64,000 bases of DNA from Fibrobacter succinogenes (GCA_902756345.1 CACVQR010000002.1:1-64000); one strand, 5' to 3'; numbered from the stretch's first letter, positions 1 through 64,000 are shown. Made by a program: numbers and translations. Notes: a model not told the origin generated them from the letters alone.

Positions 1-549
1 GGTTCCTGAAAAAATGCACCGTGCAGCGTTGCCATTTCGCATCCGGGAACACTTCCGAGGCCGATTCCAGGAAGCCCAGGTGTTTGTCCGATGTGAACAG
101 CCGGACGCCATTCAGGCCACGTTCCCTGAGGCTTACGAGGAAGCTGCGCCAGCATTCCTTGCTTTCGCTTGCGCCCTCGCATGCTCCGAGTATCTCCCGG
201 TAGCCGTCTTCGGACACCCCTATCGCGACAAGTACCGAGACGCTGGTCATCTCGCCGCCCCAGCTGCGCTTCAGGTAGATGCCGTCAACGAACACGTTTC
301 CAGCCCCACAGGAGCTCCGTGACGTCTTCCACGCGGCGCACGGATACCCCCGCCAGGTACATCTCGATGAGAGACTCCTCCACGGACGATTCCCTGCGCC
401 TGTAGCGCTCGATGATGGCGGTCTCGAACGGGGCCAGGCGCAGCTTGGGTACGGACAGGTCGACCTCTCCGGCGGAAGTCAGAAGCTTGCGGTGGTAATG
501 ACCGCTGCGGTAGTTCCTGCGCTCGTCTGTCCGCTCAATCCTATTTTTT
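1..549 (-). pseudogene. IS256/Mutator-family transposase remnant
   Basis: The minus strand translates to typical IS256-family transposase segments. The first is NYRSGHYHRKLLTSAGEVDL (about 520 to 460); then come an RVEDVTELLWGW stretch and VDGIYLKRSWGGE, followed by DGYREILG, FTSDKHLGFLE and FPDAKWQRCTVHF running off the window start. Between ELLWGW and the VDGIYLKRSW block about 35 residues of the usual protein are missing and the frame shifts near position 301. The N-terminal part is also absent: an in-frame TAA lies at about 550. The gene is therefore an internally deleted, 5'-truncated copy whose 3' end lies outside the window. It abuts an FRG-domain remnant, suggesting that an insertion destroyed that gene. 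Family assignment is from recognised motifs; no terminal inverted repeat is visible on this side. Confidence 0.8.
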
Positions 550-555
550 TATCCC

Positions 556-726
556 CTTAAAGGAATTTGCGAAAGGGAATATACGTTACCTATGTCACAA
601 ATCCACATTATAATCCCCGCCGACAAGAAGGCCTCTATTTTGAGAGAACTCGATGCTATCGGAATAAACCAGGCAACGATTTATCTTAATCTGGACAAGA
701 TCGCCGGGTATCTAAAGGGGGTGTAG
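556..726 (+). pseudogene. 3' remnant of an FRG-domain gene
   Basis: A short plus-strand frame, with an ATG at 592 and a TAG at 724-726, encodes 44 residues including IPADKKASILRELDAIGINQ, then ATIYLNLDKIAGYLKG. This pattern, an I-P-x-x-K-K-x-x-I-L-x-E-L-D helix followed by G-I-N-x-A-T-(I/L)-(Y/F) and a final aliphatic-Y-L helix, is what I recall at the C-terminus of FRG-domain proteins, which are common in phage-defence loci. The frame runs open upstream to about 545, where the transposase remnant begins. Most likely this is the tail of a gene cut by the insertion sequence. A real small protein starting at 592 is possible, but no good ribosome binding site is seen. Confidence 0.5.
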
Positions 727-799
727 GGGAGGGAATTTAGAATCATGCCTTGTACGACGCTTTAGATGGGGGGCCATTGAAGCATACGTTGCCAGAATA

Positions 800-3700
800 T
801 TACATGAAATCTTCTTTCATGTAGAATGCTGAAATGGACATATTTTCGATTAAAAAATCTAAAAGATCAATAAACATAGATTTCTTTTGATTATTTCTTA
901 TAAAATCTGATCTAAAGTTATGTGCGTACATTTTCATTGCGTATTCTAGTGAAATAATGGCATTATCGTCATAGTATCTTGAATTTTTAGACTGAATGCA
1001 TTTGTGTAAATTTTCAATATTCTGTGGCAGGTTTTGTGGAATTAGTCTGTAAAGTAACGAACTAAGCGGAAAAAGTAGGCAATCTGTTTGATTAAGACCA
1101 TTGCATAAATCGCTGATGAATGCGTTGATTTTTTCATTTTTAAAAAGGATGTTCCATTCTTTTGACGTCCTTATTCCACCAAACAAATATGTGTAAAATA
1201 TTTCTTTTTTGTAGCATTCAATTTTGACTGCATTGTGGTGACTAATAATATGAGGCTTAAAGACATTCCATATAACCCAAAATTTGTCTGGTTGCTGTAG
1301 CTCGCATTCTTCGTAAATAAGATTTTTTAAGAAATCACTGTAAAATTCTGACGCATCGTAATTTTTTACAATCGGTTCGAAGATAGATACAAAATGGTTT
1401 GATGGCAATCGCATTGCCAAATTTGCCATGGCTCTGGGGTAATCATATTCATAATGATTGTAGGATTCTTTGAATAATTCGAAAGACTTTTTAACAGCTG
1501 ATTTAATTAATGAAGTGTCAATGGAAACTAGACCAAGTAAATATAATATGGGGATAAAATCCTTTATGGTATATTCGTTCCACGTCCAATCAGAGGGTAA
1601 ACTTTGCTTATAGTCTAAAAATGATTCGATTGTAGATTCGTTTTGTTTAAAAAAACATAAGTACGGACCGTCATCTTTTGAATGGAATGCTTGTCGAGAA
1701 AAAAGGAACGTATTCCAAGAATGCGTCAAGAATATAAAACATTGGACTAATTGAATCGAAATATCGCGATTAACGGAATGCAGATTGGCTAACGCTTTTC
1801 GAGAATTTATTTTATATAATTCTCCTTCATCTCCATATCTAAATAATGTGCATAGTAATATGTATATCCATTCATCGGCGATATTGTCGTCAAAGATGGA
1901 AAGATAGCCTAATGCTTGGATTGCGTTATTTGTTCCATCTCCAACTTGGTATCTGTAATCCAAATAGAATGGTCTTGTCGAATACCTTTTTATTACATCA
2001 CGGAAAAATTGTTTGTCACCGAGAGACAAAGCATTCCAATTATCTCTAGCCAAACAACATATAGCTAATGTTATAATGTCATTATAATGATAAATGGGTA
2101 TATAATAGGTTCCTTTTTCTTGAAGTTCCTGTTCAATGGTCTTTATTTCTTCACAAACAATGGATAAGTCTGAATATTTTGAATTTTTTAATGGTATTTG
2201 ATTCCATGTTTTATTCGCCCATTCGCTTAATTCGGAATGCATGAAAAGTGTTGAACAATTGGCCTCCGATTGCTTTGTGTAAGCTTTTGCTCGGTCATCA
2301 AATTCTGTTTGCGATTGCATAAAAACATTGTTGTTATCAACTTTGATTGCTATTTTATTTTTCCTGGAATCTATTTTTTGTAAAATAGCATGCCATAGTT
2401 CATTAGAATCGTTTTCTGCATAATAAGAGTCAATTAGAGTTATTATTTCTTTTTTGAAATCATTTGGAACTGTTTTGTATTCTAGAATTTGATATGACAG
2501 GCATAAGTCGACTAAGGAATTTTTCCTATGAGGTAATGCGTTAGATTTCTTTCGTTCATTGAATTGCATAGGGAATCTATCTTTATCTGAATATTGTATA
2601 GGAATATTTTCTCTATTTGAACGATACGTGTCTAACAAAAAACATTCTTTGTTTCTAAACAATTCAAAAGCAATGTCATAAAATTTATCGGGATATGCCA
2701 TGACCACGCTGCTAACTACTGCAGTTAGAGAAATTGATTTAGTATTTTCTAGAATATAATAAAGATCTTTTTTTATGAGTTCGCAATTTTCATCAACATT
2801 TCTTAATAAATAGTATTCTAAAGCCATATGTAAGCATATTAGAACATCCGGTTTTACACGACCTCCAATCCCACGGTACATTTCCCATAGATCAATATCA
2901 GTAATTTGTTGTATTATTGAGGATTTGAATTTAAAATTGAGAATTTGTGATTCCTTTCCGAAATCTGACGTGTGATATGATTCTGCACAAAAGTTAACAA
3001 AACGGATAATCCAGTTTATCGTTTTATTTGGATTTGTGTAAAGAAGTGAAAGAAATGGCGTCTGCATTGCGCTAACGGCATTATAAGAATGAGACCATGA
3101 ATCGTCAAGTCCATAGAAATAGTCTGCATCATAATGATGCCAGTTTTCGTCATCTTCTTTCTTTATCCAAAAATGTTGGGCGATTTCTAATATTTCGTCA
3201 AAATGCGTTTTAAATAAAGCCCCTGGTGTTGGTGATTTAAGAATATATTCAGCGAAAGAATCGTCAATTCTATTTATTGAATGGCGTTTGCTATTTATAA
3301 TGCGGTCTAAAACATTCTTGATGTTAACACATTCTTCACCTGATCCGTTGGATATTATTTCAAAGATTTTCTCCTCATTTTTTATACTTATGTTGATTTT
3401 GTCATTTGTTATATCGTCGTATATTTTTAGCGCGATTTTGTCAACAACTGCAGTTTCTTTCCCAGTTTTATATGAGGAATTCCAATTTTTCATTAAAGGA
3501 ATAGTATATTCTATCCAGCCATCTTCTAAAGAATTAAAATTATCATAGATGAATTTAAAGTAGTAAAACCACCCACTTCCAATAGGTTTTGTAAAATAAA
3601 TTTCCACATTTTCAGACGTGCTGGGAATTCCAAATAGTTTACACATCTCGAAATCAAGTATTCGACACCTTACAAATAGTATTTTAGAAATTCTTTTCAA

Positions 3701-5317
3701 AAAATTATTTCTAGAATCTAACAATTCATTATGGTATTGATCAAATAAAAAATGTCCTTTTTTTGACAGTAAAATACCACAAATGATTTCGTCTGTATAT
3801 AAATTAGGCTCTATTATATTATTGCATTCTAAGAAGCTGTTTATAATCGAAGGGTTTTCATCGATGCTTTCAAGAAACCATTTTCTAAAGGCTTTTACAA
3901 ATGGATATTTGCAAGGAAAATTGTAAAAAAAGCATTTGACGCCCGTATTGCAAAACCTCAGATTTATAAATTTTTCTAAAGCAAGGTCTTCGTATATATC
4001 TTGTGAAATGTAATAACCATTTTGATCTTGCGCAATGATATTCTGTTCTTGTAAAAAATGGCAACAGGATGGATTGATTTTTTCTAGATATACATGTCCT
4101 TCTTTTAAATTATTAACAACTAGTTCAATGAATTCTGAACCATAGTTTTTTAAAGAATCTTTCCAAAGGCAGTCTTTAAAATTATTGAAGGAACCTGAAT
4201 TGGTTGAATGAATATATTTGTTTAAGTAAAATGGTGTTTTAATAATTTTTTGAAGTCTTAAATCGGACGGAATTTCTTTTTTGAAATTAGAAAGAATATT
4301 GATTAAAGATTCGTCACTGATTTCACCGACATCAATATTTTCTATATCAAAATTTTGCCCAAACTCATTTAGAAAACGAGTTACTGTATCACAATATGTT
4401 TTACGTGTTGTTATAATTATTTTCCAGCCATTTTGTGTGAATGTTTTTAGAATGTTAAAAATAAGTGTGGAATCAGGTAGATAAATGAGTTTCTCTGCAG
4501 AATCTAGAATGAAAAATTTTCTTTTTTCATTTGAGAATATTTGAACGTAGTTCTGCAAATGCCTAAAGAGTTGCTGAAGGTCGTTTGATGGATTTTCTAA
4601 TTCAACAGCTTTTATTATTATAAATGGAACATTGTCTTTTTCTAAATATTCCTTTATTATAGCAGATTTCCCAACACCGGCCTCGCCAGAAATCACGATG
4701 AGGTCTTTTCCTGAGTTGTTTATGGAACTAAAAAAGGGGGTTCGGTCTATTTTGTATTTTAATCCATTATATGATATTGTATTCTTTATACTTTGCAAAA
4801 TTGAATTGTTATGAAACTGCACATTTTTATGAATGTCTTCAAGAATGCATTTTTGTTCAAAGAAAAATGACGCAATATCTGCGTTTTGAATGCATACGAA
4901 ATCAGAATCAAAAAAGGATTTCGTATGCCACTCAATTTTGATGTTTAATTTTTTTGCTAAGGATTCAGTAGTTATTTTGCCTTTGGGAACTTTTCCATTT
5001 GATTGAGCCCATTCTGAATTCGTATAAAAAACTAAGATGGTCAGATTTGGATAATTCTTGCGTATATCTTTTAAAGTTTTTTCAATTTTCTTGGATTCTT
5101 TTGATAGCGTATTTGAATAATATTTCGCTTGCCAACCGATAACGTCGCTCCCATAATTTATGGTGTCGGTTTCGATACCTGATTGATTCAAGTATGCGGG
5201 GAGCCCCTCGGGTTTATTATACTTTCGACAAAAAAGAAGATAGCACAGCCATTCAAACGCCTTTTCTTTGCCATTGGTAAACTTGGCGTTAAAAATATCC
5301 CAGTTTGCTTGAATCAT
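800..5317 (-). CDS. Avs4-like STAND NTPase with N-terminal Mrr-type nuclease domain, putative antiphage sensor
   Basis: This is a 1505-residue protein. Residues 1-150 look like a PD-(D/E)xK (Mrr-like) nuclease: a helix containing E22, an acidic strand around E49-D51, and the strand IGWQAKYY with Q63-x-K65. Residues about 200-480 form a STAND-type ATPase: Walker A GEAGVGKS at 211-218, Walker B FFILDSAE at 268-275 and an arginine-containing TTRK near 303. The remaining 1000 residues have no obvious motif and look helical, as expected for a target-sensing repeat region. Order and length match AVAST/Avs4 proteins, which cleave DNA after binding a phage protein. The start is supported by AAAGGA nine bases upstream. 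The gene is far more AT-rich than the housekeeping genes, suggesting transfer. A hairpin (802-822) overlaps the stop codon. Target and activity are inferred, not shown. Confidence 0.72.
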   Translation of the reverse strand: MIQANWDIFNAKFTNGKEKAFEWLCYLLFCRKYNKPEGLPAYLNQSGIETDTINYGSDVIGWQAKYYSNTLSKESKKIEKTLKDIRKNYPNLTILVFYTNSEWAQSNGKVPKGKITTESLAKKLNIKIEWHTKSFFDSDFVCIQNADIASFFFEQKCILEDIHKNVQFHNNSILQSIKNTISYNGLKYKIDRTPFFSSINNSGKDLIVISGEAGVGKSAIIKEYLEKDNVPFIIIKAVELENPSNDLQQLFRHLQNYVQIFSNEKRKFFILDSAEKLIYLPDSTLIFNILKTFTQNGWKIIITTRKTYCDTVTRFLNEFGQNFDIENIDVGEISDESLINILSNFKKEIPSDLRLQKIIKTPFYLNKYIHSTNSGSFNNFKDCLWKDSLKNYGSEFIELVVNNLKEGHVYLEKINPSCCHFLQEQNIIAQDQNGYYISQDIYEDLALEKFINLRFCNTGVKCFFYNFPCKYPFVKAFRKWFLESIDENPSIINSFLECNNIIEPNLYTDEIICGILLSKKGHFLFDQYHNELLDSRNNFLKRISKILFVRCRILDFEMCKLFGIPSTSENVEIYFTKPIGSGWFYYFKFIYDNFNSLEDGWIEYTIPLMKNWNSSYKTGKETAVVDKIALKIYDDITNDKINISIKNEEKIFEIISNGSGEECVNIKNVLDRIINSKRHSINRIDDSFAEYILKSPTPGALFKTHFDEILEIAQHFWIKKEDDENWHHYDADYFYGLDDSWSHSYNAVSAMQTPFLSLLYTNPNKTINWIIRFVNFCAESYHTSDFGKESQILNFKFKSSIIQQITDIDLWEMYRGIGGRVKPDVLICLHMALEYYLLRNVDENCELIKKDLYYILENTKSISLTAVVSSVVMAYPDKFYDIAFELFRNKECFLLDTYRSNRENIPIQYSDKDRFPMQFNERKKSNALPHRKNSLVDLCLSYQILEYKTVPNDFKKEIITLIDSYYAENDSNELWHAILQKIDSRKNKIAIKVDNNNVFMQSQTEFDDRAKAYTKQSEANCSTLFMHSELSEWANKTWNQIPLKNSKYSDLSIVCEEIKTIEQELQEKGTYYIPIYHYNDIITLAICCLARDNWNALSLGDKQFFRDVIKRYSTRPFYLDYRYQVGDGTNNAIQALGYLSIFDDNIADEWIYILLCTLFRYGDEGELYKINSRKALANLHSVNRDISIQLVQCFIFLTHSWNTFLFSRQAFHSKDDGPYLCFFKQNESTIESFLDYKQSLPSDWTWNEYTIKDFIPILYLLGLVSIDTSLIKSAVKKSFELFKESYNHYEYDYPRAMANLAMRLPSNHFVSIFEPIVKNYDASEFYSDFLKNLIYEECELQQPDKFWVIWNVFKPHIISHHNAVKIECYKKEIFYTYLFGGIRTSKEWNILFKNEKINAFISDLCNGLNQTDCLLFPLSSLLYRLIPQNLPQNIENLHKCIQSKNSRYYDDNAIISLEYAMKMYAHNFRSDFIRNNQKKSMFIDLLDFLIENMSISAFYMKEDFM

Positions 5318-5440
5318 GTTGCGTATCCTTTGGGGAATTCAGAAATCAAATAAGGTGTTCCCATAATAATAATCAAAAAAGTTTAGTTTGGGTGATTTTA
5401 TTGCGGAATTGCTTAATGATTGTGTGGCTTTTTTGCGTTA

Positions 5441-5569
5441 GGGATCGAAGCCCGAAGGGCCGGGAGGGCCGCTGGTATCCCGCGCTCGGCCCTCTAGGTG
5501 GGGAAGCCGTGGGGTGACGCCACGGCTTCGTGCCGCGAGAGCCCGCCCCTGCGCAGCAGGGGACGCCCG
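5441..5569. repeat. structured GC-rich intergenic repeat, copy 1
   Basis: GC-rich element beginning GATCGAAGCCCGAAGGGCCG and ending GCAGCAGGGGACGCCCG. It shares two long blocks with 6459-6581: GGGAGGGCCGCTGGT-TCCCGCGCTCGGCCCT and GCCGCGAGAGCCCGCCCCTGCGCAGCAGGG. The middle differs; here it is a GCCGTGG...CCACGGC hairpin. Both copies have the same orientation and bracket the DUF3800 module. Internal complementarity (GGGCCGGGAGGGCC, GCCGTGG/CCACGGC) suggests a folded RNA or cruciform. Confidence 0.75.
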
Positions 5570-5584
5570 TGAGTGGGTGGCTTG

Positions 5585-6262
5585 TTAATTCCACTCCTTC
5601 TTTTTTAGGGCTTTCAAATAGTTCTGCTTCAAATCTCTCCTGTTGCCGAAGAATGCCATTTCTGACTTTGAGAAAAGGTTGCTTTCAAGTTTCAGGTTTA
5701 TAAGTTCCATCGTGCAAATAAAGTCTGCGACTTGGAATAATCTGTAATCGGATGGCATCACTTTTCGAAAAATCGGATTGGGCAACAGAGCGTTAAATAC
5801 GGACGATAAAAGCTTGCTTACTTCAACTTGTCCGTTGTCGTAGTAAATTTTGACATCGTCAAAAGTGAGAAATTCATCATAATGACTTCTTAAAAATGAA
5901 GAAATTTGCTTTGAAAGTTTGCCTGTTGCTTCTACAGAATCTTTGATGTGCTTTTTTTCGATAGAGAAGCATTTATATTGAATCCCTGCAGAACGAATAA
6001 ACGCCATCATTTTGTTGAAAATACGTCTCCGTTCAACGATACTCATGTCTTTGTAAATTTCTTCCTTGCGGATAATTGGGCCGGTATGGATGCAAAGATT
6101 ATCTAATCCGAGATATGACAATTCCGTGTCAAGACGGTGGACATTTTCCTGAATGTCGATATCCTGCTTATGGAACACCATTGTTATTATGTAGTACGGA
6201 GAATGTGGGCTGTATTCGCCAAAGTCCCCCGATTCATCGATGAAAACGCTTAGTTCCTTCAA
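5585..6262 (-). CDS. DUF3800-domain protein
   Basis: A protein of about 225 residues with the DUF3800 hallmark at its N-terminus, VFIDESGDFG (acidic residues like an RNase H-fold metal site), then YYIITMVF and a C-terminal DYRLFQVADFICTMELI block whose QVADF also fits the family. The function of DUF3800 is unsettled; it often occurs in mobile or defence regions and some members lie behind conserved structured RNAs. I place the start at a TTG (6262) because GGAGAG lies four bases upstream and the protein then begins (M)KELSVFIDESG, as is usual for the family. A longer reading to 6331 would translate through a terminator hairpin and is unlikely. It is preceded by its own promoter and leader RNA, and both sides carry copies of a GC-rich repeat. 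Confidence 0.8.
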   Translation of the reverse strand: MKELSVFIDESGDFGEYSPHSPYYIITMVFHKQDIDIQENVHRLDTELSYLGLDNLCIHTGPIIRKEEIYKDMSIVERRRIFNKMMAFIRSAGIQYKCFSIEKKHIKDSVEATGKLSKQISSFLRSHYDEFLTFDDVKIYYDNGQVEVSKLLSSVFNALLPNPIFRKVMPSDYRLFQVADFICTMELINLKLESNLFSKSEMAFFGNRRDLKQNYLKALKKKEWN

Positions 6263-6273
6263 GATTCTCTCCA

Positions 6274-6330
6274 CAAAAAAAGCGAGGAACTTCCTCGCCA
6301 GAGATGGACCTGGGTCTTTCGACCAGCCCA
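6274..6330 (-). ncRNA. candidate DUF3800 leader RNA: GAAA-loop hairpin plus intrinsic terminator
   Basis: Reading the minus strand from about 6330: a first hairpin CTGGTC-GAAA-GACCCAG with a GNRA tetraloop and one bulged C, a short linker, then a perfect hairpin GCGAGGAAGTTCCTCGC followed by seven T. This looks like a complete transcript of about 55 nt, or an attenuator, sitting exactly between a strong promoter (6336-6364) and the Shine-Dalgarno site of the DUF3800 gene (6267-6272). Structured RNA motifs upstream of DUF3800 genes have been reported by comparative genomics; whether this one belongs to a described class cannot be decided here. Confidence 0.6.
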
Positions 6331-6335
6331 ATAAG

Positions 6336-6364
6336 AATATACTTAATTATAAGCCAAATGTCAA
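6336..6364 (-). promoter_or_regulatory. sigma70-type promoter for the DUF3800 leader RNA
   Basis: On the minus strand TTGACA (6364-6359) and TATATT (6341-6336) are separated by exactly 17 bases. It is among the closest matches to consensus seen in the window. The predicted start at about 6330-6329 is the first base of the folded leader RNA. Confidence 0.75.
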
Positions 6365-6458
6365 TAGGTTGAACGAATAAAGATGATCATTTTACGTCCG
6401 CGTTAGGCCTCCAGCCACTTGCAGCTTTGCTGCTTGGTGGCTATGGTCCCCTTTAGGG

Positions 6459-6581
6459 GAGATCGAAGCCCGTAGGGCCGGGAGGGCCGCTGGTGTCCCG
6501 CGCTCGGCCCTCAGGTCCTTCGGCTTCGCTCAGGATAAACTCGGCCGCGAGAGCCCGCCCCTGCGCAGCAGGGAACGCCCG
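6459..6581. repeat. structured GC-rich intergenic repeat, copy 2
   Basis: Second copy of the element at 5441-5569, same orientation. It shares GATCGAAGCCCG-AGGGCCGG at the start and GCCGCGAGAGCCCGCCC through GCAGCAGGG-ACGCCCG at the end. The central part here is CAGGTCCTTCGGCTTCGCTC, different from copy 1. With copy 1 it brackets the DUF3800 gene and its RNA as a direct repeat about 1 kb apart. The rest of 6365-6691 holds a hairpin-prone stretch (about 6403-6455) and the AT-rich upstream region of the next gene; no gene is seen. Confidence 0.75.
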
Positions 6582-6691
6582 CAGCCCATTGATGTCAACT
6601 ATAGTTGCATAATTGACTTTTTTTGCCGCGGCTATTGACAACCGCCCCGCGCTTGTGTATATTTGATAGTGAACAAATGTGTAGGTTGTGA

Positions 6692-8053
6692 ATGCGGTAC
6701 GAATCGGTAATCAAGGCTGGCGAATCCTCTACAGTGGAATTCAAATCCTCTTTCAATCAAGAGGTTATCGAGGCTGTGGGCGCGTTTGCCAACAAGCACG
6801 GAGGTGTCATCTTTGTTGGGCTGAAGTCGTGCGATAGAGTACTTGGTTTGGAACTTGCCGAGGAATCCTTACAGAAATGGCTTAACGAAATCAAGAGTAA
6901 GACGGAGCCTGTGCAGGTCCCCGATGTTGAAGTCGTAAAGTACAAAGGGAAGACGCTTGTTGCGATAAATGTCAAGGAAAGCCCAATAAAGCCGGTGGCG
7001 GTGCAGGGACGCTACTTTATTCGGCACGAGAACAGTGTTCATGCGATGAGCCCGATTGAGATTGGGGATTGCACGTTGCGCACTCAGAATTCTAGCTGGG
7101 ATTTTGTACTTGACGATTCCGGTTCGATGGACGACATCTCCCTCAAAAAAGTCGTGCAGAGTATTCGGCGTATCAACGAGCGAGGGTATCATATCTCCAA
7201 GGATCCCCTTGATTTTTTGCGCAAGAATCGATTGCTGCGGGAAGGAAAGCTTACTTTTGCTGCCGAAATGCTTTTCGCAAAGGATTGGCATATAAACACG
7301 GCTGTGCAGATGGGCTTTTTCCAGTCCCCGACAATAATCAAGGACAGGGGCGAAGCCCATGGCGATTTGGTGAGTCAGGTAGAAGAAATTTATGAGTTCG
7401 TGAAAAAGCACATCAATTGTCAGGTCGTCATAAGCGACAAGCTTGAAAATGATCTTGTTTGGGATTATCCGCTAAAGGCCATCAGGGAAATAATCTTGAA
7501 CATGATTGTTCACAGAGATTATCGTTCGGCATCGGAATCGTGCGTCAAAATTTTTGATGATCGTATAGAGTTTTTCAATCCGGGAAAACTGATGGATGGG
7601 ATGACTCCTGACGATTTGAATTCGGGAAATTACTTGTCCACTCTTCGGAATAAGGCGATTGCAAACCACTTCAATATGTTGGGCGAGATTGAAAAGTACG
7701 GTTCCGGTGTTACCCGCGTTATAGGGCTGTTCCAAGAGGCCGGTTTACCTGTTCCCAGGATTGAGGAAATTGGTTGCGGAATACGTGTGACCGTGTGGAA
7801 AGCTGTTGACGGGGATACAGAAAAGGATACAGAAAAAGATACAGAAAAAGATACAGAAAATATTACAGAAAATCAAAGGAAGATTCTTTCCGCTATAGAG
7901 CAAAACCCCTCTGCGTCGCAGGAGGGAATTGCACAGGTTGTTGGGATTAACCGCGCCAATGTCGCTAAAAACTTGAAAAAACTTGTTGAAATGGGGCTTG
8001 TCAAACGTATTGGTCCCGACAGGGGCGGTCACTGGGAAGTCGTCAAGAAATAG
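6692..8053 (+). CDS. AlbA_2/HATPase_c_4-type ATP-binding regulator with C-terminal winged helix
   Basis: This 453-residue protein has three parts. Residues 1-120 are an AlbA_2 (Schlafen-like, divergent AAA-4) domain with ESSTVEFKSSF and ANKHGGVIFVGL. Residues about 240-370 are a HATPase_c_4 domain with IREIILNMIVHRDYRS and GSGVTRVI. The C-terminal 60 residues are a winged helix (ITENQRKILSAIEQNP through MGLVKRIGP). Between ATPase and winged helix lies the tetrapeptide repeat (DTEK)3-DTEN-ITEN, encoded by a 12-bp tandem repeat. Such proteins are usually annotated as ATP-binding putative transcriptional regulators and are frequent in accessory islands; the ligand and regulated genes are unknown. 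The ATG at 6692 has no clear ribosome binding site. The gene follows the DUF3800 module and diverges from it. Confidence 0.8.
   Translation: MRYESVIKAGESSTVEFKSSFNQEVIEAVGAFANKHGGVIFVGLKSCDRVLGLELAEESLQKWLNEIKSKTEPVQVPDVEVVKYKGKTLVAINVKESPIKPVAVQGRYFIRHENSVHAMSPIEIGDCTLRTQNSSWDFVLDDSGSMDDISLKKVVQSIRRINERGYHISKDPLDFLRKNRLLREGKLTFAAEMLFAKDWHINTAVQMGFFQSPTIIKDRGEAHGDLVSQVEEIYEFVKKHINCQVVISDKLENDLVWDYPLKAIREIILNMIVHRDYRSASESCVKIFDDRIEFFNPGKLMDGMTPDDLNSGNYLSTLRNKAIANHFNMLGEIEKYGSGVTRVIGLFQEAGLPVPRIEEIGCGIRVTVWKAVDGDTEKDTEKDTEKDTENITENQRKILSAIEQNPSASQEGIAQVVGINRANVAKNLKKLVEMGLVKRIGPDRGGHWEVVKK
7814..7873 (+). repeat. 12-bp in-frame tandem repeat (GATACAGAAAAR)
   Basis: Five consecutive 12-bp units, GATACAGAAAAG, then GATACAGAAAAA twice, GATACAGAAAAT and ATTACAGAAAAT. 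They encode DTEK/DTEN/ITEN in the linker of the AlbA_2 regulator. The unit is a multiple of three, so copy-number change would alter linker length without a frameshift. Confidence 0.95.
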
Positions 8054-8106
8054 CTTTTATAATCTAGGCGTTTTGAAAGAGGCCGGTAAGTTGCTTTAAA
8101 ATGTAG

Positions 8107-8645
8107 CTAGTACGTCAGCCCGTAGCCGTACGGGTATAATCCTTTTTTGCCGTCACCGACGTTGATCGGGATTTGCTTGGCGTCTTTGGGCCAGGTGTGG
8201 GGGGAGTTTGCCGGTGGGCTTTACCTTGCCGTAGAGAACGTCTGCGACGCCTGCGCCTTCGCTGCCGGGGAGCCATGCCACGACAAAGGCGTCGGCGGTC
8301 TTGATGAACGAGGTGATGGGGTGCGGGCGGCCGGTATTGTTGGCGTGGCTGCCGGTTACAAAAACTTTGCTGTTGGTATCCAGCGGAAGAACCTTGTCGT
8401 TCTTGAGGATGACGAGACTTTTTTGAACGGCTTCGCGGGCGATTTGGCGGTGTTCGTTGCTGCCGATGTTCTTGGTGACGCCTACATAGGCGGCGGGACC
8501 ATAGCCATGTCGAGGCCTGCGTTAATGGATGCGCGAATGGCGTCTTCCCAGTCGGCAATCACGTAGCCGTCAAAGGCGAGTTCCGTCTTGAGAACGCCTG
8601 TGAGCAGGGCAGAATCGATATGTCATCTGGGCGATCATGTCGTCC
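8107..8645 (-). pseudogene. decayed GH3 beta-glucosidase, C-terminal pieces
   Basis: Several minus-strand frames together spell a glycoside hydrolase family 3 enzyme. LLTGVLKTELAFDGYVIADW carries the GH3 nucleophile region (the D of ADW) and runs on to INAGLDMAMVP. A large internal part is then missing. Next come IAREAVQKSLVILKN, KVFVTGSHANNTGRPHP and ADAFVVAWLPGSEGAGVADV, and finally, after one extra base in a run of C near 8197-8202, HTWPKDAKQIPINVGDG and LYPYGYGLTY with stop TAG at 8107-8109. At least two frame breaks, an in-frame stop after MAMVPPP and the deletion make it non-functional. It lies at the boundary between the accessory region and housekeeping genes. Confidence 0.85.
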
Positions 8646-8739
8646 ATGTGACGGGTGCATAATACCTTCCAAGGTAAATTTGCATTCAAAAGGTCTTTGG
8701 GTGAAAAAGAACTCGTGATTTCGCGTGTACATAAGAAAA

Positions 8740-8768
8740 CGGCCTTATTTCGCGAGGAAATAAGACCG
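8740..8768 (-). terminator. intrinsic terminator of icd
   Basis: Minus strand CGGTCTTATTTC-CTCGC-GAAATAAGGCCG followed by TTTTCTT: a 12-bp stem (one G-T pair) with a five-base loop, 22 bases past the icd stop codon. Confidence 0.85.
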
Positions 8769-8790
8769 AATTTCGTTTGTGGCGTGCGAA

Positions 8791-11004
<2,214 letters not shown>

Positions 11005-11072
11005 TCAGGGCAATCCCCGGCTCGCCGGGGCGGGCTGTACTCGCTAATGAAAAATTTTGTTGTTTGCTTAAT

Positions 11073-11219
11073 TGTGGACTACAATTTCTGTAAATTTTTT
11101 CTTTAATTTCTTGCGAAAACCTTCATTTTTGTACAAATGTGGACTAAAATACGCGAAAAAGTTGTCTGCAGACTGCGAAAAATTGCTTTTATTTGACCGC
11201 AATTTCTATAAATAAGGTA
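11073..11219 (+). promoter_or_regulatory. paired direct repeats in the pectate lyase upstream region
   Basis: Two motifs occur twice in the AT-rich region upstream of the pectate lyase. TGTGGACTA(C/A)AAT is at 11073-11085 and 11138-11150. CAATTTCT(G/A)TAAAT is at 11082-11095 and 11202-11215. Paired, spaced repeats suggest binding sites of a regulator for the pectin genes. A TGCGGG-TGTG-CCCGCA hairpin (11235-11250) follows directly before the ribosome binding site. No factor can be named. Confidence 0.4.
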
Positions 11220-11263
11220 GATTTAAAACGAATGTGCGGGTGTGCCCGCAAAAAGAGGATGCT

Positions 11264-13000
11264 ATGAGTGTTTGGAAGTTGCCTGCGCCGGTCATGGGCG
11301 CGTTCGGTTTGATGTTTGCGGTGTCGTCGTATGCGGCGGATTATGTTCCCCCTTCGACGGCGGTTTCGAAGGTTAACAGTTACCGCGGCTATTCGGAGTT
11401 GACTTCGGCCGCGTCTGGCATGGACATTGACCAGTACACCTACAACATGACCACGTGGCAAATTAGCAACGGCGGTTTTTACAAGGCCATGGCCGACAAG
11501 TACAAGAGTGCCTATTCCGGTGGGCAGAAGTCGGAATGGCGAGCTAAAGATGGTGGCGACCTCGGCACTATCGACAACAATGCAACCATCCAAGAAATGC
11601 GTTTATTGGCTCTCCGGTATAAGGAGACAACGAATTCCAACTACAAGTCTGCTTTTAAGACAAGCTTTAACAAGGCTCTGAACTTTATTCTCACCATGCA
11701 ACGCTCCACGGGCGGGCTTCCGCAGGTGTGGCCCAAGCGCGGTAACTACAGCGACCACGTGACGCTCAACGACAATGCCATGGTGCGCGCTATGGTCACT
11801 ATGATGGATATCGCTAACAAGACTTCGCCTTTTGATTCCGATATCATTGACGATGCGACACGAAGCAAGATGAAGTCTGCACTCGACAAGGCTATTCAAT
11901 ACTTGCTCAAGGCGCAGATTGTGAACAATGGAAATTTGACGGTTTGGTGCGCCCAGCATGATACCGCAAATTATGCACCGCGCCCGGCCCGCGCCTATGA
12001 ACTGGAATCTAAGTCGGGGAGCGAATCTGCCGGCGTTGTGTGGTTCCTGATGAATTGGCCCGAACAGACCGAAGCGATCCAGAAGGCGGTCAAGGGGGCT
12101 ATTGCCTGGTATAAGAAGACTAAGGTTACGGGGCTTTACTTTAACAAGAAAGCGGGTACATTTGACAAGCGCGATGGAAACGTGCTGTGGTATCGCTTTT
12201 ACGAAGTGAACAACGACAACTATTTCTTCTGCGACCGCGACGGGGCTAGCACCAAGACGCAGGACTTTACCAAAATTAGCGAAGAACGTCGCACGGGTTA
12301 CCAGTGGGCGGGCGACTACGGCAGTGCGCTTCTCTCGACGGAAGCCGCTTATTTAGAAGCGCTTGAAAAGATGTCTGGCACCTACGTTCCGCCTCCGCCG
12401 CCGGCAGTACTTTGCGGGAGCGATACCTGCAAGACATACATCGATGGCGTGAACTTTGTAGATATCAAGGGCGCTAAAGAAGCGACCAACACGGGCTTTG
12501 TGGGCGAGGGCTACGCCAATGTAGACAACGAAACGGGTAGCTACGTAACTTACGGCGTGACCGCTGCGAAGGCGGGCGAATACGATTTGACAATCCGCTT
12601 TGCAAATGGTGGCTCGGGCGCTCGCGGCTATGACATATATGTGGGCGATGTGCTTGTTGTTCAAGGCGTAAGCATGGGCTCTACTGGTGGCTGGACCACT
12701 TGGGAGGCACAAACCATTAAGGTGCCGCTCGAAAAGGGCTACAGCGAACTCAAGTTTGTGAGCACCTCGAAAGACGGCATGGCAAACATCGATTACGTTG
12801 GTTGGATGAGTGCTGACCTGTACGCCGGCGAAAAAGATATCGGTGGAACGACCGTGATCGGGACCCGTGCCGTGCAGGCTGTTCCGGCAAATGCTGCCGC
12901 CCGCTACTATGTAGACTTTGGTAGCCGCGACAACGCCGCAGGCGTTTACCTGAAAAAAGCAAACGGGAAGGTTTTTAAAGTGAATGGAGTAAAGAGGTAA
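11264..13000 (+). CDS. secreted pectate lyase, PL10 family, with C-terminal carbohydrate-binding module
   Basis: The product has 578 residues and begins with a signal peptide ending near SSYAADY. The catalytic part (about 30-360) has PL10 hallmarks: RSTGGLPQVWPKRGNYSDHV, TLNDNAMVRAM and RPARAYELESKSGSESAGVV. It cleaves polygalacturonate by beta-elimination, usually Ca-dependent, outside the cytoplasm. A proline-rich linker (YVPPPPPAVLC) leads to a CBM6/35-like beta-sandwich (about 385-510; EAT..GFVGEGYANVD and WTTWEAQTIKVPL). The C-terminus ends in a short basic tail (KVFKVNGVKR) like other exported enzymes here. I chose the ATG at 11264 because AGAGGA precedes it; an upstream GTG (11234) lies within a hairpin and has no ribosome binding site. 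The next gene encodes pectin methylesterase, which makes the de-esterified substrate. Confidence 0.9.
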   Translation: MSVWKLPAPVMGAFGLMFAVSSYAADYVPPSTAVSKVNSYRGYSELTSAASGMDIDQYTYNMTTWQISNGGFYKAMADKYKSAYSGGQKSEWRAKDGGDLGTIDNNATIQEMRLLALRYKETTNSNYKSAFKTSFNKALNFILTMQRSTGGLPQVWPKRGNYSDHVTLNDNAMVRAMVTMMDIANKTSPFDSDIIDDATRSKMKSALDKAIQYLLKAQIVNNGNLTVWCAQHDTANYAPRPARAYELESKSGSESAGVVWFLMNWPEQTEAIQKAVKGAIAWYKKTKVTGLYFNKKAGTFDKRDGNVLWYRFYEVNNDNYFFCDRDGASTKTQDFTKISEERRTGYQWAGDYGSALLSTEAAYLEALEKMSGTYVPPPPPAVLCGSDTCKTYIDGVNFVDIKGAKEATNTGFVGEGYANVDNETGSYVTYGVTAAKAGEYDLTIRFANGGSGARGYDIYVGDVLVVQGVSMGSTGGWTTWEAQTIKVPLEKGYSELKFVSTSKDGMANIDYVGWMSADLYAGEKDIGGTTVIGTRAVQAVPANAAARYYVDFGSRDNAAGVYLKKANGKVFKVNGVKR

Positions 13001-13010
13001 CAAGTTTGCA

Positions 13011-13213
13011 TGTCTTCCCGGGCGTAGACCCGGGATCTCCTCTAGCAGCCTACAAGAAAAGAATCTTGGAAAGCCGTAAAAGGAGGTGCCACCTTGGTGG
13101 CCATGCGCACTAAGCACTTCCCCAAAGAGGATAACTCTACTATGGCAACAAGTTGCCAAGTATCGTATAAAAGTGCTAAGTGCTGTCCGCCCGGGTCAAG
13201 CCCGGCATGACAG
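13011..13213. repeat. dispersed palindromic intergenic element (TGTCTTCCCG family), compound copy
   Basis: Begins TGTCTTCCCGGGCGTAGACC, continues through GGATCTCCTC, GGAAAGCCGTAAAAGGAGGT and GCCACCTTGGTGGCCATGCG, and ends CCCGGGTCAAGCCCGGCATG-ACA. The inner part (CACCTTGGTGGCCATGCGCA, then AACAAGTTGCCAAG and GTGCTAAGTGCTGTCCG) reappears inverted at 28476-28558. It fills the pectate lyase to pectinesterase gap and contains several hairpins that could act as a transcription brake. Confidence 0.75.
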
Positions 13214-13241
13214 TGGGAGAGGAACGAAGAAAAGGAATTTT

Positions 13242-15353
13242 ATGAATACGAATACTTGTAAATTTCTTCTGGTAACGACGCTTGCTTTTGCGGTAAGTGC
13301 CTCCGCAGTCGAGAAAAAGAAAATCGATTTCGTGGTCGGTGTCAATGGTGACTTCAAGGCGGCTGTTGCGGCAGCGGGCAAGTCGGGAGCATCTGCCAGC
13401 AACCGCTTCGTCATTTTTGTTCCCGATGGCGAATACGATATCACCAAGCTTACGGGCGACAGCCACGGAAAATCGACCGTGAGCGCGTCGTACCTCTCGA
13501 TTATCGGGCAGAGCCTCGAAAAGACGATTATCGCGAACAAGACCGATACCGAGGGCATCAGCCTTACGGCGACCATCTACTTCCCGAAAAACAACGAGAT
13601 GTACATGCAGGATATTACCCTGCAGAACAAGGGCACCTATAACTCTGGCAATGCGGCGCGTCAGGTGGCGCTGCAGCAGAACGAAGGCGATAAATATATT
13701 TACAAGAACGTGCGCCTACTGAGCGGTCAGGATACCTACTACACCAAGAAAGGCCGCACCTATTGGGAAGGCGGCGAAATCAACGGTACAGTAGACTTCA
13801 TCTGCGGTGGTGGCGACGTGTTCTTCGAAGGCACCAAACTCGTGATGACGCGCAACGGCGGGTACATTACCGCATCGCAAAATCCGGGAGACTGGGGCTA
13901 CGTCTTCAACAACGCGACCATTACCGTGAGCAACAACAGTTTCAACGGCACGTTCTATCTCGGGCGTTCCTGGGGGCACGCGAAGACGGTCTTCCTGAAC
14001 ACGAAAATGATTGCGCAGCCCAAGGGCGAAGGCTGGGGCCCCGACATGAATTCGGCTCCGCAGGTCTTTGGCGAATACAACAGCAAGGACGGCAATGGCA
14101 ATGCGGTGAACACGAGCCAGCGCAAGACCTATTTCAACGGCGGCAAGGACGCCTCGACGGCGACCACGCTCAAGACGGTTTGGAACGCAAGCGATGCCGC
14201 CAAGTACACACTCCAGAACGTACTCAAGGGTAGCGACAACTGGGATCCGACCAAGTTGACGGCGCAGGTTTCCGCCCCGAAAATCACGCAGGAAGGCGCC
14301 GAAATTGTCTGGGCCGACGACAATAATGCCCGCTGCTGGGTGGTGTTCGTAAACGGCAAGTACAAGGCGAATGTAGTCGCTCCGAGCTTCTCGCTCGAGG
14401 GTGTTGCCACGGGCTCGAAGATTACGGTTCGTGCTGCAAACAGCATGGGTGGCCTCGGCGCGTATTCCAACGAAGTCGCAACTGTCGATGCGAATGTGAC
14501 TTACTACAAAGTAACGCTTGGCGATGCGATCGGCGGCAAGGTGACGACAAACCTTTCGGGCGACAAGGTAGCCGAGGGCAAGAAGGCGACCTTTACCGCA
14601 GTCCCGAATGCGGGTTGGGAATTCGCAGGCTGGGGCGGTAAGAGCGCAAGCCAGATTGATGCGAGCAAGGCTGCGGTTGAAATCGTTGCGGCAGGCGATA
14701 TCGAACTCATTCCGAGTTTTACCGCCAAGGGAACGACCGTGTTCCAGGCGGAAGACGGAATCATTACGAACGCCGCAGCCGAAAGCAACAATGCGGGCTT
14801 TAACGGAAGTGCCTTCGTGAATTTTGCTGCCGGCGACTTGAGCATGATTCAAGTGCCCGTATACGCTGAAGTCGCGGGCGAGTACGAAGTTATGGTGCGC
14901 TATGCCAACGGTAGCGGCAATGCACGCAGCCTGGCGGCCGCGGCCCCGGGCGTGTGCACCGCCGGCATTGACGGTTGCAAAAGTGCCGAGTCGCTGTCCT
15001 TTGCGGCGACCACGAATTGGACGACTTGGGAAACGCTTTCGTTCAAGGCGAAACTCGCCGAGGGCGCAGGCTACATGACGTTTGCGACCATAGGCGGTAG
15101 CGATGGCCCGAACCTGGACCAGGTGGAACTCAAGCTGCTCAAGGCCGATGCGACGACTGCGATTCGCGGGCTTGCAACGCCGGGCCAGCAGTTGGTCCCG
15201 ACAACTCGCGTGCGCCTGTTTACCTTGACGGGGCAACTGGTTCGCGAATCCGTAGGCTTAAGCGTAAGCACCGAAAATCTGGCGCCGGGTGTGTACTTGC
15301 TGCAGCGTGGCGACGGCTCCCTACTCCGCCAGCAAATCATCCGCGTGAAATAG
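13242..15353 (+). CDS. secreted pectin methylesterase (CE8) with repeat and carbohydrate-binding modules
   Basis: The protein has 703 residues with a signal peptide (LLVTTLAFAVSASAVE). The CE8 catalytic domain (about 25-335) contains LLSGQDTYYTKKGR, GTVDFICGGGDVFFEG and FYLGRSWGHAKTVF. These hold the two aspartates (QDT and VDF) and the arginine (GRSWG) of the active site. It removes methyl esters from homogalacturonan, making substrate for the PL10 lyase encoded upstream. A fibronectin-like segment follows (about 340-420), then a bacterial repeat domain of the GWEFAGWGG type (about 430-500) and a CBM6/35-like domain (FQAEDGIITNAAAESNNAGF, about 505-640). The C-terminus (VRLFTLTGQLVRES, LAPGVYLLQRG, IIRVK) resembles a type A sorting tail of type IX secretion. 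The ATG at 13242 has AAAGGA upstream; an in-frame extension to 13086 runs into a repeat and is not coding. Confidence 0.92.
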   Translation: MNTNTCKFLLVTTLAFAVSASAVEKKKIDFVVGVNGDFKAAVAAAGKSGASASNRFVIFVPDGEYDITKLTGDSHGKSTVSASYLSIIGQSLEKTIIANKTDTEGISLTATIYFPKNNEMYMQDITLQNKGTYNSGNAARQVALQQNEGDKYIYKNVRLLSGQDTYYTKKGRTYWEGGEINGTVDFICGGGDVFFEGTKLVMTRNGGYITASQNPGDWGYVFNNATITVSNNSFNGTFYLGRSWGHAKTVFLNTKMIAQPKGEGWGPDMNSAPQVFGEYNSKDGNGNAVNTSQRKTYFNGGKDASTATTLKTVWNASDAAKYTLQNVLKGSDNWDPTKLTAQVSAPKITQEGAEIVWADDNNARCWVVFVNGKYKANVVAPSFSLEGVATGSKITVRAANSMGGLGAYSNEVATVDANVTYYKVTLGDAIGGKVTTNLSGDKVAEGKKATFTAVPNAGWEFAGWGGKSASQIDASKAAVEIVAAGDIELIPSFTAKGTTVFQAEDGIITNAAAESNNAGFNGSAFVNFAAGDLSMIQVPVYAEVAGEYEVMVRYANGSGNARSLAAAAPGVCTAGIDGCKSAESLSFAATTNWTTWETLSFKAKLAEGAGYMTFATIGGSDGPNLDQVELKLLKADATTAIRGLATPGQQLVPTTRVRLFTLTGQLVRESVGLSVSTENLAPGVYLLQRGDGSLLRQQIIRVK

Positions 15354-15368
15354 TTTGCAGAAAAAGAC

Positions 15369-15535
15369 GATGTATAATGTGTGATGTGTAATGAGTAATT
15401 TCACATCTCACATCTCACATCTCACATCTCACCCCCCACACCTCACACCTCACACCTCACACCTCACACCTCACACCTCACACCTCACACCCCACACCTC
15501 ACACCTCACACCCCACACCTCACACCTCACACTTT
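15369..15535. repeat. heptamer array A1 (CTCACAC units with inverted left arm)
   Basis: About 19 consecutive 7-bp units on the plus strand (CACATCT at first, then mostly CACACCT or CACACCC) from 15399 to 15535. They are preceded by a short left arm of reverse-complement units (ATGTATAATGTGTGATGTGT, 15370-15389), so the whole is an imperfect inverted repeat. It ends directly at the -10-like TATATT of the next gene. Confidence 0.9.
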
Positions 15536-15537
15536 AC

Positions 15538-15543
15538 TATATT
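15538..15543 (+). promoter_or_regulatory. -10-like TATATT nine bases before a start codon
   Basis: TTTACTATATTGCTCCCAG places TATATT at 15538-15543, nine bases before the ATG at 15553, with no Shine-Dalgarno site between. The upstream -35 position falls in heptamer array A1. It suggests a nearly leaderless mRNA. Confidence 0.5.
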
Positions 15544-15552
15544 GCTCCCAGT

Positions 15553-16488
15553 ATGTTAGGTATTGAGCAGAAAAAAGGAAACGACGATAACCTGTGCGGG
15601 CGTATGATTGCCTACGCCAAGATTTTGCCGAACCCCGACGAACGGGATAGCGGCACACCGTTCGATGACATGATCAAGAACGGGCTCTTGGCGCTGGAAG
15701 GTGATTTCCGCATGTTCTCGCCGCGCGTACCTAGCAAGAAGGCGATTGACCGCGCTGTCGATGACAAGCTGAACGACATGTTGGAATCGATGCAGGCCGA
15801 TGGCGTGGAACTCCCGCCCGATATGGATGTGGAACAGATGCGCGAACGCCTGCACGAACTTTCGAGCATGGAAGTCATTCCGATTCCGGCAAAGATCGGC
15901 AACTTCACCCGCGAAGAGGACATTCTCGCCGAAGACGCCGACATTTATTACATCGGTGAATTCATTGGCGCGGGGCAGGCTCACTTTTGCCTCACGACGC
16001 TCCCGATTTATTACCAGGCAAGGTTCCGCGAACAGGCCCGCAAAAAAGAGATGGACTTTTTGAACGAGGCACTCACGCAGATCGAATCGGGCGAATTCAT
16101 GGACACCGATGACCTGCAGAACGATACCGAAGAATTGTTCCCGAAGGGGCTTACATTGAACACCTTCATGGGCGATTTAGGCAAGCTCCTGAATACGCGC
16201 GTGATTCCGTTTTTGCTCGCACTCGAAACGGATGCCCAGTACGACGAACAAATCAAGCTTTTTTATGACTTTATGAAGGGCTACCCGGCAAAGGCCGACA
16301 TCAAGCTGATTGACTTGGCCATTCGCGACTTGCGCAATCAGAAGGATTCTGCGCTGGCCCGCCGCATTCTGGAACTGGGTTGCCAAAAAATCGATGCCAT
16401 CTACAACGAAGATACGCAGAAGGCAAACGAAATCGCAGAAGAAATTGTCAAGTTCGCTAAAGAAAAAAATAGCGGGGAGCTGCCGTAA
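15553..16488 (+). CDS. conserved hypothetical protein, 311 aa, coupled to an M16 protease
   Basis: I do not recognise this protein. It is acidic, has no signal peptide or membrane segment and looks cytoplasmic and mostly helical, with many E/D/K residues. An N-terminal part (PNPDERDSGTPFDDMIKNG) is followed by a predicted beta segment around ADIYYIGEFIGAGQAHFCLT and a helical C-terminal half (DEQIKLFYDFMKGYPAKADI, IRDLRNQKDSALARRILELG). The start is the ATG at 15553; an in-frame extension upstream would translate the heptamer array into Thr/Ser/His/Pro repeats and is rejected. Its stop codon overlaps the ATG of the protease gene (TAATG), so the two are co-translated, which suggests a linked role. 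No function can be assigned. Confidence 0.75.
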   Translation: MLGIEQKKGNDDNLCGRMIAYAKILPNPDERDSGTPFDDMIKNGLLALEGDFRMFSPRVPSKKAIDRAVDDKLNDMLESMQADGVELPPDMDVEQMRERLHELSSMEVIPIPAKIGNFTREEDILAEDADIYYIGEFIGAGQAHFCLTTLPIYYQARFREQARKKEMDFLNEALTQIESGEFMDTDDLQNDTEELFPKGLTLNTFMGDLGKLLNTRVIPFLLALETDAQYDEQIKLFYDFMKGYPAKADIKLIDLAIRDLRNQKDSALARRILELGCQKIDAIYNEDTQKANEIAEEIVKFAKEKNSGELP

Positions 16489-17951
16489 TGAATTGGCTCA
16501 ATAAATTTTCGTGTGGTGTGGCGCTGGCCGCTGCCTTGTTTACGCAGCCTTTTGCACAGGTGAACTTGGTGGTTCACAAAGAAGTCTTGCCGAACGGGCT
16601 CACGGTGCTTTTGCACCCGAACAAGCAGGCTCCTACGGTAAGTTGCCGCCTGTTCTACGTGACAGGTTCCGTGCACGAAGTTCCGGGCAAGTCGGGCCTG
16701 GCACACATTCTGGAACATGAACTCTTTAAGGGCACCAAGAAGGTGGGCATTACCGACAGCATTGCCGACGCCAAGTTCATGGCGGTGCAAGATAGCCTGC
16801 AGGCACTCATCCGTCCGGCGATTTTGGCGGGCGATACCGCGAAGGTGAAAAAGCTTACCGCCGAACATGATTCCGTGGTGAACGAACACCGCAAGATTTT
16901 TGTGAAGGACGAACTTTGGAGCGCTTACCAGGCCGCGGGCGGCACGGGGCTCAACGCCTTTACGAGCGACCTCATGACCGCCTACATCGTGACGCTCCCG
17001 AAGAATAAAATTGAACTGTTCATGTGGCTTGAATCGGACCGCATGCAGAACGCCGTGCTGCGCGAATTCTATTCCGAACGCATGGTTGTGCGCGAAGAAC
17101 GCCGCATGCGCTACGATGATAAACCTACGGGTCGCTATTACGAAACGCTGAATTCCATGATTTACGAGGCGTTCCCGTACCGCGTGCCGACCATTGGCTG
17201 GCCAAGCGACATCATGAACTTGACGCGCGAAATGGCCGACGAACATTACCGCAAGTATTACAAGCCGCGCAATGCGATTTTGGTGCTGGCAGGTGACATC
17301 GATACGACCGCCACCATGGAAATGGTCAAGAAGTACTTTGGCCCGATTCCTACAGGCGAGGCGTTCCCGCCGCTCACGATTCGCGACCCCGAGCAGGCCG
17401 GCGAAAAGCGCCTGACCGTAAAACGCCCGGACGCTCCGAACCTGTATACGCTCGTGTTCACGACGCCTGCTGTGGGCGACCAGATTCTGTACCCGCTGGA
17501 CATTGCCGAGGGCGTTTTGAATGGCCGTTCCGGCAGACTCTACAGGCGCCTGATTCAAGAAGAAAAGCTCGCCGTGAGCGTGAAGGCGTCTAATTCGCCC
17601 AACAAGTACGTGTCTGAATTCGGTGTGACGGTGAACTTGCGCCCGGATGCCGACCCCGCGAAGGTCGAAAAAATCGTGTGGGAAGAACTAGAACGCCTTA
17701 AGACCGAAACGGTGAGCGAACGCGATTTCCAGAAGGTGAAGAATCACGCCTACGCCGGCCTGGTGCGTAGCCTGACCGATATGGAAAACGTGGCGACGAT
17801 GCTTGCCTGGTACGAAATGTACGGCGACTACCGCATTTTCCTCAACTGGGCGGACGAACTCAATAAGGTCTCTGCCGCCGACGTACAAGCGGCCGCGCAG
17901 AAAACCTTCGTCCGCGAAAAGAGCGTCGCCGGCTTCCTGCTGAAGAAATAG
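16488..17951 (+). CDS. M16 (pitrilysin) family zinc peptidase, exported
   Basis: A 487-residue protein with a signal peptide (GVALAAALFTQPFAQV). The catalytic N-terminal domain has the inverted zinc motif HILEH (H-x-x-E-H) in KSGLAHILEHELFKG, and a downstream glutamate region VVREERRMRYDDKPTGRYYE supplies the third ligand. A helical insertion of about 50 residues separates them. The C-terminal half is the usual inactive M16 partner domain (VFTTPAVGDQILYPLDIAEG; GRSGRLYRRLIQEEKLAVSV). It is expected to cleave peptides in the periplasm or at the outer membrane. The start overlaps the previous stop codon, with GGGGAG upstream. The length is that of a single-unit M16B protein. It is the last gene before a repeat-filled convergent gap. 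Confidence 0.92.
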   Translation: MNWLNKFSCGVALAAALFTQPFAQVNLVVHKEVLPNGLTVLLHPNKQAPTVSCRLFYVTGSVHEVPGKSGLAHILEHELFKGTKKVGITDSIADAKFMAVQDSLQALIRPAILAGDTAKVKKLTAEHDSVVNEHRKIFVKDELWSAYQAAGGTGLNAFTSDLMTAYIVTLPKNKIELFMWLESDRMQNAVLREFYSERMVVREERRMRYDDKPTGRYYETLNSMIYEAFPYRVPTIGWPSDIMNLTREMADEHYRKYYKPRNAILVLAGDIDTTATMEMVKKYFGPIPTGEAFPPLTIRDPEQAGEKRLTVKRPDAPNLYTLVFTTPAVGDQILYPLDIAEGVLNGRSGRLYRRLIQEEKLAVSVKASNSPNKYVSEFGVTVNLRPDADPAKVEKIVWEELERLKTETVSERDFQKVKNHAYAGLVRSLTDMENVATMLAWYEMYGDYRIFLNWADELNKVSAADVQAAAQKTFVREKSVAGFLLKK

Positions 17952-17958
17952 CCCCGAT

Positions 17959-18105
17959 TGTCTTCCCGGGCCTGAAATGTCATGCCGCACGTGATGCGGC
18001 AACAACGTCATTGCGAGTTTGAATTGTCATGCCGGGCTTGAATTGTCATGCCGGGCTTGAATTGTCATGCCGGGCTTGACCCGGCATCTCCTTTTACAGC
18101 CTTCC
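17959..18105. repeat. dispersed palindromic element with 19-bp tandem units, between convergent genes
   Basis: Starts TGTCTTCCCGGGCC and ends GGCATCTCCTTTTACAGCCT, the end sequences of the dispersed family. Inside are a TGCCGCA-CGTGA-TGCGGCA hairpin (about 17991-18009) and three tandem copies of GAATTGTCATGCCGGGCTT. It separates the M16 peptidase and the CDF transporter, which converge here, and may terminate both. Confidence 0.75.
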
Positions 18106-18108
18106 AAC

Positions 18109-19008
18109 CTATACTTTCTTCGGATCGTACGGGTCGATGTGCACAAGCGCATCGACTACATTTTCGCCCGCCTCGATAATACGGCGCTCTACTTCTTCGG
18201 CCAGGTCGTGGGCGGCCAAGAGTGTCATGTCGGCGGGAACGACCACATGCAAATCCACGTGCAAATCGCTGCCCACGTAACGCGTGCGGAACCCGTGAAT
18301 GCTAATCACGTTCGGGCAGGCGAGTGCGACTTCGCGCAACTTTTGGGCCACCTCGGCGCTCGCGCCTTCGTCGGCCACGCGGTGGATTCCCGGCCATGCA
18401 ATTTCAAAGCCCGAATGCAGAATGAATACAGAAACGATAATCGCGCCTACGGAGTCTGCAAACCAGAGTGTGGGGCAAAGAATCCCGAACAAGACCGCGA
18501 TCAAAACAGGAATAGAACTGTAGGCGTCGCTCCGGTGGTGCCAAGCGTTTGCCTCGACGGCTTCGCTGCGGATGGCGCGACCCTTCGCCCGCGTGTAGCG
18601 GAAAAGCGCCTCTTTCACGATAATCGAAACCGCCGCCATAATCGCCGCAATCCATTCGGGGTGAGACTGCTCGCCGTTCATGAGCGCTACCACCGCATTG
18701 TAACCGAGCCCGAGACCCACGGCGCAAACCGCAAGCCCGATTCCGACCGAAATCAGCGTCTCGAATCGCCTGTGCCCATACGGGTGTTTCGCGTCGGGTG
18801 GCGAATTCCAGAAGCGGGCCCCTACGATAATCGCTATGTCCGTGATAAAATCAGATGCACTGTGAATGGCGTCGGCAATAAGTGCTTGAGATCCGCCAAA
18901 ATAACCTGCAAAAAACTTGCCAACCGACAAGGCGACGTTCCAGCCGAGCCCCACCCACGTAACGCGGCGGACCTCTGCGCTGTCATCTTTTTTTGCAATG
19001 CGAGTCAT
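18109..19008 (-). CDS. cation diffusion facilitator (CDF) family metal exporter
   Basis: This 299-residue inner-membrane protein has about six hydrophobic segments. NVALSVGKFFAGYFGGSQAL, then IADAIHSASDFITDIAIIVG, carries the D/H metal-site pattern of transmembrane helix 2 (DAIHS..D). HPYGHRRFETL is the cytoplasmic His-containing loop, and NAWHHRSDAYSSIPV (HHRSD) is the metal site of helix 5. The C-terminal cytoplasmic domain (VISIHGFRTRYVGSDLHVDL) is the usual dimerisation domain. It exports Zn, Fe, Mn or similar divalent ions by proton antiport; which metal cannot be read from this. The ATG at 19008 lacks a ribosome binding site and lies directly against a heptamer array. It is divergent from an efflux adaptor gene. 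Confidence 0.92.
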   Translation of the reverse strand: MTRIAKKDDSAEVRRVTWVGLGWNVALSVGKFFAGYFGGSQALIADAIHSASDFITDIAIIVGARFWNSPPDAKHPYGHRRFETLISVGIGLAVCAVGLGLGYNAVVALMNGEQSHPEWIAAIMAAVSIIVKEALFRYTRAKGRAIRSEAVEANAWHHRSDAYSSIPVLIAVLFGILCPTLWFADSVGAIIVSVFILHSGFEIAWPGIHRVADEGASAEVAQKLREVALACPNVISIHGFRTRYVGSDLHVDLHVVVPADMTLLAAHDLAEEVERRIIEAGENVVDALVHIDPYDPKKV

Positions 19009-19043
19009 AGGTAGTAGGAAGTAGACGGTAGGAAGTAGACAGT
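19009..19043. repeat. heptamer array B4 (TAGGAAG units)
   Basis: Short array GGTAGTAGGAAGTAGACGGT continuing AGGAAGTAGACAGT, abutting the start codon of the CDF gene. The same wording (GTAGACAGTAGGAAGTAGAC) forms the left arm of the array between fabD and fabG. Confidence 0.7.
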
Positions 19044-19173
19044 TGTTAGCGATTAATGCTGCATAATATAAAAAAATGGGGATAAACTCTTGCGAATAGG
19101 CAACCTTTTGTCGTGTGTGTGCATCTAAATACCCGAAAATGTCGGTAATACTTTTTATTTTTGGGTCTGTTGT

Positions 19174-20502
19174 ATGAAACGATTGCTCAAATTCATCATA
19201 AAATTTATCGTGGTGCTTGCCGTATTGGCGGGTATCGGGTTTGGGGTGAAAACCTTTTTCTTTGACGCGAAGACTGAAAATGCTGCAGGTCCGCTCGTGA
19301 GCGTGAAGGTTACGCAGACTACGATTTCGACCACCATTTCGGCAACGGGTACGCTTGAACCTGTCGACCAGGTGGAAGTCGGTACGCAGGTTTCGGGCGA
19401 CATTGCGAAAATCAACGTAGACTTCAATTCCAAAGTCAAAAAGGGCCAGGTCATTGCCGAACTGGACAAGTCCAAGCTCAAGGCCACGCTCACGCAGGCC
19501 GAAATCGCCTACAAGTCGGCCGAAAACGATTTTAAGTTCAAGGAATCGACCTACAACCGCGTCAAGAAGCTTTCTGAAAGCAATTCCGCGAGCGCCGTAG
19601 AACTCGAAACCGCCGAATACAACATGAATTCGGCAAAGCTCGCCGTAGAACGCAGCCAAAATGAAGTCAACCAGGCGCGCCTCAACTTGAGCTACGCCAC
19701 CATCAAGAGCCCCATCGACGGCGTGGTTTTAAAGCGTGCGGTAGAAGTCGGCCAGACGGTGGCCGCCTCCATGAGCACTCCTACTTTGTTCGTAATCGCA
19801 AAGGACTTGAGCCAAATGAAGGTCATGGCCGATGTCGACGAAGCCGATATCGGTCAGGTCAAGCAAGGCCAGAGGGTAACCTTTACGGTCGATGCCTTCC
19901 AGAACGATACATTTAACGGAACGGTGCAAGAAGTCCGCCTGAATCCGACGACCACGAGCAACGTGGTGACATACACCGTCGTGATTACCGCCGAAAACCC
20001 GGAACAGAAACTGCTCCCGGGCATGACCGCGACCTGCACCATTGTGACCCAAGAAATCTCCGATGCCATCGCGATCCCGGTGAAGGCCCTCAAGTTTACG
20101 CCTGCCGACGGTACCCCGATGGCAGAACCGCCCAAGGGCATGCGCCCACCGCACGGCGAATCCGGCGACTCCACCTCCGGCGATTTTACTGCCGGCAATT
20201 TCCCGAAAGGCGATTTCAAAAAGGGCAATTTCCCGCCCCCCGGCAGTTTCCCCAAGTCTTTCAAGAAACGTGCTGACGGCAAAAAGCCGAGCGGCAACCT
20301 GGTGTGGGTAAACATCGACGGCAAGGCCGCCCCTCGCCGTGTCAAGACAGGCATCAGCGACGGCGTGAACATCCAGATTCTCAAGGGGCTTTCCGTGGGC
20401 GATTCCGTGGTCGTAAGCCAAGAAACGGTGACTGCCACCAAGGAAAAATCCTCTGCCAGCAGCCCTTTCATGCCCACTCCACCGGGTAAAAAGAAAAAGT
20501 AA
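19174..20502 (+). CDS. RND/MacA-type efflux periplasmic adaptor subunit
   Basis: A 442-residue HlyD-family membrane-fusion protein. It has an N-terminal membrane anchor (FIIKFIVVLAVLAGIGFGV), half-lipoyl motifs (VGTQVSGDIAKINVDFNSKV; SYATIKSPIDGVVLKRAVEV), a coiled-coil hairpin between them (about 85-170) and a beta-barrel domain (MKVMADVDEADIGQVKQGQR). In the family it bridges an inner-membrane pump such as MacB to an outer-membrane channel. Neither partner gene is in this window. An unusual insertion at about 320-365 consists of GDF/GNF-type repeats (SGDFTAGNFPKGDFKKGNFP) and is rich in Gly, Pro, Phe and Lys. The C-terminus is basic (PGKKKK). The gene stands alone, divergent from the CDF exporter, so a shared role in metal or drug export is possible but only inferred. 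Confidence 0.9.
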   Translation: MKRLLKFIIKFIVVLAVLAGIGFGVKTFFFDAKTENAAGPLVSVKVTQTTISTTISATGTLEPVDQVEVGTQVSGDIAKINVDFNSKVKKGQVIAELDKSKLKATLTQAEIAYKSAENDFKFKESTYNRVKKLSESNSASAVELETAEYNMNSAKLAVERSQNEVNQARLNLSYATIKSPIDGVVLKRAVEVGQTVAASMSTPTLFVIAKDLSQMKVMADVDEADIGQVKQGQRVTFTVDAFQNDTFNGTVQEVRLNPTTTSNVVTYTVVITAENPEQKLLPGMTATCTIVTQEISDAIAIPVKALKFTPADGTPMAEPPKGMRPPHGESGDSTSGDFTAGNFPKGDFKKGNFPPPGSFPKSFKKRADGKKPSGNLVWVNIDGKAAPRRVKTGISDGVNIQILKGLSVGDSVVVSQETVTATKEKSSASSPFMPTPPGKKKK

Positions 20503-20534
20503 ACGCAAACTTTAACCGGGATACTCGTCAAATA

Positions 20535-20563
20535 TTGACTTGTATCCCTGTTTTTACTAAATT
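20535..20563 (+). promoter_or_regulatory. sigma70-type promoter of the yceD-rpmF-plsX group
   Basis: TTGACT (20535-20540) and TAAATT (20558-20563) are 17 bases apart. The -10 lies nine bases before the TTG start of yceD, so the expected transcript would begin within about three bases of the start codon. Confidence 0.7.
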
Positions 20564-20572
20564 TGGGCTACT

Positions 20573-21088
20573 TTGAGATTAGATATCGCACAAAAACTTA
20601 CTGATTCCGAAGACCGCCGGGTGGTCTGGTGCCGTACCGATGCCCCCGAAATCTTCGACGAACTGCACCTCAAGGGCGATCTGGTAGCCGAGGTGCTGGT
20701 AAGCCCCGAAGGCGAAAGCAAGTGTCTTGTGACTGGATCTATCTCCGGAGTGCAAACTCTGACCTGCTCCCGTACCTTGGAACCGTTCGACCGCCCCTTT
20801 TCGACCGAAATCGTGGCAGAAATAACGCGCACCGGGGTTTCGCAACAGGAACTCGATGAAGACGATGTAGACGTCTTTGCCTACCGAATTCCCCAGGGGC
20901 AGAACTTCGTGGACCTTTCCGAGTGCGTCCGACAGCTGGTTATTCTACAAGAACCGCAAGCGCCCGTGAAAAATCCTGACGAAGATTTTATCTTTGTAAC
21001 AAACAAACCCGCCGACGAGGAGCCTCAAACCGACCCTCGTTGGGACAAACTCAAGGCTCTTAAGAGCAAAATGGAAAATAGGAGTTAA
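20573..21088 (+). CDS. yceD: YceD (DUF177) family protein
   Basis: A protein of 171 residues matching the YceD/DUF177 family: ELHLKGDLVAEVLVSPEGES, CLVTGSISGVQTLTCSRTLE with the conserved cysteine, and a C-terminal acidic stretch before PRWDKLKALK. The family almost always lies upstream of rpmF and plsX, as here, and is thought to help link ribosome or RNA metabolism to fatty-acid synthesis; its exact role is not settled. The start is a TTG at 20573 directly behind a strong promoter, implying a nearly leaderless message with no Shine-Dalgarno site. The gene ends two bases before rpmF, with AGGAG-like sequence near its stop serving rpmF. Confidence 0.88.
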   Translation: MRLDIAQKLTDSEDRRVVWCRTDAPEIFDELHLKGDLVAEVLVSPEGESKCLVTGSISGVQTLTCSRTLEPFDRPFSTEIVAEITRTGVSQQELDEDDVDVFAYRIPQGQNFVDLSECVRQLVILQEPQAPVKNPDEDFIFVTNKPADEEPQTDPRWDKLKALKSKMENRS

Positions 21089-21090
21089 AA

Positions 21091-21262
21091 ATGGCAGTAC
21101 CTAAAAGAAAAACCTCGACCGCCCGTCGTGACAAGCGCCGCACCCACTGGAAGATGGAAGTGCGATCATTGCGGTTCCGTGAAGCGCCCGCACCGTGTGT
21201 GCCCGGTTTGCGGCTACTACAATGGTGTCGAAGTGATCAACATGAAGGATGCCGAAGCCTAA
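21091..21262 (+). pseudogene. rpmF: 50S ribosomal protein L32, reading frame broken
   Basis: The first 24 codons read MAVPKRKTSTARRDKRRTHW-KMEV, a normal L32 start. The second half, CDHCGSVKRPHRVCPVCGYY through NGVEVINMKDAEA and TAA at 21260-21262, is an equally normal L32 end with both zinc-ribbon cysteine pairs, but it is in another frame. The switch is at about 21160, at GATGGAAGTGCGATCATTGC. Compared with typical L32 proteins about four or five residues between KME and CDHC are missing, so this looks like a small deletion (not a multiple of three) rather than a point change. As written, the open frame runs to 21279 and lacks the zinc ribbon. Position between yceD and plsX confirms identity. 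Sequencing or assembly error, or a true mutation with another L32 copy elsewhere, are both possible. Confidence 0.85.
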
Positions 21263-21297
21263 TTTGGCGTTGCAATTGAATTTGCAAGGAGATGTGC

Positions 21298-22281
21298 ATG
21301 GTTAAAGTTGCTCTTGATGCTCTTGGTGGCGATTTCGCCCCGGACGTAGTGATTGAAGGTGCGGTTAACGCCGTCAACAAGAATGCCAACCTTCACGTGG
21401 TTCTGTGCGGACCGGAGGCCGAGGTCAAGGCTAAGCTCCAAAAGCTTGGCTATGCTGGCAACGGTATTTCCGTGGTCGATGCACCGGACCCTGTGGCCAT
21501 GGACGAACACCCTGTACAGGTCCTCAAGACAAAGCCCCATTCTGGCCTGGTGACTTGCGTTGCCTTGCAGAAGAAGGGCATGGTAGATGCCTCCGTGAGT
21601 GCCGGTAACTCCGGCGCCATGATGGCCAGCTGCCTCATGCTCTTGGGCCGTACTACAGACAAATTCAGCCGTCCGCCTATCGGTTGCGTGATTCCGACTG
21701 CTGACCGCCCGATCATCTTGGTCGATGCAGGTGCTAACGTCGATGAACGCGCTGCTACTCTGGTGGATTTCGCCATTGCCGGTTCTGCCTTCGCCGAGAC
21801 CTACTTCGGTTACGAAAACCCGAAGGTTGGTTTGTTGAATATGGGCGAAGAAGAACACAAGGGCCCGGCCGTGCTGCAGGAAGCTCACCAGCTTCTGAAG
21901 TCCGCTCCGGTAAACTTTATCGGTAACATCGAAGGCGAAACCCTTATCGAAGGTGTCGCCGACGTAGTCGTGACTTCTGGCTTTACGGGTAACGTGGTTC
22001 TGAAGATGCTCGAAGGCTTCTACGAACTGCACAAGAAGATGTTCGGTGTTATCGATACCCCGAACGGTCGCCGCTTCGACGAAATGTGGGACTACCGCAT
22101 GACGGGTGGCGCTCTTCTCCTCGGCTTGAATGGTACGGGCATTATCGCTCATGGCCGCTCCGATGCTCTCGCAATCGAAAAGGCTGTCGAAGTCGCTGCC
22201 AAGTATGCCGAAAAGGGTGTGTCCAAGAATGTGAATGAACGACTGCTCGCAATCAAGGACGATTCCTCCGAAGCAAAGTAA
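21298..22281 (+). CDS. plsX: phosphate acyltransferase PlsX
   Basis: This 327-residue protein starts VKVALDALGGDFAPDVVIEG, the family hallmark (usually DAMGGD), followed by SVSAGNSGAMMASCLMLLGR, LVDAGANVDERAATLVDFAI and VADVVVTSGFTGNVVLKMLE. PlsX converts acyl-ACP to acyl-phosphate in the first step of phosphatidic acid synthesis by the PlsX-PlsY route, at the inner face of the membrane. I chose the second ATG (21298) because AAGGAG lies six bases upstream; the first ATG (21292) would overlap it. It belongs to the yceD-rpmF-plsX group. In many bacteria fabH and fabD follow; here a terminator, a repeat element and a cellulase gene intervene. Confidence 0.95.
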   Translation: MVKVALDALGGDFAPDVVIEGAVNAVNKNANLHVVLCGPEAEVKAKLQKLGYAGNGISVVDAPDPVAMDEHPVQVLKTKPHSGLVTCVALQKKGMVDASVSAGNSGAMMASCLMLLGRTTDKFSRPPIGCVIPTADRPIILVDAGANVDERAATLVDFAIAGSAFAETYFGYENPKVGLLNMGEEEHKGPAVLQEAHQLLKSAPVNFIGNIEGETLIEGVADVVVTSGFTGNVVLKMLEGFYELHKKMFGVIDTPNGRRFDEMWDYRMTGGALLLGLNGTGIIAHGRSDALAIEKAVEVAAKYAEKGVSKNVNERLLAIKDDSSEAK

Positions 22282-22304
22282 CGCTAATTTGTGCGAAAAT
22301 TTTG

Positions 22305-22338
22305 AACAGAGCCTGCCTCGCGCGGGCTCTGTTTTTTT
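22305..22338 (+). terminator. intrinsic terminator after plsX
   Basis: AACAGAGCC-TGCCTCGCGCG-GGCTCTGTT followed by a run of T: a strong stem-loop 24 bases past the plsX stop codon, closing the yceD-rpmF-plsX transcript. Confidence 0.9.
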
Positions 22339-22381
22339 TATGGGGCTGCTCGACCCCACTCCCAATCGCTTGCAGACAGAA

Positions 22382-22504
22382 TGTCTTCCCGCACGTAGAT
22401 GCGGGATCTCCTCTTGTAGCATGAAAAAAGAACACATGCAGTAAGAAATACAAGTGCTCTGGAAAGCCGTAAAAGGAGATCCCGGGTCAGAGCCCGGGAA
22501 GACA
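22382..22504. repeat. dispersed palindromic element, complete copy with inverted ends
   Basis: A 123-bp element with inverted ends: TGTCTTCCCGCACGTAGATG at the left and GGTCAGAGCCCGGGAAGACA at the right. Inner parts are GGATCTCCTC and GGAAAGCCGTAAAAGGAGAT. It sits between the plsX terminator and the GH9 gene. The half-element at 25049-25145 on the other side of GH9 is its inverted counterpart. Confidence 0.8.
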
Positions 22505-22597
22505 GCGGGCGGCGTGCAGGAAGACAAGAATTGCTCAAGTCCTCAGCAGACTTTTGTTATATTACGTATTACAGAGAACAAAAGAGAGGAGAAACAC

Positions 22598-25045
22598 ATG
22601 CGTTTAGCATCCATTATTCCGTTTATAGCGGTGGGCGCGTTTGCCGCCGACACCCCGTACGACCTGATCCGCCCGGTTTACCCGATGGAATGGAGCACCG
22701 CAGCCGTAGAAGATGGCGGAACGGTCTACGACTTTGCCAATTTCACCGTAAACGAAAAGGATACTGTGGTCGGTACCCCGAAGTCCGGAGCAAAGCCCGC
22801 AGATTTCAAGGCCAACGCCTACATCGCAGACACCTTGAACCAGGCTTACATCGATGCCTTGAGCCTCAGTGTCAGCAATATCCGCGTGAACCAGGCCGGT
22901 TACTTGCCGGACGACCCTGAAAAGCAGTTCTACTATGTTTCGGATAAATGCGAATCAGCGACCTATTCCGTTGTGGACTTAGAAGGTGAAGAAGTTGCCG
23001 CGGGAGGCAAGTTCTCGGCTTTCGGGAAAATTGACCAAACCGTCAGAGTGGTAAAGGCGTATGTCAATTCTCTTGACAAGCGTTACACGGTGGAAAAGAC
23101 CGCTCCTGAAGCCAAGGTATGCGCAGGCAAACTGGCCGAACTTGCAGCGCTCCCCACAGATAAGCGCCTCCGCATCAAGGTGGGTAAGGAATATTCCTCG
23201 ACATTCATCGTGAGCGACAAGGTCTATTCCATGGTGCGCGACGCGAACCTCAAGTTCTTTGGCGTGCAGCGCAGTGGTGATTCGGAGTCTTGGTTCCATG
23301 GGCCGAGCCATGTACACGACTCCATTCCCGGTGGCTGGTACGATGCAGGTGACTTCTTGAAGATGGCTCCGACGATGGGCTATACCTTCTTGGTGCTTTC
23401 GGTACTTTCGGCAGTCCATCCGGAACGCGACGAAGACCATTACGCCTTTAACCATAACGAAATCGTAAAGACGGACGGCATTCCGGACATGCTGCGCGAA
23501 GCGCGCCATGGTGCAGAATTTTACCTGCGTTCTTATGAGTACGCCAAGGGCGAAATCAAGGATATGATTGTAAACATTGGCGATGCTGAGGATCACAATT
23601 ATTGGAATCGTGCGGACAGCATGGAATCGATGAACCCGGTGCCTCCAAGACCGGTTATGCACGGCATTGGCCCCGGCATGTCGGCGCAGGTTGCAGCAGG
23701 CCTTGCTTTGTTGAGTGTGCGTTATGCAACGTATGATAAACCCTTTGCGGATAGTTGCCTTAAGGTGGCTGAAAAACTGTATGCCTATGCCAAGGAACAC
23801 TTTGGTGAAGGGGAAGTTTGTGTCGATGGTCTTTATTCCTGCAGCAATCCATCGAAATATGTCGATGTTCTTGCGATGGCGGCTATCGCGCTCCATTATG
23901 CGACCTACGAAAAATCAAAGAAGATGGATTACCTGAACGATGCTGCCGAAGACAAGACGATTAACGACAATGAGCGTGCCAAGTATGGTTTTGAGTATTT
24001 CTCTGCGGGTTGGTTGGGCGCTGATCGTGGCTTTACTTCAGGCGGCTGGACTTCAGATTATGACAATCGCTTTGCAATAACATTGTATGCCTTCTACAAG
24101 TTGCTTTTGGCAGACGAGGAAACCGCTGCAAAATATGGCATTAAGGATTCTGTGAGAATCGATTATACTAAAAGATTGGTGAATTCTCTTGTAAGAAGTG
24201 TGAGTGATGATTTAGGAAACGGTGATGATGAACATGTGGATTTGCCTGGGAGTCATTATGTGTTCTATTATGATAAGCCATGGTTTGTAACACATCATTT
24301 TGATTGGCACCCGAATCGTTATGAAACTGGCACGATTTTAAATTTGCTTATTTATGCAGAAGTTGCAAAATCTGCTGAGATCCGTCAGCTTGCCATAAAC
24401 AAGATGAATTACATTCTGGGTGCAAACCAGTGGGATATCTGCTTTATGACGGGTGTGGGCGACAAGAATGAAGCGCATGTCCACAACCGTACGGCAAACC
24501 CGGAAGGTTGGAATGGAATGACTGTTGATGAATATCTTAACTATAAAGATTTTTTGGCGTCGTATAGCTACAGGCCACCGGTTGGAGCTCTTATGGGTGG
24601 CTCGATGACGGATTCTTTGATTTCTGACTGGGTAATATTTACTGCAACAGAAACTTACATAGACGCCAACGCGTCGTTCCTTGTGGCAAACGTACTTCTT
24701 TCTCCGGAAAAATCTGCTGCAGACACGTCCAAGAAAGATACCACCAAGGCCGACTCTACGAAGGAAGCGATTGTCGAAATTGCGAAAATTGGCGATGCCC
24801 GTCTGGCTGTCGTGAACAACGGTGTGACCCTGGATGTGAACTACACGCTCCCCACGGAACAGAACGTAAAGATTTCGCTGGTGTCTGTGAAGGGCAAGGT
24901 CCAGAAACTTTATGCACCGGGCCGTGAATCCGCTGGCAGCCATGCATTGCAGTGGAATGTGGAATCAATCCCCGCTGGTGCGTACATCGTGAACTACTCC
25001 GCCGGCAGCTTCCGTCAGCACAAACTGGTGACAATTACCCGCTAA
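22598..25045 (+). CDS. secreted GH9 cellulase (endoglucanase), 815 aa
   Basis: A signal peptide (IIPFIAVGAFAADTPY) precedes a CelD-type Ig-like domain (SNIRVNQAGYLPDDPEKQFY). The GH9 catalytic domain (about 215-715) has GGWYDAGDFLK with the base/nucleophile-activating aspartates, GVGDKNEAHVHNRTANPEG, YSYRPPVGALMGG and ATETYIDANASF with the proton-donor glutamate. It hydrolyses beta-1,4-glucan. After a Lys/Asp/Thr linker, the C-terminus (LQWNVESIPAGAYIVNYSAG, then RQHKLVTITR) resembles a type IX secretion tail. The start at 22598 is set by GAGAGGAG. The N-terminus is clearly paralogous to the 2152-aa GH9 at 36.9 kb (TPYDLIRPV.P..W; DTLNQAY.DA). The 3' part of the catalytic region (about 23.95-24.70 kb) is visibly more AT-rich than the ends. 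The gene interrupts the usual plsX-fab order and is flanked by repeat elements. Confidence 0.93.
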   Translation: MRLASIIPFIAVGAFAADTPYDLIRPVYPMEWSTAAVEDGGTVYDFANFTVNEKDTVVGTPKSGAKPADFKANAYIADTLNQAYIDALSLSVSNIRVNQAGYLPDDPEKQFYYVSDKCESATYSVVDLEGEEVAAGGKFSAFGKIDQTVRVVKAYVNSLDKRYTVEKTAPEAKVCAGKLAELAALPTDKRLRIKVGKEYSSTFIVSDKVYSMVRDANLKFFGVQRSGDSESWFHGPSHVHDSIPGGWYDAGDFLKMAPTMGYTFLVLSVLSAVHPERDEDHYAFNHNEIVKTDGIPDMLREARHGAEFYLRSYEYAKGEIKDMIVNIGDAEDHNYWNRADSMESMNPVPPRPVMHGIGPGMSAQVAAGLALLSVRYATYDKPFADSCLKVAEKLYAYAKEHFGEGEVCVDGLYSCSNPSKYVDVLAMAAIALHYATYEKSKKMDYLNDAAEDKTINDNERAKYGFEYFSAGWLGADRGFTSGGWTSDYDNRFAITLYAFYKLLLADEETAAKYGIKDSVRIDYTKRLVNSLVRSVSDDLGNGDDEHVDLPGSHYVFYYDKPWFVTHHFDWHPNRYETGTILNLLIYAEVAKSAEIRQLAINKMNYILGANQWDICFMTGVGDKNEAHVHNRTANPEGWNGMTVDEYLNYKDFLASYSYRPPVGALMGGSMTDSLISDWVIFTATETYIDANASFLVANVLLSPEKSAADTSKKDTTKADSTKEAIVEIAKIGDARLAVVNNGVTLDVNYTLPTEQNVKISLVSVKGKVQKLYAPGRESAGSHALQWNVESIPAGAYIVNYSAGSFRQHKLVTITR

Positions 25046-25048
25046 AAT

Positions 25049-25145
25049 GTCTTCCCGGCCGAAGAGCGGGTTAGTGGGCACTTGCAATTTATTGCTTATG
25101 TGCCCACAATCCTCGGAACGGGGAGATCTCCTTTTACGGCTTTCC
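25049..25145. repeat. dispersed palindromic element, half copy after GH9
   Basis: Starts TGTCTTCCCGGCCGAAGAGC three bases after the GH9 stop and ends GGAGATCTCCTTTTACGGCT-TTCC, the reverse complement of the inner end of the element at 22382-22504. A GTGGGCAC...GTGCCCAC hairpin occupies the middle (about 25073-25105). Confidence 0.75.
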
Positions 25146-25146
25146 A

Positions 25147-25180
25147 AAGCGCTTGCAATTTTTATTGCAAGTGCTTCTTT
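25147..25180 (+). terminator. hairpin terminator after GH9
   Basis: AAGCGCTTGCAAT-TTTT-ATTGCAAGTGCTT followed by CTTT: a 13-bp stem with one G-T pair at the end of the repeat element, likely ending GH9 transcription. The rest of 25181-25352 holds the fabD leader, with a TAAATT -10 candidate at 25300 and a GCGG-TCTAG-CCGC hairpin near 25325. Confidence 0.65.
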
Positions 25181-25352
25181 CGTTTGGGGAGGGGCTTTGG
25201 CGGGGGAGATGTTTTGTTATAAAATTATGTCAAAACTCTTTCATTTACAATTTCTTGTATACAGGGGCAGGCGGTCCGATGACGCCGGCCCTTATTTTCT
25301 AAATTGTAGTGCGAAACAAAAAATGCGGTCTAGCCGCAGAGGTATATATATA

Positions 25353-26270
25353 ATGTCTAAGACGATTCTTCTTTTCCCCGGCCAGGGTGCCCAGTACGTG
25401 GGCATGGGCCAGACGCTCGCTTCTACTTTTGAACCGGCCAAGAAGCTCATGATGCAGGCCGACGAAATTCTCGGTTTCTCGCTTTCCAAGCTCATGGCCG
25501 AAGGTCCCGAAGACGTTCTGAAGAGCACCGACAACACCCAGCCGGCTTTGTTTACCGTGTCTGCCATGGTGATGGAACTCCTCAAGTCCGAAGGTTTTGC
25601 CTTTGATTACGTGGCGGGCCACTCCCTCGGCGAATACTCCGCCATTTACGCTGCCGGCGGTTTCAGCTTCGAAGACGGCCTGCGCCTGGTGCGTACCCGT
25701 GGCGAACTTATGGCTAGCGCCGGTTCCAAGAATCCGGGTGCCATGGCCGCTATCATGGGCCAGGACGAAGCCAAGATTCTTGAACTTTGCGAAGCCGTGA
25801 AGGCCGAAGGTGTCGTGGTTCCGGCAAACATCAACTGCCCGGGCCAGATCGTGGTGTCCGGTGCGGTCGCCGGCGTGAACAAGCTGGTCGAAAACTGCGC
25901 TGCTGCAGGCATCAAGGCCATTCCGCTCGCCGTTTCTGGCGCCTTCCACAGCCCGCTCATGCAGTTCGCTCAGGCAGGCCTTGCCGAAGCGATTGCCAAG
26001 ACCAAGTTCAACGATGTCGAAAAGCCGGTCATTGCCAACGTGATTGCCGAACCGGTCACGAAGGGTTCCGAAATCGCCGACCTCCTGGTGCGCCAACTGG
26101 TGTCTCCGGTCCGCTGGAACGATTGCATGAACAAGGCCATGTCCTTGGGCGTGACGCAGGGTGTCGAAGTGGGTTCCGGCAAGGTGCTCATGGGCCTCAT
26201 GCGCAAGATCAGCCGCGACGTGAAGGTCACTCCGGTCGAAACAATCGAGGCTTTTGAGGCACTTAAATAA
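25353..26270 (+). CDS. fabD: malonyl-CoA:ACP transacylase FabD
   Basis: A 305-residue protein beginning ILLFPGQGAQYVGMGQTL, with the nucleophile motif GHSLGE (Ser91), an arginine region (RLVRTRGELM) and the histidine in AVSGAFHSPLM. It transfers malonyl from CoA to ACP, the first committed step of fatty-acid elongation, in the cytoplasm. The start at 25353 gives the standard family N-terminus; a long in-frame extension upstream would translate the repeat element and is rejected. fabG and acpP follow in the same direction, with a heptamer array between fabD and fabG. Confidence 0.96.
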   Translation: MSKTILLFPGQGAQYVGMGQTLASTFEPAKKLMMQADEILGFSLSKLMAEGPEDVLKSTDNTQPALFTVSAMVMELLKSEGFAFDYVAGHSLGEYSAIYAAGGFSFEDGLRLVRTRGELMASAGSKNPGAMAAIMGQDEAKILELCEAVKAEGVVVPANINCPGQIVVSGAVAGVNKLVENCAAAGIKAIPLAVSGAFHSPLMQFAQAGLAEAIAKTKFNDVEKPVIANVIAEPVTKGSEIADLLVRQLVSPVRWNDCMNKAMSLGVTQGVEVGSGKVLMGLMRKISRDVKVTPVETIEAFEALK

Positions 26271-26272
26271 AT

Positions 26273-26405
26273 AGTAGACAGTAGGAAGTAGACGGTAGAC
26301 AGTGAATGTTTCCAACTTCCAACTTCCAACTTCCAACTTCCAACTTCCTACTTCCTACTTCCTACTTCCTACTTCCTACTTCCTACTTCCTACTTCCTAC
26401 TTCTA
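26273..26405. repeat. heptamer array B1 (CTTCCAA/CTTCCTA units with inverted left arm) between fabD and fabG
   Basis: Left arm AGTAGACAGTAGGAAGTAGA to 26304, then from 26309 about 14 units: first CTTCCAA, then CTTCCTA repeated to 26405. Left and right arms are partly complementary (TAGGAAG against CTTCCTA), so the RNA could fold into one long hairpin. It begins three bases after the fabD stop codon and ends 17 bases before the fabG ATG. Confidence 0.92.
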
Positions 26406-26422
26406 ACTAAGAGGAACACTCT

Positions 26423-27163
26423 ATGGGTAAACTTACTGGTAAAAAGGCAATCGTGACGGGCGCTTCCCGCGGTATCGGTCTTGCCATTGCAACCAAGCTC
26501 GCCAGCGAAGGTGCTGACGTCGCTATCCTTTCCACCTCGGTCAAGGAAGAATTGGCCGCCAAACTTTCCGCCGAACTTGGGGTGCAGGTCAAGAGCTATG
26601 CTTGCAACGTGGCCGACTCCGAAACGGTGCAGAACGTGTTCAAGCAGATCATTGCTGACATGGGCACGGTCGACATTTTGGTGAACAACGCCGGTATTAC
26701 CCGCGATGGCCTGCTGATGCGCATGAAGGACGAAGACTTCGACGCCGTGATCGCCACGAACCTGCGTTCCGTGTTCCTTTGCACCCGCGCTGTCGCCCGC
26801 ACCATGATGGGCAAGCGTACCGGCCGCATCATTAACATTTCGAGCATTAACGCCCTGCACGGCCAGGCCGGTCAGGCCAATTACGCCGCTGCCAAGGCAG
26901 GCATTATCGGTATGACCCGCTCCAATGCCATGGAATTTGCCTCTCGCGGCATTACCGTGAACGCCATTGCCCCCGGTTTTATCGGTACCGACATGACCGC
27001 TGCCATGGATGAGGCTACCAAGGAAAAGTATGCCGCCCAGATTCCGCTCGGCCGTATCGGAAAACCCGAAGATATTGCCAATGCAGTCGCATTTTTGGCA
27101 TCGGACGACGCCTGCTACATCACCGGCCAGATTCTTGGCGTCGATGGTGGGTTGAACGCCTAG
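26423..27163 (+). CDS. fabG: 3-oxoacyl-ACP reductase FabG
   Basis: This 246-residue short-chain dehydrogenase has the nucleotide-binding motif TGASRGIG (12-19), NNAG (88-91) and a catalytic triad S141, Y154, K158 in SSINALHGQAGQANYAAAKA. The C-terminus YITGQILGVDGGLNA is typical for FabG. It reduces 3-oxoacyl-ACP with NADPH in fatty-acid elongation. AGAGGA upstream fits the ATG at 26423. It lies between fabD and acpP; its last codons contain the -35 box of the acpP promoter. Confidence 0.97.
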   Translation: MGKLTGKKAIVTGASRGIGLAIATKLASEGADVAILSTSVKEELAAKLSAELGVQVKSYACNVADSETVQNVFKQIIADMGTVDILVNNAGITRDGLLMRMKDEDFDAVIATNLRSVFLCTRAVARTMMGKRTGRIINISSINALHGQAGQANYAAAKAGIIGMTRSNAMEFASRGITVNAIAPGFIGTDMTAAMDEATKEKYAAQIPLGRIGKPEDIANAVAFLASDDACYITGQILGVDGGLNA

Positions 27164-27180
27164 GCATTTTTTACTAAATT
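27152..27180 (+). promoter_or_regulatory. sigma70-type promoter of acpP inside the end of fabG
   Basis: TTGAAC (27152-27157) and TAAATT (27175-27180) are 17 bases apart. The -35 box lies in the final fabG codons. It would give acpP extra transcription and a leader of about 28 bases containing the GGAG ribosome binding site. Confidence 0.75.
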
Positions 27181-27214
27181 TGAACTCAAACAATCAATCC
27201 AAATGGAGATTACA

Positions 27215-27454
27215 ATGAACGAAGAAATTTTCAAGAAGGTCACCGCTGTTATCGTTGACAAGCTCGGCGTTAAGGCTGAAGATGTGAAGCCGGAATCCGA
27301 ATTCGGTAACGACCTCGGTGCCGACTCTCTCGACCGCGTGGAACTCGTGATGGCCCTCGAAGACGAATTCGAAGTCGAAATCCTTGATTCTGACGCCGAA
27401 AAGTTCCAGAAGGTTGCTGACGTGGTCGCCTTCATCGAAGCTAAGAAGGCTTAA
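27215..27454 (+). CDS. acpP: acyl carrier protein
   Basis: A 79-residue acidic protein with the phosphopantetheine site [18 protein letters not shown] (Ser38). It carries growing acyl chains for the fab and PlsX enzymes encoded nearby. The ATG at 27215 is preceded by TGGAG; an upstream in-frame ATG (27203) overlaps that site and would add only MEIT. It has its own promoter and terminator, consistent with the high expression normal for ACP. Confidence 0.97.
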
Positions 27455-27486
27455 TTTATTAGCCTCTTTCGATAAGAAACTAGACT

Positions 27487-27520
27487 GGGTGGCCCGGAAC
27501 GGGTTGCCCCTTCTTTATTT
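27487..27520 (+). terminator. intrinsic terminator of acpP
   Basis: GGGTGGCCCG-GAA-CGGGTTGCCC, a 10-bp stem with G-T pairs, followed by the T-rich CTTCTTTATTT. It is 32 bases past the acpP stop codon. Confidence 0.8.
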
Positions 27521-27638
27521 AGTTCGGAGTTCGGATTTCAGACTTCTGAATTACAATCAGCTAAGTGATTCATAATTCCGAAATCCGAATTCTGAATTAC
27601 TTCCAACTTCCAACTTCCAACTTCCTACTCCCTACTAT
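27521..27638. repeat. inverted AT-rich repeat plus heptamer array B2 upstream of rnc
   Basis: GTTCGGATTTCAGACTTCTG at 27528 has its inverted counterpart in TTCCGAAATCCGAATTCTGA near 27576-27595, and both arms end in TCTGAATTAC. Five heptamers (CTTCCAA/CTTCCTA, 27600-27630) follow and lead to the rnc ATG with no visible ribosome binding site. Confidence 0.7.
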
Positions 27639-27641
27639 TTA

Positions 27642-28460
27642 ATGTCTGATACAAACCTTCTCCACAAAGTTCTAAAACTCTGGTTTCGCCAGAAGTCCGA
27701 TGGCGGGCTTGAGGCGAAGCTCGGGTACCGGTTCAAGGATCCTGAACTTTTGGCGCATGCGCTGGTGCACCGCTCGTTCTTGACGGGCACGGACATGCCC
27801 TACGAGAGCAACAACGAACGCCTGGAATTTTTGGGCGATTCGGTGCTGAACATGCTCACCACCGAATTCCTTTACAAGACTTACCCCGACGACCCGGAAG
27901 GCGAACTTTCCAAGCGCAAGAGCGCGATTGTTTCGGGACATGCCTGCGCGCAGTCGTCCAAGGAATGGAGCCTGAGCGAATACGTGAAGGTGGGCAAGGC
28001 CGAAGAAAAGCTCGGCGGCCGCGGCAAAGAAAGCATTCTGGCCGATGCCTACGAAGCGGTTCTTGGCGCGGTCTACTTGGATGGCGGCCTCGACGAGGTC
28101 CGCGTGATTCTGAACAAGTTCCACTTTCCGCGGGTGCAAGAGATTATCTCTGCCGAAGACTTCATCAACCACAAGAGCGAACTCCTGGAATACCTGCAGG
28201 GCAAGCTCCGCACGGTTCCGGAATACGTGGTGGTCGATGAATCGGGCCCGGAACACCAGAAGTTGTTCACGGTCGAAGTCCATGTGGACGGCCGCGTGTA
28301 CGGTCGCGGTCAGGGTGGCAACAAGAAGAAGGCCGAGCAGGAGGCTTCTCGCGTGTCGCTTGAAATGCTTTTAGCCGAAGCCGCCAAGGCCGAATCGGAA
28401 AAAGGCCCGGAAGAACCGAAGCCTAAGAAACAAAAGCAGCGCCACGTCGGCCTGCCGTAA
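27642..28460 (+). CDS. rnc: ribonuclease III
   Basis: A protein of 272 residues with the RNase III signature NNERLEFLGDSVL (catalytic E62 and D66) and the second acidic site in ESILADAYEAVLGAVYLD. A C-terminal double-stranded RNA binding domain (about 180-250) contains VHVDGRVYGRGQGGNKKKAE, followed by a Lys/Pro/Glu-rich tail. It cleaves double-stranded RNA in rRNA and mRNA processing. Its place after acpP fits the common acpP-(fabF)-rnc order, although fabF is absent. No Shine-Dalgarno site precedes the ATG; a heptamer array does. The enzyme's substrates could include the long hairpins formed by the window's heptamer arrays, but that is speculation. Confidence 0.96.
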   Translation: MSDTNLLHKVLKLWFRQKSDGGLEAKLGYRFKDPELLAHALVHRSFLTGTDMPYESNNERLEFLGDSVLNMLTTEFLYKTYPDDPEGELSKRKSAIVSGHACAQSSKEWSLSEYVKVGKAEEKLGGRGKESILADAYEAVLGAVYLDGGLDEVRVILNKFHFPRVQEIISAEDFINHKSELLEYLQGKLRTVPEYVVVDESGPEHQKLFTVEVHVDGRVYGRGQGGNKKKAEQEASRVSLEMLLAEAAKAESEKGPEEPKPKKQKQRHVGLP

Positions 28461-28475
28461 TCTTGTCTTTTGCAT

Positions 28476-28558
28476 TGTCATCCCGGGCTCGACCCGGGCG
28501 GACAGCACTTAGCAACTTGTTGCTTAGTGCGCATGGCCACCAAGGTGGGATCTCCTTT
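28476..28558. repeat. dispersed palindromic element, inverted copy between convergent genes
   Basis: TGTCATCCCGGGCTCGACCC, then GCACTTAGCAACTTGTTGCT, GCATGGCCACCAAGGTGGGA and TCTCCTTTTTAC. It is the reverse complement of the inner and right parts of 13011-13213. It contains two hairpins and lies between the stop codons of rnc and the lipoprotein gene. Confidence 0.75.
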
Positions 28559-29773
28559 TTACTTGATGATAAAGTCGCTGGGTTTGACGCCGTAGAACAC
28601 GACGTCGTCAATCCAGAATTCCGTGCTGTCGTAGGCGGCGATCGAAATCGTCGTCACCGACTTGCTGATGACTTCCCAGCCGAGGTTTCCGTACTTGTCG
28701 TCGCGCGGCTTGAAGTTTTCGGGCTTTATAACTCGGCGCGTCCACTCGTCGCTAGTCTTGAGCGTGTCGTAGGCGAGAGTCTTGCCTTCGGTGTTTGATT
28801 CGCCCAAGGTTTCCAGGATAATCGAGATGACGCCTGTGCCGCGAGCGTAGTAAACGATAGAATCGGTCGCGGACAAGTCGCAGGGCGATTCTTCCTTGCA
28901 AATCCAGATTCCGTAGAACGACCAGGAACCAGGCTTTACTGCCGAAGTTTCCCAATAAATAGCGTTCCCTTCGCGGTCTGCGCCCGCTTCGACAATGAAA
29001 TCCGAGAGGTCTTTGCGGGTTTCGGGAATGATTTCGACTTCGGGAGTCGTCTTGACGCTTGTGTCGGTAGAAGACATGTAGCCCGTTTCGCTGATGCCGA
29101 GTTCCTTGATTGTGAATTGGGCACTTGCCGATTCAAAATCCAGCACCTTGACCGAGTCGGGCTCGAAGGTGCGCACGTTTGCAGAAACATCTTCGCCGGC
29201 ATCGATTTTCGCGGACTGTTCGATAATGCTGTCGCCAACGATCACGCGCATGTCGTATTCATACGGAGGCAGGGAATCCATTTCGTAAAAGCCTTCGCTG
29301 TCGGTTTTAACCAGGCGGCCGGTGCCGTATACTTGCACCCAGGCGTAGTCGACGCTGTCGGGTAAGTAAACCTTGCCGCGCAGGCTGCCCGTTTTTTCGA
29401 GGGCGTACTGTACGGAGTCGCCTTCTTGAATGTCTTCGGCAGAAATCTTGGTGAACAGGCCTTCGCCGGCGTCCACAATTTCAATCGTCGCGACATCGAC
29501 GGCGAGGCTGTCAATACGGATTTGCCCCAAGGAATCGGTTTTGAATTCCTCGAAGAAGAATGCCTTTGGGGAATCGTCTTCGATGTTGCGGACAAAGTCC
29601 ACCGAGCGCATGCGGGCGACAACGCCCACCGCCGGTTTAGAATCTTCACGGACAATCTGAATCAAGAAGGCGTTTTCGGTTTCAACGGTACTAATGCCCG
29701 CGACTTCTTTGTCGGAGCAAGCCCAAAAGGCCAGGGGCGCTAAACACGCGAGTAGCAAAAACAGTCGTTTCAT
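28559..29773 (-). CDS. lipoprotein with Ig-like/carboxypeptidase-regulatory repeats and C-terminal binding-type domain
   Basis: A 404-residue lipoprotein: signal sequence LFLLLACLAPLAFWAC with lipobox cysteine C19. Residues about 25-200 hold two or three small beta domains of the carboxypeptidase-regulatory type (SLRGKVYLPDSVDYAWVQVY; GTGRLVKTDSEGFYEMDSLP). The C-terminal 150 residues (GNAIYWETSAVKPGSWSFYG; STEFWIDDVVFYGVKPSDF) look like a carbohydrate-binding beta-sandwich of the CBM11/CIA30 kind. It is probably anchored in the outer membrane and may bind a glycan; no substrate can be named. It starts four bases after the stop codon of the TIGR02147-type gene, so both form an operon. The stop codon touches a repeat element. 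Confidence 0.8.
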   Translation of the reverse strand: MKRLFLLLACLAPLAFWACSDKEVAGISTVETENAFLIQIVREDSKPAVGVVARMRSVDFVRNIEDDSPKAFFFEEFKTDSLGQIRIDSLAVDVATIEIVDAGEGLFTKISAEDIQEGDSVQYALEKTGSLRGKVYLPDSVDYAWVQVYGTGRLVKTDSEGFYEMDSLPPYEYDMRVIVGDSIIEQSAKIDAGEDVSANVRTFEPDSVKVLDFESASAQFTIKELGISETGYMSSTDTSVKTTPEVEIIPETRKDLSDFIVEAGADREGNAIYWETSAVKPGSWSFYGIWICKEESPCDLSATDSIVYYARGTGVISIILETLGESNTEGKTLAYDTLKTSDEWTRRVIKPENFKPRDDKYGNLGWEVISKSVTTISIAAYDSTEFWIDDVVFYGVKPSDFIIK

Positions 29774-29776
29774 GTT

Positions 29777-30622
29777 TTACCCCTCTTTCTTGGTTCGTGG
29801 ATCGTTAGAAATGTCAGCCACCGGGTAAAGCGCAAATACAAACTGCATAGCGCGGTTAGGCTTGTTGACCTCGGCCACTCTGCGTTGTACCTGGCGCCTG
29901 AACTCCAGAGTCATTTCGTTCAAGTCGGCAAAGCAGTCCTCATCGACTCCCACCAGCAGCGAAGAAATATTGCGCTTGGCAGGTTCCACTGCAATCAGGG
30001 AGTTCTGCGCGAGCGCCAAAAGTTGATTCTGGTAGCTGCGGATGGCGGCGGTCTTTGTGGCTGACCCTGCCGATGTAAAGTTAGCAGTTGTTGCGGCGTA
30101 ACGTTCCGAGGCAAGCGGCGTAATGAGCTTTAAATCCTTCAAAACGGTTATGGCTTCGCGGACTTGGTCTTCGGAAACGGTCGGCGAAATCTGCTTGACC
30201 AGGTGCGAAACTTCGGCATGCCCGCCATTCATCTCGATAAGGGCGCGCACTACGGGAATCCACCACTTGCTCAGGAACAGGTATTCACTTGCACTCAGCT
30301 TGCGCAAGTCCACATCTTGCAAAGCGAGCGCCATCTTGTAAAGCTTGTCCTTTTTGGCGGGGGACTTGGTCTTGGAGGCGGCTACCAGAATCTCGAAAAG
30401 TTCGCCCTTGCGGCCTTTCAGGTCGAGCAAGTCTTTTGCCAAGGGAATGCTGCGGTTCGGCAGGTGCAGTTCCTTGTTCAGCACGCGGAAAACCTGACTC
30501 GTGTCGAGCCCGAGCTTTTGGCCCATCATTTTATAGGAATACAGCGGCATATCCAACTTGCGCTGGGTATAGTAATTCTTGAGCAAGTCCCTGTAATCGC
30601 TTATTTCGTCAATGTTGAGCAT
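29777..30622 (-). CDS. TIGR02147-family protein, putative regulator
   Basis: 281 residues. The N-terminus LNIDEISDYRDLLKNYYTQR, followed by YSYKMMGQKLGLDTSQVFRV and a Leu/Lys-rich helical middle, matches TIGR02147, a family expanded in Fibrobacter and some other lineages. The first 60 residues look like a helix-turn-helix (MMGQKLGLDTSQVFRVL), and a second winged-helix-like part is around 130-180 (VSEDQVREAITVLKDLKLIT). A role as transcription regulator is therefore inferred. I place the start at 30622, giving MLNIDEI, with AGGGAA upstream; the ATG at 30649 lacks a ribosome binding site. It is co-transcribed with the lipoprotein and divergent from the GH54 arabinofuranosidase, which could be its target. 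Confidence 0.82.
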   Translation of the reverse strand: MLNIDEISDYRDLLKNYYTQRKLDMPLYSYKMMGQKLGLDTSQVFRVLNKELHLPNRSIPLAKDLLDLKGRKGELFEILVAASKTKSPAKKDKLYKMALALQDVDLRKLSASEYLFLSKWWIPVVRALIEMNGGHAEVSHLVKQISPTVSEDQVREAITVLKDLKLITPLASERYAATTANFTSAGSATKTAAIRSYQNQLLALAQNSLIAVEPAKRNISSLLVGVDEDCFADLNEMTLEFRRQVQRRVAEVNKPNRAMQFVFALYPVADISNDPRTKKEG

Positions 30623-30797
30623 AGGCCAGTTCCCTAAACAGTGATCCATTCAATAAAATAACCTTTTCTCGGGCCGAAAAGCAAAAAAAGAGCGAATCGT
30701 TTTTGACAAAAATGCAATAGAAGAATCTCCAAAGGCGTGATTTTGGCCCGTTTTAGAGGTAATTTGATATTGGTTGGTAAAAAAGAGGGATGTTGGG

Positions 30798-32528
30798 ATG
30801 AAATACAATTCATTTTTGACAGTGCTGGCGCTTGTGGCACCCACCATGGTCTTGGCCAAAGAAGGCCCCTGTGACATTTACGCAAAGGCAAACACCCCGT
30901 GCGTGGCGGCGCATAGTTTGACGCGCGCGCTTTTCGGGGAGTATAATGGCAACCTGTACCAGGTTCGTCGAGCCGATGGAGCCACTAAAGATATTCCGCT
31001 CGAAGAAAAGGGCGGGTATGTCAATTCCTCCGTGCAAGATGATTTTTGCGCCGGTTCCAAATGCACCATTTCGATTATTTACGACCAGAGCAGCTATAAA
31101 AACGACTTAAAAAAATCCCCACCAGTCTATTGGCTAAAGGATGGAGCCAAGGAAGCAGACGCCAACAGGGCCCCGATTTACATCAGCGGGCGCAGGGCAT
31201 ACGGATTCTATCGCGACGCCTGGTCTGCCACCGGTTACCGCAATAACAATACCAAAGGTGTAGCCACCGGCGACGAAGAAGAATCCATGTACATGGTCGT
31301 TGACGGCAGACATTACAACGACTTGTGCTGTTTCAACTACGGAAATGCAGAAACAACCGGTAACGATGACGGCCCTGGAACCATGGAATGCATCTACTTC
31401 GGAAGCGACAAGGACTGGGGCGGTCCAGGACAAGGAAACGGTCCGTGGGTTGCCGCCGACTTGGAAGACGGCGTATTCAAGGGAAACGATGCTGGTTGGC
31501 AATGGGGCAAGACCCATACAACACCGTGGCCAGACGCACTTTCTATTGAAGCAGACTATGTGACCGCCATGCTCAAAGGACCGAATGACGGAACGTTCAA
31601 GCTCAAGGGCGGCAGCGCTCAAAAAGGAACCCTCAACACCATGTGGGACGGACCGCGCAAAAGAGGCTACAGCCCACGCAAGCTGCAAGGCGCCATCGTG
31701 CTCGGCAATGGCGGTGACGGCAGCGACGGCGGTGCAGGAACGTTCTTCGAAGGTGTGATGACCATCGGAAACCCGCCCGATTCCGTTGACGATTTGGTAC
31801 AGGCAAACATCGTTGCCGCCGGTTACGGAAGCAAAATTGACATTTTCAAAAAAGTCGAAATTGAACCGTTCAAAGATACACTTACCATCCCCGGAAAAAT
31901 CGAAGTCGAGAACTATGATAAAGGCGGCAACGGCCGCGGATTCCTGGACAGCGATATCGAAAACGAAAACAGCCTCTACCGCGATGACAACGCAGGCCTC
32001 GACAGCGCAGAAGGCGCCATCATTTACGGCTGGGGTTATGCCGATGACTGGTTACGTTACACGGTAAAAGCGTCCAAGAACGACTCGCTCACGCTCACGG
32101 CGCGCGTCGCCTCCCCAAGCGATAGCACATTCTTCTCCGTACTCGTTGACGAGAAAAAAGTCGTCACCGTGATGGTCCCGAATACCGGCGACTGGAAGAC
32201 GTTTGAAACGGTTGCGGTTTCCGTGCCCGCAATTGCAGAAGGTGCGCATGTGCTAAAAATAAAGATTGACAAGCCGTACTTCAATCTCGACTGGATTGAA
32301 TTTACAATCGCAAAATCCACCACCCAAATGCCGAGATTCAAAAGCAACTTCACTTCAACACCACAAACGGCTACCGTATATGACGTTCTCGGAAATCGCG
32401 TTATCACTTTCCGTGCAGATGAAAAGACGATATATAGAGCATGGGATAAAGTTCGTATGAATCTTCCCAACGGAATTTATGTCATCAAAACGAACAATAA
32501 AATTGTCCGAGCAGTAAAGACAAAATAA
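30798..32528 (+). CDS. secreted alpha-L-arabinofuranosidase, GH54, with CBM6-like domain
   Basis: 576 residues. After the signal peptide (LTVLALVAPTMVLAKEG) comes the GH54 catalytic domain (about 22-345): CDIYAKANTPCVAAHSLTRA, FCAGSKCTISIIYDQSS, the nucleophile-region DDGPGTMECIYFG and IVLGNGGDGSDGGAGTFFEG. The enzyme releases arabinose side chains from arabinan or arabinoxylan. In place of the usual arabinose-binding CBM42 it has a CBM6/35-like module (about 365-500; IPGKIEVENYDKGGNGRGF; IYGWGYADDWLRYTVKA) and a type IX-like tail (ATVYDVLGNRVITF; LPNGIYVIKTNNKIVRAVKT). The start at 30798 gives a clean signal peptide; the in-frame ATG at 30774 does not. It ends at a strong terminator and fits the pectin-side-chain theme of the window. 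Confidence 0.93.
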   Translation: MKYNSFLTVLALVAPTMVLAKEGPCDIYAKANTPCVAAHSLTRALFGEYNGNLYQVRRADGATKDIPLEEKGGYVNSSVQDDFCAGSKCTISIIYDQSSYKNDLKKSPPVYWLKDGAKEADANRAPIYISGRRAYGFYRDAWSATGYRNNNTKGVATGDEEESMYMVVDGRHYNDLCCFNYGNAETTGNDDGPGTMECIYFGSDKDWGGPGQGNGPWVAADLEDGVFKGNDAGWQWGKTHTTPWPDALSIEADYVTAMLKGPNDGTFKLKGGSAQKGTLNTMWDGPRKRGYSPRKLQGAIVLGNGGDGSDGGAGTFFEGVMTIGNPPDSVDDLVQANIVAAGYGSKIDIFKKVEIEPFKDTLTIPGKIEVENYDKGGNGRGFLDSDIENENSLYRDDNAGLDSAEGAIIYGWGYADDWLRYTVKASKNDSLTLTARVASPSDSTFFSVLVDEKKVVTVMVPNTGDWKTFETVAVSVPAIAEGAHVLKIKIDKPYFNLDWIEFTIAKSTTQMPRFKSNFTSTPQTATVYDVLGNRVITFRADEKTIYRAWDKVRMNLPNGIYVIKTNNKIVRAVKTK

Positions 32529-32553
32529 GACACCTCCACACACCCCAAAAACA

Positions 32554-32586
32554 CCCCGCAGGCTCTAGCTTGCGGGGCGTTTCTAT
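32554..32586. terminator. terminator between GH54 and fumarase (convergent)
   Basis: CCCCGCA-GGCTCTAGCT-TGCGGGG followed by CGTTTCTATT on the plus strand; on the minus strand the stem is followed by TGTTTTTGGGG. It can end both transcripts. Confidence 0.85.
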
Positions 32587-32603
32587 TGAAAGGGTGGTTT
32601 CGA

Positions 32604-34241
32604 CTAGATCAGTCCTTCGAAGAAGTTGTTTCCCTTGTCGTCGACCAAGATGAATGCCGGGAAGTCCTTGATGGTAATCTTGCGGATGGCTTCCATGCCG
32701 AGTTCCGGGAAGGCCACGATATCGTTGCTGAGGATGTTCTGTTCGGCGAGGATGGCTGCCGGACCGCCGATAGAGCCGAGGAAGAATCCACCGTACTTCT
32801 TGCAGGCGTCGGTCACGTCCTGACTGCGGTTGCCCTTGGCGACCATGATCATCGAAGCACCCTTGCTCTGGAAGCGCATCACGTACGGGTCCATGCGGTT
32901 GGCTGTCGTCGGGCCAAAGCTACCGGTGGGCATGCCTGCCGGAGTCTTGGCCGGGCCGGCGTAGTAAATCGGGTGGTCAGACACGACCTTCAATACGGTC
33001 TTTTCTTCGTCGGTGAGTTCTTCGCCGCGTTCCTGCTTGTCGAAGATTTCGGCAATCTTGGCGTGGGCCATGTCGCGGGCCACAATCATGGTGCCCTTGA
33101 GGCTGAGGCGCGTCTTCACCGGATACTTGGTGAGGTCGGCGAGTACTTCCTTCATCGGGCGGTCGAGGTCGATTTCCACAGCCGGAGCGAGGTTCACGGC
33201 GTTGCCTGCCGGAATGTAGTTTTCCGGATGATGTTCCATCTTTTCGAGCCAGAGGCCGTTCTCGTCAATCTTTGCCTTGATGTTGCGGTCGGCAGAGCAG
33301 CTCACGCCGATAGAAACCGGGCAGCTTGCAGCGTGGCGCGGAGCACGGATTACGCGCACATCGTGCACCAGGTACTTGCCGCCGAACTGGGCGCCAATGC
33401 CCGTCTTCTGGCAAATGTGCAGAACCTTTTCTTCCATTTCGAGGTCGCGGAAAATGCGGCCGCCTTCGGAACCGCTGGTCGGAATATCGTCGAGGTAGCC
33501 GCAGCTAGCGAGCTTCACCATGTGGGTGTTCATTTCGGCAGAGGTACCGCCAATCACAATGGCGAGGTGGTACGGAGGGCATGCCGCAGTACCCAAGGTC
33601 TTCACCTTTTCGGCGAGGAACTTTTCCAAGGACTTCGGGTTGAGGAGCGCCTTGGTCATGGGCCAGTAGTAAGTCTTGTTGGCAGAGCCGCCGCCCTTCG
33701 CCACAAAGAGGAACTTCATCTCGGCGCCTTCTTCGGCGTGGATGTCGATCTGGGCAGGCAGGTTGCAACCGGTGTTCTTTTCTTCGTACATGGTCAAGGG
33801 TGCAATCTGGCTGTAGCGCAGGTTCTTCGTGGTGTAGGCGTTGTAGATACCTTCGGAAATCGCTTCGGCATCGTCAAAGCCCGTCCAGACCTGCTGGCCC
33901 TTGTGGGCAACGCAGATTGCCGTACCGGTGTCCTGGCAGAACGGGAGAATCCCCTTGGCGGCAACGCAAGCGTTCTTGAGCATGGTGAGGGCCACGAACT
34001 TGTCGTTGTCCGAAGCTTCCGGGTCCTGCAAAATCTTCGCGACCTTCGCCGTGTGGGCCGGGCGCAGGCAGAATTCCACTTCTTCAAAGGCGGCCTGGGC
34101 GATCTTGGTCAAAGCTTCCTTAGAAACCTTGAGAATCTTCTTACCTTCGAATTCGGCGACAGAAACGCCATCTTTACCGAGGTTTACGTATTCGGTAGTA
34201 TCTTCACCGTGCTGGACGGTAGCTTCGTATTTGAATGCCAT
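32604..34241 (-). CDS. fumA: class I fumarate hydratase (iron-sulfur fumarase)
   Basis: 545 residues, the length of FumA/FumB-type fumarases. The N-terminal alpha part has [20 protein letters not shown] (first cluster cysteine), [20 protein letters not shown] and [40 protein letters not shown] supplies another cysteine. The C-terminal beta part has [34 protein letters not shown] and the family end. It interconverts fumarate and malate; in a succinate-producing fermenter it would run towards fumarate. It is a single-gene transcript. A TAAATT -10 candidate lies near 34400 on the minus strand, beyond an array of heptamer units, and there is no obvious Shine-Dalgarno site. Confidence 0.95.
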
Positions 34242-34276
34242 AGTTAATTAGGGGTTAGGGTTAGAATCAAGGGTTA

Positions 34277-34378
34277 GTGTGTGGTGTGGAATGTGGGCGG
34301 CTTGCGCCGCAATGTGGGAAGTGGAATGACTAATTACACATTACACATCACACATCACACATTACACATTTCACATTG
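34277..34378. repeat. heptamer array A2 (ACACATY units with inverted left arm)
   Basis: Left arm GTGTGTGGTGTGGAATGTGG (34278-34297), a GGCGGCTTGCGCCGC hairpin, then six or seven units of ACACATT/ACACATC up to 34378. Same design as array A1 at 15369. The rest of the 34242-34596 gap holds telomere-like GGTTAG repeats next to the fumarase start and, further right, the AT-rich promoter region of the next gene. Confidence 0.8.
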
Positions 34379-34523
34379 TTTTTTATGTGTGTAATTTAAA
34401 ATTTCTAGCGGCTTTGGTCTAAAATTTTCGACTGAATGGAGCGGTTTAGCCCGCGACGGTGTGCGAAAAATCGCAAAATGCCGATGAAAAGACGAAAATA
34501 GCGGACAATTTGAACTTTTTTTA

Positions 34524-34559
34524 TAAAAAACTTGGCGAACGGCCGAAATTTGTACTATT
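34524..34559 (+). promoter_or_regulatory. probable promoter of the Ala/Pro-rich protein gene
   Basis: AT-rich stretch with TTGGCG (about 34531-34536) and TATTTT (about 34555-34560), 18 bases apart, preceding a 35-base leader with the ribosome binding site GAAGAGGA. Moderate match only. Confidence 0.4.
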
Positions 34560-34596
34560 TTTTACATCGTAAAAAGTTTAAACTGAAGAGGATACT

Positions 34597-35256
34597 ATGA
34601 AGATCAAGACTCTCATGCTGGCAACCATGCTTGCCTCTGCTGTTGTTTTTGCAGCCCCGGCTGCCAAGAAGGAAGCTGCCCCGGCCGCTAAGCCCGCCGC
34701 TGCCGCTCCTGCCGCCGAAGCCGCCAAGCCCGCTCCCGCAGCTGCTCCTGCCGCAGCCCCCGCTGCTCAGCCCGCTGCCGAAGCTGCCAAGCCTGCCGAA
34801 GCCCCGAAGGCCGAAGCCGCCAAGGCTGAACCGGCTCCCGCCGCCGCACCGGCTGCCGCCGCTGCTCCTGCCGCTGCCGACACCGCCAAGGCTGCCGAAG
34901 CTGCCGCTCCTGCTGATTCTGCTGCCGCTGCTGCCGCACCGGCTGACTCCGCCGCCGCTCCGGCCGAAGCCGTAGCCGCCGCCGACACCGCCAAGGCCGA
35001 TACCGCCAAGACCGAAGTGCTCGAAGCCAAGGCTGAAGAAGCCCCGGTCGACAGCGCCGCTCTCGCCAAGGCCGAAGAAGAAAAGAAGGCTGCCGAAGAA
35101 GCTGCCAAGGCCAAGGCCGAAGAACAGGCTGCTCTCGAAAACAGCACTGCCGGTTCCGCCAAGACCTCTATCATGGAAAACCCCTGGGAATTCCTGATCG
35201 TGTCTGCCGCCTTCGTTGCCTCCGTGCTCGTGATTATCTTCACCGGCAAGGACTAA
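34597..35256 (+). CDS. Ala/Pro/Lys-rich exported protein with C-terminal membrane helix
   Basis: 219 residues in three parts: a signal peptide (LMLATMLASAVVFAAPAA); about 150 residues made almost only of A, P, K, E and D (for example EAAKPAPAAAPAAAPAAQPA and AADTAKADTAKTEVLEAK); and a C-terminal transmembrane helix ENPWEFLIVSAAFVASVLVI-IF ending TGKD. It would be a flexible rod anchored at its C-terminus, comparable in layout to the linker of TonB-like or spacer proteins, but without a recognisable functional domain. It has a good ribosome binding site (GAAGAGGA), a long AT-rich promoter region and a very strong terminator, suggesting high expression as a single gene. The function is unknown; the repetitive codons (GCC/GCT, AAG) make the alternative frames look open. 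Confidence 0.85.
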   Translation: MKIKTLMLATMLASAVVFAAPAAKKEAAPAAKPAAAAPAAEAAKPAPAAAPAAAPAAQPAAEAAKPAEAPKAEAAKAEPAPAAAPAAAAAPAAADTAKAAEAAAPADSAAAAAAPADSAAAPAEAVAAADTAKADTAKTEVLEAKAEEAPVDSAALAKAEEEKKAAEEAAKAKAEEQAALENSTAGSAKTSIMENPWEFLIVSAAFVASVLVIIFTGKD

Positions 35257-35283
35257 TCGAAGCCCTCTAAAACAAGGTTTTGA

Positions 35284-35313
35284 AAACGGTACCCAGAGCG
35301 GGTACCGTTTTTT
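35284..35313. terminator. strong bidirectional terminator
   Basis: AAACGGTACCC-AGAGC-GGGTACCGTTT followed by TTT: an 11-bp perfect stem with T tracts on both strands, between the Ala/Pro-rich gene and the convergent ATPase gene. Confidence 0.92.
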
Positions 35314-36543
35314 CTATATCACCCATGCAGGAACGTAGGAATTTTTCTTGTCGATGGGAATGATGTCGCTGGCGAGGCATACGACTGCTCCTTGCCCGAC
35401 TTCGGTTTTTATTTCGGTCTCCTGTATTGGATTCAGGACAGAGAAATTCTTTATTGCATCTTTAGGAGTGGTGCTTTTCTTGATTTCGATAGGGTAGGCC
35501 GCTCCGTCGCGGTAAATGATAAGGTCGATTTCCTTGCGGTTGGAATCCCTGTAGAAATAGAGTGGGGGGCGTTCGCCCGCATTCAGGAAACTTTTGTAAA
35601 TCTCCATGACGACCCAGGTCTCGAAAAATTCGCCATTCATGGCACTGTTCTCGAGAACTTGCGGGCTGCCCCAGCCCATCAGATGGGCACAGAGGCCCGT
35701 GTCCGAAAAATACATTCGTGGTGCCTTGATGACGCGCTTGAGAGCGTTGTTGTAGAACGGCTCGATTAGTGTAACAAGTCCACTGGAAACTAACAGAGAA
35801 AGCCATGCTTTGGCGGTCGGCCCAGAAATCCCTGTTTCTGTTGCGAGTGCGTCGTAGTTCAGATTAGTTGCGGTGCGGGCGGCAACGATCTTGACGAATT
35901 TCAGGAATGCGGTCTCGTCGCCGATCTGGGCGAGATCCCGGATATCTCTGCTGATGTAAGTATCAAGATAAGATTCGAAATAGGTACTCAACCTGACGCG
36001 TCTATTTTCGTAAAGGCGGGGCATGGATCCGCGGAAAATTCGCTCAAAAATTTCTGAGACGTTCATCGCCTTGGCGTATTGCAGGCGGGGGAGAAGCTTT
36101 TCCGGATCCGTTGAAAAAGCTTCTGGGTGGAACCCGTTTATTTCACTGTTGCTAAGACCTTGTATGGGGATTATACCTGCACGGCCTGCCAATGATTCCG
36201 AAACGTTTTTCATAGTCCTGAACATCTGTGAACCGGTTAGCCAGAAGTCCCCGCTTTGTTTGCGGCTATCTACAAGAATCTTGATGAACGGGAAAAGTTC
36301 CGGGGCATATTGCACCTCGTCAATAAGCACGGGGGGCGAATACCTTTGCAAAAATAATTCTGGGTCCTTTTGAGCGAGGGCGCGAACGGTTGGGTTGTCC
36401 AGGGAGACTCGCTTGCGGTCAGGTTCGGCAAGACTTTCTAGCAGGGTGGATTTGCCAACTTGTCGGGGGCCAGTCAGGAGGACGACAGGGAATGTCTCGC
36501 TAGCCTGTAAAATTGTATTTTTTATGGTGCGCTCAAAAAGCAT
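35314..36543 (-). CDS. AAA_14/DUF4143 ATPase
   Basis: 409 residues. The N-terminal AAA_14 domain has Walker A GPRQVGKST (25-33), Walker B PPVLIDEVQYAPELFP and sensor FWLTGSQMF. The C-terminal DUF4143 part (about 190-380) includes TGISGPTAKAWLSLLVSSGL, a winged-helix-like motif, and FYRDSNRKEIDLIIYRDGAA, a PD-(D/E)xK-like motif (E-I-D..., then YPIEIKKS). The family is widespread, often in many copies, and its role is not established; the nuclease-like motif is a family feature. GAGG precedes the ATG by about five bases. It is divergent from the giant GH9 gene, with a long palindrome between them. Single-gene unit. Confidence 0.88.
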   Translation of the reverse strand: MLFERTIKNTILQASETFPVVLLTGPRQVGKSTLLESLAEPDRKRVSLDNPTVRALAQKDPELFLQRYSPPVLIDEVQYAPELFPFIKILVDSRKQSGDFWLTGSQMFRTMKNVSESLAGRAGIIPIQGLSNSEINGFHPEAFSTDPEKLLPRLQYAKAMNVSEIFERIFRGSMPRLYENRRVRLSTYFESYLDTYISRDIRDLAQIGDETAFLKFVKIVAARTATNLNYDALATETGISGPTAKAWLSLLVSSGLVTLIEPFYNNALKRVIKAPRMYFSDTGLCAHLMGWGSPQVLENSAMNGEFFETWVVMEIYKSFLNAGERPPLYFYRDSNRKEIDLIIYRDGAAYPIEIKKSTTPKDAIKNFSVLNPIQETEIKTEVGQGAVVCLASDIIPIDKKNSYVPAWVI

Positions 36544-36580
36544 AAAAACCTCGTTTTCTGCTTAAAATATATAATTTTTT

Positions 36581-36615
36581 TATGCAAAAGTAAAATCATA
36601 TTTTAGATTTGCATA
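36581..36615. promoter_or_regulatory. 35-bp nested palindrome between DUF4143 ATPase and GH9 genes
   Basis: TATGCAAA-AG-TAAAAT-CAT-ATTTTA-GA-TTTGCATA: both outer (8 bp) and inner (6 bp) arms are perfect inverted repeats, with only the 2-bp spacers and centre unpaired. It overlaps the expected promoter of the leftward ATPase gene (TATATT near 36567). It looks like an operator for a dimeric regulator. The rest of 36616-36911 is AT-rich upstream sequence of the GH9 operon with no clear gene. Confidence 0.5.
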
Positions 36616-36911
36616 AATATTTCTGCAGTCATCCTACATCCCTTATTCCACATTCCAAATCGACTTCTAGCCCTATCTTTGTAAACTTTTTTAAGCCTTG
36701 TTCTACATAATTCTTACTAAAATCTTTTATACGAAACGGCGTGTTCCAAATCATTGAAAATTGCCGTTTTTGAGAGCAAAAAGCGAACATTTTATGATTT
36801 TCACGCAACCGCTTTTTGACTAATAAATCTATTTTTAATTTTGTGTATTTGGGCGTTTGCTTACGGGTGCTGACCGCATCCGCCATTTGGTTGTATACAA
36901 AGGAGGCTATT

Positions 36912-39900
36912 GTGCCTAAAACGAAGTGTCTTGTGTCTGCGATGCTTATCGCGATGTCTGCCGTGACCGCCATGGCGGCAACTCAGGAACAACCTACTCC
37001 TTACGACTTGATCCGTCCGGTTTTCCCGCTTACATGGGATACCACTACATTCAAAAATTTCGATACTACTGTGACCAAGAAGCACAACATGTTGCCGAAG
37101 AATTTGACTCCGGCTGCCTATGTGCCGAACGCCTTTGTTCCCGATACTTTGAACCAGGCTTACCTGGATGCCATGAACACGCATATCTCTCCGATTCGTG
37201 TGAACCAGGCCGGTTACCTTGAAAAGGACCCTGAAAAGCAATTCTTCTATGTGGGTAACGCTTCTACTTTCGAAGTGGTGGATATTGACGGTAAATCATT
37301 GGACCCGAAGGTGACGGGGACGTTCCAGTCTAGCGGCAAGGAAACTTCTTCTAGTTGGCGTATTGTGGCCGGTACCAATGCTGCAACAAACGATAAACTG
37401 CGCTATGAGGTTAAGTTTACTGGCCCCTCGGGAACCATTCAAGTTGGACATATTCCGCCAGGACTACCTACCAAGACTCGCCTTCGCATTAAGGTCGGGA
37501 ACGATATTTCTAGTACGTTCATTATAAGTGATGAAGTTTATTCCATGGTTCGCGATGCCGCTCTTAAATTTTACGGCATTAACCGTAGTGGTCATGGTGA
37601 ATCTTGGTTTCACCCGGCAAGTCATATTCAAGATGGCGCTGGTGGCGTTGTTGTGGGTGAAGACGAAGCTAGAGGCGTGTATCATCCTGAAATGGCAGGA
37701 ACATTGGCCGGCGGTTACTATGACTGCGGAGACCATCTGAAGGAGTCCCAGACACAGATGTTTGCATTGGCGGTCTCAGCCGTGATGGCCGCTACAAATC
37801 CGAAAACAGACCAGGACGTTTATGCCTATAACCAAGGTGAAACGGTGAATACTGACGGTATTCCGGACATGTTGCGCGAAGCGAAACATGCTGCGGATTT
37901 TGTCCTTAAAGCCTATGTGCGTGCCAAGGGCGTGATTGACGACATGGCCCTTTCGGTGGGTAGTTTTGGTACGGACCATGGTTGGTGGGGACGCCCTGAA
38001 TTCCAGGAAGATTTGCCAGTCGATACTTCTGCCGCTGCAACAGACCGTGGTGGTCCTGCATCAAGAGCGGTTCGCTTGGGAGAAATTGGATCTGCCGTTG
38101 CCGGTGAAACGGCTGCAGGTCTTGCCATTTTAGGTAAGGATTTTGCCGAATACAATAAAGCTTTTGCCGATAGCTGCTTGATGATTGCTAAAAAGATGTA
38201 TGACTTCGGTAAAGATATTGCTATGGGTAAATCATATAAGAACAATAAGGAGCCTATTGTTAATACCCCGGCATATAGTGGCTCTACTACTTATCACGAT
38301 GATATGGCGCTTGCTGCAGCGTGCTTGTTCTACGCGACCAAGGATACGACTTACCTTTATGATTTGGCTGAAAATCCTGCTTTGCGCGGAGGTCAAGGCA
38401 AACAAGATTTTGCCTATAGCAATCCTCAGGGATTCTTTCGCGGTGGATGGTTCACCTTCAAACAGGCGGGCTTCTTTAAAAATACCGCCAATACGGACTG
38501 GGCAAGCACCTTCACATTTGCCTTGTATGCTTTCTATAAATTGATCCTTAAAGATGAAGCGACTGCTGCATCTTACGGTATTAGCAATGATAGACGTTTG
38601 GAATATGCAGAAGATGTGGCTTACACGATGTCTTCCAACGTGTCAGACGTTTCTTACACTTTAGGTGCTTCTGAGTCCATTGTGATACCGAAGGGGGGTG
38701 GATGGACTTCGGATGGTACGGTGAAATACGAACCGATGTGGTACACCATGTATACCACTCAACCTTGGATTTACAACCGTTACCAGTTGGGTAATACGAT
38801 TGACGTTTTTACTTACGCTGATGTGACGAAGGACTTGGAAGGCGTGGCGCTTCCTCAGACGGGTATTCAAAACTGGAAGTCTGACGAAATGTTCCAGTTG
38901 GGCATTAACCAGTTGAACTACATGCTAGGCATGAACCCTTGGGATATTTCTTTTATTTATGGTATTGGCGATAAGAACGATGCCCACCCGCATCACCGCG
39001 CTTCAAACCCCGAAGGAAAGAATACGCCGGGTGCAAATTATAAGTATAGACCGCCTGTAGGTGCATTGTTGGGGGGTGTTAGAGCTGACCAACCATGGGA
39101 TCCCGAAGGTAGAGGTGGCTCTAGCGGAACGAGTTGGGAAGGCCATACCATTTCAGAAACTTGTCTTGATGCTTCTGCTATACTCGTTGGAAGTACGATG
39201 CTGGTCGCTCAAGAATTTGATAGAACTGAAGCTCCTGATGTTAACGTGGAAATCCGCCACGTGAGCATGGACTCTGCCATTGTGATGGTCAAACTTTCAA
39301 AACGCGGAACGTCGACCATTTACTACGGTACTAGCGAAACTTCAATGACCGAGATTGCTGTTCCTGACAGCAATGTGGCGGGGATGCGACACGAAATTAT
39401 CTTGCGCGGTTTGCAGCCGGGAACGGGGTACTACTTCTACGCTGTAGGTACAAATGCCTACGTTCCAGAAAACAAGACCACCAAGTACATGATTGATAGC
39501 ACCAAGACTCCGTTCAGCTTTACTACGCTCAATACGGTGGAAAGTGCCCAAATTACCAACGTGACCGTATGTAACCTGTTTGGCGACAGTGCCGAAATCA
39601 TGTGGTACACCCCGAACGGCGAATACGAATCCAAGATTTATTGGGATACGGTTCCGCATACGAACCCCTCTGATTATGCCTTTAACAGTGGCGCAGGCAA
39701 TGCCGACGTATCCGGCATTCCGACCAAGTTCCATTACGTAAAGATTGGAGGCCTTAAGGAACAGACGACTTACTACTACATGGTCGAAAGTAACGGACAG
39801 CGCACCAATGTGAACGATAAGACAGGTGATATGCTCAAGTTCACTATGCCGGTCGCTTGGTACGATTTTAGTGTGCGTACTTATCAGTACGAAGATAATG

Positions 39901-42900
39901 GACTGGATTACTTGAATTTGAATGTCTACAACAATGAATCAAGACCATTCGACAGTCTTACTCTTAGAATGTATTTTGATGCGAAACCCGAAGAAGTAGA
40001 AAAGTGTGCAACGCTTGTGACATCGGATATTTGTCAGGCCTATGATGAAGCTGCTTTTAATAAAGTATGTGAAAATGATAGGGAAATTCGAGACTTGATG
40101 CGTGCTGCACTCCCGCAACGCTTGGAAGATACGTATGATCCTGCTACAGGAAAGTATTCTTACTATTTCCCGATTCCGTTGGGCTCTACGGTGATGAAGT
40201 CTTCTTCAAGAATTCGTATTGATATTGCGATGAAGACGGGTATTTCGAATGACGGCTATATTACTTGTGATGAACTTGGACCTGTACGTGGTAAGAAGCA
40301 TATGGACAAGACTACGGGAGACTGGTCTTGGGCTCCGCATGAATTCTTGAAAGATGGTGCAGACTATGAGGGCATGCCTGTTGAAAGCAAAGATTACGGC
40401 GATGTTGACAATGAAATCCCGGTAAATAAGTTTATTACGGTTTATCGTAAGGATGAATTTATTTGGGGTTACAGCCCGTCCCGTCAGGAAATGACCACCA
40501 AGCGTGCCCATTACGAAATGGATGTCCATTTCGATGCTCCGTTCAATGTGTCAGACGGTTCTTACGTGCAGATTGACCAGACTAGCAGTACCGTGTACGT
40601 GAAGGGTTATGCCCAGGTTTCGGAACAGGGTTACATTACGCGCATCTGGGCGAACGGCCAAGAAATTAAAACGTACATCCAAAGATTTGGTGACGAAATC
40701 TTCTTGATCGATGCCGAAAACAATGTTGAAGTTGCCCACTACAATGTAAAGAGAGGTGATGGTCCCATTGACTCGACGGGCCTTTGGACCTTGAATATTC
40801 CTGTGAAGATGAAGATCGGTAGCAACAAGATTGACTTGACGATTTTCGCAGGAGCGAACCCGGAATGCGAAGAATGTGCCGAAAACGGCGGCTGTGCGTT
40901 CATTAACCGCAATTACTACGTGCAGTTCACTCGCGGTAACATGACGCAGTCCTCGCTCACTATCAAGGATGAATCGGGCAACCCGGTGACATCGCCGGCC
41001 GACCCGTCCAAGACTCGCTTCTATGTTTACCTGAACGACAAGGACAAGGCCGGTTCTTCTGCTCCGGTCGAAGTCCTGATTGTGAACAACAAGAAGAACG
41101 ATACCTTAAAGGTGAAGATGGTGGAAGACGCCTCTAATCCGGGCAGCTTCAAGAGTGCATTTGCCATTACGGCAACTTCTGTTGCGCCGGAAGCCAGGAA
41201 CGGCAACCAGATTTCGTTCTTTGCGGGCGACACCATCCAGGTGATTTACGTGGACCCGGACGACGAAGAAGATGTATCGAAGCAGAGCTTCTATGCCGAA
41301 GCCAAGTACCCCGAACCCACGAAGGTGCTGGCCCAGGATACCGACTGCGACAACGTGGCCGACAAACTCTTGGTAGAGTTCAGCAACACGCTCATTAGCG
41401 ACTATAGCTTCGACAGCATTCGCGTGTTCTTGCCTGGCATGGCCGACACGGTGACCTTGAAGGTAGACGCCTCCAAGGCGCTCAACAAGTCCGAGGTGCA
41501 GGTTGACCTGCCGGCAACGCTTGGCATTGCCGAAAATGCGGCTCCTGCAGGAAAGGCGACGGTTTACTTGAAGGCAGAAGGTGCAACCAACGCGACCAAG
41601 GTGGCCATTGGCGACGGCATTATGCCGCAGCTGTTGAGCGTGACGATTCTCGAAAACGAAGGTCATGAATATCCGGAAGATACCTTGATGGTCGCCTTTA
41701 CCGAACCGGTGATTCTGGCGTCTGAAACGGAATGGCCCTTGGAAGTTGTGGGCGCTACGGGTGCTGTCTTTAGCGTGGTGGGTAGAGCTACCACCAGTAA
41801 CGATGGCAAGAGCTGGATGTTTGCGCTTTCTGGAAACACGAACGGCCAGTTTATCAAGGAAGGCGTGACTGTCACCGTGAAGCCGAATTCCGTGGCCGAC
41901 AATGCGTACAACTTGCTCGACCCGTCCTTGGCCTGTAAGACAGTCAAGGTGGTCGAAACGCCGAGGCCGGTACCTGTGACGCTTGCCGAAATGCGCGACA
42001 ACGAAGGCGACGGCTACGCCGACGAACTCTACATGAAGTTTGCCAAGAAGCTCCGCGACAAAGACATGCTCGACAGCTTTGTGGTAGAATGGGGCTTGAA
42101 GGGCGAAATCAGGAACCTGAAGCCGGAATGGGAACATACGTTCGAATTCGGCGAACGCTGGGAAAAGGTCTCGTCTGTGGATTCTTCGGGCGCAACGCCT
42201 GTCGTAAAGATTGATTCTGTGCTCAAGAATGATACGGTGTCTGTCATTACGATCAAGTTCAATACCGTGAATGGATTTGCCCGCGGCGCAACCACAGGCC
42301 CGTACGGCACCTACGGCCGTGTGACTCCGCGCCTTGGCCCCGAAGGCGGATTCTTCGACAAGTTCTATCCGGTTGTCGACAAGTGCCCGCCGATTATTAT
42401 GACGGCGGTGTGGCAGGGCTTCGATGTGGATGATGATTCTTACGGTTCTCGCGACTACGTGACCTTGACTCTGTCTGAACCGCTCGATACCGTTGCCGGC
42501 CACCCGTATGTGGTGGAACGTAGCCGCGACGGTTCTGCGGGTGTGTTCTTCAACCCGAGCCGCAACCCGAATCTCTCGGTAACCTACCTGACCAATTCGA
42601 CGACGGTAAAGTTGGGTTACAGGCACAAGTATGACGAAGCCATTTGGATTGCCGACTCCGTGCGCTTGATTTCGGATATCGAGACGGGTTACTTCAAGGA
42701 TATGGCAGGCCAGTATCCGGGCTATGCAACGCCTTGGGTGCCTGTGACCGGTACGGTGTCTAACATCAAGTTCACCATTACGGCGGTCGATGGCGTGACC
42801 AAGTCCAGAAGCCCCGATTCCATTTACTATGGTGGAATCCCGCTGGATCCGAACGTGAACTTCCGCTTGACGACGCTTAACAAGAACGAAGAAACGATTG

Positions 42901-43370
42901 TGCTTGCCGAAGGCGACAGCAAACTGCACGATGTGTTTAGCGCTCCGATCAGGGGGTACCGCAATGCAGGTCCGACGTTCATGATCGAAATTGCCTTGCC
43001 CGATGTGCTCGACAAGACCGAACTCGGCGAAGCCAAGCGAGACTACAAGGTCAACCTCGAAATGGATGTCTTCAGTAACCTTGGTTCTTACATAAACAAG
43101 GCGACGTATTCGTTCATGTCTTCTGCCATGCAGGAATACATTTCGGCGGCCAGTACCATGACCTTGTACCTGGAATGGTGCGCCCCCGAAGATTACCCTG
43201 TAAGTTCGACGGGCAAGAAGATCGGTACTGGGCCTTACATTGCGAAGTTCAATACCGAGGCGAAGAGCGATTACCTGCCGGCGAAGGCTGACGATGGTGA
43301 CCGCACCGAGGCTCTGAAGGATTCCGATACGTTTACCAGGACGTTTGGTTTCAGAAGGGCTAAAAAATAA
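36912..43370 (+). CDS. giant GH9 cellulase, 2152 aa, multimodular cell-surface enzyme
   Basis: I start at GTG 36912, preceded by AAAGGAGG; it gives a signal peptide (CLVSAMLIAMSAVTAMAATQ). The N-terminal CelD-like Ig domain (SPIRVNQAGYLEKDPEKQFF) and GH9 domain (to about 775) have GGYYDCGDHLKES, GIGDKNDAHPHHRASNPEG and ISETCLDASAI, so the catalytic residues look intact. Two fibronectin III-like domains follow (about 780-985; RGLQPGTGYYFYAVG; GGLKEQTTYYYMVES), then a beta-sandwich also found in the next gene (SSSRIRIDIAMKTGISN). The last 800 residues are repeated Ig-like modules, several opening with Asp-rich motifs (TDCDNVADKL; DNEGDGYADEL) and containing FTEP/LSEP. The end is basic (FGFRRAKK). 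It probably acts on cellulose at the cell surface. A terminator follows, then a second GH9 gene. Confidence 0.92.
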   Translation: MPKTKCLVSAMLIAMSAVTAMAATQEQPTPYDLIRPVFPLTWDTTTFKNFDTTVTKKHNMLPKNLTPAAYVPNAFVPDTLNQAYLDAMNTHISPIRVNQAGYLEKDPEKQFFYVGNASTFEVVDIDGKSLDPKVTGTFQSSGKETSSSWRIVAGTNAATNDKLRYEVKFTGPSGTIQVGHIPPGLPTKTRLRIKVGNDISSTFIISDEVYSMVRDAALKFYGINRSGHGESWFHPASHIQDGAGGVVVGEDEARGVYHPEMAGTLAGGYYDCGDHLKESQTQMFALAVSAVMAATNPKTDQDVYAYNQGETVNTDGIPDMLREAKHAADFVLKAYVRAKGVIDDMALSVGSFGTDHGWWGRPEFQEDLPVDTSAAATDRGGPASRAVRLGEIGSAVAGETAAGLAILGKDFAEYNKAFADSCLMIAKKMYDFGKDIAMGKSYKNNKEPIVNTPAYSGSTTYHDDMALAAACLFYATKDTTYLYDLAENPALRGGQGKQDFAYSNPQGFFRGGWFTFKQAGFFKNTANTDWASTFTFALYAFYKLILKDEATAASYGISNDRRLEYAEDVAYTMSSNVSDVSYTLGASESIVIPKGGGWTSDGTVKYEPMWYTMYTTQPWIYNRYQLGNTIDVFTYADVTKDLEGVALPQTGIQNWKSDEMFQLGINQLNYMLGMNPWDISFIYGIGDKNDAHPHHRASNPEGKNTPGANYKYRPPVGALLGGVRADQPWDPEGRGGSSGTSWEGHTISETCLDASAILVGSTMLVAQEFDRTEAPDVNVEIRHVSMDSAIVMVKLSKRGTSTIYYGTSETSMTEIAVPDSNVAGMRHEIILRGLQPGTGYYFYAVGTNAYVPENKTTKYMIDSTKTPFSFTTLNTVESAQITNVTVCNLFGDSAEIMWYTPNGEYESKIYWDTVPHTNPSDYAFNSGAGNADVSGIPTKFHYVKIGGLKEQTTYYYMVESNGQRTNVNDKTGDMLKFTMPVAWYDFSVRTYQYEDNGLDYLNLNVYNNESRPFDSLTLRMYFDAKPEEVEKCATLVTSDICQAYDEAAFNKVCENDREIRDLMRAALPQRLEDTYDPATGKYSYYFPIPLGSTVMKSSSRIRIDIAMKTGISNDGYITCDELGPVRGKKHMDKTTGDWSWAPHEFLKDGADYEGMPVESKDYGDVDNEIPVNKFITVYRKDEFIWGYSPSRQEMTTKRAHYEMDVHFDAPFNVSDGSYVQIDQTSSTVYVKGYAQVSEQGYITRIWANGQEIKTYIQRFGDEIFLIDAENNVEVAHYNVKRGDGPIDSTGLWTLNIPVKMKIGSNKIDLTIFAGANPECEECAENGGCAFINRNYYVQFTRGNMTQSSLTIKDESGNPVTSPADPSKTRFYVYLNDKDKAGSSAPVEVLIVNNKKNDTLKVKMVEDASNPGSFKSAFAITATSVAPEARNGNQISFFAGDTIQVIYVDPDDEEDVSKQSFYAEAKYPEPTKVLAQDTDCDNVADKLLVEFSNTLISDYSFDSIRVFLPGMADTVTLKVDASKALNKSEVQVDLPATLGIAENAAPAGKATVYLKAEGATNATKVAIGDGIMPQLLSVTILENEGHEYPEDTLMVAFTEPVILASETEWPLEVVGATGAVFSVVGRATTSNDGKSWMFALSGNTNGQFIKEGVTVTVKPNSVADNAYNLLDPSLACKTVKVVETPRPVPVTLAEMRDNEGDGYADELYMKFAKKLRDKDMLDSFVVEWGLKGEIRNLKPEWEHTFEFGERWEKVSSVDSSGATPVVKIDSVLKNDTVSVITIKFNTVNGFARGATTGPYGTYGRVTPRLGPEGGFFDKFYPVVDKCPPIIMTAVWQGFDVDDDSYGSRDYVTLTLSEPLDTVAGHPYVVERSRDGSAGVFFNPSRNPNLSVTYLTNSTTVKLGYRHKYDEAIWIADSVRLISDIETGYFKDMAGQYPGYATPWVPVTGTVSNIKFTITAVDGVTKSRSPDSIYYGGIPLDPNVNFRLTTLNKNEETIVLAEGDSKLHDVFSAPIRGYRNAGPTFMIEIALPDVLDKTELGEAKRDYKVNLEMDVFSNLGSYINKATYSFMSSAMQEYISAASTMTLYLEWCAPEDYPVSSTGKKIGTGPYIAKFNTEAKSDYLPAKADDGDRTEALKDSDTFTRTFGFRRAKK

Positions 43371-43381
43371 AGTGTAGGGGG

Positions 43382-43414
43382 GAATGTGCCTGGGGAGGCG
43401 CATTCTCTTTTTTT
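43382..43414 (+). terminator. intrinsic terminator between the two giant GH9 genes
   Basis: GAATGTGCCT-GGGG-AGGCGCATTC (10-bp stem, one G-T pair) followed by TC and eight T. Only 27 bases lie between it and the next ATG, and they hold the ribosome binding site GGGAGGA and no promoter. It may act as a partial terminator or mRNA-stabilising hairpin. Confidence 0.85.
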
Positions 43415-43441
43415 TAATGTTTTGGGAGGAAGAGTAAGATT

Positions 43442-46400
43442 ATGAAAAAAGTGTTAAAGGCTGTATTACTGTTGATGTTCTTTGCCGTGGACTTTGCCGT
43501 GGCAGATGCGCTTCCTGATCTGGACCGTACCGACAAGGTGCATAGCCGAAAATATCTGGACTCGATAAATGTCTACCATCGTAGACCGATTCGTGTGAAC
43601 CAGAGTGGCTTTAGGCCGCAGGACTACAAGTATGCCTACGTGGCTGACCCTTCGGATACCAAGTTCAAGGTGATTGACGCCAATAGCGGTGCCGAAGCCT
43701 GGAGCGGTTCGTTGAGCTTGATTAGCAATAATGTGGTAAAGCCCAATATGTACGTGAATGGTGCGTTCAACTCCATTACGTCTTATTACCATTATGGTAA
43801 GCTAGACAGCAGTACTACGACAGAAAAACTTTACCGTGCAGACTTTACGGGACTTTCTCCAAGTACGCCAGGTGAATATTTTGTGGTGGTGGGTAAAGAT
43901 ACTTCGGCCACGTTCCATATTCACCCTGCCATATTCAACGCTCTCCTTGAAAAATCGCTGATGTTCTTTGGTATTCAGCGTTGCGGTAATACCAATTCCC
44001 ACTTTCATGCGCCGTGTCACTTGAAAGACGGTTCTGAAATTGGACGAGACTTGACGGGTGGCTGGCATGACTGCGGTGACCATTTTAAGGTGGCCGAAAC
44101 AGTGGGCTATGCCACTTATGTGCTTTCGATGGTGTACCTCACGTATCAGGACAAGGCCGAAGACCGCTTTGGTCATTCTTACGGCGATACCATACCGGAC
44201 GGTTACCCGGATGTTTTGTGGGAAGCCAAAGTCGGTGCAGACTACATTTTAAAACTTTATAACGCATCGGTTGAAGACGGCCTGATTGCAAAGGGTGACA
44301 TGTACCATACGGTGGGTATGAGCGATGAAGACCATCGCTATTGGGATTTGCCGGAGCGTCAGGATAAACAGCCGCGTGAGCAGGGTGGTCCTGACCGCTT
44401 TGTGATTAAGGATATTGGTACGAATGTGGCCGGTATTTACGCTGCTGCTTTGGCGAACGTGGCAGAGGGCTTCAAACCTTATGATCCTGTGTATTCTGAC
44501 TCTTTGTTGCAAGCGGCCAAAACAATTTATGCTAAAATCGTCAAGCCGACGTTTAAACCTTATAATGATATTGGTTGCGCTAGAATGGGTAAAGCAACCA
44601 TGTATAAGCATGGTGAAACTTTTAATGGTGATGGCTACTATTCCGGTAAGGGCCTTTGCGAAGACGACGCCGCCGCCGCTGCCGCATCGCTCTGGCTGGC
44701 CACAGGTGATACGATATATGGCTATGACTTGTATAAAAACAAAGAACTGAATGACAACTACGATATTGCCAAATACGATCTTGCGTTTTTTGAAGGTGGC
44801 TATATGGGCACGCCGCCTGGTTTCAACAACTCTTGGGCAACGGACTACCAGAATATTTTCGCCTATGTGTTGTTTACTGTTCAGAAACTGATTTTGAACG
44901 ATCCTGATTACGAAACAAAATTTCATTTGAGCAAAGAAGAAAGAGATGCCTTGTCTAAGCGAGTTATGGCCTCAATGCGTAAGCAGATTGAAACCAATTC
45001 GAGTGGAGATTCTGTTGCTGCCGTTGGTCCTGCAATCGATGGAGAACCTCGTGAAACTCCGGCTCGGCTTAATATAACGCGCCCTTATAATCTTGTTTGG
45101 CCCGGCTTTGACTGGGGCTTTAACCGTTATAACATGGGCTCTGCAAATGCGGTATTCTTGCTGTATGAATTGACTGGTGATGAACGTTATTTGAAAGTCG
45201 CTCTTGATAACATGTACTATAACTTGGGCGCGAACCCTTGGGATATTTCGTTCTTGATGGGTACTGGTGACAAGAATGAAAATCACCCCCATAACCGAGC
45301 TTCGAACCCCGATGGCTATAATGCGGGTGGCATACCCTATGAATACAGGTGCCCAATTGGTGCTTTGATGGGTGGCCGTGATCCGAACATGACTTTGCTT
45401 GATGACTGGAATGAATATACCGCAACCGAAACCTGCATTGACTTCTCGGCGCAGTTCCTGTTCCCGGCGCAGAGCTTGGCGCAGACACTCCCGATCGATG
45501 CCGAAGGCCCCTTGTTCAGTAACATTCAAGGTACCCCGATTACCGAGACGTCTGCTATTGTAAGCTGGGATGCCAACGAAGTTGCCTTGGTAACGGTATT
45601 CTACAATACGACTCCGGATTTGGCCGGCGCAAAGTCGGTGGGCCAGACCAAGGCCACCAAGGGTGGCGAAGTCACGCTTGAAGGCCTTGAAATGGGCCAG
45701 ACCTACTACTTCTTCTTGGAAGGCATGGATACCAAGCGTAACATGACGACGGACGATAACCATGGCCAGTGGTACCAGTTTACCATGACAAATGTGAAGC
45801 CTAATATTAGTGGCGTGACGATTTGCCAGGTGGATAACCGCAGCGCCAAGATTTACTGGTGGACCGATATCCGTTCTAATGGTGTGGTGAATTATGGCAC
45901 CTCTATGTCGGCGTTGAACGAAACGCAGGCTTCTAGCGATGGGGCGGTGTTGTTCCACGAGGTGACACTCACAAACCTCCAAGCGGGAACCACTTATTAC
46001 TTTACGGTGTCTTCGGGCATGAGCACTGACAACAACGGTGGCGCGGGTTACAGCTTTACTACCGAAAGCGAAGCGACTTATGCGGATCTTGCCATTTTCA
46101 TTAAACCCAGTAGCTATCAAGCAGATTGCTCCAATTGGCAGGACTGCTATGAATTCTGGGTGACGCTGACGAATAACGATACCTTGGATTTCCATGATTT
46201 CGAAGTAAGACTTTATTTGGGCGATAATCCTAATGTCAAAGTCATTGAATGGGCTAACATGAGCCAGAACTGGAAGGGCAATGGCCAGATGACCTCGATT
46301 AAGCAGGGTGGACTTATCTATGGAACCCCGCAATTGGAAGGCTCTAGCTACTATTTCCCCATAACGATCAAGGATACACTTACCGTTTCCGGTCGTATGA

Positions 46401-49321
46401 TTTTCCAGCTTAAGTTCGAATCGGGAACATTTAAGGATTTTGAAAATGGGTGGTCGATTAGGCCGCATACAGCCGATGACGATCCTGAGAGATTTGAAGG
46501 AATCGATCTCAAGCAAGGGCCGTATTTTAAGCTGAGTGAAACGAGTGACATTGAGGTGAACGACAAGGGCGATACGGTTATTGCTTTTACCCGTGACCCC
46601 TATGTGACGGTCTATTACCATGGCAAGCATATCTTTGGTTATGGCCCGGATTATACGCCAGAAAATGGTCCGCAGGTACACCGTACGGTGACGCTTGAAT
46701 TCGAAAAACCGTTCAAGACTCCGTTCTATTCTGTAGAAAAAGAAGACTACAAGACAAGTTATGAAGGCTATAGCAAGGTAACCCCCACCGGAATTCTTGA
46801 TGATCTGGAAATGAACGGTAGACCGCAGAATTTTGTATACGACAACGGAATACGAACCGATTCCTATGTCTTTGCTAAGGATACGATGCTTGCCTATGGC
46901 AACAACTACATGGAATGGGTGAGCTGGCACAACCATGCGGCGGGCAAGTCCGATTATACGGGTGCCAACAAGTACGACTGCGCCTGTGCCGTGGTGCGTA
47001 GCAACGTAGAAATCGATACCATTACGACTCCGCTCGAAAAACGCTATCTCAGCTTCGACAAGAATTCTTACAAGACTTATCAGACGTCTGCGGGCGGTAC
47101 ACCCAAGATGGTCGAAGTCCGTGTGCAATTGCTCGATTCCTTGGCCCAGCTTTTGGATACGGTGAACGTTACGCTCACTTTGGGCACTACCAGCGGAAAC
47201 GTTCTCTTCTGGAGTTCTGCAACTTCGACGATTCCTATTACGAGCATCCAGTTGGTGAATGGCGAAGCGACGTTCTACGTAAGCTCCGAACAGGTGATGA
47301 TGACGACCTTGTTCGCGAAGGTCGGTAACTCGACCCAGTTCGATTACGAGCCTGCAATGGCTGACTTGATTATCGAGGAACTGCCGCCTTGGCCGATTAT
47401 CGATGTCGCGAAGATGGTCGACACGGATTGCGACAACAAGCCGGATGCCATAAAGATTACGATTTCGAACGAATACCAGGAAAACCAGTCGTTCAACTCG
47501 GTGCAGTTCGTTTATAACGGCGACACGCTCAAGACGACCGATGTCATTAGCCAGAACGGCAAGGAAATCGTGGTGAAGGCCAACATCAAGGATACCGCCA
47601 TCAACACGAACCCGAGCGGCTCCATTACGCTGTATTCTAACGTGGGCGGCAAGGTCGAAAGCCATACGGACTTCTACCAGGACGGCATTGCGCCGACGTT
47701 GTTGGCTGTGTCTGTGCTAGAACGCCTAGATACCGCGACAAGTGACCGCGTTTACATGCAGTTTAGCGAACCGATTTCTAGCCCGGGCACCGATTGGCCT
47801 ACACAGTTGTTCGCGACGAACGGTTCTACAGCGGTCAATGCGCCTACGGTCAAGTTCACGCAGATTTATAACGAATCGATGAACGTTTGGGAATTTGTAA
47901 TCGGTTTTGACGCCAGCGGTAATTCCATTGTGACCGAAGGCATGTTCGCGCAGCTCCTGTCGAATGCATCCATTAAGGACAAGAGCGGTAACGAAGTGTC
48001 GGCCACTTGCGGCCAGCCCAAGCTCCCGATTACCTTGAAGCTGATTCCGGTGCCCATGACGTATGCCTCTATTTCGGATGCCGACGAAGACGGCGTTGCC
48101 GAACGCGTTTACATTGAATACGCCCGCGCCATTGACCAGAAACATTATCCGGACAGTATTTCGGTAATCTTTGGCCGTACCGCTCCCGAAACCCTTTGGG
48201 TGGCGGGCACGGTTCCGACTTATGCTGCCGACGGCATGACTTCTGTTCTTGACTTGCCCAAGCCCTTTACCTATGGCATTACCAGCGGTACTTACGAGGG
48301 CGCTTCGAAGGGCGTGAATATTACGGGCGCAGGCCTTGTCGCCCAGCACTTGGGCAAGGGCGCTTCTTACGAGACGAATTCCGTGCTCGGCGAAGACCTG
48401 GCCGGCCCCGTGATCGTGACGGCGACGATTGACATGTCCAAGTCCGATAAATTCGACATGCTCGACATGGTGCTGAGCGAACCGGTGGCTGTCGTGGATT
48501 CTTCGCTGGTGTATTACCGCGAAAAGATTGCCGATGTCGACACCGCCATTTACAAGCGCTCGGTGCAGACGCTCACCATTGCGGCCACCAAGACGAGCAT
48601 GGCTGCCATTTACGACAAGGATAGCCGCCTTGCCGTGACCGACGGTGACTTTGTTCGCCTGCATCCAAAGGAATTCAGTGCCCTGCGCGATGCGCACGGC
48701 AATATGCCGGCAACCAATTCTCCGTGGATTCCTATCTTGAGCAGCGGCAATCCGCAGGTCAAGTTCGTGGTGACCATGCAAGACGTGGTGTCCCGTTCGG
48801 GCGGCGAATTGCGTTCGCAGGTGCCGTCGCAAGACAACATGCGCATGTACGTGCTGAACCCCGCTACCCACAAGCTCGACTTGATCCAGAACGGTCAGGT
48901 GGTTGCAGCGGGTATCGATTCCGCAAGCGTGCAGGGGGCGGTCTGGAAAATCGAAATGACTGTCCCGAGAGGTTCTTCGGGCAACGAAGAGCCCGCTTGG
49001 GATTCCTTGCGGGTCAAGTACAACATGCCGATTTATACCAACCTGGGTAGCTACGTGAATCGCTTGGCTGGCAGGTACAGCGTGCCGTCTGGCGTGTACC
49101 TGTCTTCGTCCGGCAAGATCGTGTTCTACGTGGAATGGGCAAATACGGCCGTCGGATTGCAGTCTGAACAGGGTAGGGCTGTTGCCACGGGCGCGTATAT
49201 TTATAAATTGGATATGGAAACGCAGTTCGTCCCGAATGAAAATTCCACGAACGCAGAAAAATTCAGCGGTAAGAACTCTTACGATAAAACATCCACATTT
49301 GGTATTAAACGGGTAAAGTAA
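43442..49321 (+). CDS. giant GH9 cellulase, 1959 aa, multimodular cell-surface enzyme
   Basis: The signal peptide is KAVLLLMFFAVDFAVADA. The Ig-like domain (RPIRVNQSGFRPQDYKYAYV) and GH9 catalytic domain (to about 680) carry GGWHDCGDHFKVAE, GTGDKNENHPHNRASNPDG and ATETCIDFSAQF; the catalytic residues look intact. Two fibronectin III-like domains follow (EGLEMGQTYYFFLEG; TNLQAGTTYYFTVSS), then a beta-sandwich with SGRMIFQLKFESGTFKDFEN, which may be a CBM3-like cellulose-binding module, and Ig-like modules with VDTDCDNKPDAIKI, DADEDGVAERVYI and FSEP/LSEP motifs. The C-terminus ends FGIKRVK. Domain order parallels the preceding GH9, so the two arose by duplication and then diverged. GGAGGA precedes the ATG. 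Its stop codon is one base before the histidine kinase ATG. The catalytic part is more AT-rich than the C-terminal half. Confidence 0.92.
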   Translation: MKKVLKAVLLLMFFAVDFAVADALPDLDRTDKVHSRKYLDSINVYHRRPIRVNQSGFRPQDYKYAYVADPSDTKFKVIDANSGAEAWSGSLSLISNNVVKPNMYVNGAFNSITSYYHYGKLDSSTTTEKLYRADFTGLSPSTPGEYFVVVGKDTSATFHIHPAIFNALLEKSLMFFGIQRCGNTNSHFHAPCHLKDGSEIGRDLTGGWHDCGDHFKVAETVGYATYVLSMVYLTYQDKAEDRFGHSYGDTIPDGYPDVLWEAKVGADYILKLYNASVEDGLIAKGDMYHTVGMSDEDHRYWDLPERQDKQPREQGGPDRFVIKDIGTNVAGIYAAALANVAEGFKPYDPVYSDSLLQAAKTIYAKIVKPTFKPYNDIGCARMGKATMYKHGETFNGDGYYSGKGLCEDDAAAAAASLWLATGDTIYGYDLYKNKELNDNYDIAKYDLAFFEGGYMGTPPGFNNSWATDYQNIFAYVLFTVQKLILNDPDYETKFHLSKEERDALSKRVMASMRKQIETNSSGDSVAAVGPAIDGEPRETPARLNITRPYNLVWPGFDWGFNRYNMGSANAVFLLYELTGDERYLKVALDNMYYNLGANPWDISFLMGTGDKNENHPHNRASNPDGYNAGGIPYEYRCPIGALMGGRDPNMTLLDDWNEYTATETCIDFSAQFLFPAQSLAQTLPIDAEGPLFSNIQGTPITETSAIVSWDANEVALVTVFYNTTPDLAGAKSVGQTKATKGGEVTLEGLEMGQTYYFFLEGMDTKRNMTTDDNHGQWYQFTMTNVKPNISGVTICQVDNRSAKIYWWTDIRSNGVVNYGTSMSALNETQASSDGAVLFHEVTLTNLQAGTTYYFTVSSGMSTDNNGGAGYSFTTESEATYADLAIFIKPSSYQADCSNWQDCYEFWVTLTNNDTLDFHDFEVRLYLGDNPNVKVIEWANMSQNWKGNGQMTSIKQGGLIYGTPQLEGSSYYFPITIKDTLTVSGRMIFQLKFESGTFKDFENGWSIRPHTADDDPERFEGIDLKQGPYFKLSETSDIEVNDKGDTVIAFTRDPYVTVYYHGKHIFGYGPDYTPENGPQVHRTVTLEFEKPFKTPFYSVEKEDYKTSYEGYSKVTPTGILDDLEMNGRPQNFVYDNGIRTDSYVFAKDTMLAYGNNYMEWVSWHNHAAGKSDYTGANKYDCACAVVRSNVEIDTITTPLEKRYLSFDKNSYKTYQTSAGGTPKMVEVRVQLLDSLAQLLDTVNVTLTLGTTSGNVLFWSSATSTIPITSIQLVNGEATFYVSSEQVMMTTLFAKVGNSTQFDYEPAMADLIIEELPPWPIIDVAKMVDTDCDNKPDAIKITISNEYQENQSFNSVQFVYNGDTLKTTDVISQNGKEIVVKANIKDTAINTNPSGSITLYSNVGGKVESHTDFYQDGIAPTLLAVSVLERLDTATSDRVYMQFSEPISSPGTDWPTQLFATNGSTAVNAPTVKFTQIYNESMNVWEFVIGFDASGNSIVTEGMFAQLLSNASIKDKSGNEVSATCGQPKLPITLKLIPVPMTYASISDADEDGVAERVYIEYARAIDQKHYPDSISVIFGRTAPETLWVAGTVPTYAADGMTSVLDLPKPFTYGITSGTYEGASKGVNITGAGLVAQHLGKGASYETNSVLGEDLAGPVIVTATIDMSKSDKFDMLDMVLSEPVAVVDSSLVYYREKIADVDTAIYKRSVQTLTIAATKTSMAAIYDKDSRLAVTDGDFVRLHPKEFSALRDAHGNMPATNSPWIPILSSGNPQVKFVVTMQDVVSRSGGELRSQVPSQDNMRMYVLNPATHKLDLIQNGQVVAAGIDSASVQGAVWKIEMTVPRGSSGNEEPAWDSLRVKYNMPIYTNLGSYVNRLAGRYSVPSGVYLSSSGKIVFYVEWANTAVGLQSEQGRAVATGAYIYKLDMETQFVPNENSTNAEKFSGKNSYDKTSTFGIKRVK

Positions 49322-49322
49322 A

Positions 49323-51674
49323 ATGGCAGAGAGCCTGTATTCCGATTCTCCATACCTTTTGGTGCTTTCGGTACTAGCCCTTCTTGTATCGTTTTACTAC
49401 CCGGTACTGCTTGAACACAAGATGACGGCACGTCGCTTGCCGAAACCCTTGCGCATGATGGTGATTTCGAACATCGCCTGGAATGCGTGCAGTATTTTGG
49501 GGATTCTCTTTTTCAGCGGTACCATCACGCCCGAAATGTCGAACTATTACATAGGTCGCCAGCTTATCTTTGGCTTGCAGGCGCTTTGCTGGGTTCGCGT
49601 GGGAGTAGCCCTTTACGACATGGGCGAACTGGTGCTGTTCAGCCACCGCACACCGTACAAGACGATTTCGGGTTCTGTGGGAATCATGATTGTCATTGCC
49701 CTCACGTTTCTGTTCGTGGTCAGTCCCGAGACCATTTCGGGTTTTGACTTTTTCGGAATCTTGCCGTTTGCGTACATGCCGATATTCAAGACGTTCACCG
49801 TTGTGTATTTGCTGTTCTTCTTGCCGCCATGCTTGCTGATTGTTTACCAGCTCATGCGCAGTTCGCTACGCTCGCTAGATCCGACGGTGTTGCATACCGG
49901 CGCCTACATGGCGGGTAGCCTGAGCGTGTGCCTTGTGGTGGCGGTGCTGTTCGACTTCGTGATTCCGCTGGTCAAGGGCTATGGCGCCTGGAATGGCGGT
50001 TTCCAGTTCTTTGTGTGGCACCAGTTCCTTACATTGTTCATTGCGGTTCTTTGCGGCCAATACTATACCTCGGCCAGGTTCCGCGATATGGGTGCCTACT
50101 GGTTCTTGCAGAAACTGATCAACAAGATCGAAGACGGTATCATCTATTATGACGAAGCCGGAAAAATCAAGGCGGTAAATCACGGCGCAACCAAGTTGCT
50201 CGGCCAGTCTTCTATTAGTTTGTGTGGAAGGTCCATCAAGAACGTGCTCCCGCCGAACCTCGACTTTTTCAGGGAGACGGTGTATAGCGATGTGCGCATG
50301 AACATCAATGGCGAAACCCATGTGATGAAGATTTATTTCTTCAAGTGCCGTCAGACGTTGATGACGATTGTGAATGTCGCGTTTTTCATGGACCAGTCCA
50401 AGACGCTTTTGCTGCAGCAGAACCTGAAAACCTTGAACGAGCAGTACGTGGAATACACGCATGACCTGGTGCGCTATCAGGACCGCTTGAACAAGGAAGC
50501 GTCTATCAAGGTTGAAAAGGAAAACGTGCTGAACACGCTGATTAACGCCTTGCCGTTTAGAGTGTGGTACAAGAGCGAACTCGGCGTTTACCAGAAGCAG
50601 AACCGCTTGGACTTGGAAAAACGCGGCTCGCGCGAAGGTGCCCGCGACAACGACGAAGATATTTCGGTCTACGAAAAGGAAGCCCGCGAAAAGGGCGAAG
50701 TCAAGATGTACACCTCGTTCGAGGACAAGGACGGCGCCGAGATTTCGCAGGACGAAGCGAACCGCCTTACGGGTATGGGCGAACTGGTGCAGACCTTCGA
50801 CAACATGTATATCCCGATTCTGCAGGCGGGCAAGGCTCCTTACAAGACGCTTTGCCTCAAGGTCGACATGACCGAACAGCGCAGGCTCGAATACGAACGG
50901 AACATGTTGCGCGAACAGAAGTTCATTCATTCCCGCCTCGAAGAACTGGGTACCATTTGCGGCGCGTTCGCGCACGACTACAACAACATTTTGGGCTCGC
51001 AGCTCGGCTTCCTGGAAATTGCTCAAGAAGTGATTGAAGACAAGCAGTCCCAGGTGTACACGTTTATTTCGGAAGCGAAGAAGGCCGCCCAGCGCGGCAA
51101 GGATTCGCTCAACGAACTGCTGAACGCCATTCGCGGCAATGCGAACGCGGCAACGCCTGCGATCGTGTTCTCGCCTTACATGATTATCGAAGATGTGGTC
51201 CGCAAGATTTCTTTGACCTTGCCGCCTAACGTGAAGGTGCATAGCGAAGAACTCGACAAGAGCCTCAAGATCCGTGGCATTGTGGCCTCTCTCGATCGCA
51301 TTATCAGTAACCTCGCCAACAATGCCCTGTTCGCCATGAAAGAAACGGGCGGCGGTTCGCTGACCTTCAAACTTTATCCTGAAACCCTCGAATCCCAGCT
51401 GGTAACGCCCTACGCTCCGCCGGTACCTGCGGGCAGTTATGCCAAGTTCGAAATCTCCGATACGGGTACGGGCATGGATTCGGGCACCCTGGAACGTATT
51501 TTTGCACCGTTTTTCACGACAAAGGCCCCCGGCGAAGGCCTGGGACTTGGTCTATCTTCTGCCTTAAGGCTGTTAAAAGAGGGAAATGCCTACTTTACGG
51601 TGCAGACAATTTTGGGCAAAGGAACTACATTTTATCTATATTGGCCAATTGAAACTGAAACGAAGGAGGGCTAG
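49323..51674 (+). CDS. membrane sensor histidine kinase with PAS domains
   Basis: 783 residues. The N-terminal 265 residues contain about seven hydrophobic segments (for example YLLVLSVLALLVSFYYPVLL and PPCLLIVYQLM), a membrane sensor unit. A PAS domain follows (about 265-370; KIEDGIIYYDEAGKIKAVNH), then a coiled coil and a second PAS-like part (about 400-520). The kinase core has the H-box GAFAHDYNNILG (His551), an N-box RIISNLANNALFAM, DTGTGMDSG and GEGLGLGLSS. The H-box (AHDYNNIL) is of the HWE/NtrB-like group that often pairs with receiver-only proteins or NtrC activators, which is what follows. The ATG is one base after the GH9 stop codon and has no clear Shine-Dalgarno site, implying translational coupling. 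The signal is unknown; a cellulose-related cue is inferred from context. Confidence 0.92.
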   Translation: MAESLYSDSPYLLVLSVLALLVSFYYPVLLEHKMTARRLPKPLRMMVISNIAWNACSILGILFFSGTITPEMSNYYIGRQLIFGLQALCWVRVGVALYDMGELVLFSHRTPYKTISGSVGIMIVIALTFLFVVSPETISGFDFFGILPFAYMPIFKTFTVVYLLFFLPPCLLIVYQLMRSSLRSLDPTVLHTGAYMAGSLSVCLVVAVLFDFVIPLVKGYGAWNGGFQFFVWHQFLTLFIAVLCGQYYTSARFRDMGAYWFLQKLINKIEDGIIYYDEAGKIKAVNHGATKLLGQSSISLCGRSIKNVLPPNLDFFRETVYSDVRMNINGETHVMKIYFFKCRQTLMTIVNVAFFMDQSKTLLLQQNLKTLNEQYVEYTHDLVRYQDRLNKEASIKVEKENVLNTLINALPFRVWYKSELGVYQKQNRLDLEKRGSREGARDNDEDISVYEKEAREKGEVKMYTSFEDKDGAEISQDEANRLTGMGELVQTFDNMYIPILQAGKAPYKTLCLKVDMTEQRRLEYERNMLREQKFIHSRLEELGTICGAFAHDYNNILGSQLGFLEIAQEVIEDKQSQVYTFISEAKKAAQRGKDSLNELLNAIRGNANAATPAIVFSPYMIIEDVVRKISLTLPPNVKVHSEELDKSLKIRGIVASLDRIISNLANNALFAMKETGGGSLTFKLYPETLESQLVTPYAPPVPAGSYAKFEISDTGTGMDSGTLERIFAPFFTTKAPGEGLGLGLSSALRLLKEGNAYFTVQTILGKGTTFYLYWPIETETKEG

Positions 51675-52048
51675 TGCCTACGATCCTGATTATTGATGAC
51701 GACGAGCAGTTTAATTTGATGCTCAAGTCCGCTCTTGAAATCAAGGGCTACAATGTGGAAACGGCTAAGAACGGTAAGGAAGCCAAGGCTCTTTACCAGA
51801 ATAAGACCTATGACGTGATCATTACCGACATCATTATGCCTGATGTCGATGGTTACGAAGTGATTTTGGACCTGCGTCGTTTGAACATGAGCGACCGTAC
51901 TATCGCCGTGAGCGGTGGTGGCCGTACTTCTGCTGAAGACTACCTGATGACCGCTCAGCACTTCGATGCCGCGGCAACCTTCAACAAGCCTGTGGACTTG
52001 CAAGCCCTTCGCGCGAAGGTCGAAGAAATCATCAAGAGCCATTCGTAG
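51674..52048 (+). CDS. stand-alone response regulator receiver domain
   Basis: A 124-residue single receiver domain: TILIIDDDEQFNLMLKSALE, phosphoacceptor in DVIITDIIMPDVDGYEVILD, a Ser switch in TIAVSGGG and the conserved lysine in FNKPVDLQ. It has no output domain, like Spo0F or CheY. It starts at a GTG overlapping the kinase stop (TAGTG) with GGAGGG upstream, so it is co-translated with the kinase and is its most likely partner. It may act as a relay or phosphate sink towards the activator encoded next. Confidence 0.93.
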   Translation: MPTILIIDDDEQFNLMLKSALEIKGYNVETAKNGKEAKALYQNKTYDVIITDIIMPDVDGYEVILDLRRLNMSDRTIAVSGGGRTSAEDYLMTAQHFDAAATFNKPVDLQALRAKVEEIIKSHS

Positions 52049-52057
52049 TAGGTCGCG

Positions 52058-53530
52058 ATGAACATCCTGATCGCGGATTTGGATCAGAAATTTGTCGGCG
52101 ATATCCAGCACTCTTGGTCGGTTGCGGGGACAACCTTGTTCACCTGCACCCGCGAAAGTGACCTCATGCCCATCGTCAAGAAGAATTCGATAGACCTTGC
52201 GTTTATCGAAGTTCCTTTCTTAATGCAAGACAACATGGACATGGTGAGCTTTTTAAAGGAACGCCAGCCTGGAATCGAAATCTTTGTACTGTGCGATGAC
52301 CGCAACTGGCAAGGGGCCGCCTCTGCAATTACCCGCGGTGCAAACACCTTCCTCAAAAAGCCGATTTCGATATCTCAACTTGAATCGACGGCTCAAAAAG
52401 TTCGTGCCCAGCAACTGAACAAGTCCAACAACCAGCTCATGGAATCCCAGGTGCTGGACGGCCTTTTGGGGAATACCCCCGAAATGCGCAAGATTCTAAA
52501 GACCGTCTACAAGGTCGCTCCCACGAACAGCACCGTGCTCATTACCGGCGAATCCGGCTCGGGCAAGGAATTCCTCGCTAACGTGATTCACCGCTACAGC
52601 AAACGTGCGGGTGAACCGTTTGTGGCGGTAAACTGTGGCGCCATTCCCGAAAACCTGGTCGAAAGCGAACTCTTCGGAAGTAAGAAGGGTGCGTACACGG
52701 GGTCTACCGCCGACAAGAAGGGCCTGTTCGAATCCGCAAACGGCGGAACGCTCTTTCTGGACGAAGTCGGCGAACTCTCGGCGGCGACCCAGGTCAAGCT
52801 TTTACGTTTTTTACAGAGCCACGAAATCAGGCGTGTGGGCGATACCCAGCCGCAGTACCTGGACGTGCGCGTGCTTGCTGCAACGAACCGCGACCTGCAA
52901 GAGGCCATGCAAGAAGGCCGCTTCCGCGAAGACCTTTACTACCGCCTGAATACATTCCATTTGCTTTTGCCCCCGCTCCGCGAACGCAAGCCCGCGCTCC
53001 CGAACCTGATCAAGTATTTCATCTTGAAGAACAAGGACGCCCAGGGCAAGGACATTGTGGACCTTGAACCGGCGGCCCTGTATGCGCTGACTAAGTATTC
53101 GTACCCGGGCAACATTCGCGAACTCGAAAACATTATCGAGCATGCGACCGTACTTGCCGAAGGCGGCGTGATTCGCCTGGAAGACTTGCCCGAAGAGGTG
53201 CAGGCCTGCGCCCGCGAACAGACGATGGCGATTCCGCACATCAAGGGCGACCACAACGCCGACCCCCAGGTGATCGAAGCCGAACCGATCGACTTGCCGG
53301 GAATCTCTTTTGAAAGCAGCGCGAAAGCAGAAAAGAAGCCTGCTACCGAAACCGAAGACGACGGCGAACTCTTGTCGCTGGAAGAAATGGAACGCAGGCA
53401 TATTCTGCGCGCCCTGAGCGTGTGTGGCGGCAATCGCACCGAAGTCTGCAAGCGCTTGGGCATTAGCCGCGCGACCCTGTGGCGTAAATTGAAAGAACTT
53501 AAGATTATGATGGATGGCGACGATGCCTGA
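52058..53530 (+). CDS. sigma54-type AAA+ transcription activator with degenerate receiver domain
   Basis: 490 residues of NtrC layout. The N-terminal receiver-like domain (1-120) keeps D7, D9 and the FLKKPIS lysine but has E51 (DLAFIEVPF) where the phosphorylated aspartate should be, so it probably cannot be phosphorylated normally and may mimic the active state. The AAA+ domain has Walker A GESGSGKE (about 164-171), the sigma54-contact loop GAYTGS (about 211-216; the usual form is GAFTGA), Walker B LFLDEVGE, and RFREDLYYRLN. After an acidic linker there is a Fis-type HTH (NRTEVCKRLGISRATLWRKL). It is expected to drive sigma54 promoters. It starts nine bases after the receiver gene and overlaps dnaB. 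No clear sigma54 promoter was found upstream of the GH9 genes by eye. Confidence 0.92.
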   Translation: MNILIADLDQKFVGDIQHSWSVAGTTLFTCTRESDLMPIVKKNSIDLAFIEVPFLMQDNMDMVSFLKERQPGIEIFVLCDDRNWQGAASAITRGANTFLKKPISISQLESTAQKVRAQQLNKSNNQLMESQVLDGLLGNTPEMRKILKTVYKVAPTNSTVLITGESGSGKEFLANVIHRYSKRAGEPFVAVNCGAIPENLVESELFGSKKGAYTGSTADKKGLFESANGGTLFLDEVGELSAATQVKLLRFLQSHEIRRVGDTQPQYLDVRVLAATNRDLQEAMQEGRFREDLYYRLNTFHLLLPPLRERKPALPNLIKYFILKNKDAQGKDIVDLEPAALYALTKYSYPGNIRELENIIEHATVLAEGGVIRLEDLPEEVQACAREQTMAIPHIKGDHNADPQVIEAEPIDLPGISFESSAKAEKKPATETEDDGELLSLEEMERRHILRALSVCGGNRTEVCKRLGISRATLWRKLKELKIMMDGDDA

Positions 53531-54935
53531 TTTTGAAAATCAACAGAATTCTTACGAAGGCCGCCAGGTCCCGATGGACCTGGATGCTGAACGTTGCCTG
53601 CTTGGAAGTATTTTGCGCGATCCTGACGTGATGGGCGAAGCCATCATGATTATCAAGGACGAAAGCTTTTTCTACCTGGAAAAGCATCAGTTGATTTGGA
53701 CTGCCCTGTGTACGCTCAACCGCAACGTGACGCCGATTGACTTGGTGACGCTTGCAGCCGAGCTCGAGACCATGAACAAGCTTACGCTGGTGGGCGGTCG
53801 CGAATACCTGTTCGAACTCATGGAATCGGTGGCCTCTTCGGCCAACGCCAGCTGGCATATTGAACTCTTGCGCAAGAAGGCGACGCTCCGCAAGCTGATC
53901 AAATCTTCGTCTGCGGTTATCAAGAATGCCATGGACCCGGCGGCGGTGCCCGACGAGGTCTTGCAAGATGCCGAACGCGATATCTTCGCCATTGCCGACG
54001 ACCAGATTCGCGATTCCTTGAAGCCAATCCAGAATTTTGTGACGCCTCTTTTGGAACGCCTGAACAACCGCAAGGACGGCATTACAGGCATTCGCACGGG
54101 CATTACCGAACTCGACGAACTCACCAACGGCCTGCAAAAGTCCGACTTGATTATTCTCGCGGCACGCCCGGGTGTAGGTAAGACGTCTTTCGCTTTGACG
54201 ATTGCGGCGAATGCGGCCATCAACTTCCAGCAGAATGTGGCGTTTTTCAGCCTCGAAATGGATGGCGTGCAGTTGGCCCAGCGTCTGCTTTGCTCGCAGG
54301 CACAAATCGACCAGAGCAAGCTCCGTAACGGCTACCTCAACAGCGACGAAAAGAAGAAGTTGATTGCCGCCGTGACGCCGATTCAAAAGGCACCGCTCTA
54401 TGTGGACGATAACGCAGACCTCGGCATCATGGAACTCATGAGCAAGGCCCGTCAGCTCAAACGCAAAGGCAAGCTCGATCTTTTGATTATCGACTACCTG
54501 CAGCTCATGAAGACGGGTAAAGAAGAAAACCGTGCCGTCGCTATCGGTGCCATTTCCCGCGGCCTCAAGATTCTTGCAAAGGAGATGCAGATTCCGGTTA
54601 TCGCGCTCGCACAGCTCAGCCGTAAAGTCGAAGAAAAGGGCCGCGAACGCCCGCAGCTCTCTGACCTTCGAGAATCGGGTTCTATCGAACAGGATGCCGA
54701 CATGGTGTGGTTCGTGGAACGCAAGTTCGTGCAGACCCACCGCGAAGAAGACAAGCATACCGCAGAACTGATTGTGGCCAAGCACCGTAACGGTTCGGTC
54801 AAGGATATTCCCATGACCTTCATTCCGGAATACACCACGTTCTACGATGCCGCCCCCGAAGGCGAAGGCGGTGGCGAAGCCTATGCCTACGACGACGCAA
54901 GCGACATGGGCCCGACGGATTTCGGAAGTTACTAA
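53523..54935 (+). CDS. dnaB: replicative DNA helicase DnaB
   Basis: 470 residues from ATG 53523 (an ATG at 53514 is also possible; both overlap the activator gene). The N-terminal domain LDAERCLLGSILRDPDVMGE is typical. The RecA-like C-terminal domain has Walker A AARPGVGKTSFAL, FFSLEMDGVQLAQRLL, LLIIDYLQLM (Walker B) and QLSDLRESGSIEQDADMVWF. It unwinds DNA at the replication fork as a hexamer. The C-terminus ends in a Gly/Glu/Tyr-rich tail. The overlap with the NtrC-like gene and the lack of a Shine-Dalgarno site imply translational coupling. Placement of this essential gene behind a cellulase-sensor operon is unusual. Confidence 0.96.
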   Translation: MPDFENQQNSYEGRQVPMDLDAERCLLGSILRDPDVMGEAIMIIKDESFFYLEKHQLIWTALCTLNRNVTPIDLVTLAAELETMNKLTLVGGREYLFELMESVASSANASWHIELLRKKATLRKLIKSSSAVIKNAMDPAAVPDEVLQDAERDIFAIADDQIRDSLKPIQNFVTPLLERLNNRKDGITGIRTGITELDELTNGLQKSDLIILAARPGVGKTSFALTIAANAAINFQQNVAFFSLEMDGVQLAQRLLCSQAQIDQSKLRNGYLNSDEKKKLIAAVTPIQKAPLYVDDNADLGIMELMSKARQLKRKGKLDLLIIDYLQLMKTGKEENRAVAIGAISRGLKILAKEMQIPVIALAQLSRKVEEKGRERPQLSDLRESGSIEQDADMVWFVERKFVQTHREEDKHTAELIVAKHRNGSVKDIPMTFIPEYTTFYDAAPEGEGGGEAYAYDDASDMGPTDFGSY

Positions 54936-54945
54936 GGGGTTCTAG

Positions 54946-55728
54946 ATGCAGATTCTGATAGCTCCATTTGTCTGGATTGGCGAGGTTATCGTAACCGGTA
55001 TTTCGGCTATTGGCGAAGTGGTCTGCATTTTTTTGAACACGCTCAAGCAGTTGCGTTTTATCCACAAGAATCCGGTGCTCATCGTAAAGCAGATGATTTC
55101 GATTGGCGTGTCGTCGCTTCCGCTTTTGTTCGTGACGTCTATTTTTACGGGCATGGTGGCCACGGTGCAGGCAGAATTCGAATTCCATAACCTGGTGGCC
55201 GACAAGTTCGTGGGTACGGCTGCCTGTAAAATGATCCTGATCGAGCTTGGCCCCCTGCTGACGGCGATTGTGCTTTCGGGCCGCGTGGGTTCTGCCGTCG
55301 CTGCAGAACTGGGCTCCATGAAAGAAAAAGAGGAACTGGCCGCCTACACGGTGCTGGGCCTTGACCCGTACCGCTATTTGGCGATGCCGCGCTTTGTGGC
55401 CTTCTTTACCATGGTGCCTTGCCTTACCGTTATTTCGAATGCGCTGGGTATTATCGGTGGCTGGATTGTTTGCGTGCTCGGCCTCGACATTACCACCTAT
55501 ACTTACGTGACTGGTATGCAGTACTTGTTTGACCCCATGGATTTGTGGTCGGGTACGCTCAAGTCCTTTGTCTTTGGAACCTTGATTTTCTTGCTGGGTT
55601 ACTACCATGGCATTAATGCCAAGCCGGGTGCCCGCGGTGTCGGAATTGCGACCATGAGCGTGGTGGTTTCAAGCTGCCTCATGATTTTGATTGCAGACTT
55701 TGTTTTGGACGCTATCCTATTCTTCTAA
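54946..55728 (+). CDS. mlaE: MlaE-type ABC transporter permease
   Basis: This 260-residue inner-membrane protein has about five hydrophobic segments. MlaE-family features include IGVSSLPLLFVTSIFTGMVA, KMILIELGPLLTAIVLSGRV, GSAVAAELGSMKEKEELAAY and TVLGLDPYRYLAMPRFVAFF. It is the permease of a lipid transporter (Mla/MCE system) moving phospholipids between inner and outer membranes. It starts 10 bases after dnaB with AAGGGG upstream and is followed by its ATPase gene. No MCE-domain substrate-binding protein (MlaD) is found downstream here. Confidence 0.95.
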   Translation: MQILIAPFVWIGEVIVTGISAIGEVVCIFLNTLKQLRFIHKNPVLIVKQMISIGVSSLPLLFVTSIFTGMVATVQAEFEFHNLVADKFVGTAACKMILIELGPLLTAIVLSGRVGSAVAAELGSMKEKEELAAYTVLGLDPYRYLAMPRFVAFFTMVPCLTVISNALGIIGGWIVCVLGLDITTYTYVTGMQYLFDPMDLWSGTLKSFVFGTLIFLLGYYHGINAKPGARGVGIATMSVVVSSCLMILIADFVLDAILFF

Positions 55729-55737
55729 GGTGTCACT

Positions 55738-56523
55738 ATGCCAAACGTAAAAATAGACCCGAACGATATCGCTATCCGTCTTAAGGGATTAAAGAAGTCC
55801 TTTGGTCCGCAGGACGTTCTTTGCGACGTGAACCTGGATATTCGCCGTGGCGAGACGATGGTGATTATCGGAAAGTCCGGTGGCGGAAAGTCCGTGATTC
55901 TAAAACACATGATTGGGCTTTTGCAGCCCGATGGCGGCGAAGTGACTGTGGACGGCGTGACTATCAGTACGCCCAAGTTCTTCGACACGCACACGATTCG
56001 CCGCAAGATGGGTATGCTGTTCCAGATGGGCGCCCTTTTTGACTCCATGGACACGGGCGAAAATATTGCGTTTGCCTTGCGCGAACATCACCCTGAAATG
56101 AGCGAAGCCGAAATCCAGGACGTGGTGACCGAAAAGCTCAAGATGATCAACTTGGTGCCGGAATTTAGAACCAAGATGCCGTCTGAACTTTCGGGCGGTA
56201 TGCGCAAGCGTGTGGCCCTTGCCCGCGCCATCGCCTTGAACCCGGAAATCCTTTTGTACGACGAACCCACTACGGGTTTGGACCCCATTACCAGCGACGT
56301 GATCAACGACTTGATTCTCGATATGCAGAGCAAGCTTGGCGTGACGTCCGTGGTGGTGACTCACGACATGGTGAGTGCTTTCAAGGTGGCCGACCGAATT
56401 GCCATGCTGTATAATGGTCGTATTATCGAAGTGGGCACAGTTGACGAAATCAAGAACACCAGTAATCCTTACGTACACCAGTTTATTACGGGCCAGCGCA
56501 GGATTTCGGTGGACGAAGAATAA
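55738..56523 (+). CDS. mlaF: MlaF-type ABC transporter ATPase
   Basis: 261 residues with Walker A IIGKSGGGKSVILKHM, Q-loop MLFQMGALFDSMDTGENIAF, signature LSGGMRKRVALARA, Walker B ILLYDEPTTGLDP and the H-loop VVVTHDM. The GALFDSM motif is typical of MlaF. It powers MlaE in lipid transport across the envelope. The ribosome binding site is AAGGTG, nine bases after mlaE. The usual third gene, mlaD, is missing after it; a lipoprotein gene with its own leader follows instead. Confidence 0.95.
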   Translation: MPNVKIDPNDIAIRLKGLKKSFGPQDVLCDVNLDIRRGETMVIIGKSGGGKSVILKHMIGLLQPDGGEVTVDGVTISTPKFFDTHTIRRKMGMLFQMGALFDSMDTGENIAFALREHHPEMSEAEIQDVVTEKLKMINLVPEFRTKMPSELSGGMRKRVALARAIALNPEILLYDEPTTGLDPITSDVINDLILDMQSKLGVTSVVVTHDMVSAFKVADRIAMLYNGRIIEVGTVDEIKNTSNPYVHQFITGQRRISVDEE

Positions 56524-56554
56524 CCACTTTAAGTTGAACTCGATTTTATTGTAA

Positions 56555-56577
56555 ACTTGACTTTACGTTTGTCAAGT
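56555..56577. promoter_or_regulatory. inverted repeat after mlaF
   Basis: ACTTGAC-TTTACGTTT-GTCAAGT, a perfect 7-bp inverted repeat in the gap between mlaF and the lipoprotein gene. AAGTGG at its right end also pairs with CCACTT just after the mlaF stop codon, so two alternative hairpins are possible. There is no T tract, so it is an operator candidate or a weak terminator. Confidence 0.45.
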
Positions 56578-56685
56578 GGTCATGGCGAATGTATGCAAAA
56601 AATATGTGCTTTTCTGCACGAAATTTAGCACGCCTATAGCGTTTTGATTTTTAAAAATGTATTTTTCCGACAAAGAGGTTTTATT

Positions 56686-57933
56686 ATGAATAAGAAACTA
56701 TTCGTAGGTATTTCTATGGTGACTGCGGTCAGTGCAGGCTTTTGGGCCTGTGGTGAAGGCACCATCAATGAAATGACCGAAATGGATAACGTTATTTCGA
56801 TGCAGTATCCCTTGGATCCGGTGACTGGCGCCGCTAGCCCGGAACTTCAGAACCTGAGGGACAACGCCAAGAACACTTGTAAAGAAGACATGGGTTGCTA
56901 CACCCAGTATCAGGGTTACCTCGAAGGTACGGAACCGGTAGATGTTCCCGAATCCTCTTCCTCCGAAGAAAATCAGGGCCCAATCACGAACCCCACGATG
57001 TCGTCCTCTTCTCGTGGCGATTTCAACATCGTGACCAAGCCGTCTTCTTCTTCCATGCAGATTATCGATAACCCGGAGCCGACGTCCTCTGCTGGTGGAG
57101 AAATCGTTGTCCCGGTAACTGGCCTCGGTTCTTGCGCTCCGGCCTCTACGCCTATCAGCAAGAGCGGCAAGGTCAAGTGGAAGTTCACTGCAAACACGGC
57201 CAATGCGACTTACAGACCTGCTGATTTTGCCAAGGCACAGTTTGCCTGGACTTTCGAGGGCGGTACTCCGGCTACGGGTACTGGTGCTACGACTGGCGAC
57301 ATTACATATAGCGCATCCGGTGCTGTAGGTGCTTCTTTGACCGTGACCATGGGTGATGGCGCTTCTGAAACGATTCAGTGCTCTAAGCTCCAGGTGAACG
57401 GCGACCCGATTACGGGTTGTAAGTGCGCCCCAGTCGGTGTGACTGGTTCTGTCAATTACCTAGAAACGCCTGATGTCAATTGGGCCGTGTCCGGTTGTAC
57501 CTCTGCTTCCGACATTACGTCCTATACATGGGAGGGTGTTGAAGGTGCTGACACCTTTACCAAGACCTTTGATGCTGCTGTTGCGTCCTATGCTCCCAAG
57601 CTTAAGGTTGGCAATAACGACAATACCGTTGTCGATGTGACATGCGACGCCGTAAAGGTGACTGAAGGGGCCGAATACACGATCAAGAGTGCTAATGACG
57701 AAGGAAAGATTACACTTACGGCGGCTGGAACCTATAACGTGGTTATCGGATTCGCATGCCAGAACAAGGTATTCTTCTGTAACGGAGTCGGTGGCCCGGT
57801 TGGCGGTTCTGTAAATGAAGTGCCGATGGCGGAAAGTTGGTACACGACTGCAAATTTGACTGCGGCTGATTGCTCCGGTAATGCTACGGTGTCTCTGACT
57901 GTGACTGGTCCTGCCACTTGCGGTGCTCAGTAA
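56686..57933 (+). CDS. Ser-linker lipoprotein of unknown function
   Basis: 415 residues. The lipobox is in SMVTAVSAGFWACGEG. Residues 20-85 hold a small Cys-containing region (CKEDMGCYTQYQGYLEG), followed by a Ser-rich linker (PESSSSEENQGP; TMSSSSRGDF; KPSSSSMQII) typical of Fibrobacter surface proteins. The C-terminal 280 residues consist of three PKD/Ig-like beta repeats, each with a Cys pair (KWKFTANTANATYRPADFAK; VNWAVSGCTSASDITSYTWE; CDAVKVTEGAEYTIKSANDE). It is probably exposed on the outer membrane; the ligand is unknown. The ATG at 56686 has AAAGAGG upstream; a longer in-frame start at 56644 has none. It ends at a strong UUCG-loop terminator. Confidence 0.85.
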   Translation: MNKKLFVGISMVTAVSAGFWACGEGTINEMTEMDNVISMQYPLDPVTGAASPELQNLRDNAKNTCKEDMGCYTQYQGYLEGTEPVDVPESSSSEENQGPITNPTMSSSSRGDFNIVTKPSSSSMQIIDNPEPTSSAGGEIVVPVTGLGSCAPASTPISKSGKVKWKFTANTANATYRPADFAKAQFAWTFEGGTPATGTGATTGDITYSASGAVGASLTVTMGDGASETIQCSKLQVNGDPITGCKCAPVGVTGSVNYLETPDVNWAVSGCTSASDITSYTWEGVEGADTFTKTFDAAVASYAPKLKVGNNDNTVVDVTCDAVKVTEGAEYTIKSANDEGKITLTAAGTYNVVIGFACQNKVFFCNGVGGPVGGSVNEVPMAESWYTTANLTAADCSGNATVSLTVTGPATCGAQ

Positions 57934-57954
57934 TATAGATTCAATCGTTTTAGA

Positions 57955-57986
57955 AAAAGCTCCCTTCGGGGAGCTTTTTTTTGTTG
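57955..57986 (+). terminator. UUCG-loop intrinsic terminator
   Basis: AAAGCTCCC-TTCG-GGGAGCTTT followed by T: a 9-bp stem with the very stable UUCG tetraloop, 22 bases after the lipoprotein stop codon. Confidence 0.93.
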
Positions 57987-58011
57987 CCTACGTTTTATGC
58001 TTACGAGAAAA

Positions 58012-58034
58012 GAGACGTCCTAAAAGGACGCCTC
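58012..58034 (-). terminator. terminator of the DedA gene
   Basis: On the minus strand GAGGCGTCC-TTTTA-GGACGTCTC followed by TTTTCTCG. The stem is complete in minus-strand RNA (with a G-U pair) but mismatched in plus-strand RNA, so it serves the leftward dedA message, whose 3' untranslated region contains heptamer array B3. Confidence 0.7.
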
Positions 58035-58070
58035 ATTTTCTTTCCGGTTAGATCCTGTCTCAGCCCATAG

Positions 58071-58226
58071 CCAACTTCCTGCTTCCAACTTCCTGCTTCC
58101 AACTTCCTACTTCCAACTTCCTACTTCCAACTTCCTACTTCCAACTTCCTACTTCCTACTTCCTACTTCCTACTTCCAACTTCCAACTTCCTACTTCCTA
58201 CTTCCAACTTCCAACTTCCTACTTCT
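58071..58226. repeat. heptamer array B3 (CTTCCTA/CTTCCAA units) running into the dedA stop codon
   Basis: About 21 consecutive 7-bp units (CTTCCTG, CTTCCAA, CTTCCTA mixed) over 150 bases. The last unit, CTACTTC, supplies the TAG stop codon of the leftward dedA gene (58219-58221), so the array starts exactly where the coding sequence ends. There is no clear inverted left arm, unlike array B1. Confidence 0.93.
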
Positions 58227-58950
58227 TCTTGACCGCGTTCCAAACCATGTAGCCGATGAACAGGGCGCCAAAGGCGAGGAGTGCAATCGCAAGCTCGGAA
58301 TTGTACTTCTCGATGATATCCTTCTGGCCGTGGGCGAGGTAGCCGAGGCCGGCCAGCACGCAGTTCCAAATGGTGGCACCCAAGAAGGTGTAGAGCGTAA
58401 AGGGCAACAGCTTCATGTTGGCAATGCCCGCCGGGATCGAAATCAGCTGGCGGATCACGGTAATCAGGCGGCCCACGAAGGTAGAGATGGCGCCGTGTTC
58501 GCGGAAATAGTTCTCGGCCTTTTCAAGTTTCTGCGTGTCGAGCAGCAAGAAATGCCCCAGGCGGCTGTCGGCAAACTTGTAGATAATCGGACGGCCCAGG
58601 AACTTGGCCAAGAAATAGTTGATGTAGGCGCCCATGAGTGCGCCGATGCTTGCGGCAACTACGATCAGGGCTATGTTCAGGCCGGACTCGGGCTGCAAGG
58701 CCTTGTAGGCGGCCGGCGGCACTACCAGTTCCGACGGGAACGGAATGAAGGAACTTTCGATGGCCATCAGGAGCGCGATGGACCAGTAATTCAGGTGTGC
58801 GTTGTACCAATCGATAATTTGCGTGTAGAGTCCGGCGGACTTGGCGGCTGGGGCCGCCTGCGCGACAGAATCTGCGGCTGCGTCGGGGGCGGCAAATGCC
58901 ACAGTTGCAAACAAAGTAATAATTGCGAGGGCTAGGAGTTTTTTATTCAT
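58219..58950 (-). CDS. DedA-family membrane protein with N-terminal signal extension
   Basis: This 243-residue protein has a signal peptide-like start (LLALAIITLFATVAFAAPDA) and a short Ala-rich segment before the DedA domain. The DedA features are ALLMAIESSFIPFPSELVVP, ASIGALMGAYINYFLAKFLG, HGAISTFVGRLITVIRQLIS and IPAGIANMKLLPFTLYTFLG. DedA proteins act in lipid carrier flipping and membrane homeostasis. The signal-like extension is not usual in the family. The C-terminus NAVKKK ends in a TAG that is part of the heptamer array. TATATT lies seven bases before the ATG with no Shine-Dalgarno site, suggesting a leaderless mRNA. A terminator is at 58012. Confidence 0.92.
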   Translation of the reverse strand: MNKKLLALAIITLFATVAFAAPDAAADSVAQAAPAAKSAGLYTQIIDWYNAHLNYWSIALLMAIESSFIPFPSELVVPPAAYKALQPESGLNIALIVVAASIGALMGAYINYFLAKFLGRPIIYKFADSRLGHFLLLDTQKLEKAENYFREHGAISTFVGRLITVIRQLISIPAGIANMKLLPFTLYTFLGATIWNCVLAGLGYLAHGQKDIIEKYNSELAIALLAFGALFIGYMVWNAVKKK

Positions 58951-58957
58951 AGGGGCA

Positions 58958-58963
58958 AATATA
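58958..58963 (-). promoter_or_regulatory. -10-like TATATT seven bases before dedA
   Basis: Minus strand TTCTATATTTGCCCCT then ATG: TATATT at 58963-58958, seven bases from the start codon, with no ribosome binding site possible in the gap. Confidence 0.5.
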
Positions 58964-59014
58964 GAATTTGGGAAAGGGGCCGGGGTGACATAGGAGGGGA
59001 ATGTCGATAAACAA

Positions 59015-59042
59015 AAAAGTCCAGACAACGTCTGGACTTTTA
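59015..59042. terminator. terminator after the 556-aa envelope protein gene
   Basis: AAAAGTCCAGAC-AAC-GTCTGGACTTTT, a 9-bp perfect core stem with A/T flanks on both strands, 19 bases from the stop codon of the leftward gene. Confidence 0.88.
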
Positions 59043-59060
59043 AAAATCAGTCAAAAGAGA

Positions 59061-60731
59061 TTATCTCTTTTTCTTCTTGGCGGCGCGAGCCTTCTTGGCT
59101 TCGAGCTGCTTCTGTCTAGCCTTCTTCTTGGCTTCCATCTTGGCGGCTCTCTTGCTTGCGGCTGCGCTGTTGTTGTGCTGAACGGCAGGCTGTTCTTCTT
59201 CGACAGCTTCTTCGGCGTCCGGTTCTTCGGCCGGCTGTTCCGGTTCGCTGTAGCTTTCGCCAGTCTGGTATTCAATGATAGACTGTTCTTCGGCTGCCGG
59301 AGCGGCGCCACCGTTCTTGGCCTGCTGCAATGCTGCCTTGGCTTCTTCGACGTACTTGCCGTTCGGGAAACGCTTCAGGTAGATTTCGTAGTCCTTGAGA
59401 CGGTTGCCGGCCTTCACCAGTTCAAAGATTCCTGCTTCGGCTTCGTCGCGGAATGCACCGTTCGGATTGTCGTTCAGGTAAGTGAGGTAAGCCTTGAAGG
59501 TGTTCTGGGCCTGGATGGCGCGGAACTTGTCGTATTCGCTGAGAGAGCGGAGCTTGGCTTCGACTTCGGCTCTACGCGGAGAGTCGGGGTAGTACAGCAA
59601 GAACATTTCGAGCATTTCGGGATCGTTGCTTGCCATGACCTGGTCGAAACGAGAATCTTCCTGCTTGGCCTGGTATTCCTTGATCTGCACCTTGCCGCTG
59701 TCGAGCGTGGAGTAGAGTTTTTCCTTGGTGGCGAGGTCTGCCGGGTGGCAGAAGGCGAGGAAGCTTTCAAGCACGTCGGCGAACTGCGTACGGGTGTAGG
59801 CTTCGCTCATGTCGGGGAGTTCACCGTTTTCGTCGAGGTAGAAGCGGTAGTCGCGTTCAATGGCCATGCAGTCCCAATCGCTAAGCGTGTCCTTGACTTC
59901 GCTGTACTTGCGCAGCACGTCGTCGCGGTCATGCAGGTTGTAGCGCATACGGCGGTCACGGCGGCTTTCACGACCGAAGTCAAGCGAAATTTCCAAGCCT
60001 ACGCGAACGGGCCACTTGTATTCGATCTTGTCGAACTTGAGGTCGGAGTACGGCGAGGGGCTCGGGTTGTTGTCCTTGTCGCGAGCCTTGACATTTTCGT
60101 ACGGGAGGAATTCCTTGCGGACATTGATGCCGATCTTGAAGTCGACATCCTGGAAGAGTTCGCCAATGCGGTATTCCAAGGCGCTGGACACAAAGCCCGT
60201 CTTGAGCATTTCGGTATGGGACTTGGTGTTGCCGGCATAGTCGTCGTAGAAAGAGAAGAACTGGAAGCCAAAGCCGCCGAGCACGCGCAGGTCGAAGTCA
60301 CCACCCAGGTTAAAGGTGAAACCGGCAAGCACGGACGGAGCGTAAGCGAGGAACCAGAGTTCTTCGTCGTTGTGCGGGCTCTTCTTGTTTACTTTACCGG
60401 TTTCTTCGTCCTTGAAGGTGTACTTCGGGCTGTCTTCAATCGTTCCAAGCTGAATGGAATTGACTTCGGCACCGAGCCAAAGGGTGAACGGAATGTCCGC
60501 TTTCCAAAATGGAGTAATCAGCGGCGACCACAGGAAACCGACCGAGGCCGGAATCGTGAGTAGCTTGGTGTCGATACCATCGTCGAGCAAGGTCTTGTTT
60601 TTGTCGGCCTTGAAGTTCAGGAATGCAGGTTCACCCTGCAGGTACAGCTGGTGACGCCAGTTGATTCTTTCAAAATCGGCGGCCTGAGAAGCCGCAGCTA
60701 ATAAAGTCAGTGCAAGTAACAGTTTACGCAT
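59061..60731 (-). CDS. exported envelope protein with beta-barrel-like N-terminal part and helical tail
   Basis: 556 residues with a signal peptide (LLLALTLLAAASQAADFE). Residues about 20-260 have alternating aromatic strands (FTLWLGAEVNSIQLGTIEDS; GFTFNLGGDFDLRVLGGFGF), suggesting an outer-membrane beta-barrel or similar. Residues 270-460 are helical, TPR-like with Tyr/Pro repeats (LLYYPDSPRRAEVEAKLRSL; YLNDNPNGAFRDEAEAGIFE; LKRFPNGKYVEEAKAALQQA). The last 90 residues are Glu-rich, then strongly basic (KMEAKKKARQKQLEAKKARA through KKKKR). A structural or assembly role in the outer membrane is inferred. TAAATT lies seven bases before the ATG without a Shine-Dalgarno site. Confidence 0.78.
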   Translation of the reverse strand: MRKLLLALTLLAAASQAADFERINWRHQLYLQGEPAFLNFKADKNKTLLDDGIDTKLLTIPASVGFLWSPLITPFWKADIPFTLWLGAEVNSIQLGTIEDSPKYTFKDEETGKVNKKSPHNDEELWFLAYAPSVLAGFTFNLGGDFDLRVLGGFGFQFFSFYDDYAGNTKSHTEMLKTGFVSSALEYRIGELFQDVDFKIGINVRKEFLPYENVKARDKDNNPSPSPYSDLKFDKIEYKWPVRVGLEISLDFGRESRRDRRMRYNLHDRDDVLRKYSEVKDTLSDWDCMAIERDYRFYLDENGELPDMSEAYTRTQFADVLESFLAFCHPADLATKEKLYSTLDSGKVQIKEYQAKQEDSRFDQVMASNDPEMLEMFLLYYPDSPRRAEVEAKLRSLSEYDKFRAIQAQNTFKAYLTYLNDNPNGAFRDEAEAGIFELVKAGNRLKDYEIYLKRFPNGKYVEEAKAALQQAKNGGAAPAAEEQSIIEYQTGESYSEPEQPAEEPDAEEAVEEEQPAVQHNNSAAASKRAAKMEAKKKARQKQLEAKKARAAKKKKR

Positions 60732-60738
60732 CAGTCTA

Positions 60739-60744
60739 AATTTA
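60739..60744 (-). promoter_or_regulatory. -10-like TAAATT seven bases before the envelope protein gene
   Basis: Minus strand AAAATTAAATTTAGACTG then ATG: TAAATT at 60744-60739 with a seven-base gap. Same spacing as at dedA. Confidence 0.5.
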
Positions 60745-60813
60745 ATTTTTACTTTGGGATTGAGTGACAGAAAAAATAAATATTAAGCTTTTTTTAATGA
60801 TTTTTCGCTCTTT

Positions 60814-62421
60814 TTAGAAGGTTAAAACGAATCCGACGCCCAATAGGACGATTCCGGTACCTAGCAAGGCGCCTCCGACAGTCATTTTCTTGTCGCCCTT
60901 GTCGACCAAATCCTTGTTTTCGGCGGCCCTGGCCTGGAAGTTTTCGCCACCGGCGGCGGGGCGGTCCAGTTCCTGCTTTATCTTGTCAGCATCTTCGTAA
61001 TCGATGTTTGCAAGGTAAATAAAGAGCGTGCCCAAAAGGATCGGGGCAACGGACGAACCCATCAGCGTGCGTCCGATAAAGTCCTTCTTGCGTTCATGCT
61101 GCCATTCCTGCTGTGCCACGAGTTCCTGCTTGTCAGAAATCGGTGTGAGGTTGATTTCGACATTGGTCAGTTCGGTGGGCGGGGTGAACACGGTCAGTAC
61201 GGTATCGCGGTAGCCGACTTTGCGGATCTGGAAGGTCGAAAGTCCGGGGTCGTAAATGGAGTACTTGTTCGGCGTAGAACCGATAGGTTTCGTTTTCTTG
61301 GTTACAGGTGTTGTGCCGCCAAAGATCGATGCGCCTTCGGGAATGGTGTGGATCAGAAGCTCGGGCTTTACGCGCTTGAGCTTCAGCGAAATCTTTGCGG
61401 TGTCGCCCGGAATCGGCTTGATGGCGGCCTTTGCGCCCCACATCTGGCGGTCTACACTCCAGTAGGCGTAGACTTCGGTTTTGCTGGAATCGTCAATAAT
61501 GAATGTGCAGGGGCTCTTGCAAATGTCGTCGTTCCCGCGAGTCATGATGTTTGCACCTTCGGGGTTGGTTTCGACATGCAGGTAGCTCTTGTTGTTTGCC
61601 GCATGCTGCACGGGGACGTTTTGAATAGGGACCTTTTCGCCTTGGAGCTGGAGCACGAATCCGCGGAGCTTGTCTTTAGAAAGGGCATCGCTCAGGGACT
61701 TGATTGCAGACAAGCTTATTTGGGCGACGTAGTCGGTCTTGGCCGAATCGCTAAACTGGAAATGCGACATCTGGACCATGACCGAGTCCGGGGTTCTCGC
61801 CGAGGTAATCCGTCCGATATAGGCCGACGCCGCTCCGTGCTTTTTCAAGAAATCCTTGATGCAGACAGCGTCATTGCAGAAGTCGAATTCCTGGCGGTTG
61901 ACAAAGGTGGCTGGCGTTCCGGATTCCCTGAGCAAGCGGATGATCAAGTTCTCCAGTTGTTCGGCAAGTGCCGATTCGGAATTGCGGCGTTCGAACGAAA
62001 CAAAGATATGCAGGCCTTCGACCGGAGTCTCGATAGAATGCTCGACAGTGAGAGAATCTGCTTGCGTGGAATCTTGAAGGGTTGAATCCAGGGCGACCGT
62101 ATCTTGAATGGAGGAATCCTGGATGGCGGGCTCCTGTGCGGCGGAATCTGGGGCACTTGCCTCCGCGGGGGCGGCCTGGGGCTGATTCAAGAGGTCGTTG
62201 CCTTGGTCGTCGACAATGCTCTTGAAGCGGTCCTTGTGAATGCGGATGACAGTGAACTTGCCCTGGATGGTTCCGCCGAGGCTCACGGTGTCGTTCTTGA
62301 CACCCAGGAATTGGGCGTCCTGCTTGGCGCCGGTCACGAGTTCTACGTGGCTAGGGATTCCTTCTTCGGCCCAAATGACGCTCACCCAAAAGAGTGCAAA
62401 TGTCAGTAGAATCTTTTTCAT
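60814..62421 (-). CDS. PEGA-domain envelope protein, 535 aa
   Basis: The signal peptide (ILLTFALFWVSVIWAEE) is followed by a small beta domain of the type that senses or lists parameters (VELVTGAKQDAQFLGVKNDT). A Gln/Asp/Ser/Thr linker follows (DSSIQDTVALDSTLQDSTQA), then a domain around 140-250 reminiscent of periplasmic ABC/TolB-N-like folds (LHIFVSFERRNSESALAEQL). Two PEGA-type repeats come next (LHVETNPEGANIMTRGND; LLIHTIPEGASIFGGTTP, with VTKKTKPIGSTP). A C-terminal membrane helix pair closes the protein (VAPILLGTLFIYLANID; GGALLGTGIVLLGVGFVL). It is last in a three-gene operon. Function is unknown. Confidence 0.75.
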   Translation of the reverse strand: MKKILLTFALFWVSVIWAEEGIPSHVELVTGAKQDAQFLGVKNDTVSLGGTIQGKFTVIRIHKDRFKSIVDDQGNDLLNQPQAAPAEASAPDSAAQEPAIQDSSIQDTVALDSTLQDSTQADSLTVEHSIETPVEGLHIFVSFERRNSESALAEQLENLIIRLLRESGTPATFVNRQEFDFCNDAVCIKDFLKKHGAASAYIGRITSARTPDSVMVQMSHFQFSDSAKTDYVAQISLSAIKSLSDALSKDKLRGFVLQLQGEKVPIQNVPVQHAANNKSYLHVETNPEGANIMTRGNDDICKSPCTFIIDDSSKTEVYAYWSVDRQMWGAKAAIKPIPGDTAKISLKLKRVKPELLIHTIPEGASIFGGTTPVTKKTKPIGSTPNKYSIYDPGLSTFQIRKVGYRDTVLTVFTPPTELTNVEINLTPISDKQELVAQQEWQHERKKDFIGRTLMGSSVAPILLGTLFIYLANIDYEDADKIKQELDRPAAGGENFQARAAENKDLVDKGDKKMTVGGALLGTGIVLLGVGFVLTF

Positions 62422-62427
62422 AAAGCC

Positions 62428-63045
62428 CTAGAATGAAAAAATGAATCCAATAGAAAGTAATGAGACACCTGTGATAAACGAGGCGTAGGTAAAGCCCTTC
62501 GCGGTCCTTGCCTTGCGCTGGTAACTCCTGAATTCGTCGCGGGCGTCTTGGTTGCGGTCTGATTCGATAGAAGAGTTCTTGATAGCCTTTTTGCTGTCGT
62601 CGGCCTTGCTGATTTCGTAATAGGTAATGGCACCAGACAAAAGGCCCAAGGCAAAGGGAACGAGCGAAAGCTTCATGAGGTCCTTGCCTAGCACTCTGCG
62701 CTTGCGCTTGGATATGTCGGACTGCTGGGCTTGCAGAAATCCTTCGTCGAGAATCGGCTGCTGTGAAACGATAATGAACGAGGTGTCCTTGGCAGAAAGT
62801 CTCACTCGAATCGTGGTGTCCGTAAATCCCGGGTTGAACAGGGATATCAGAACGTCGGAGGCGAGCGAATCGTTCACGTCGATGAATGCCGGCGACACGT
62901 AAGCCGGCTCCCTGGAATGGTCGGGGCTCACTTCGTCGATGTAAATGTCGGCGTTGCTCGGAATGGTCGAAACATGCAGAACCTTGGATTCTGCAAAGGC
63001 GTAGCCCATCAGGGAACAGAGAAGTATCATGAGTATCTTGTTCAT
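62428..63045 (-). CDS. PEGA-like small envelope protein
   Basis: 205 residues: a signal peptide (ILMILLCSLMGYAFAESK), one PEGA-like beta repeat (VLHVSTIPSNADIYIDEVSP, then VLISLFNPGFTDTTIRVRLS) and a C-terminal part with two hydrophobic segments (SLVPFALGLLSGAITYYEIS; FTYASFITGVSLLSIGFIFS). It has the same layout as the following gene, a single PEGA repeat plus a C-terminal membrane pair, so the two are probably partners or paralogues. It begins directly after the TAA of the upstream gene and ends six bases before the next start. Confidence 0.75.
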   Translation of the reverse strand: MNKILMILLCSLMGYAFAESKVLHVSTIPSNADIYIDEVSPDHSREPAYVSPAFIDVNDSLASDVLISLFNPGFTDTTIRVRLSAKDTSFIIVSQQPILDEGFLQAQQSDISKRKRRVLGKDLMKLSLVPFALGLLSGAITYYEISKADDSKKAIKNSSIESDRNQDARDEFRSYQRKARTAKGFTYASFITGVSLLSIGFIFSF

Positions 63046-64000
63046 TTAGTACTCCCTGTTCGGGAACGGTCCCGTAATCACCCGGTAGCTGGACATGTTC
63101 TCGATGTACCAGTGGACATCGGAGACCTTGTTGCGGGCGTTGTCTTCGCCCAGGAATTCAATTTTGCACCTGCCGAAACAGCGGGTGTGGAACGACAGCA
63201 CCGGATTGGAATAGGTGGGCTGAATCGTGTCGAAATCCACAATGACCGAAAGCCTAGATTCGTTGATGCCGGAGCCGTCGTCAAAAAGCAGGAATTCGAC
63301 ATCTTCGGCGGCGCCGATGGTGTCGTGGTAAGAGGAAATTTGCGGCGCGACGTTGTCCTTGAGCACAATGGTGTCAGTCGTGAGTACGGTGTAGGCGGGC
63401 ACGTCTACGATAAGGCTTTCGCTCGCATATTCCCTGCGGTAAGTTTCTTTCACTAGAACCTTGAGCCCAAGCTGCGGCTTGACCTTGGCGACCAGCGTGT
63501 TCGAAATCCGGTCGCCCGTGAGTGTTTCGAGCGTGTCGCCGTTGTTGGCGATCAAGTAGGCGACCGTCTGCAAAATGGAATTGTCGCGGTAGCGGTCGTA
63601 AACCAGCGGAATCTTGATGGTCGAAGTCTCGTTCAGAATCTTTGTCGAGAAATGGAAAATCTCGGTGGAGTCGCGGTACTGGCGTCCGCTTACGCTGGTA
63701 ACCAGCATCTTGGTGCCCCAATACAGCGTGAAGGAACTGTCGTTCAGGTCAATAGCTTTCTGGGCGACGGAGTCGAAATCTTCGACGAGAGAACCCATCA
63801 AGGTCCCTTCGGAATTGCAGTCGATGGCTCCGAGCGGAGAAATCCAAACGGAATCCGGATCGTAAGACAGGTAAACTTCGCAGCGGGAAGTTTCCCACGG
63901 GTCGATTCCCGAAACCGTCCAGCGGAGTGGTAAGGATTGGTCGTCGGTAGGTTCGGCCTGGTTGTAGCCATTGTACGGGAAATCCAGGGAAATGGAGTTG
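63046..64000 (-). CDS. hypothetical envelope protein, 5' end beyond the window
   Basis: The minus-strand frame stays open to the window edge (about 318 codons visible), with the start outside. The visible part has repeated Ig-like strands: ISLDFPYNGYNQAEPTDDQS at the edge, RCEVYLSYDPDSVWISPLGA, TSTIKIPLVYDRYRDNSILQ, and DNVAPQISSYHDTIGAAEDV, a typical Ig-like module opening, followed by FDDGSGINESRLSVIVDFDT. It ends in VHWYIENMSSYRVITGPFPN, then REY. It looks like an exported surface or lipoprotein with several Ig-like domains. The stop TAA is directly followed by the ATG of the PEGA-like gene, so it heads or continues the operon. Confidence 0.7.
   Translation of the reverse strand, partial: NSISLDFPYNGYNQAEPTDDQSLPLRWTVSGIDPWETSRCEVYLSYDPDSVWISPLGAIDCNSEGTLMGSLVEDFDSVAQKAIDLNDSSFTLYWGTKMLVTSVSGRQYRDSTEIFHFSTKILNETSTIKIPLVYDRYRDNSILQTVAYLIANNGDTLETLTGDRISNTLVAKVKPQLGLKVLVKETYRREYASESLIVDVPAYTVLTTDTIVLKDNVAPQISSYHDTIGAAEDVEFLLFDDGSGINESRLSVIVDFDTIQPTYSNPVLSFHTRCFGRCKIEFLGEDNARNKVSDVHWYIENMSSYRVITGPFPNREY

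Follow-up and report, generated by a model that had tools for sequence, protein, structure and literature searches.

A divergent Avs4-like gene among repeat-bounded defence genes in Fibrobacter

The nuclease effectors of the Avs1-4 proteins cut DNA upon recognising terminase or portal (review, PMC12931631), and the title of the structure record for the E. coli Avs4 reads "Avs4 bound to phage PhiV-1 portal" (8DGF). Anti-phage genes are also carried as cassettes by chromosomal integrons (review, PMC12409362). Here, we describe a gene, termed avs4 below, that is compared with the first of these systems, and the surrounding array, which is compared with the second. Both lie in the window, the whole 64-kb stretch of DNA analysed, which starts with base 1 of contig C2 in a 99% complete genome of 3.36 Mb.

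The avs4 gene and its relatives

The minus strand of the window holds, at 800-5317, a single ATG-start open-reading frame of 1505 aa without an internal stop. A preliminary description of this DNA had pointed to an AT-rich coding sequence and a protein of three parts, and both points are borne out. The G+C content of the frame is 0.311, compared to 0.507 for the window, and its GC3 of 0.28 lies below the ~ 0.55-0.77 of the chromosomal genes past 8.7 kb, so that its base composition is foreign-looking; the protein divides into a nuclease domain, a STAND ATPase and a helical sensor, as follows.

800..5317, minus strand: avs4-like gene, nuclease plus STAND ATPase plus helical-repeat sensor, 1505 aa (PADLOC, PDB, open frame)
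4823..5317, minus strand: N-terminal nuclease domain, residues 1-165, with E49/Q63/K65 (alignment to Avs4 proteins)
3938..4750, minus strand: STAND ATPase and winged-helix region, residues about 190-460 (Pfam AAA_22 and aligned motifs)
4664..4687, minus strand: Walker A GEAGVGKS, residues 211-218 (alignment)
3998..4003, minus strand: MHD-like position, residues 439-440, reading QD (alignment; HD in 9/9 homologues)
803..3937, minus strand: helical sensor at the C terminus, residues 461-1505 (match of 506-1505 to 8dgf chain A, 540-1585)

The resemblance to Avs proteins proposed in the preliminary description was found over the full length of the protein, and in the PADLOC and PDB searches Avs4 alone matched at that length. 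The PADLOC Avs4 model, which has no curated cut-off, was matched over positions 1-1569 of 1570 (E=5.4e-287), and the sole strong match in the PDB search was E. coli Avs4, 8dgf, over residues 1-1503 (E=2.4e-144). The NCBIfam Avs4 model was likewise matched end to end (1-1577 of 1579) with a score of 998.9 bits, which does not reach its curated equivalog cut-off of 1500 bits, and the protein is therefore classed as a divergent Avs4 homologue and not as a curated equivalog. In alignments, the nuclease residues E49, Q63, and K65 are invariant across five Avs4 proteins, and Walker A, Walker B (FILDSAEKL), and the ITTR stretch are all kept. The STAND region matched Pfam AAA_22 (E=5.8e-7), while no Pfam nuclease model matched the nuclease domain in the Pfam search. 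The order of nuclease, STAND ATPase, and sensor is that of E. coli Avs4, from which the protein differs in its low identity outside the nuclease, in its score below the NCBIfam cut-off, and in a glutamine at the MHD-like histidine. Judged from its sequence, the gene product is, with high confidence, a complete but very divergent Avs4 homologue (26-28% identity; 24-28% to canonical Avs4 outside the nuclease).

The sensor had been described as not obviously recognisable and its phage target as possibly new. Neither statement is supported, since residues 506-1505 alone match the Avs4 sensor (E=8.6e-69) and the sensor aligns over its full length with the portal-bound Avs4 structure. The sensor-only match rules out a new sensor with a new target as the default reading, and by analogy the phage portal would be the default target. 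Structure prediction, which the preliminary description had suggested as a check, ranked 8dgf first in Foldseek for both halves of the protein (E about 2e-28 and 1e-30) and added little beyond that ranking, as the models, built with only two relatives as alignment rows, were poor (pLDDT 54 and 56) and TM-scores were near 0.4.

Among 167 genomes of the host's phylum, only this genome gave a full-length avs4 match. One other contains a nuclease-only piece of 142 residues near a contig end (L002, bases 1501-1926), and the remaining matches are short and lie in the ATPase region. In L002, the Avs4-type nuclease, without ATPase or sensor, stands just after a gene that by eye resembles a DNA methyltransferase. 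Relatives that are full-length or share the sensor were found on E. coli and Salmonella plasmids, in Clostridia, in a cyanobacterium, and in Bacteroidota. Four Avs4-like proteins, from a Calothrix plasmid (L011), Haliscomenobacter (L010), Hymenobacter (L013), and Clostridia (L018), have the STAND and sensor parts in common with avs4, whereas their N-terminal parts do not align with its nuclease. These unrelated N-terminal parts point to effector swapping on one sensor. No Avs4 match was present among 50,697 phage records, and an IMG/VR contig of 9 kb carries one relative. A phage or plasmid vehicle was considered and rejected: in addition to the absence of Avs4 from the phage records, the core of the repeat described below was not found in viral contigs, nor the stretch of repeat and DUF3800 gene in plasmids.

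Proposed mechanism and alternative readings

By analogy with its relatives, the avs4 product would be an Avs4-type single-protein anti-phage receptor working by portal sensing and DNA cleavage, a reading that we hold to be likely. At rest, the ATPase would keep the receptor inactive. During infection, the C-terminal helical-repeat sensor would bind the folded portal protein of the phage, upon which the STAND ATPase would take up ATP and receptor proteins would assemble; the assembled N-terminal nuclease domains would then cleave DNA, leading to cell death or arrest and halting the infection. Portal binding, assembly, DNA cleavage, and cell death are all drawn from relatives, with ligand, assembly, and cleavage taken from the solved relative 8DGF and from the statement on Avs1-4 in PMC12931631.

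The intact motifs, the 1505 stop-free codons, the full-length homology, and the defence genes in related arrays favour this mechanism, while the low identity outside the nuclease, the 998.9 bits against a cut-off of 1500, Q439, and a weakly conserved C-terminal third count against it. Compared with E. coli Avs4, the nuclease is 41% identical; the value falls to about 27-29% across the ATPase and the initial part of the sensor, and to only 22-23% over the last 500 residues. When the canonical Avs4 proteins in the comparison are taken together, identity over these last ~ 500 residues is about 18-24%. A small tree built with FastTree, from which the nuclease was left out, gives the avs4 protein a longer branch than any other canonical Avs4 protein and has it branch off at the base of the Avs4-like proteins with other effectors, a position possibly due to long-branch attraction. 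The steep loss of identity and the tree position would both suit a receptor derived from Avs4, with effector and ATPase as in Avs4, whose sensor now recognises a different phage protein or the portals of one phage lineage. Such a shift seems unlikely to us, given that the sensor can be aligned from end to end with the portal-bound structure and that other Avs4 proteins are also most divergent in their C-terminal part.

At 38 alignment positions, the sequence departs from a residue that at least seven out of eight homologues share, and the most suggestive of these departures is residue 439, a Gln where 9/9 homologues have the His of an HD pair. We take this pair, at 439-440, to resemble the MHD motif known from STAND/NLR proteins. 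Autoinhibition of plant NLRs can be relieved by changes to the MHD His, and Gln in place of a His that helps to hold the off state in related ATPases could make the receptor a leaky or constitutively primed Avs4. An always-on toxic nuclease would be expected to be lost, however, and the residue's role in Avs4 is itself presumed by analogy; we regard a leaky receptor as less probable still than a shifted sensor. The same 38 departures, H439Q included, together with the transposase-like debris recognised by eye to the left of avs4, could also mark a horizontally acquired gene that is decaying or silent and has lost its function. The 1505-codon frame without a stop and the retained catalytic and ATP-binding residues argue against such decay, which we consider very improbable. 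The portal-sensing Avs4 mechanism is the reading retained here.

The repeat and the defence-gene arrays

Directly upstream of avs4 is the first of two copies of a GC-rich repeat of ~ 135 bp, which begins GCGTTAGG, ends GGGAACGCC, and contains several hairpins. The neighbouring features are given below.

5435..5569, plus strand: repeat A, structured element of ~ 135 bp with GCGTTAGG at its start, immediately upstream of avs4
5585..6331, minus strand: DUF3800 gene, cassette between repeats A and B (Pfam DUF3800, E=1.7e-8)
6284..6330, minus strand: DUF3800-XI RNA, RF02975, scoring 60.1 bits (gathering score 37.8), at the 5′ end of the DUF3800 frame
6400..6581, plus strand: repeat B, same element as A with a 5′ extension
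6692..8053, plus strand: Schlafen AlbA_2 / RecG-C-type gene, final unit ahead of the chromosomal flank (Pfam SLFN_AlbA_2, E=1.1e-18)

Past repeat B, the Schlafen AlbA_2 gene is followed by the chromosomal flank and isocitrate dehydrogenase, and the window also carries pectate lyase, pectinesterase, and cellobiosidase-like genes. A Fibrobacter host is plausible from these genes and from groups of related genomes that would suit Fibrobacterota. The contig ends to the left of avs4, on its downstream side, and no repeat was detected on that side up to the contig end. At 1-540 on the minus strand is a degraded transposase-like sequence, by eye an IS256-type remnant, which occurs once in the genome. 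What was guessed by eye to be a truncated FRG-type gene, at 556-726, had no Pfam match and is not claimed.

The repeat recurs a few kb apart within single contigs among 61 genomes of the host's genus (for example, loci L049-L057 and L090-L109). Its 24-base core was found in 29 of the 167 phylum genomes, all within the host's genus, where the repeats usually form arrays of one orientation with defence genes between them. All copies have the same orientation in 20 of the 22 genomes with at least two copies (log10 chance about -13, with orientations taken as independent), and the other two do not contradict this rule because each has one copy on each of two contigs. A dispersed intergenic repeat is unlikely, as copies cluster in one orientation and this genome has just two, both in the window. 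On an alignment of 19 copies, which omits a variant with a different central stem, a four-helix structure was paired in 98.1% of cells, with compensatory changes in 42 cells, and pairing reached 100% in the central 10-bp helix, where six pairs carried changes on both sides. The covariation score was 0.278, compared to 0.141 in shuffles, and was reached in 0 of 500, for copies that are related and with kinship uncorrected; sliding the helix partners abolished the signal. RNAalifold on a mixed alignment missed the central stem, and the named structure was instead counted on the 19 copies. Folded as DNA on their own, the two window copies were unremarkable (z -0.7 to -1.9). Taken together, this is strong evidence that the repeat is a covarying structured element.

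In 12 array regions, 94 open-reading frames lie between repeats, including AbiLi- and AriA-type ATPases, GajA-type proteins beside a UvrD helicase, a SIR2-domain protein, members of the Abi_alpha, AbiU, RloB, RhuM, and YhcG families, and PADLOC candidates, along with some sugar-nucleotide and transposase genes. A PADLOC scan gave 325 families for the 94 array proteins and 14 for 28 non-array proteins of the window, a rough control, as protein numbers and ATPase content differ. Spacers measure 794-11,179 bp (median 2,518) and include multi-gene units; 74 frames lie on the strand of the repeat and 18 on the opposite strand. The AT-rich stretch with avs4 has defence-type neighbours, and the DUF3800 and AlbA_2 genes both recur in such arrays.

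Units 97-99% identical occur in different neighbourhoods, namely the DUF3800 cassette in genomes G021, G031, and G086 and the AlbA_2 unit, in copies 98-99% identical, in arrays of G096, G071, and G040. The isocitrate dehydrogenase flank is 91.6% identical between the window and G021, and in the G021 array at this flank the DUF3800 cassette adjoins the flank, repeat B and the AlbA_2 unit being absent. To the left of the repeat common to both, the two differ, with avs4 in the window and a different sequence in G021, and the switch falls at GCGTTAGG. From this upstream junction alone, we infer that avs4 is a full cassette at the array end. In G021, a 700-codon gene separates the array flank from isocitrate dehydrogenase; at 8104-8790, the window has only pieces of matching DNA, probably a broken gene. 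The DUF3800 gene was ruled out as a partner of avs4, as the same cassette is found in arrays of genomes without avs4. It recurs together with the DUF3800-XI RNA as a unit in several arrays. An RNase H fold has been predicted for a DUF3800 domain (PMC10910872), and gene and RNA may be a defence unit of their own.

Like chromosomal integrons, these are arrays of exchangeable units, many of them anti-phage, with a repeated structured element in between, and the near-identical units and the G021 comparison show exchange between arrays. Unlike the attC site, which has RYYYAAC at one end, GTTRRRY at the other, and one long hairpin, the repeat, judged from its sequence, has a GTT start and an AAC end, the reverse of attC, and several hairpins; spacers are 0.8-11 kb long and genes lie on both strands. 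The integron integrase IntI (TIGR02249) was over cut-off in none of the 61 genomes. The missing attC layout and the lack of an IntI over cut-off rule out a canonical integron. Ten proteins close to the ends of three arrays included no recombinase, and of the tyrosine recombinases listed on array-bearing contigs none is within 20 kb of an array. We tentatively propose, as a possibility short of an even chance, that avs4 is cargo of an undescribed, genus-specific, integron-like system of defence cassettes in which the ~ 135-bp element, without IntI or attC layout, is the exchange site. Instead of a recombinase acting on the element, homologous recombination from one repeat to another would suffice. 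No paper describing the array was found in a literature search that was far from full.

Implications for the host's genus

The avs4 gene extends the Avs4 receptor into a phylum with no other full-length copy in 167 genomes, and Q439 would be a natural variant at a site expected to keep the receptor off. The array is of more value than avs4 itself. If the repeat is an exchange site, the host's genus would have its own way to stock and swap defence systems, the exchanged units would include ones larger than usual integron cassettes, and new defence genes could be found from their position alone.
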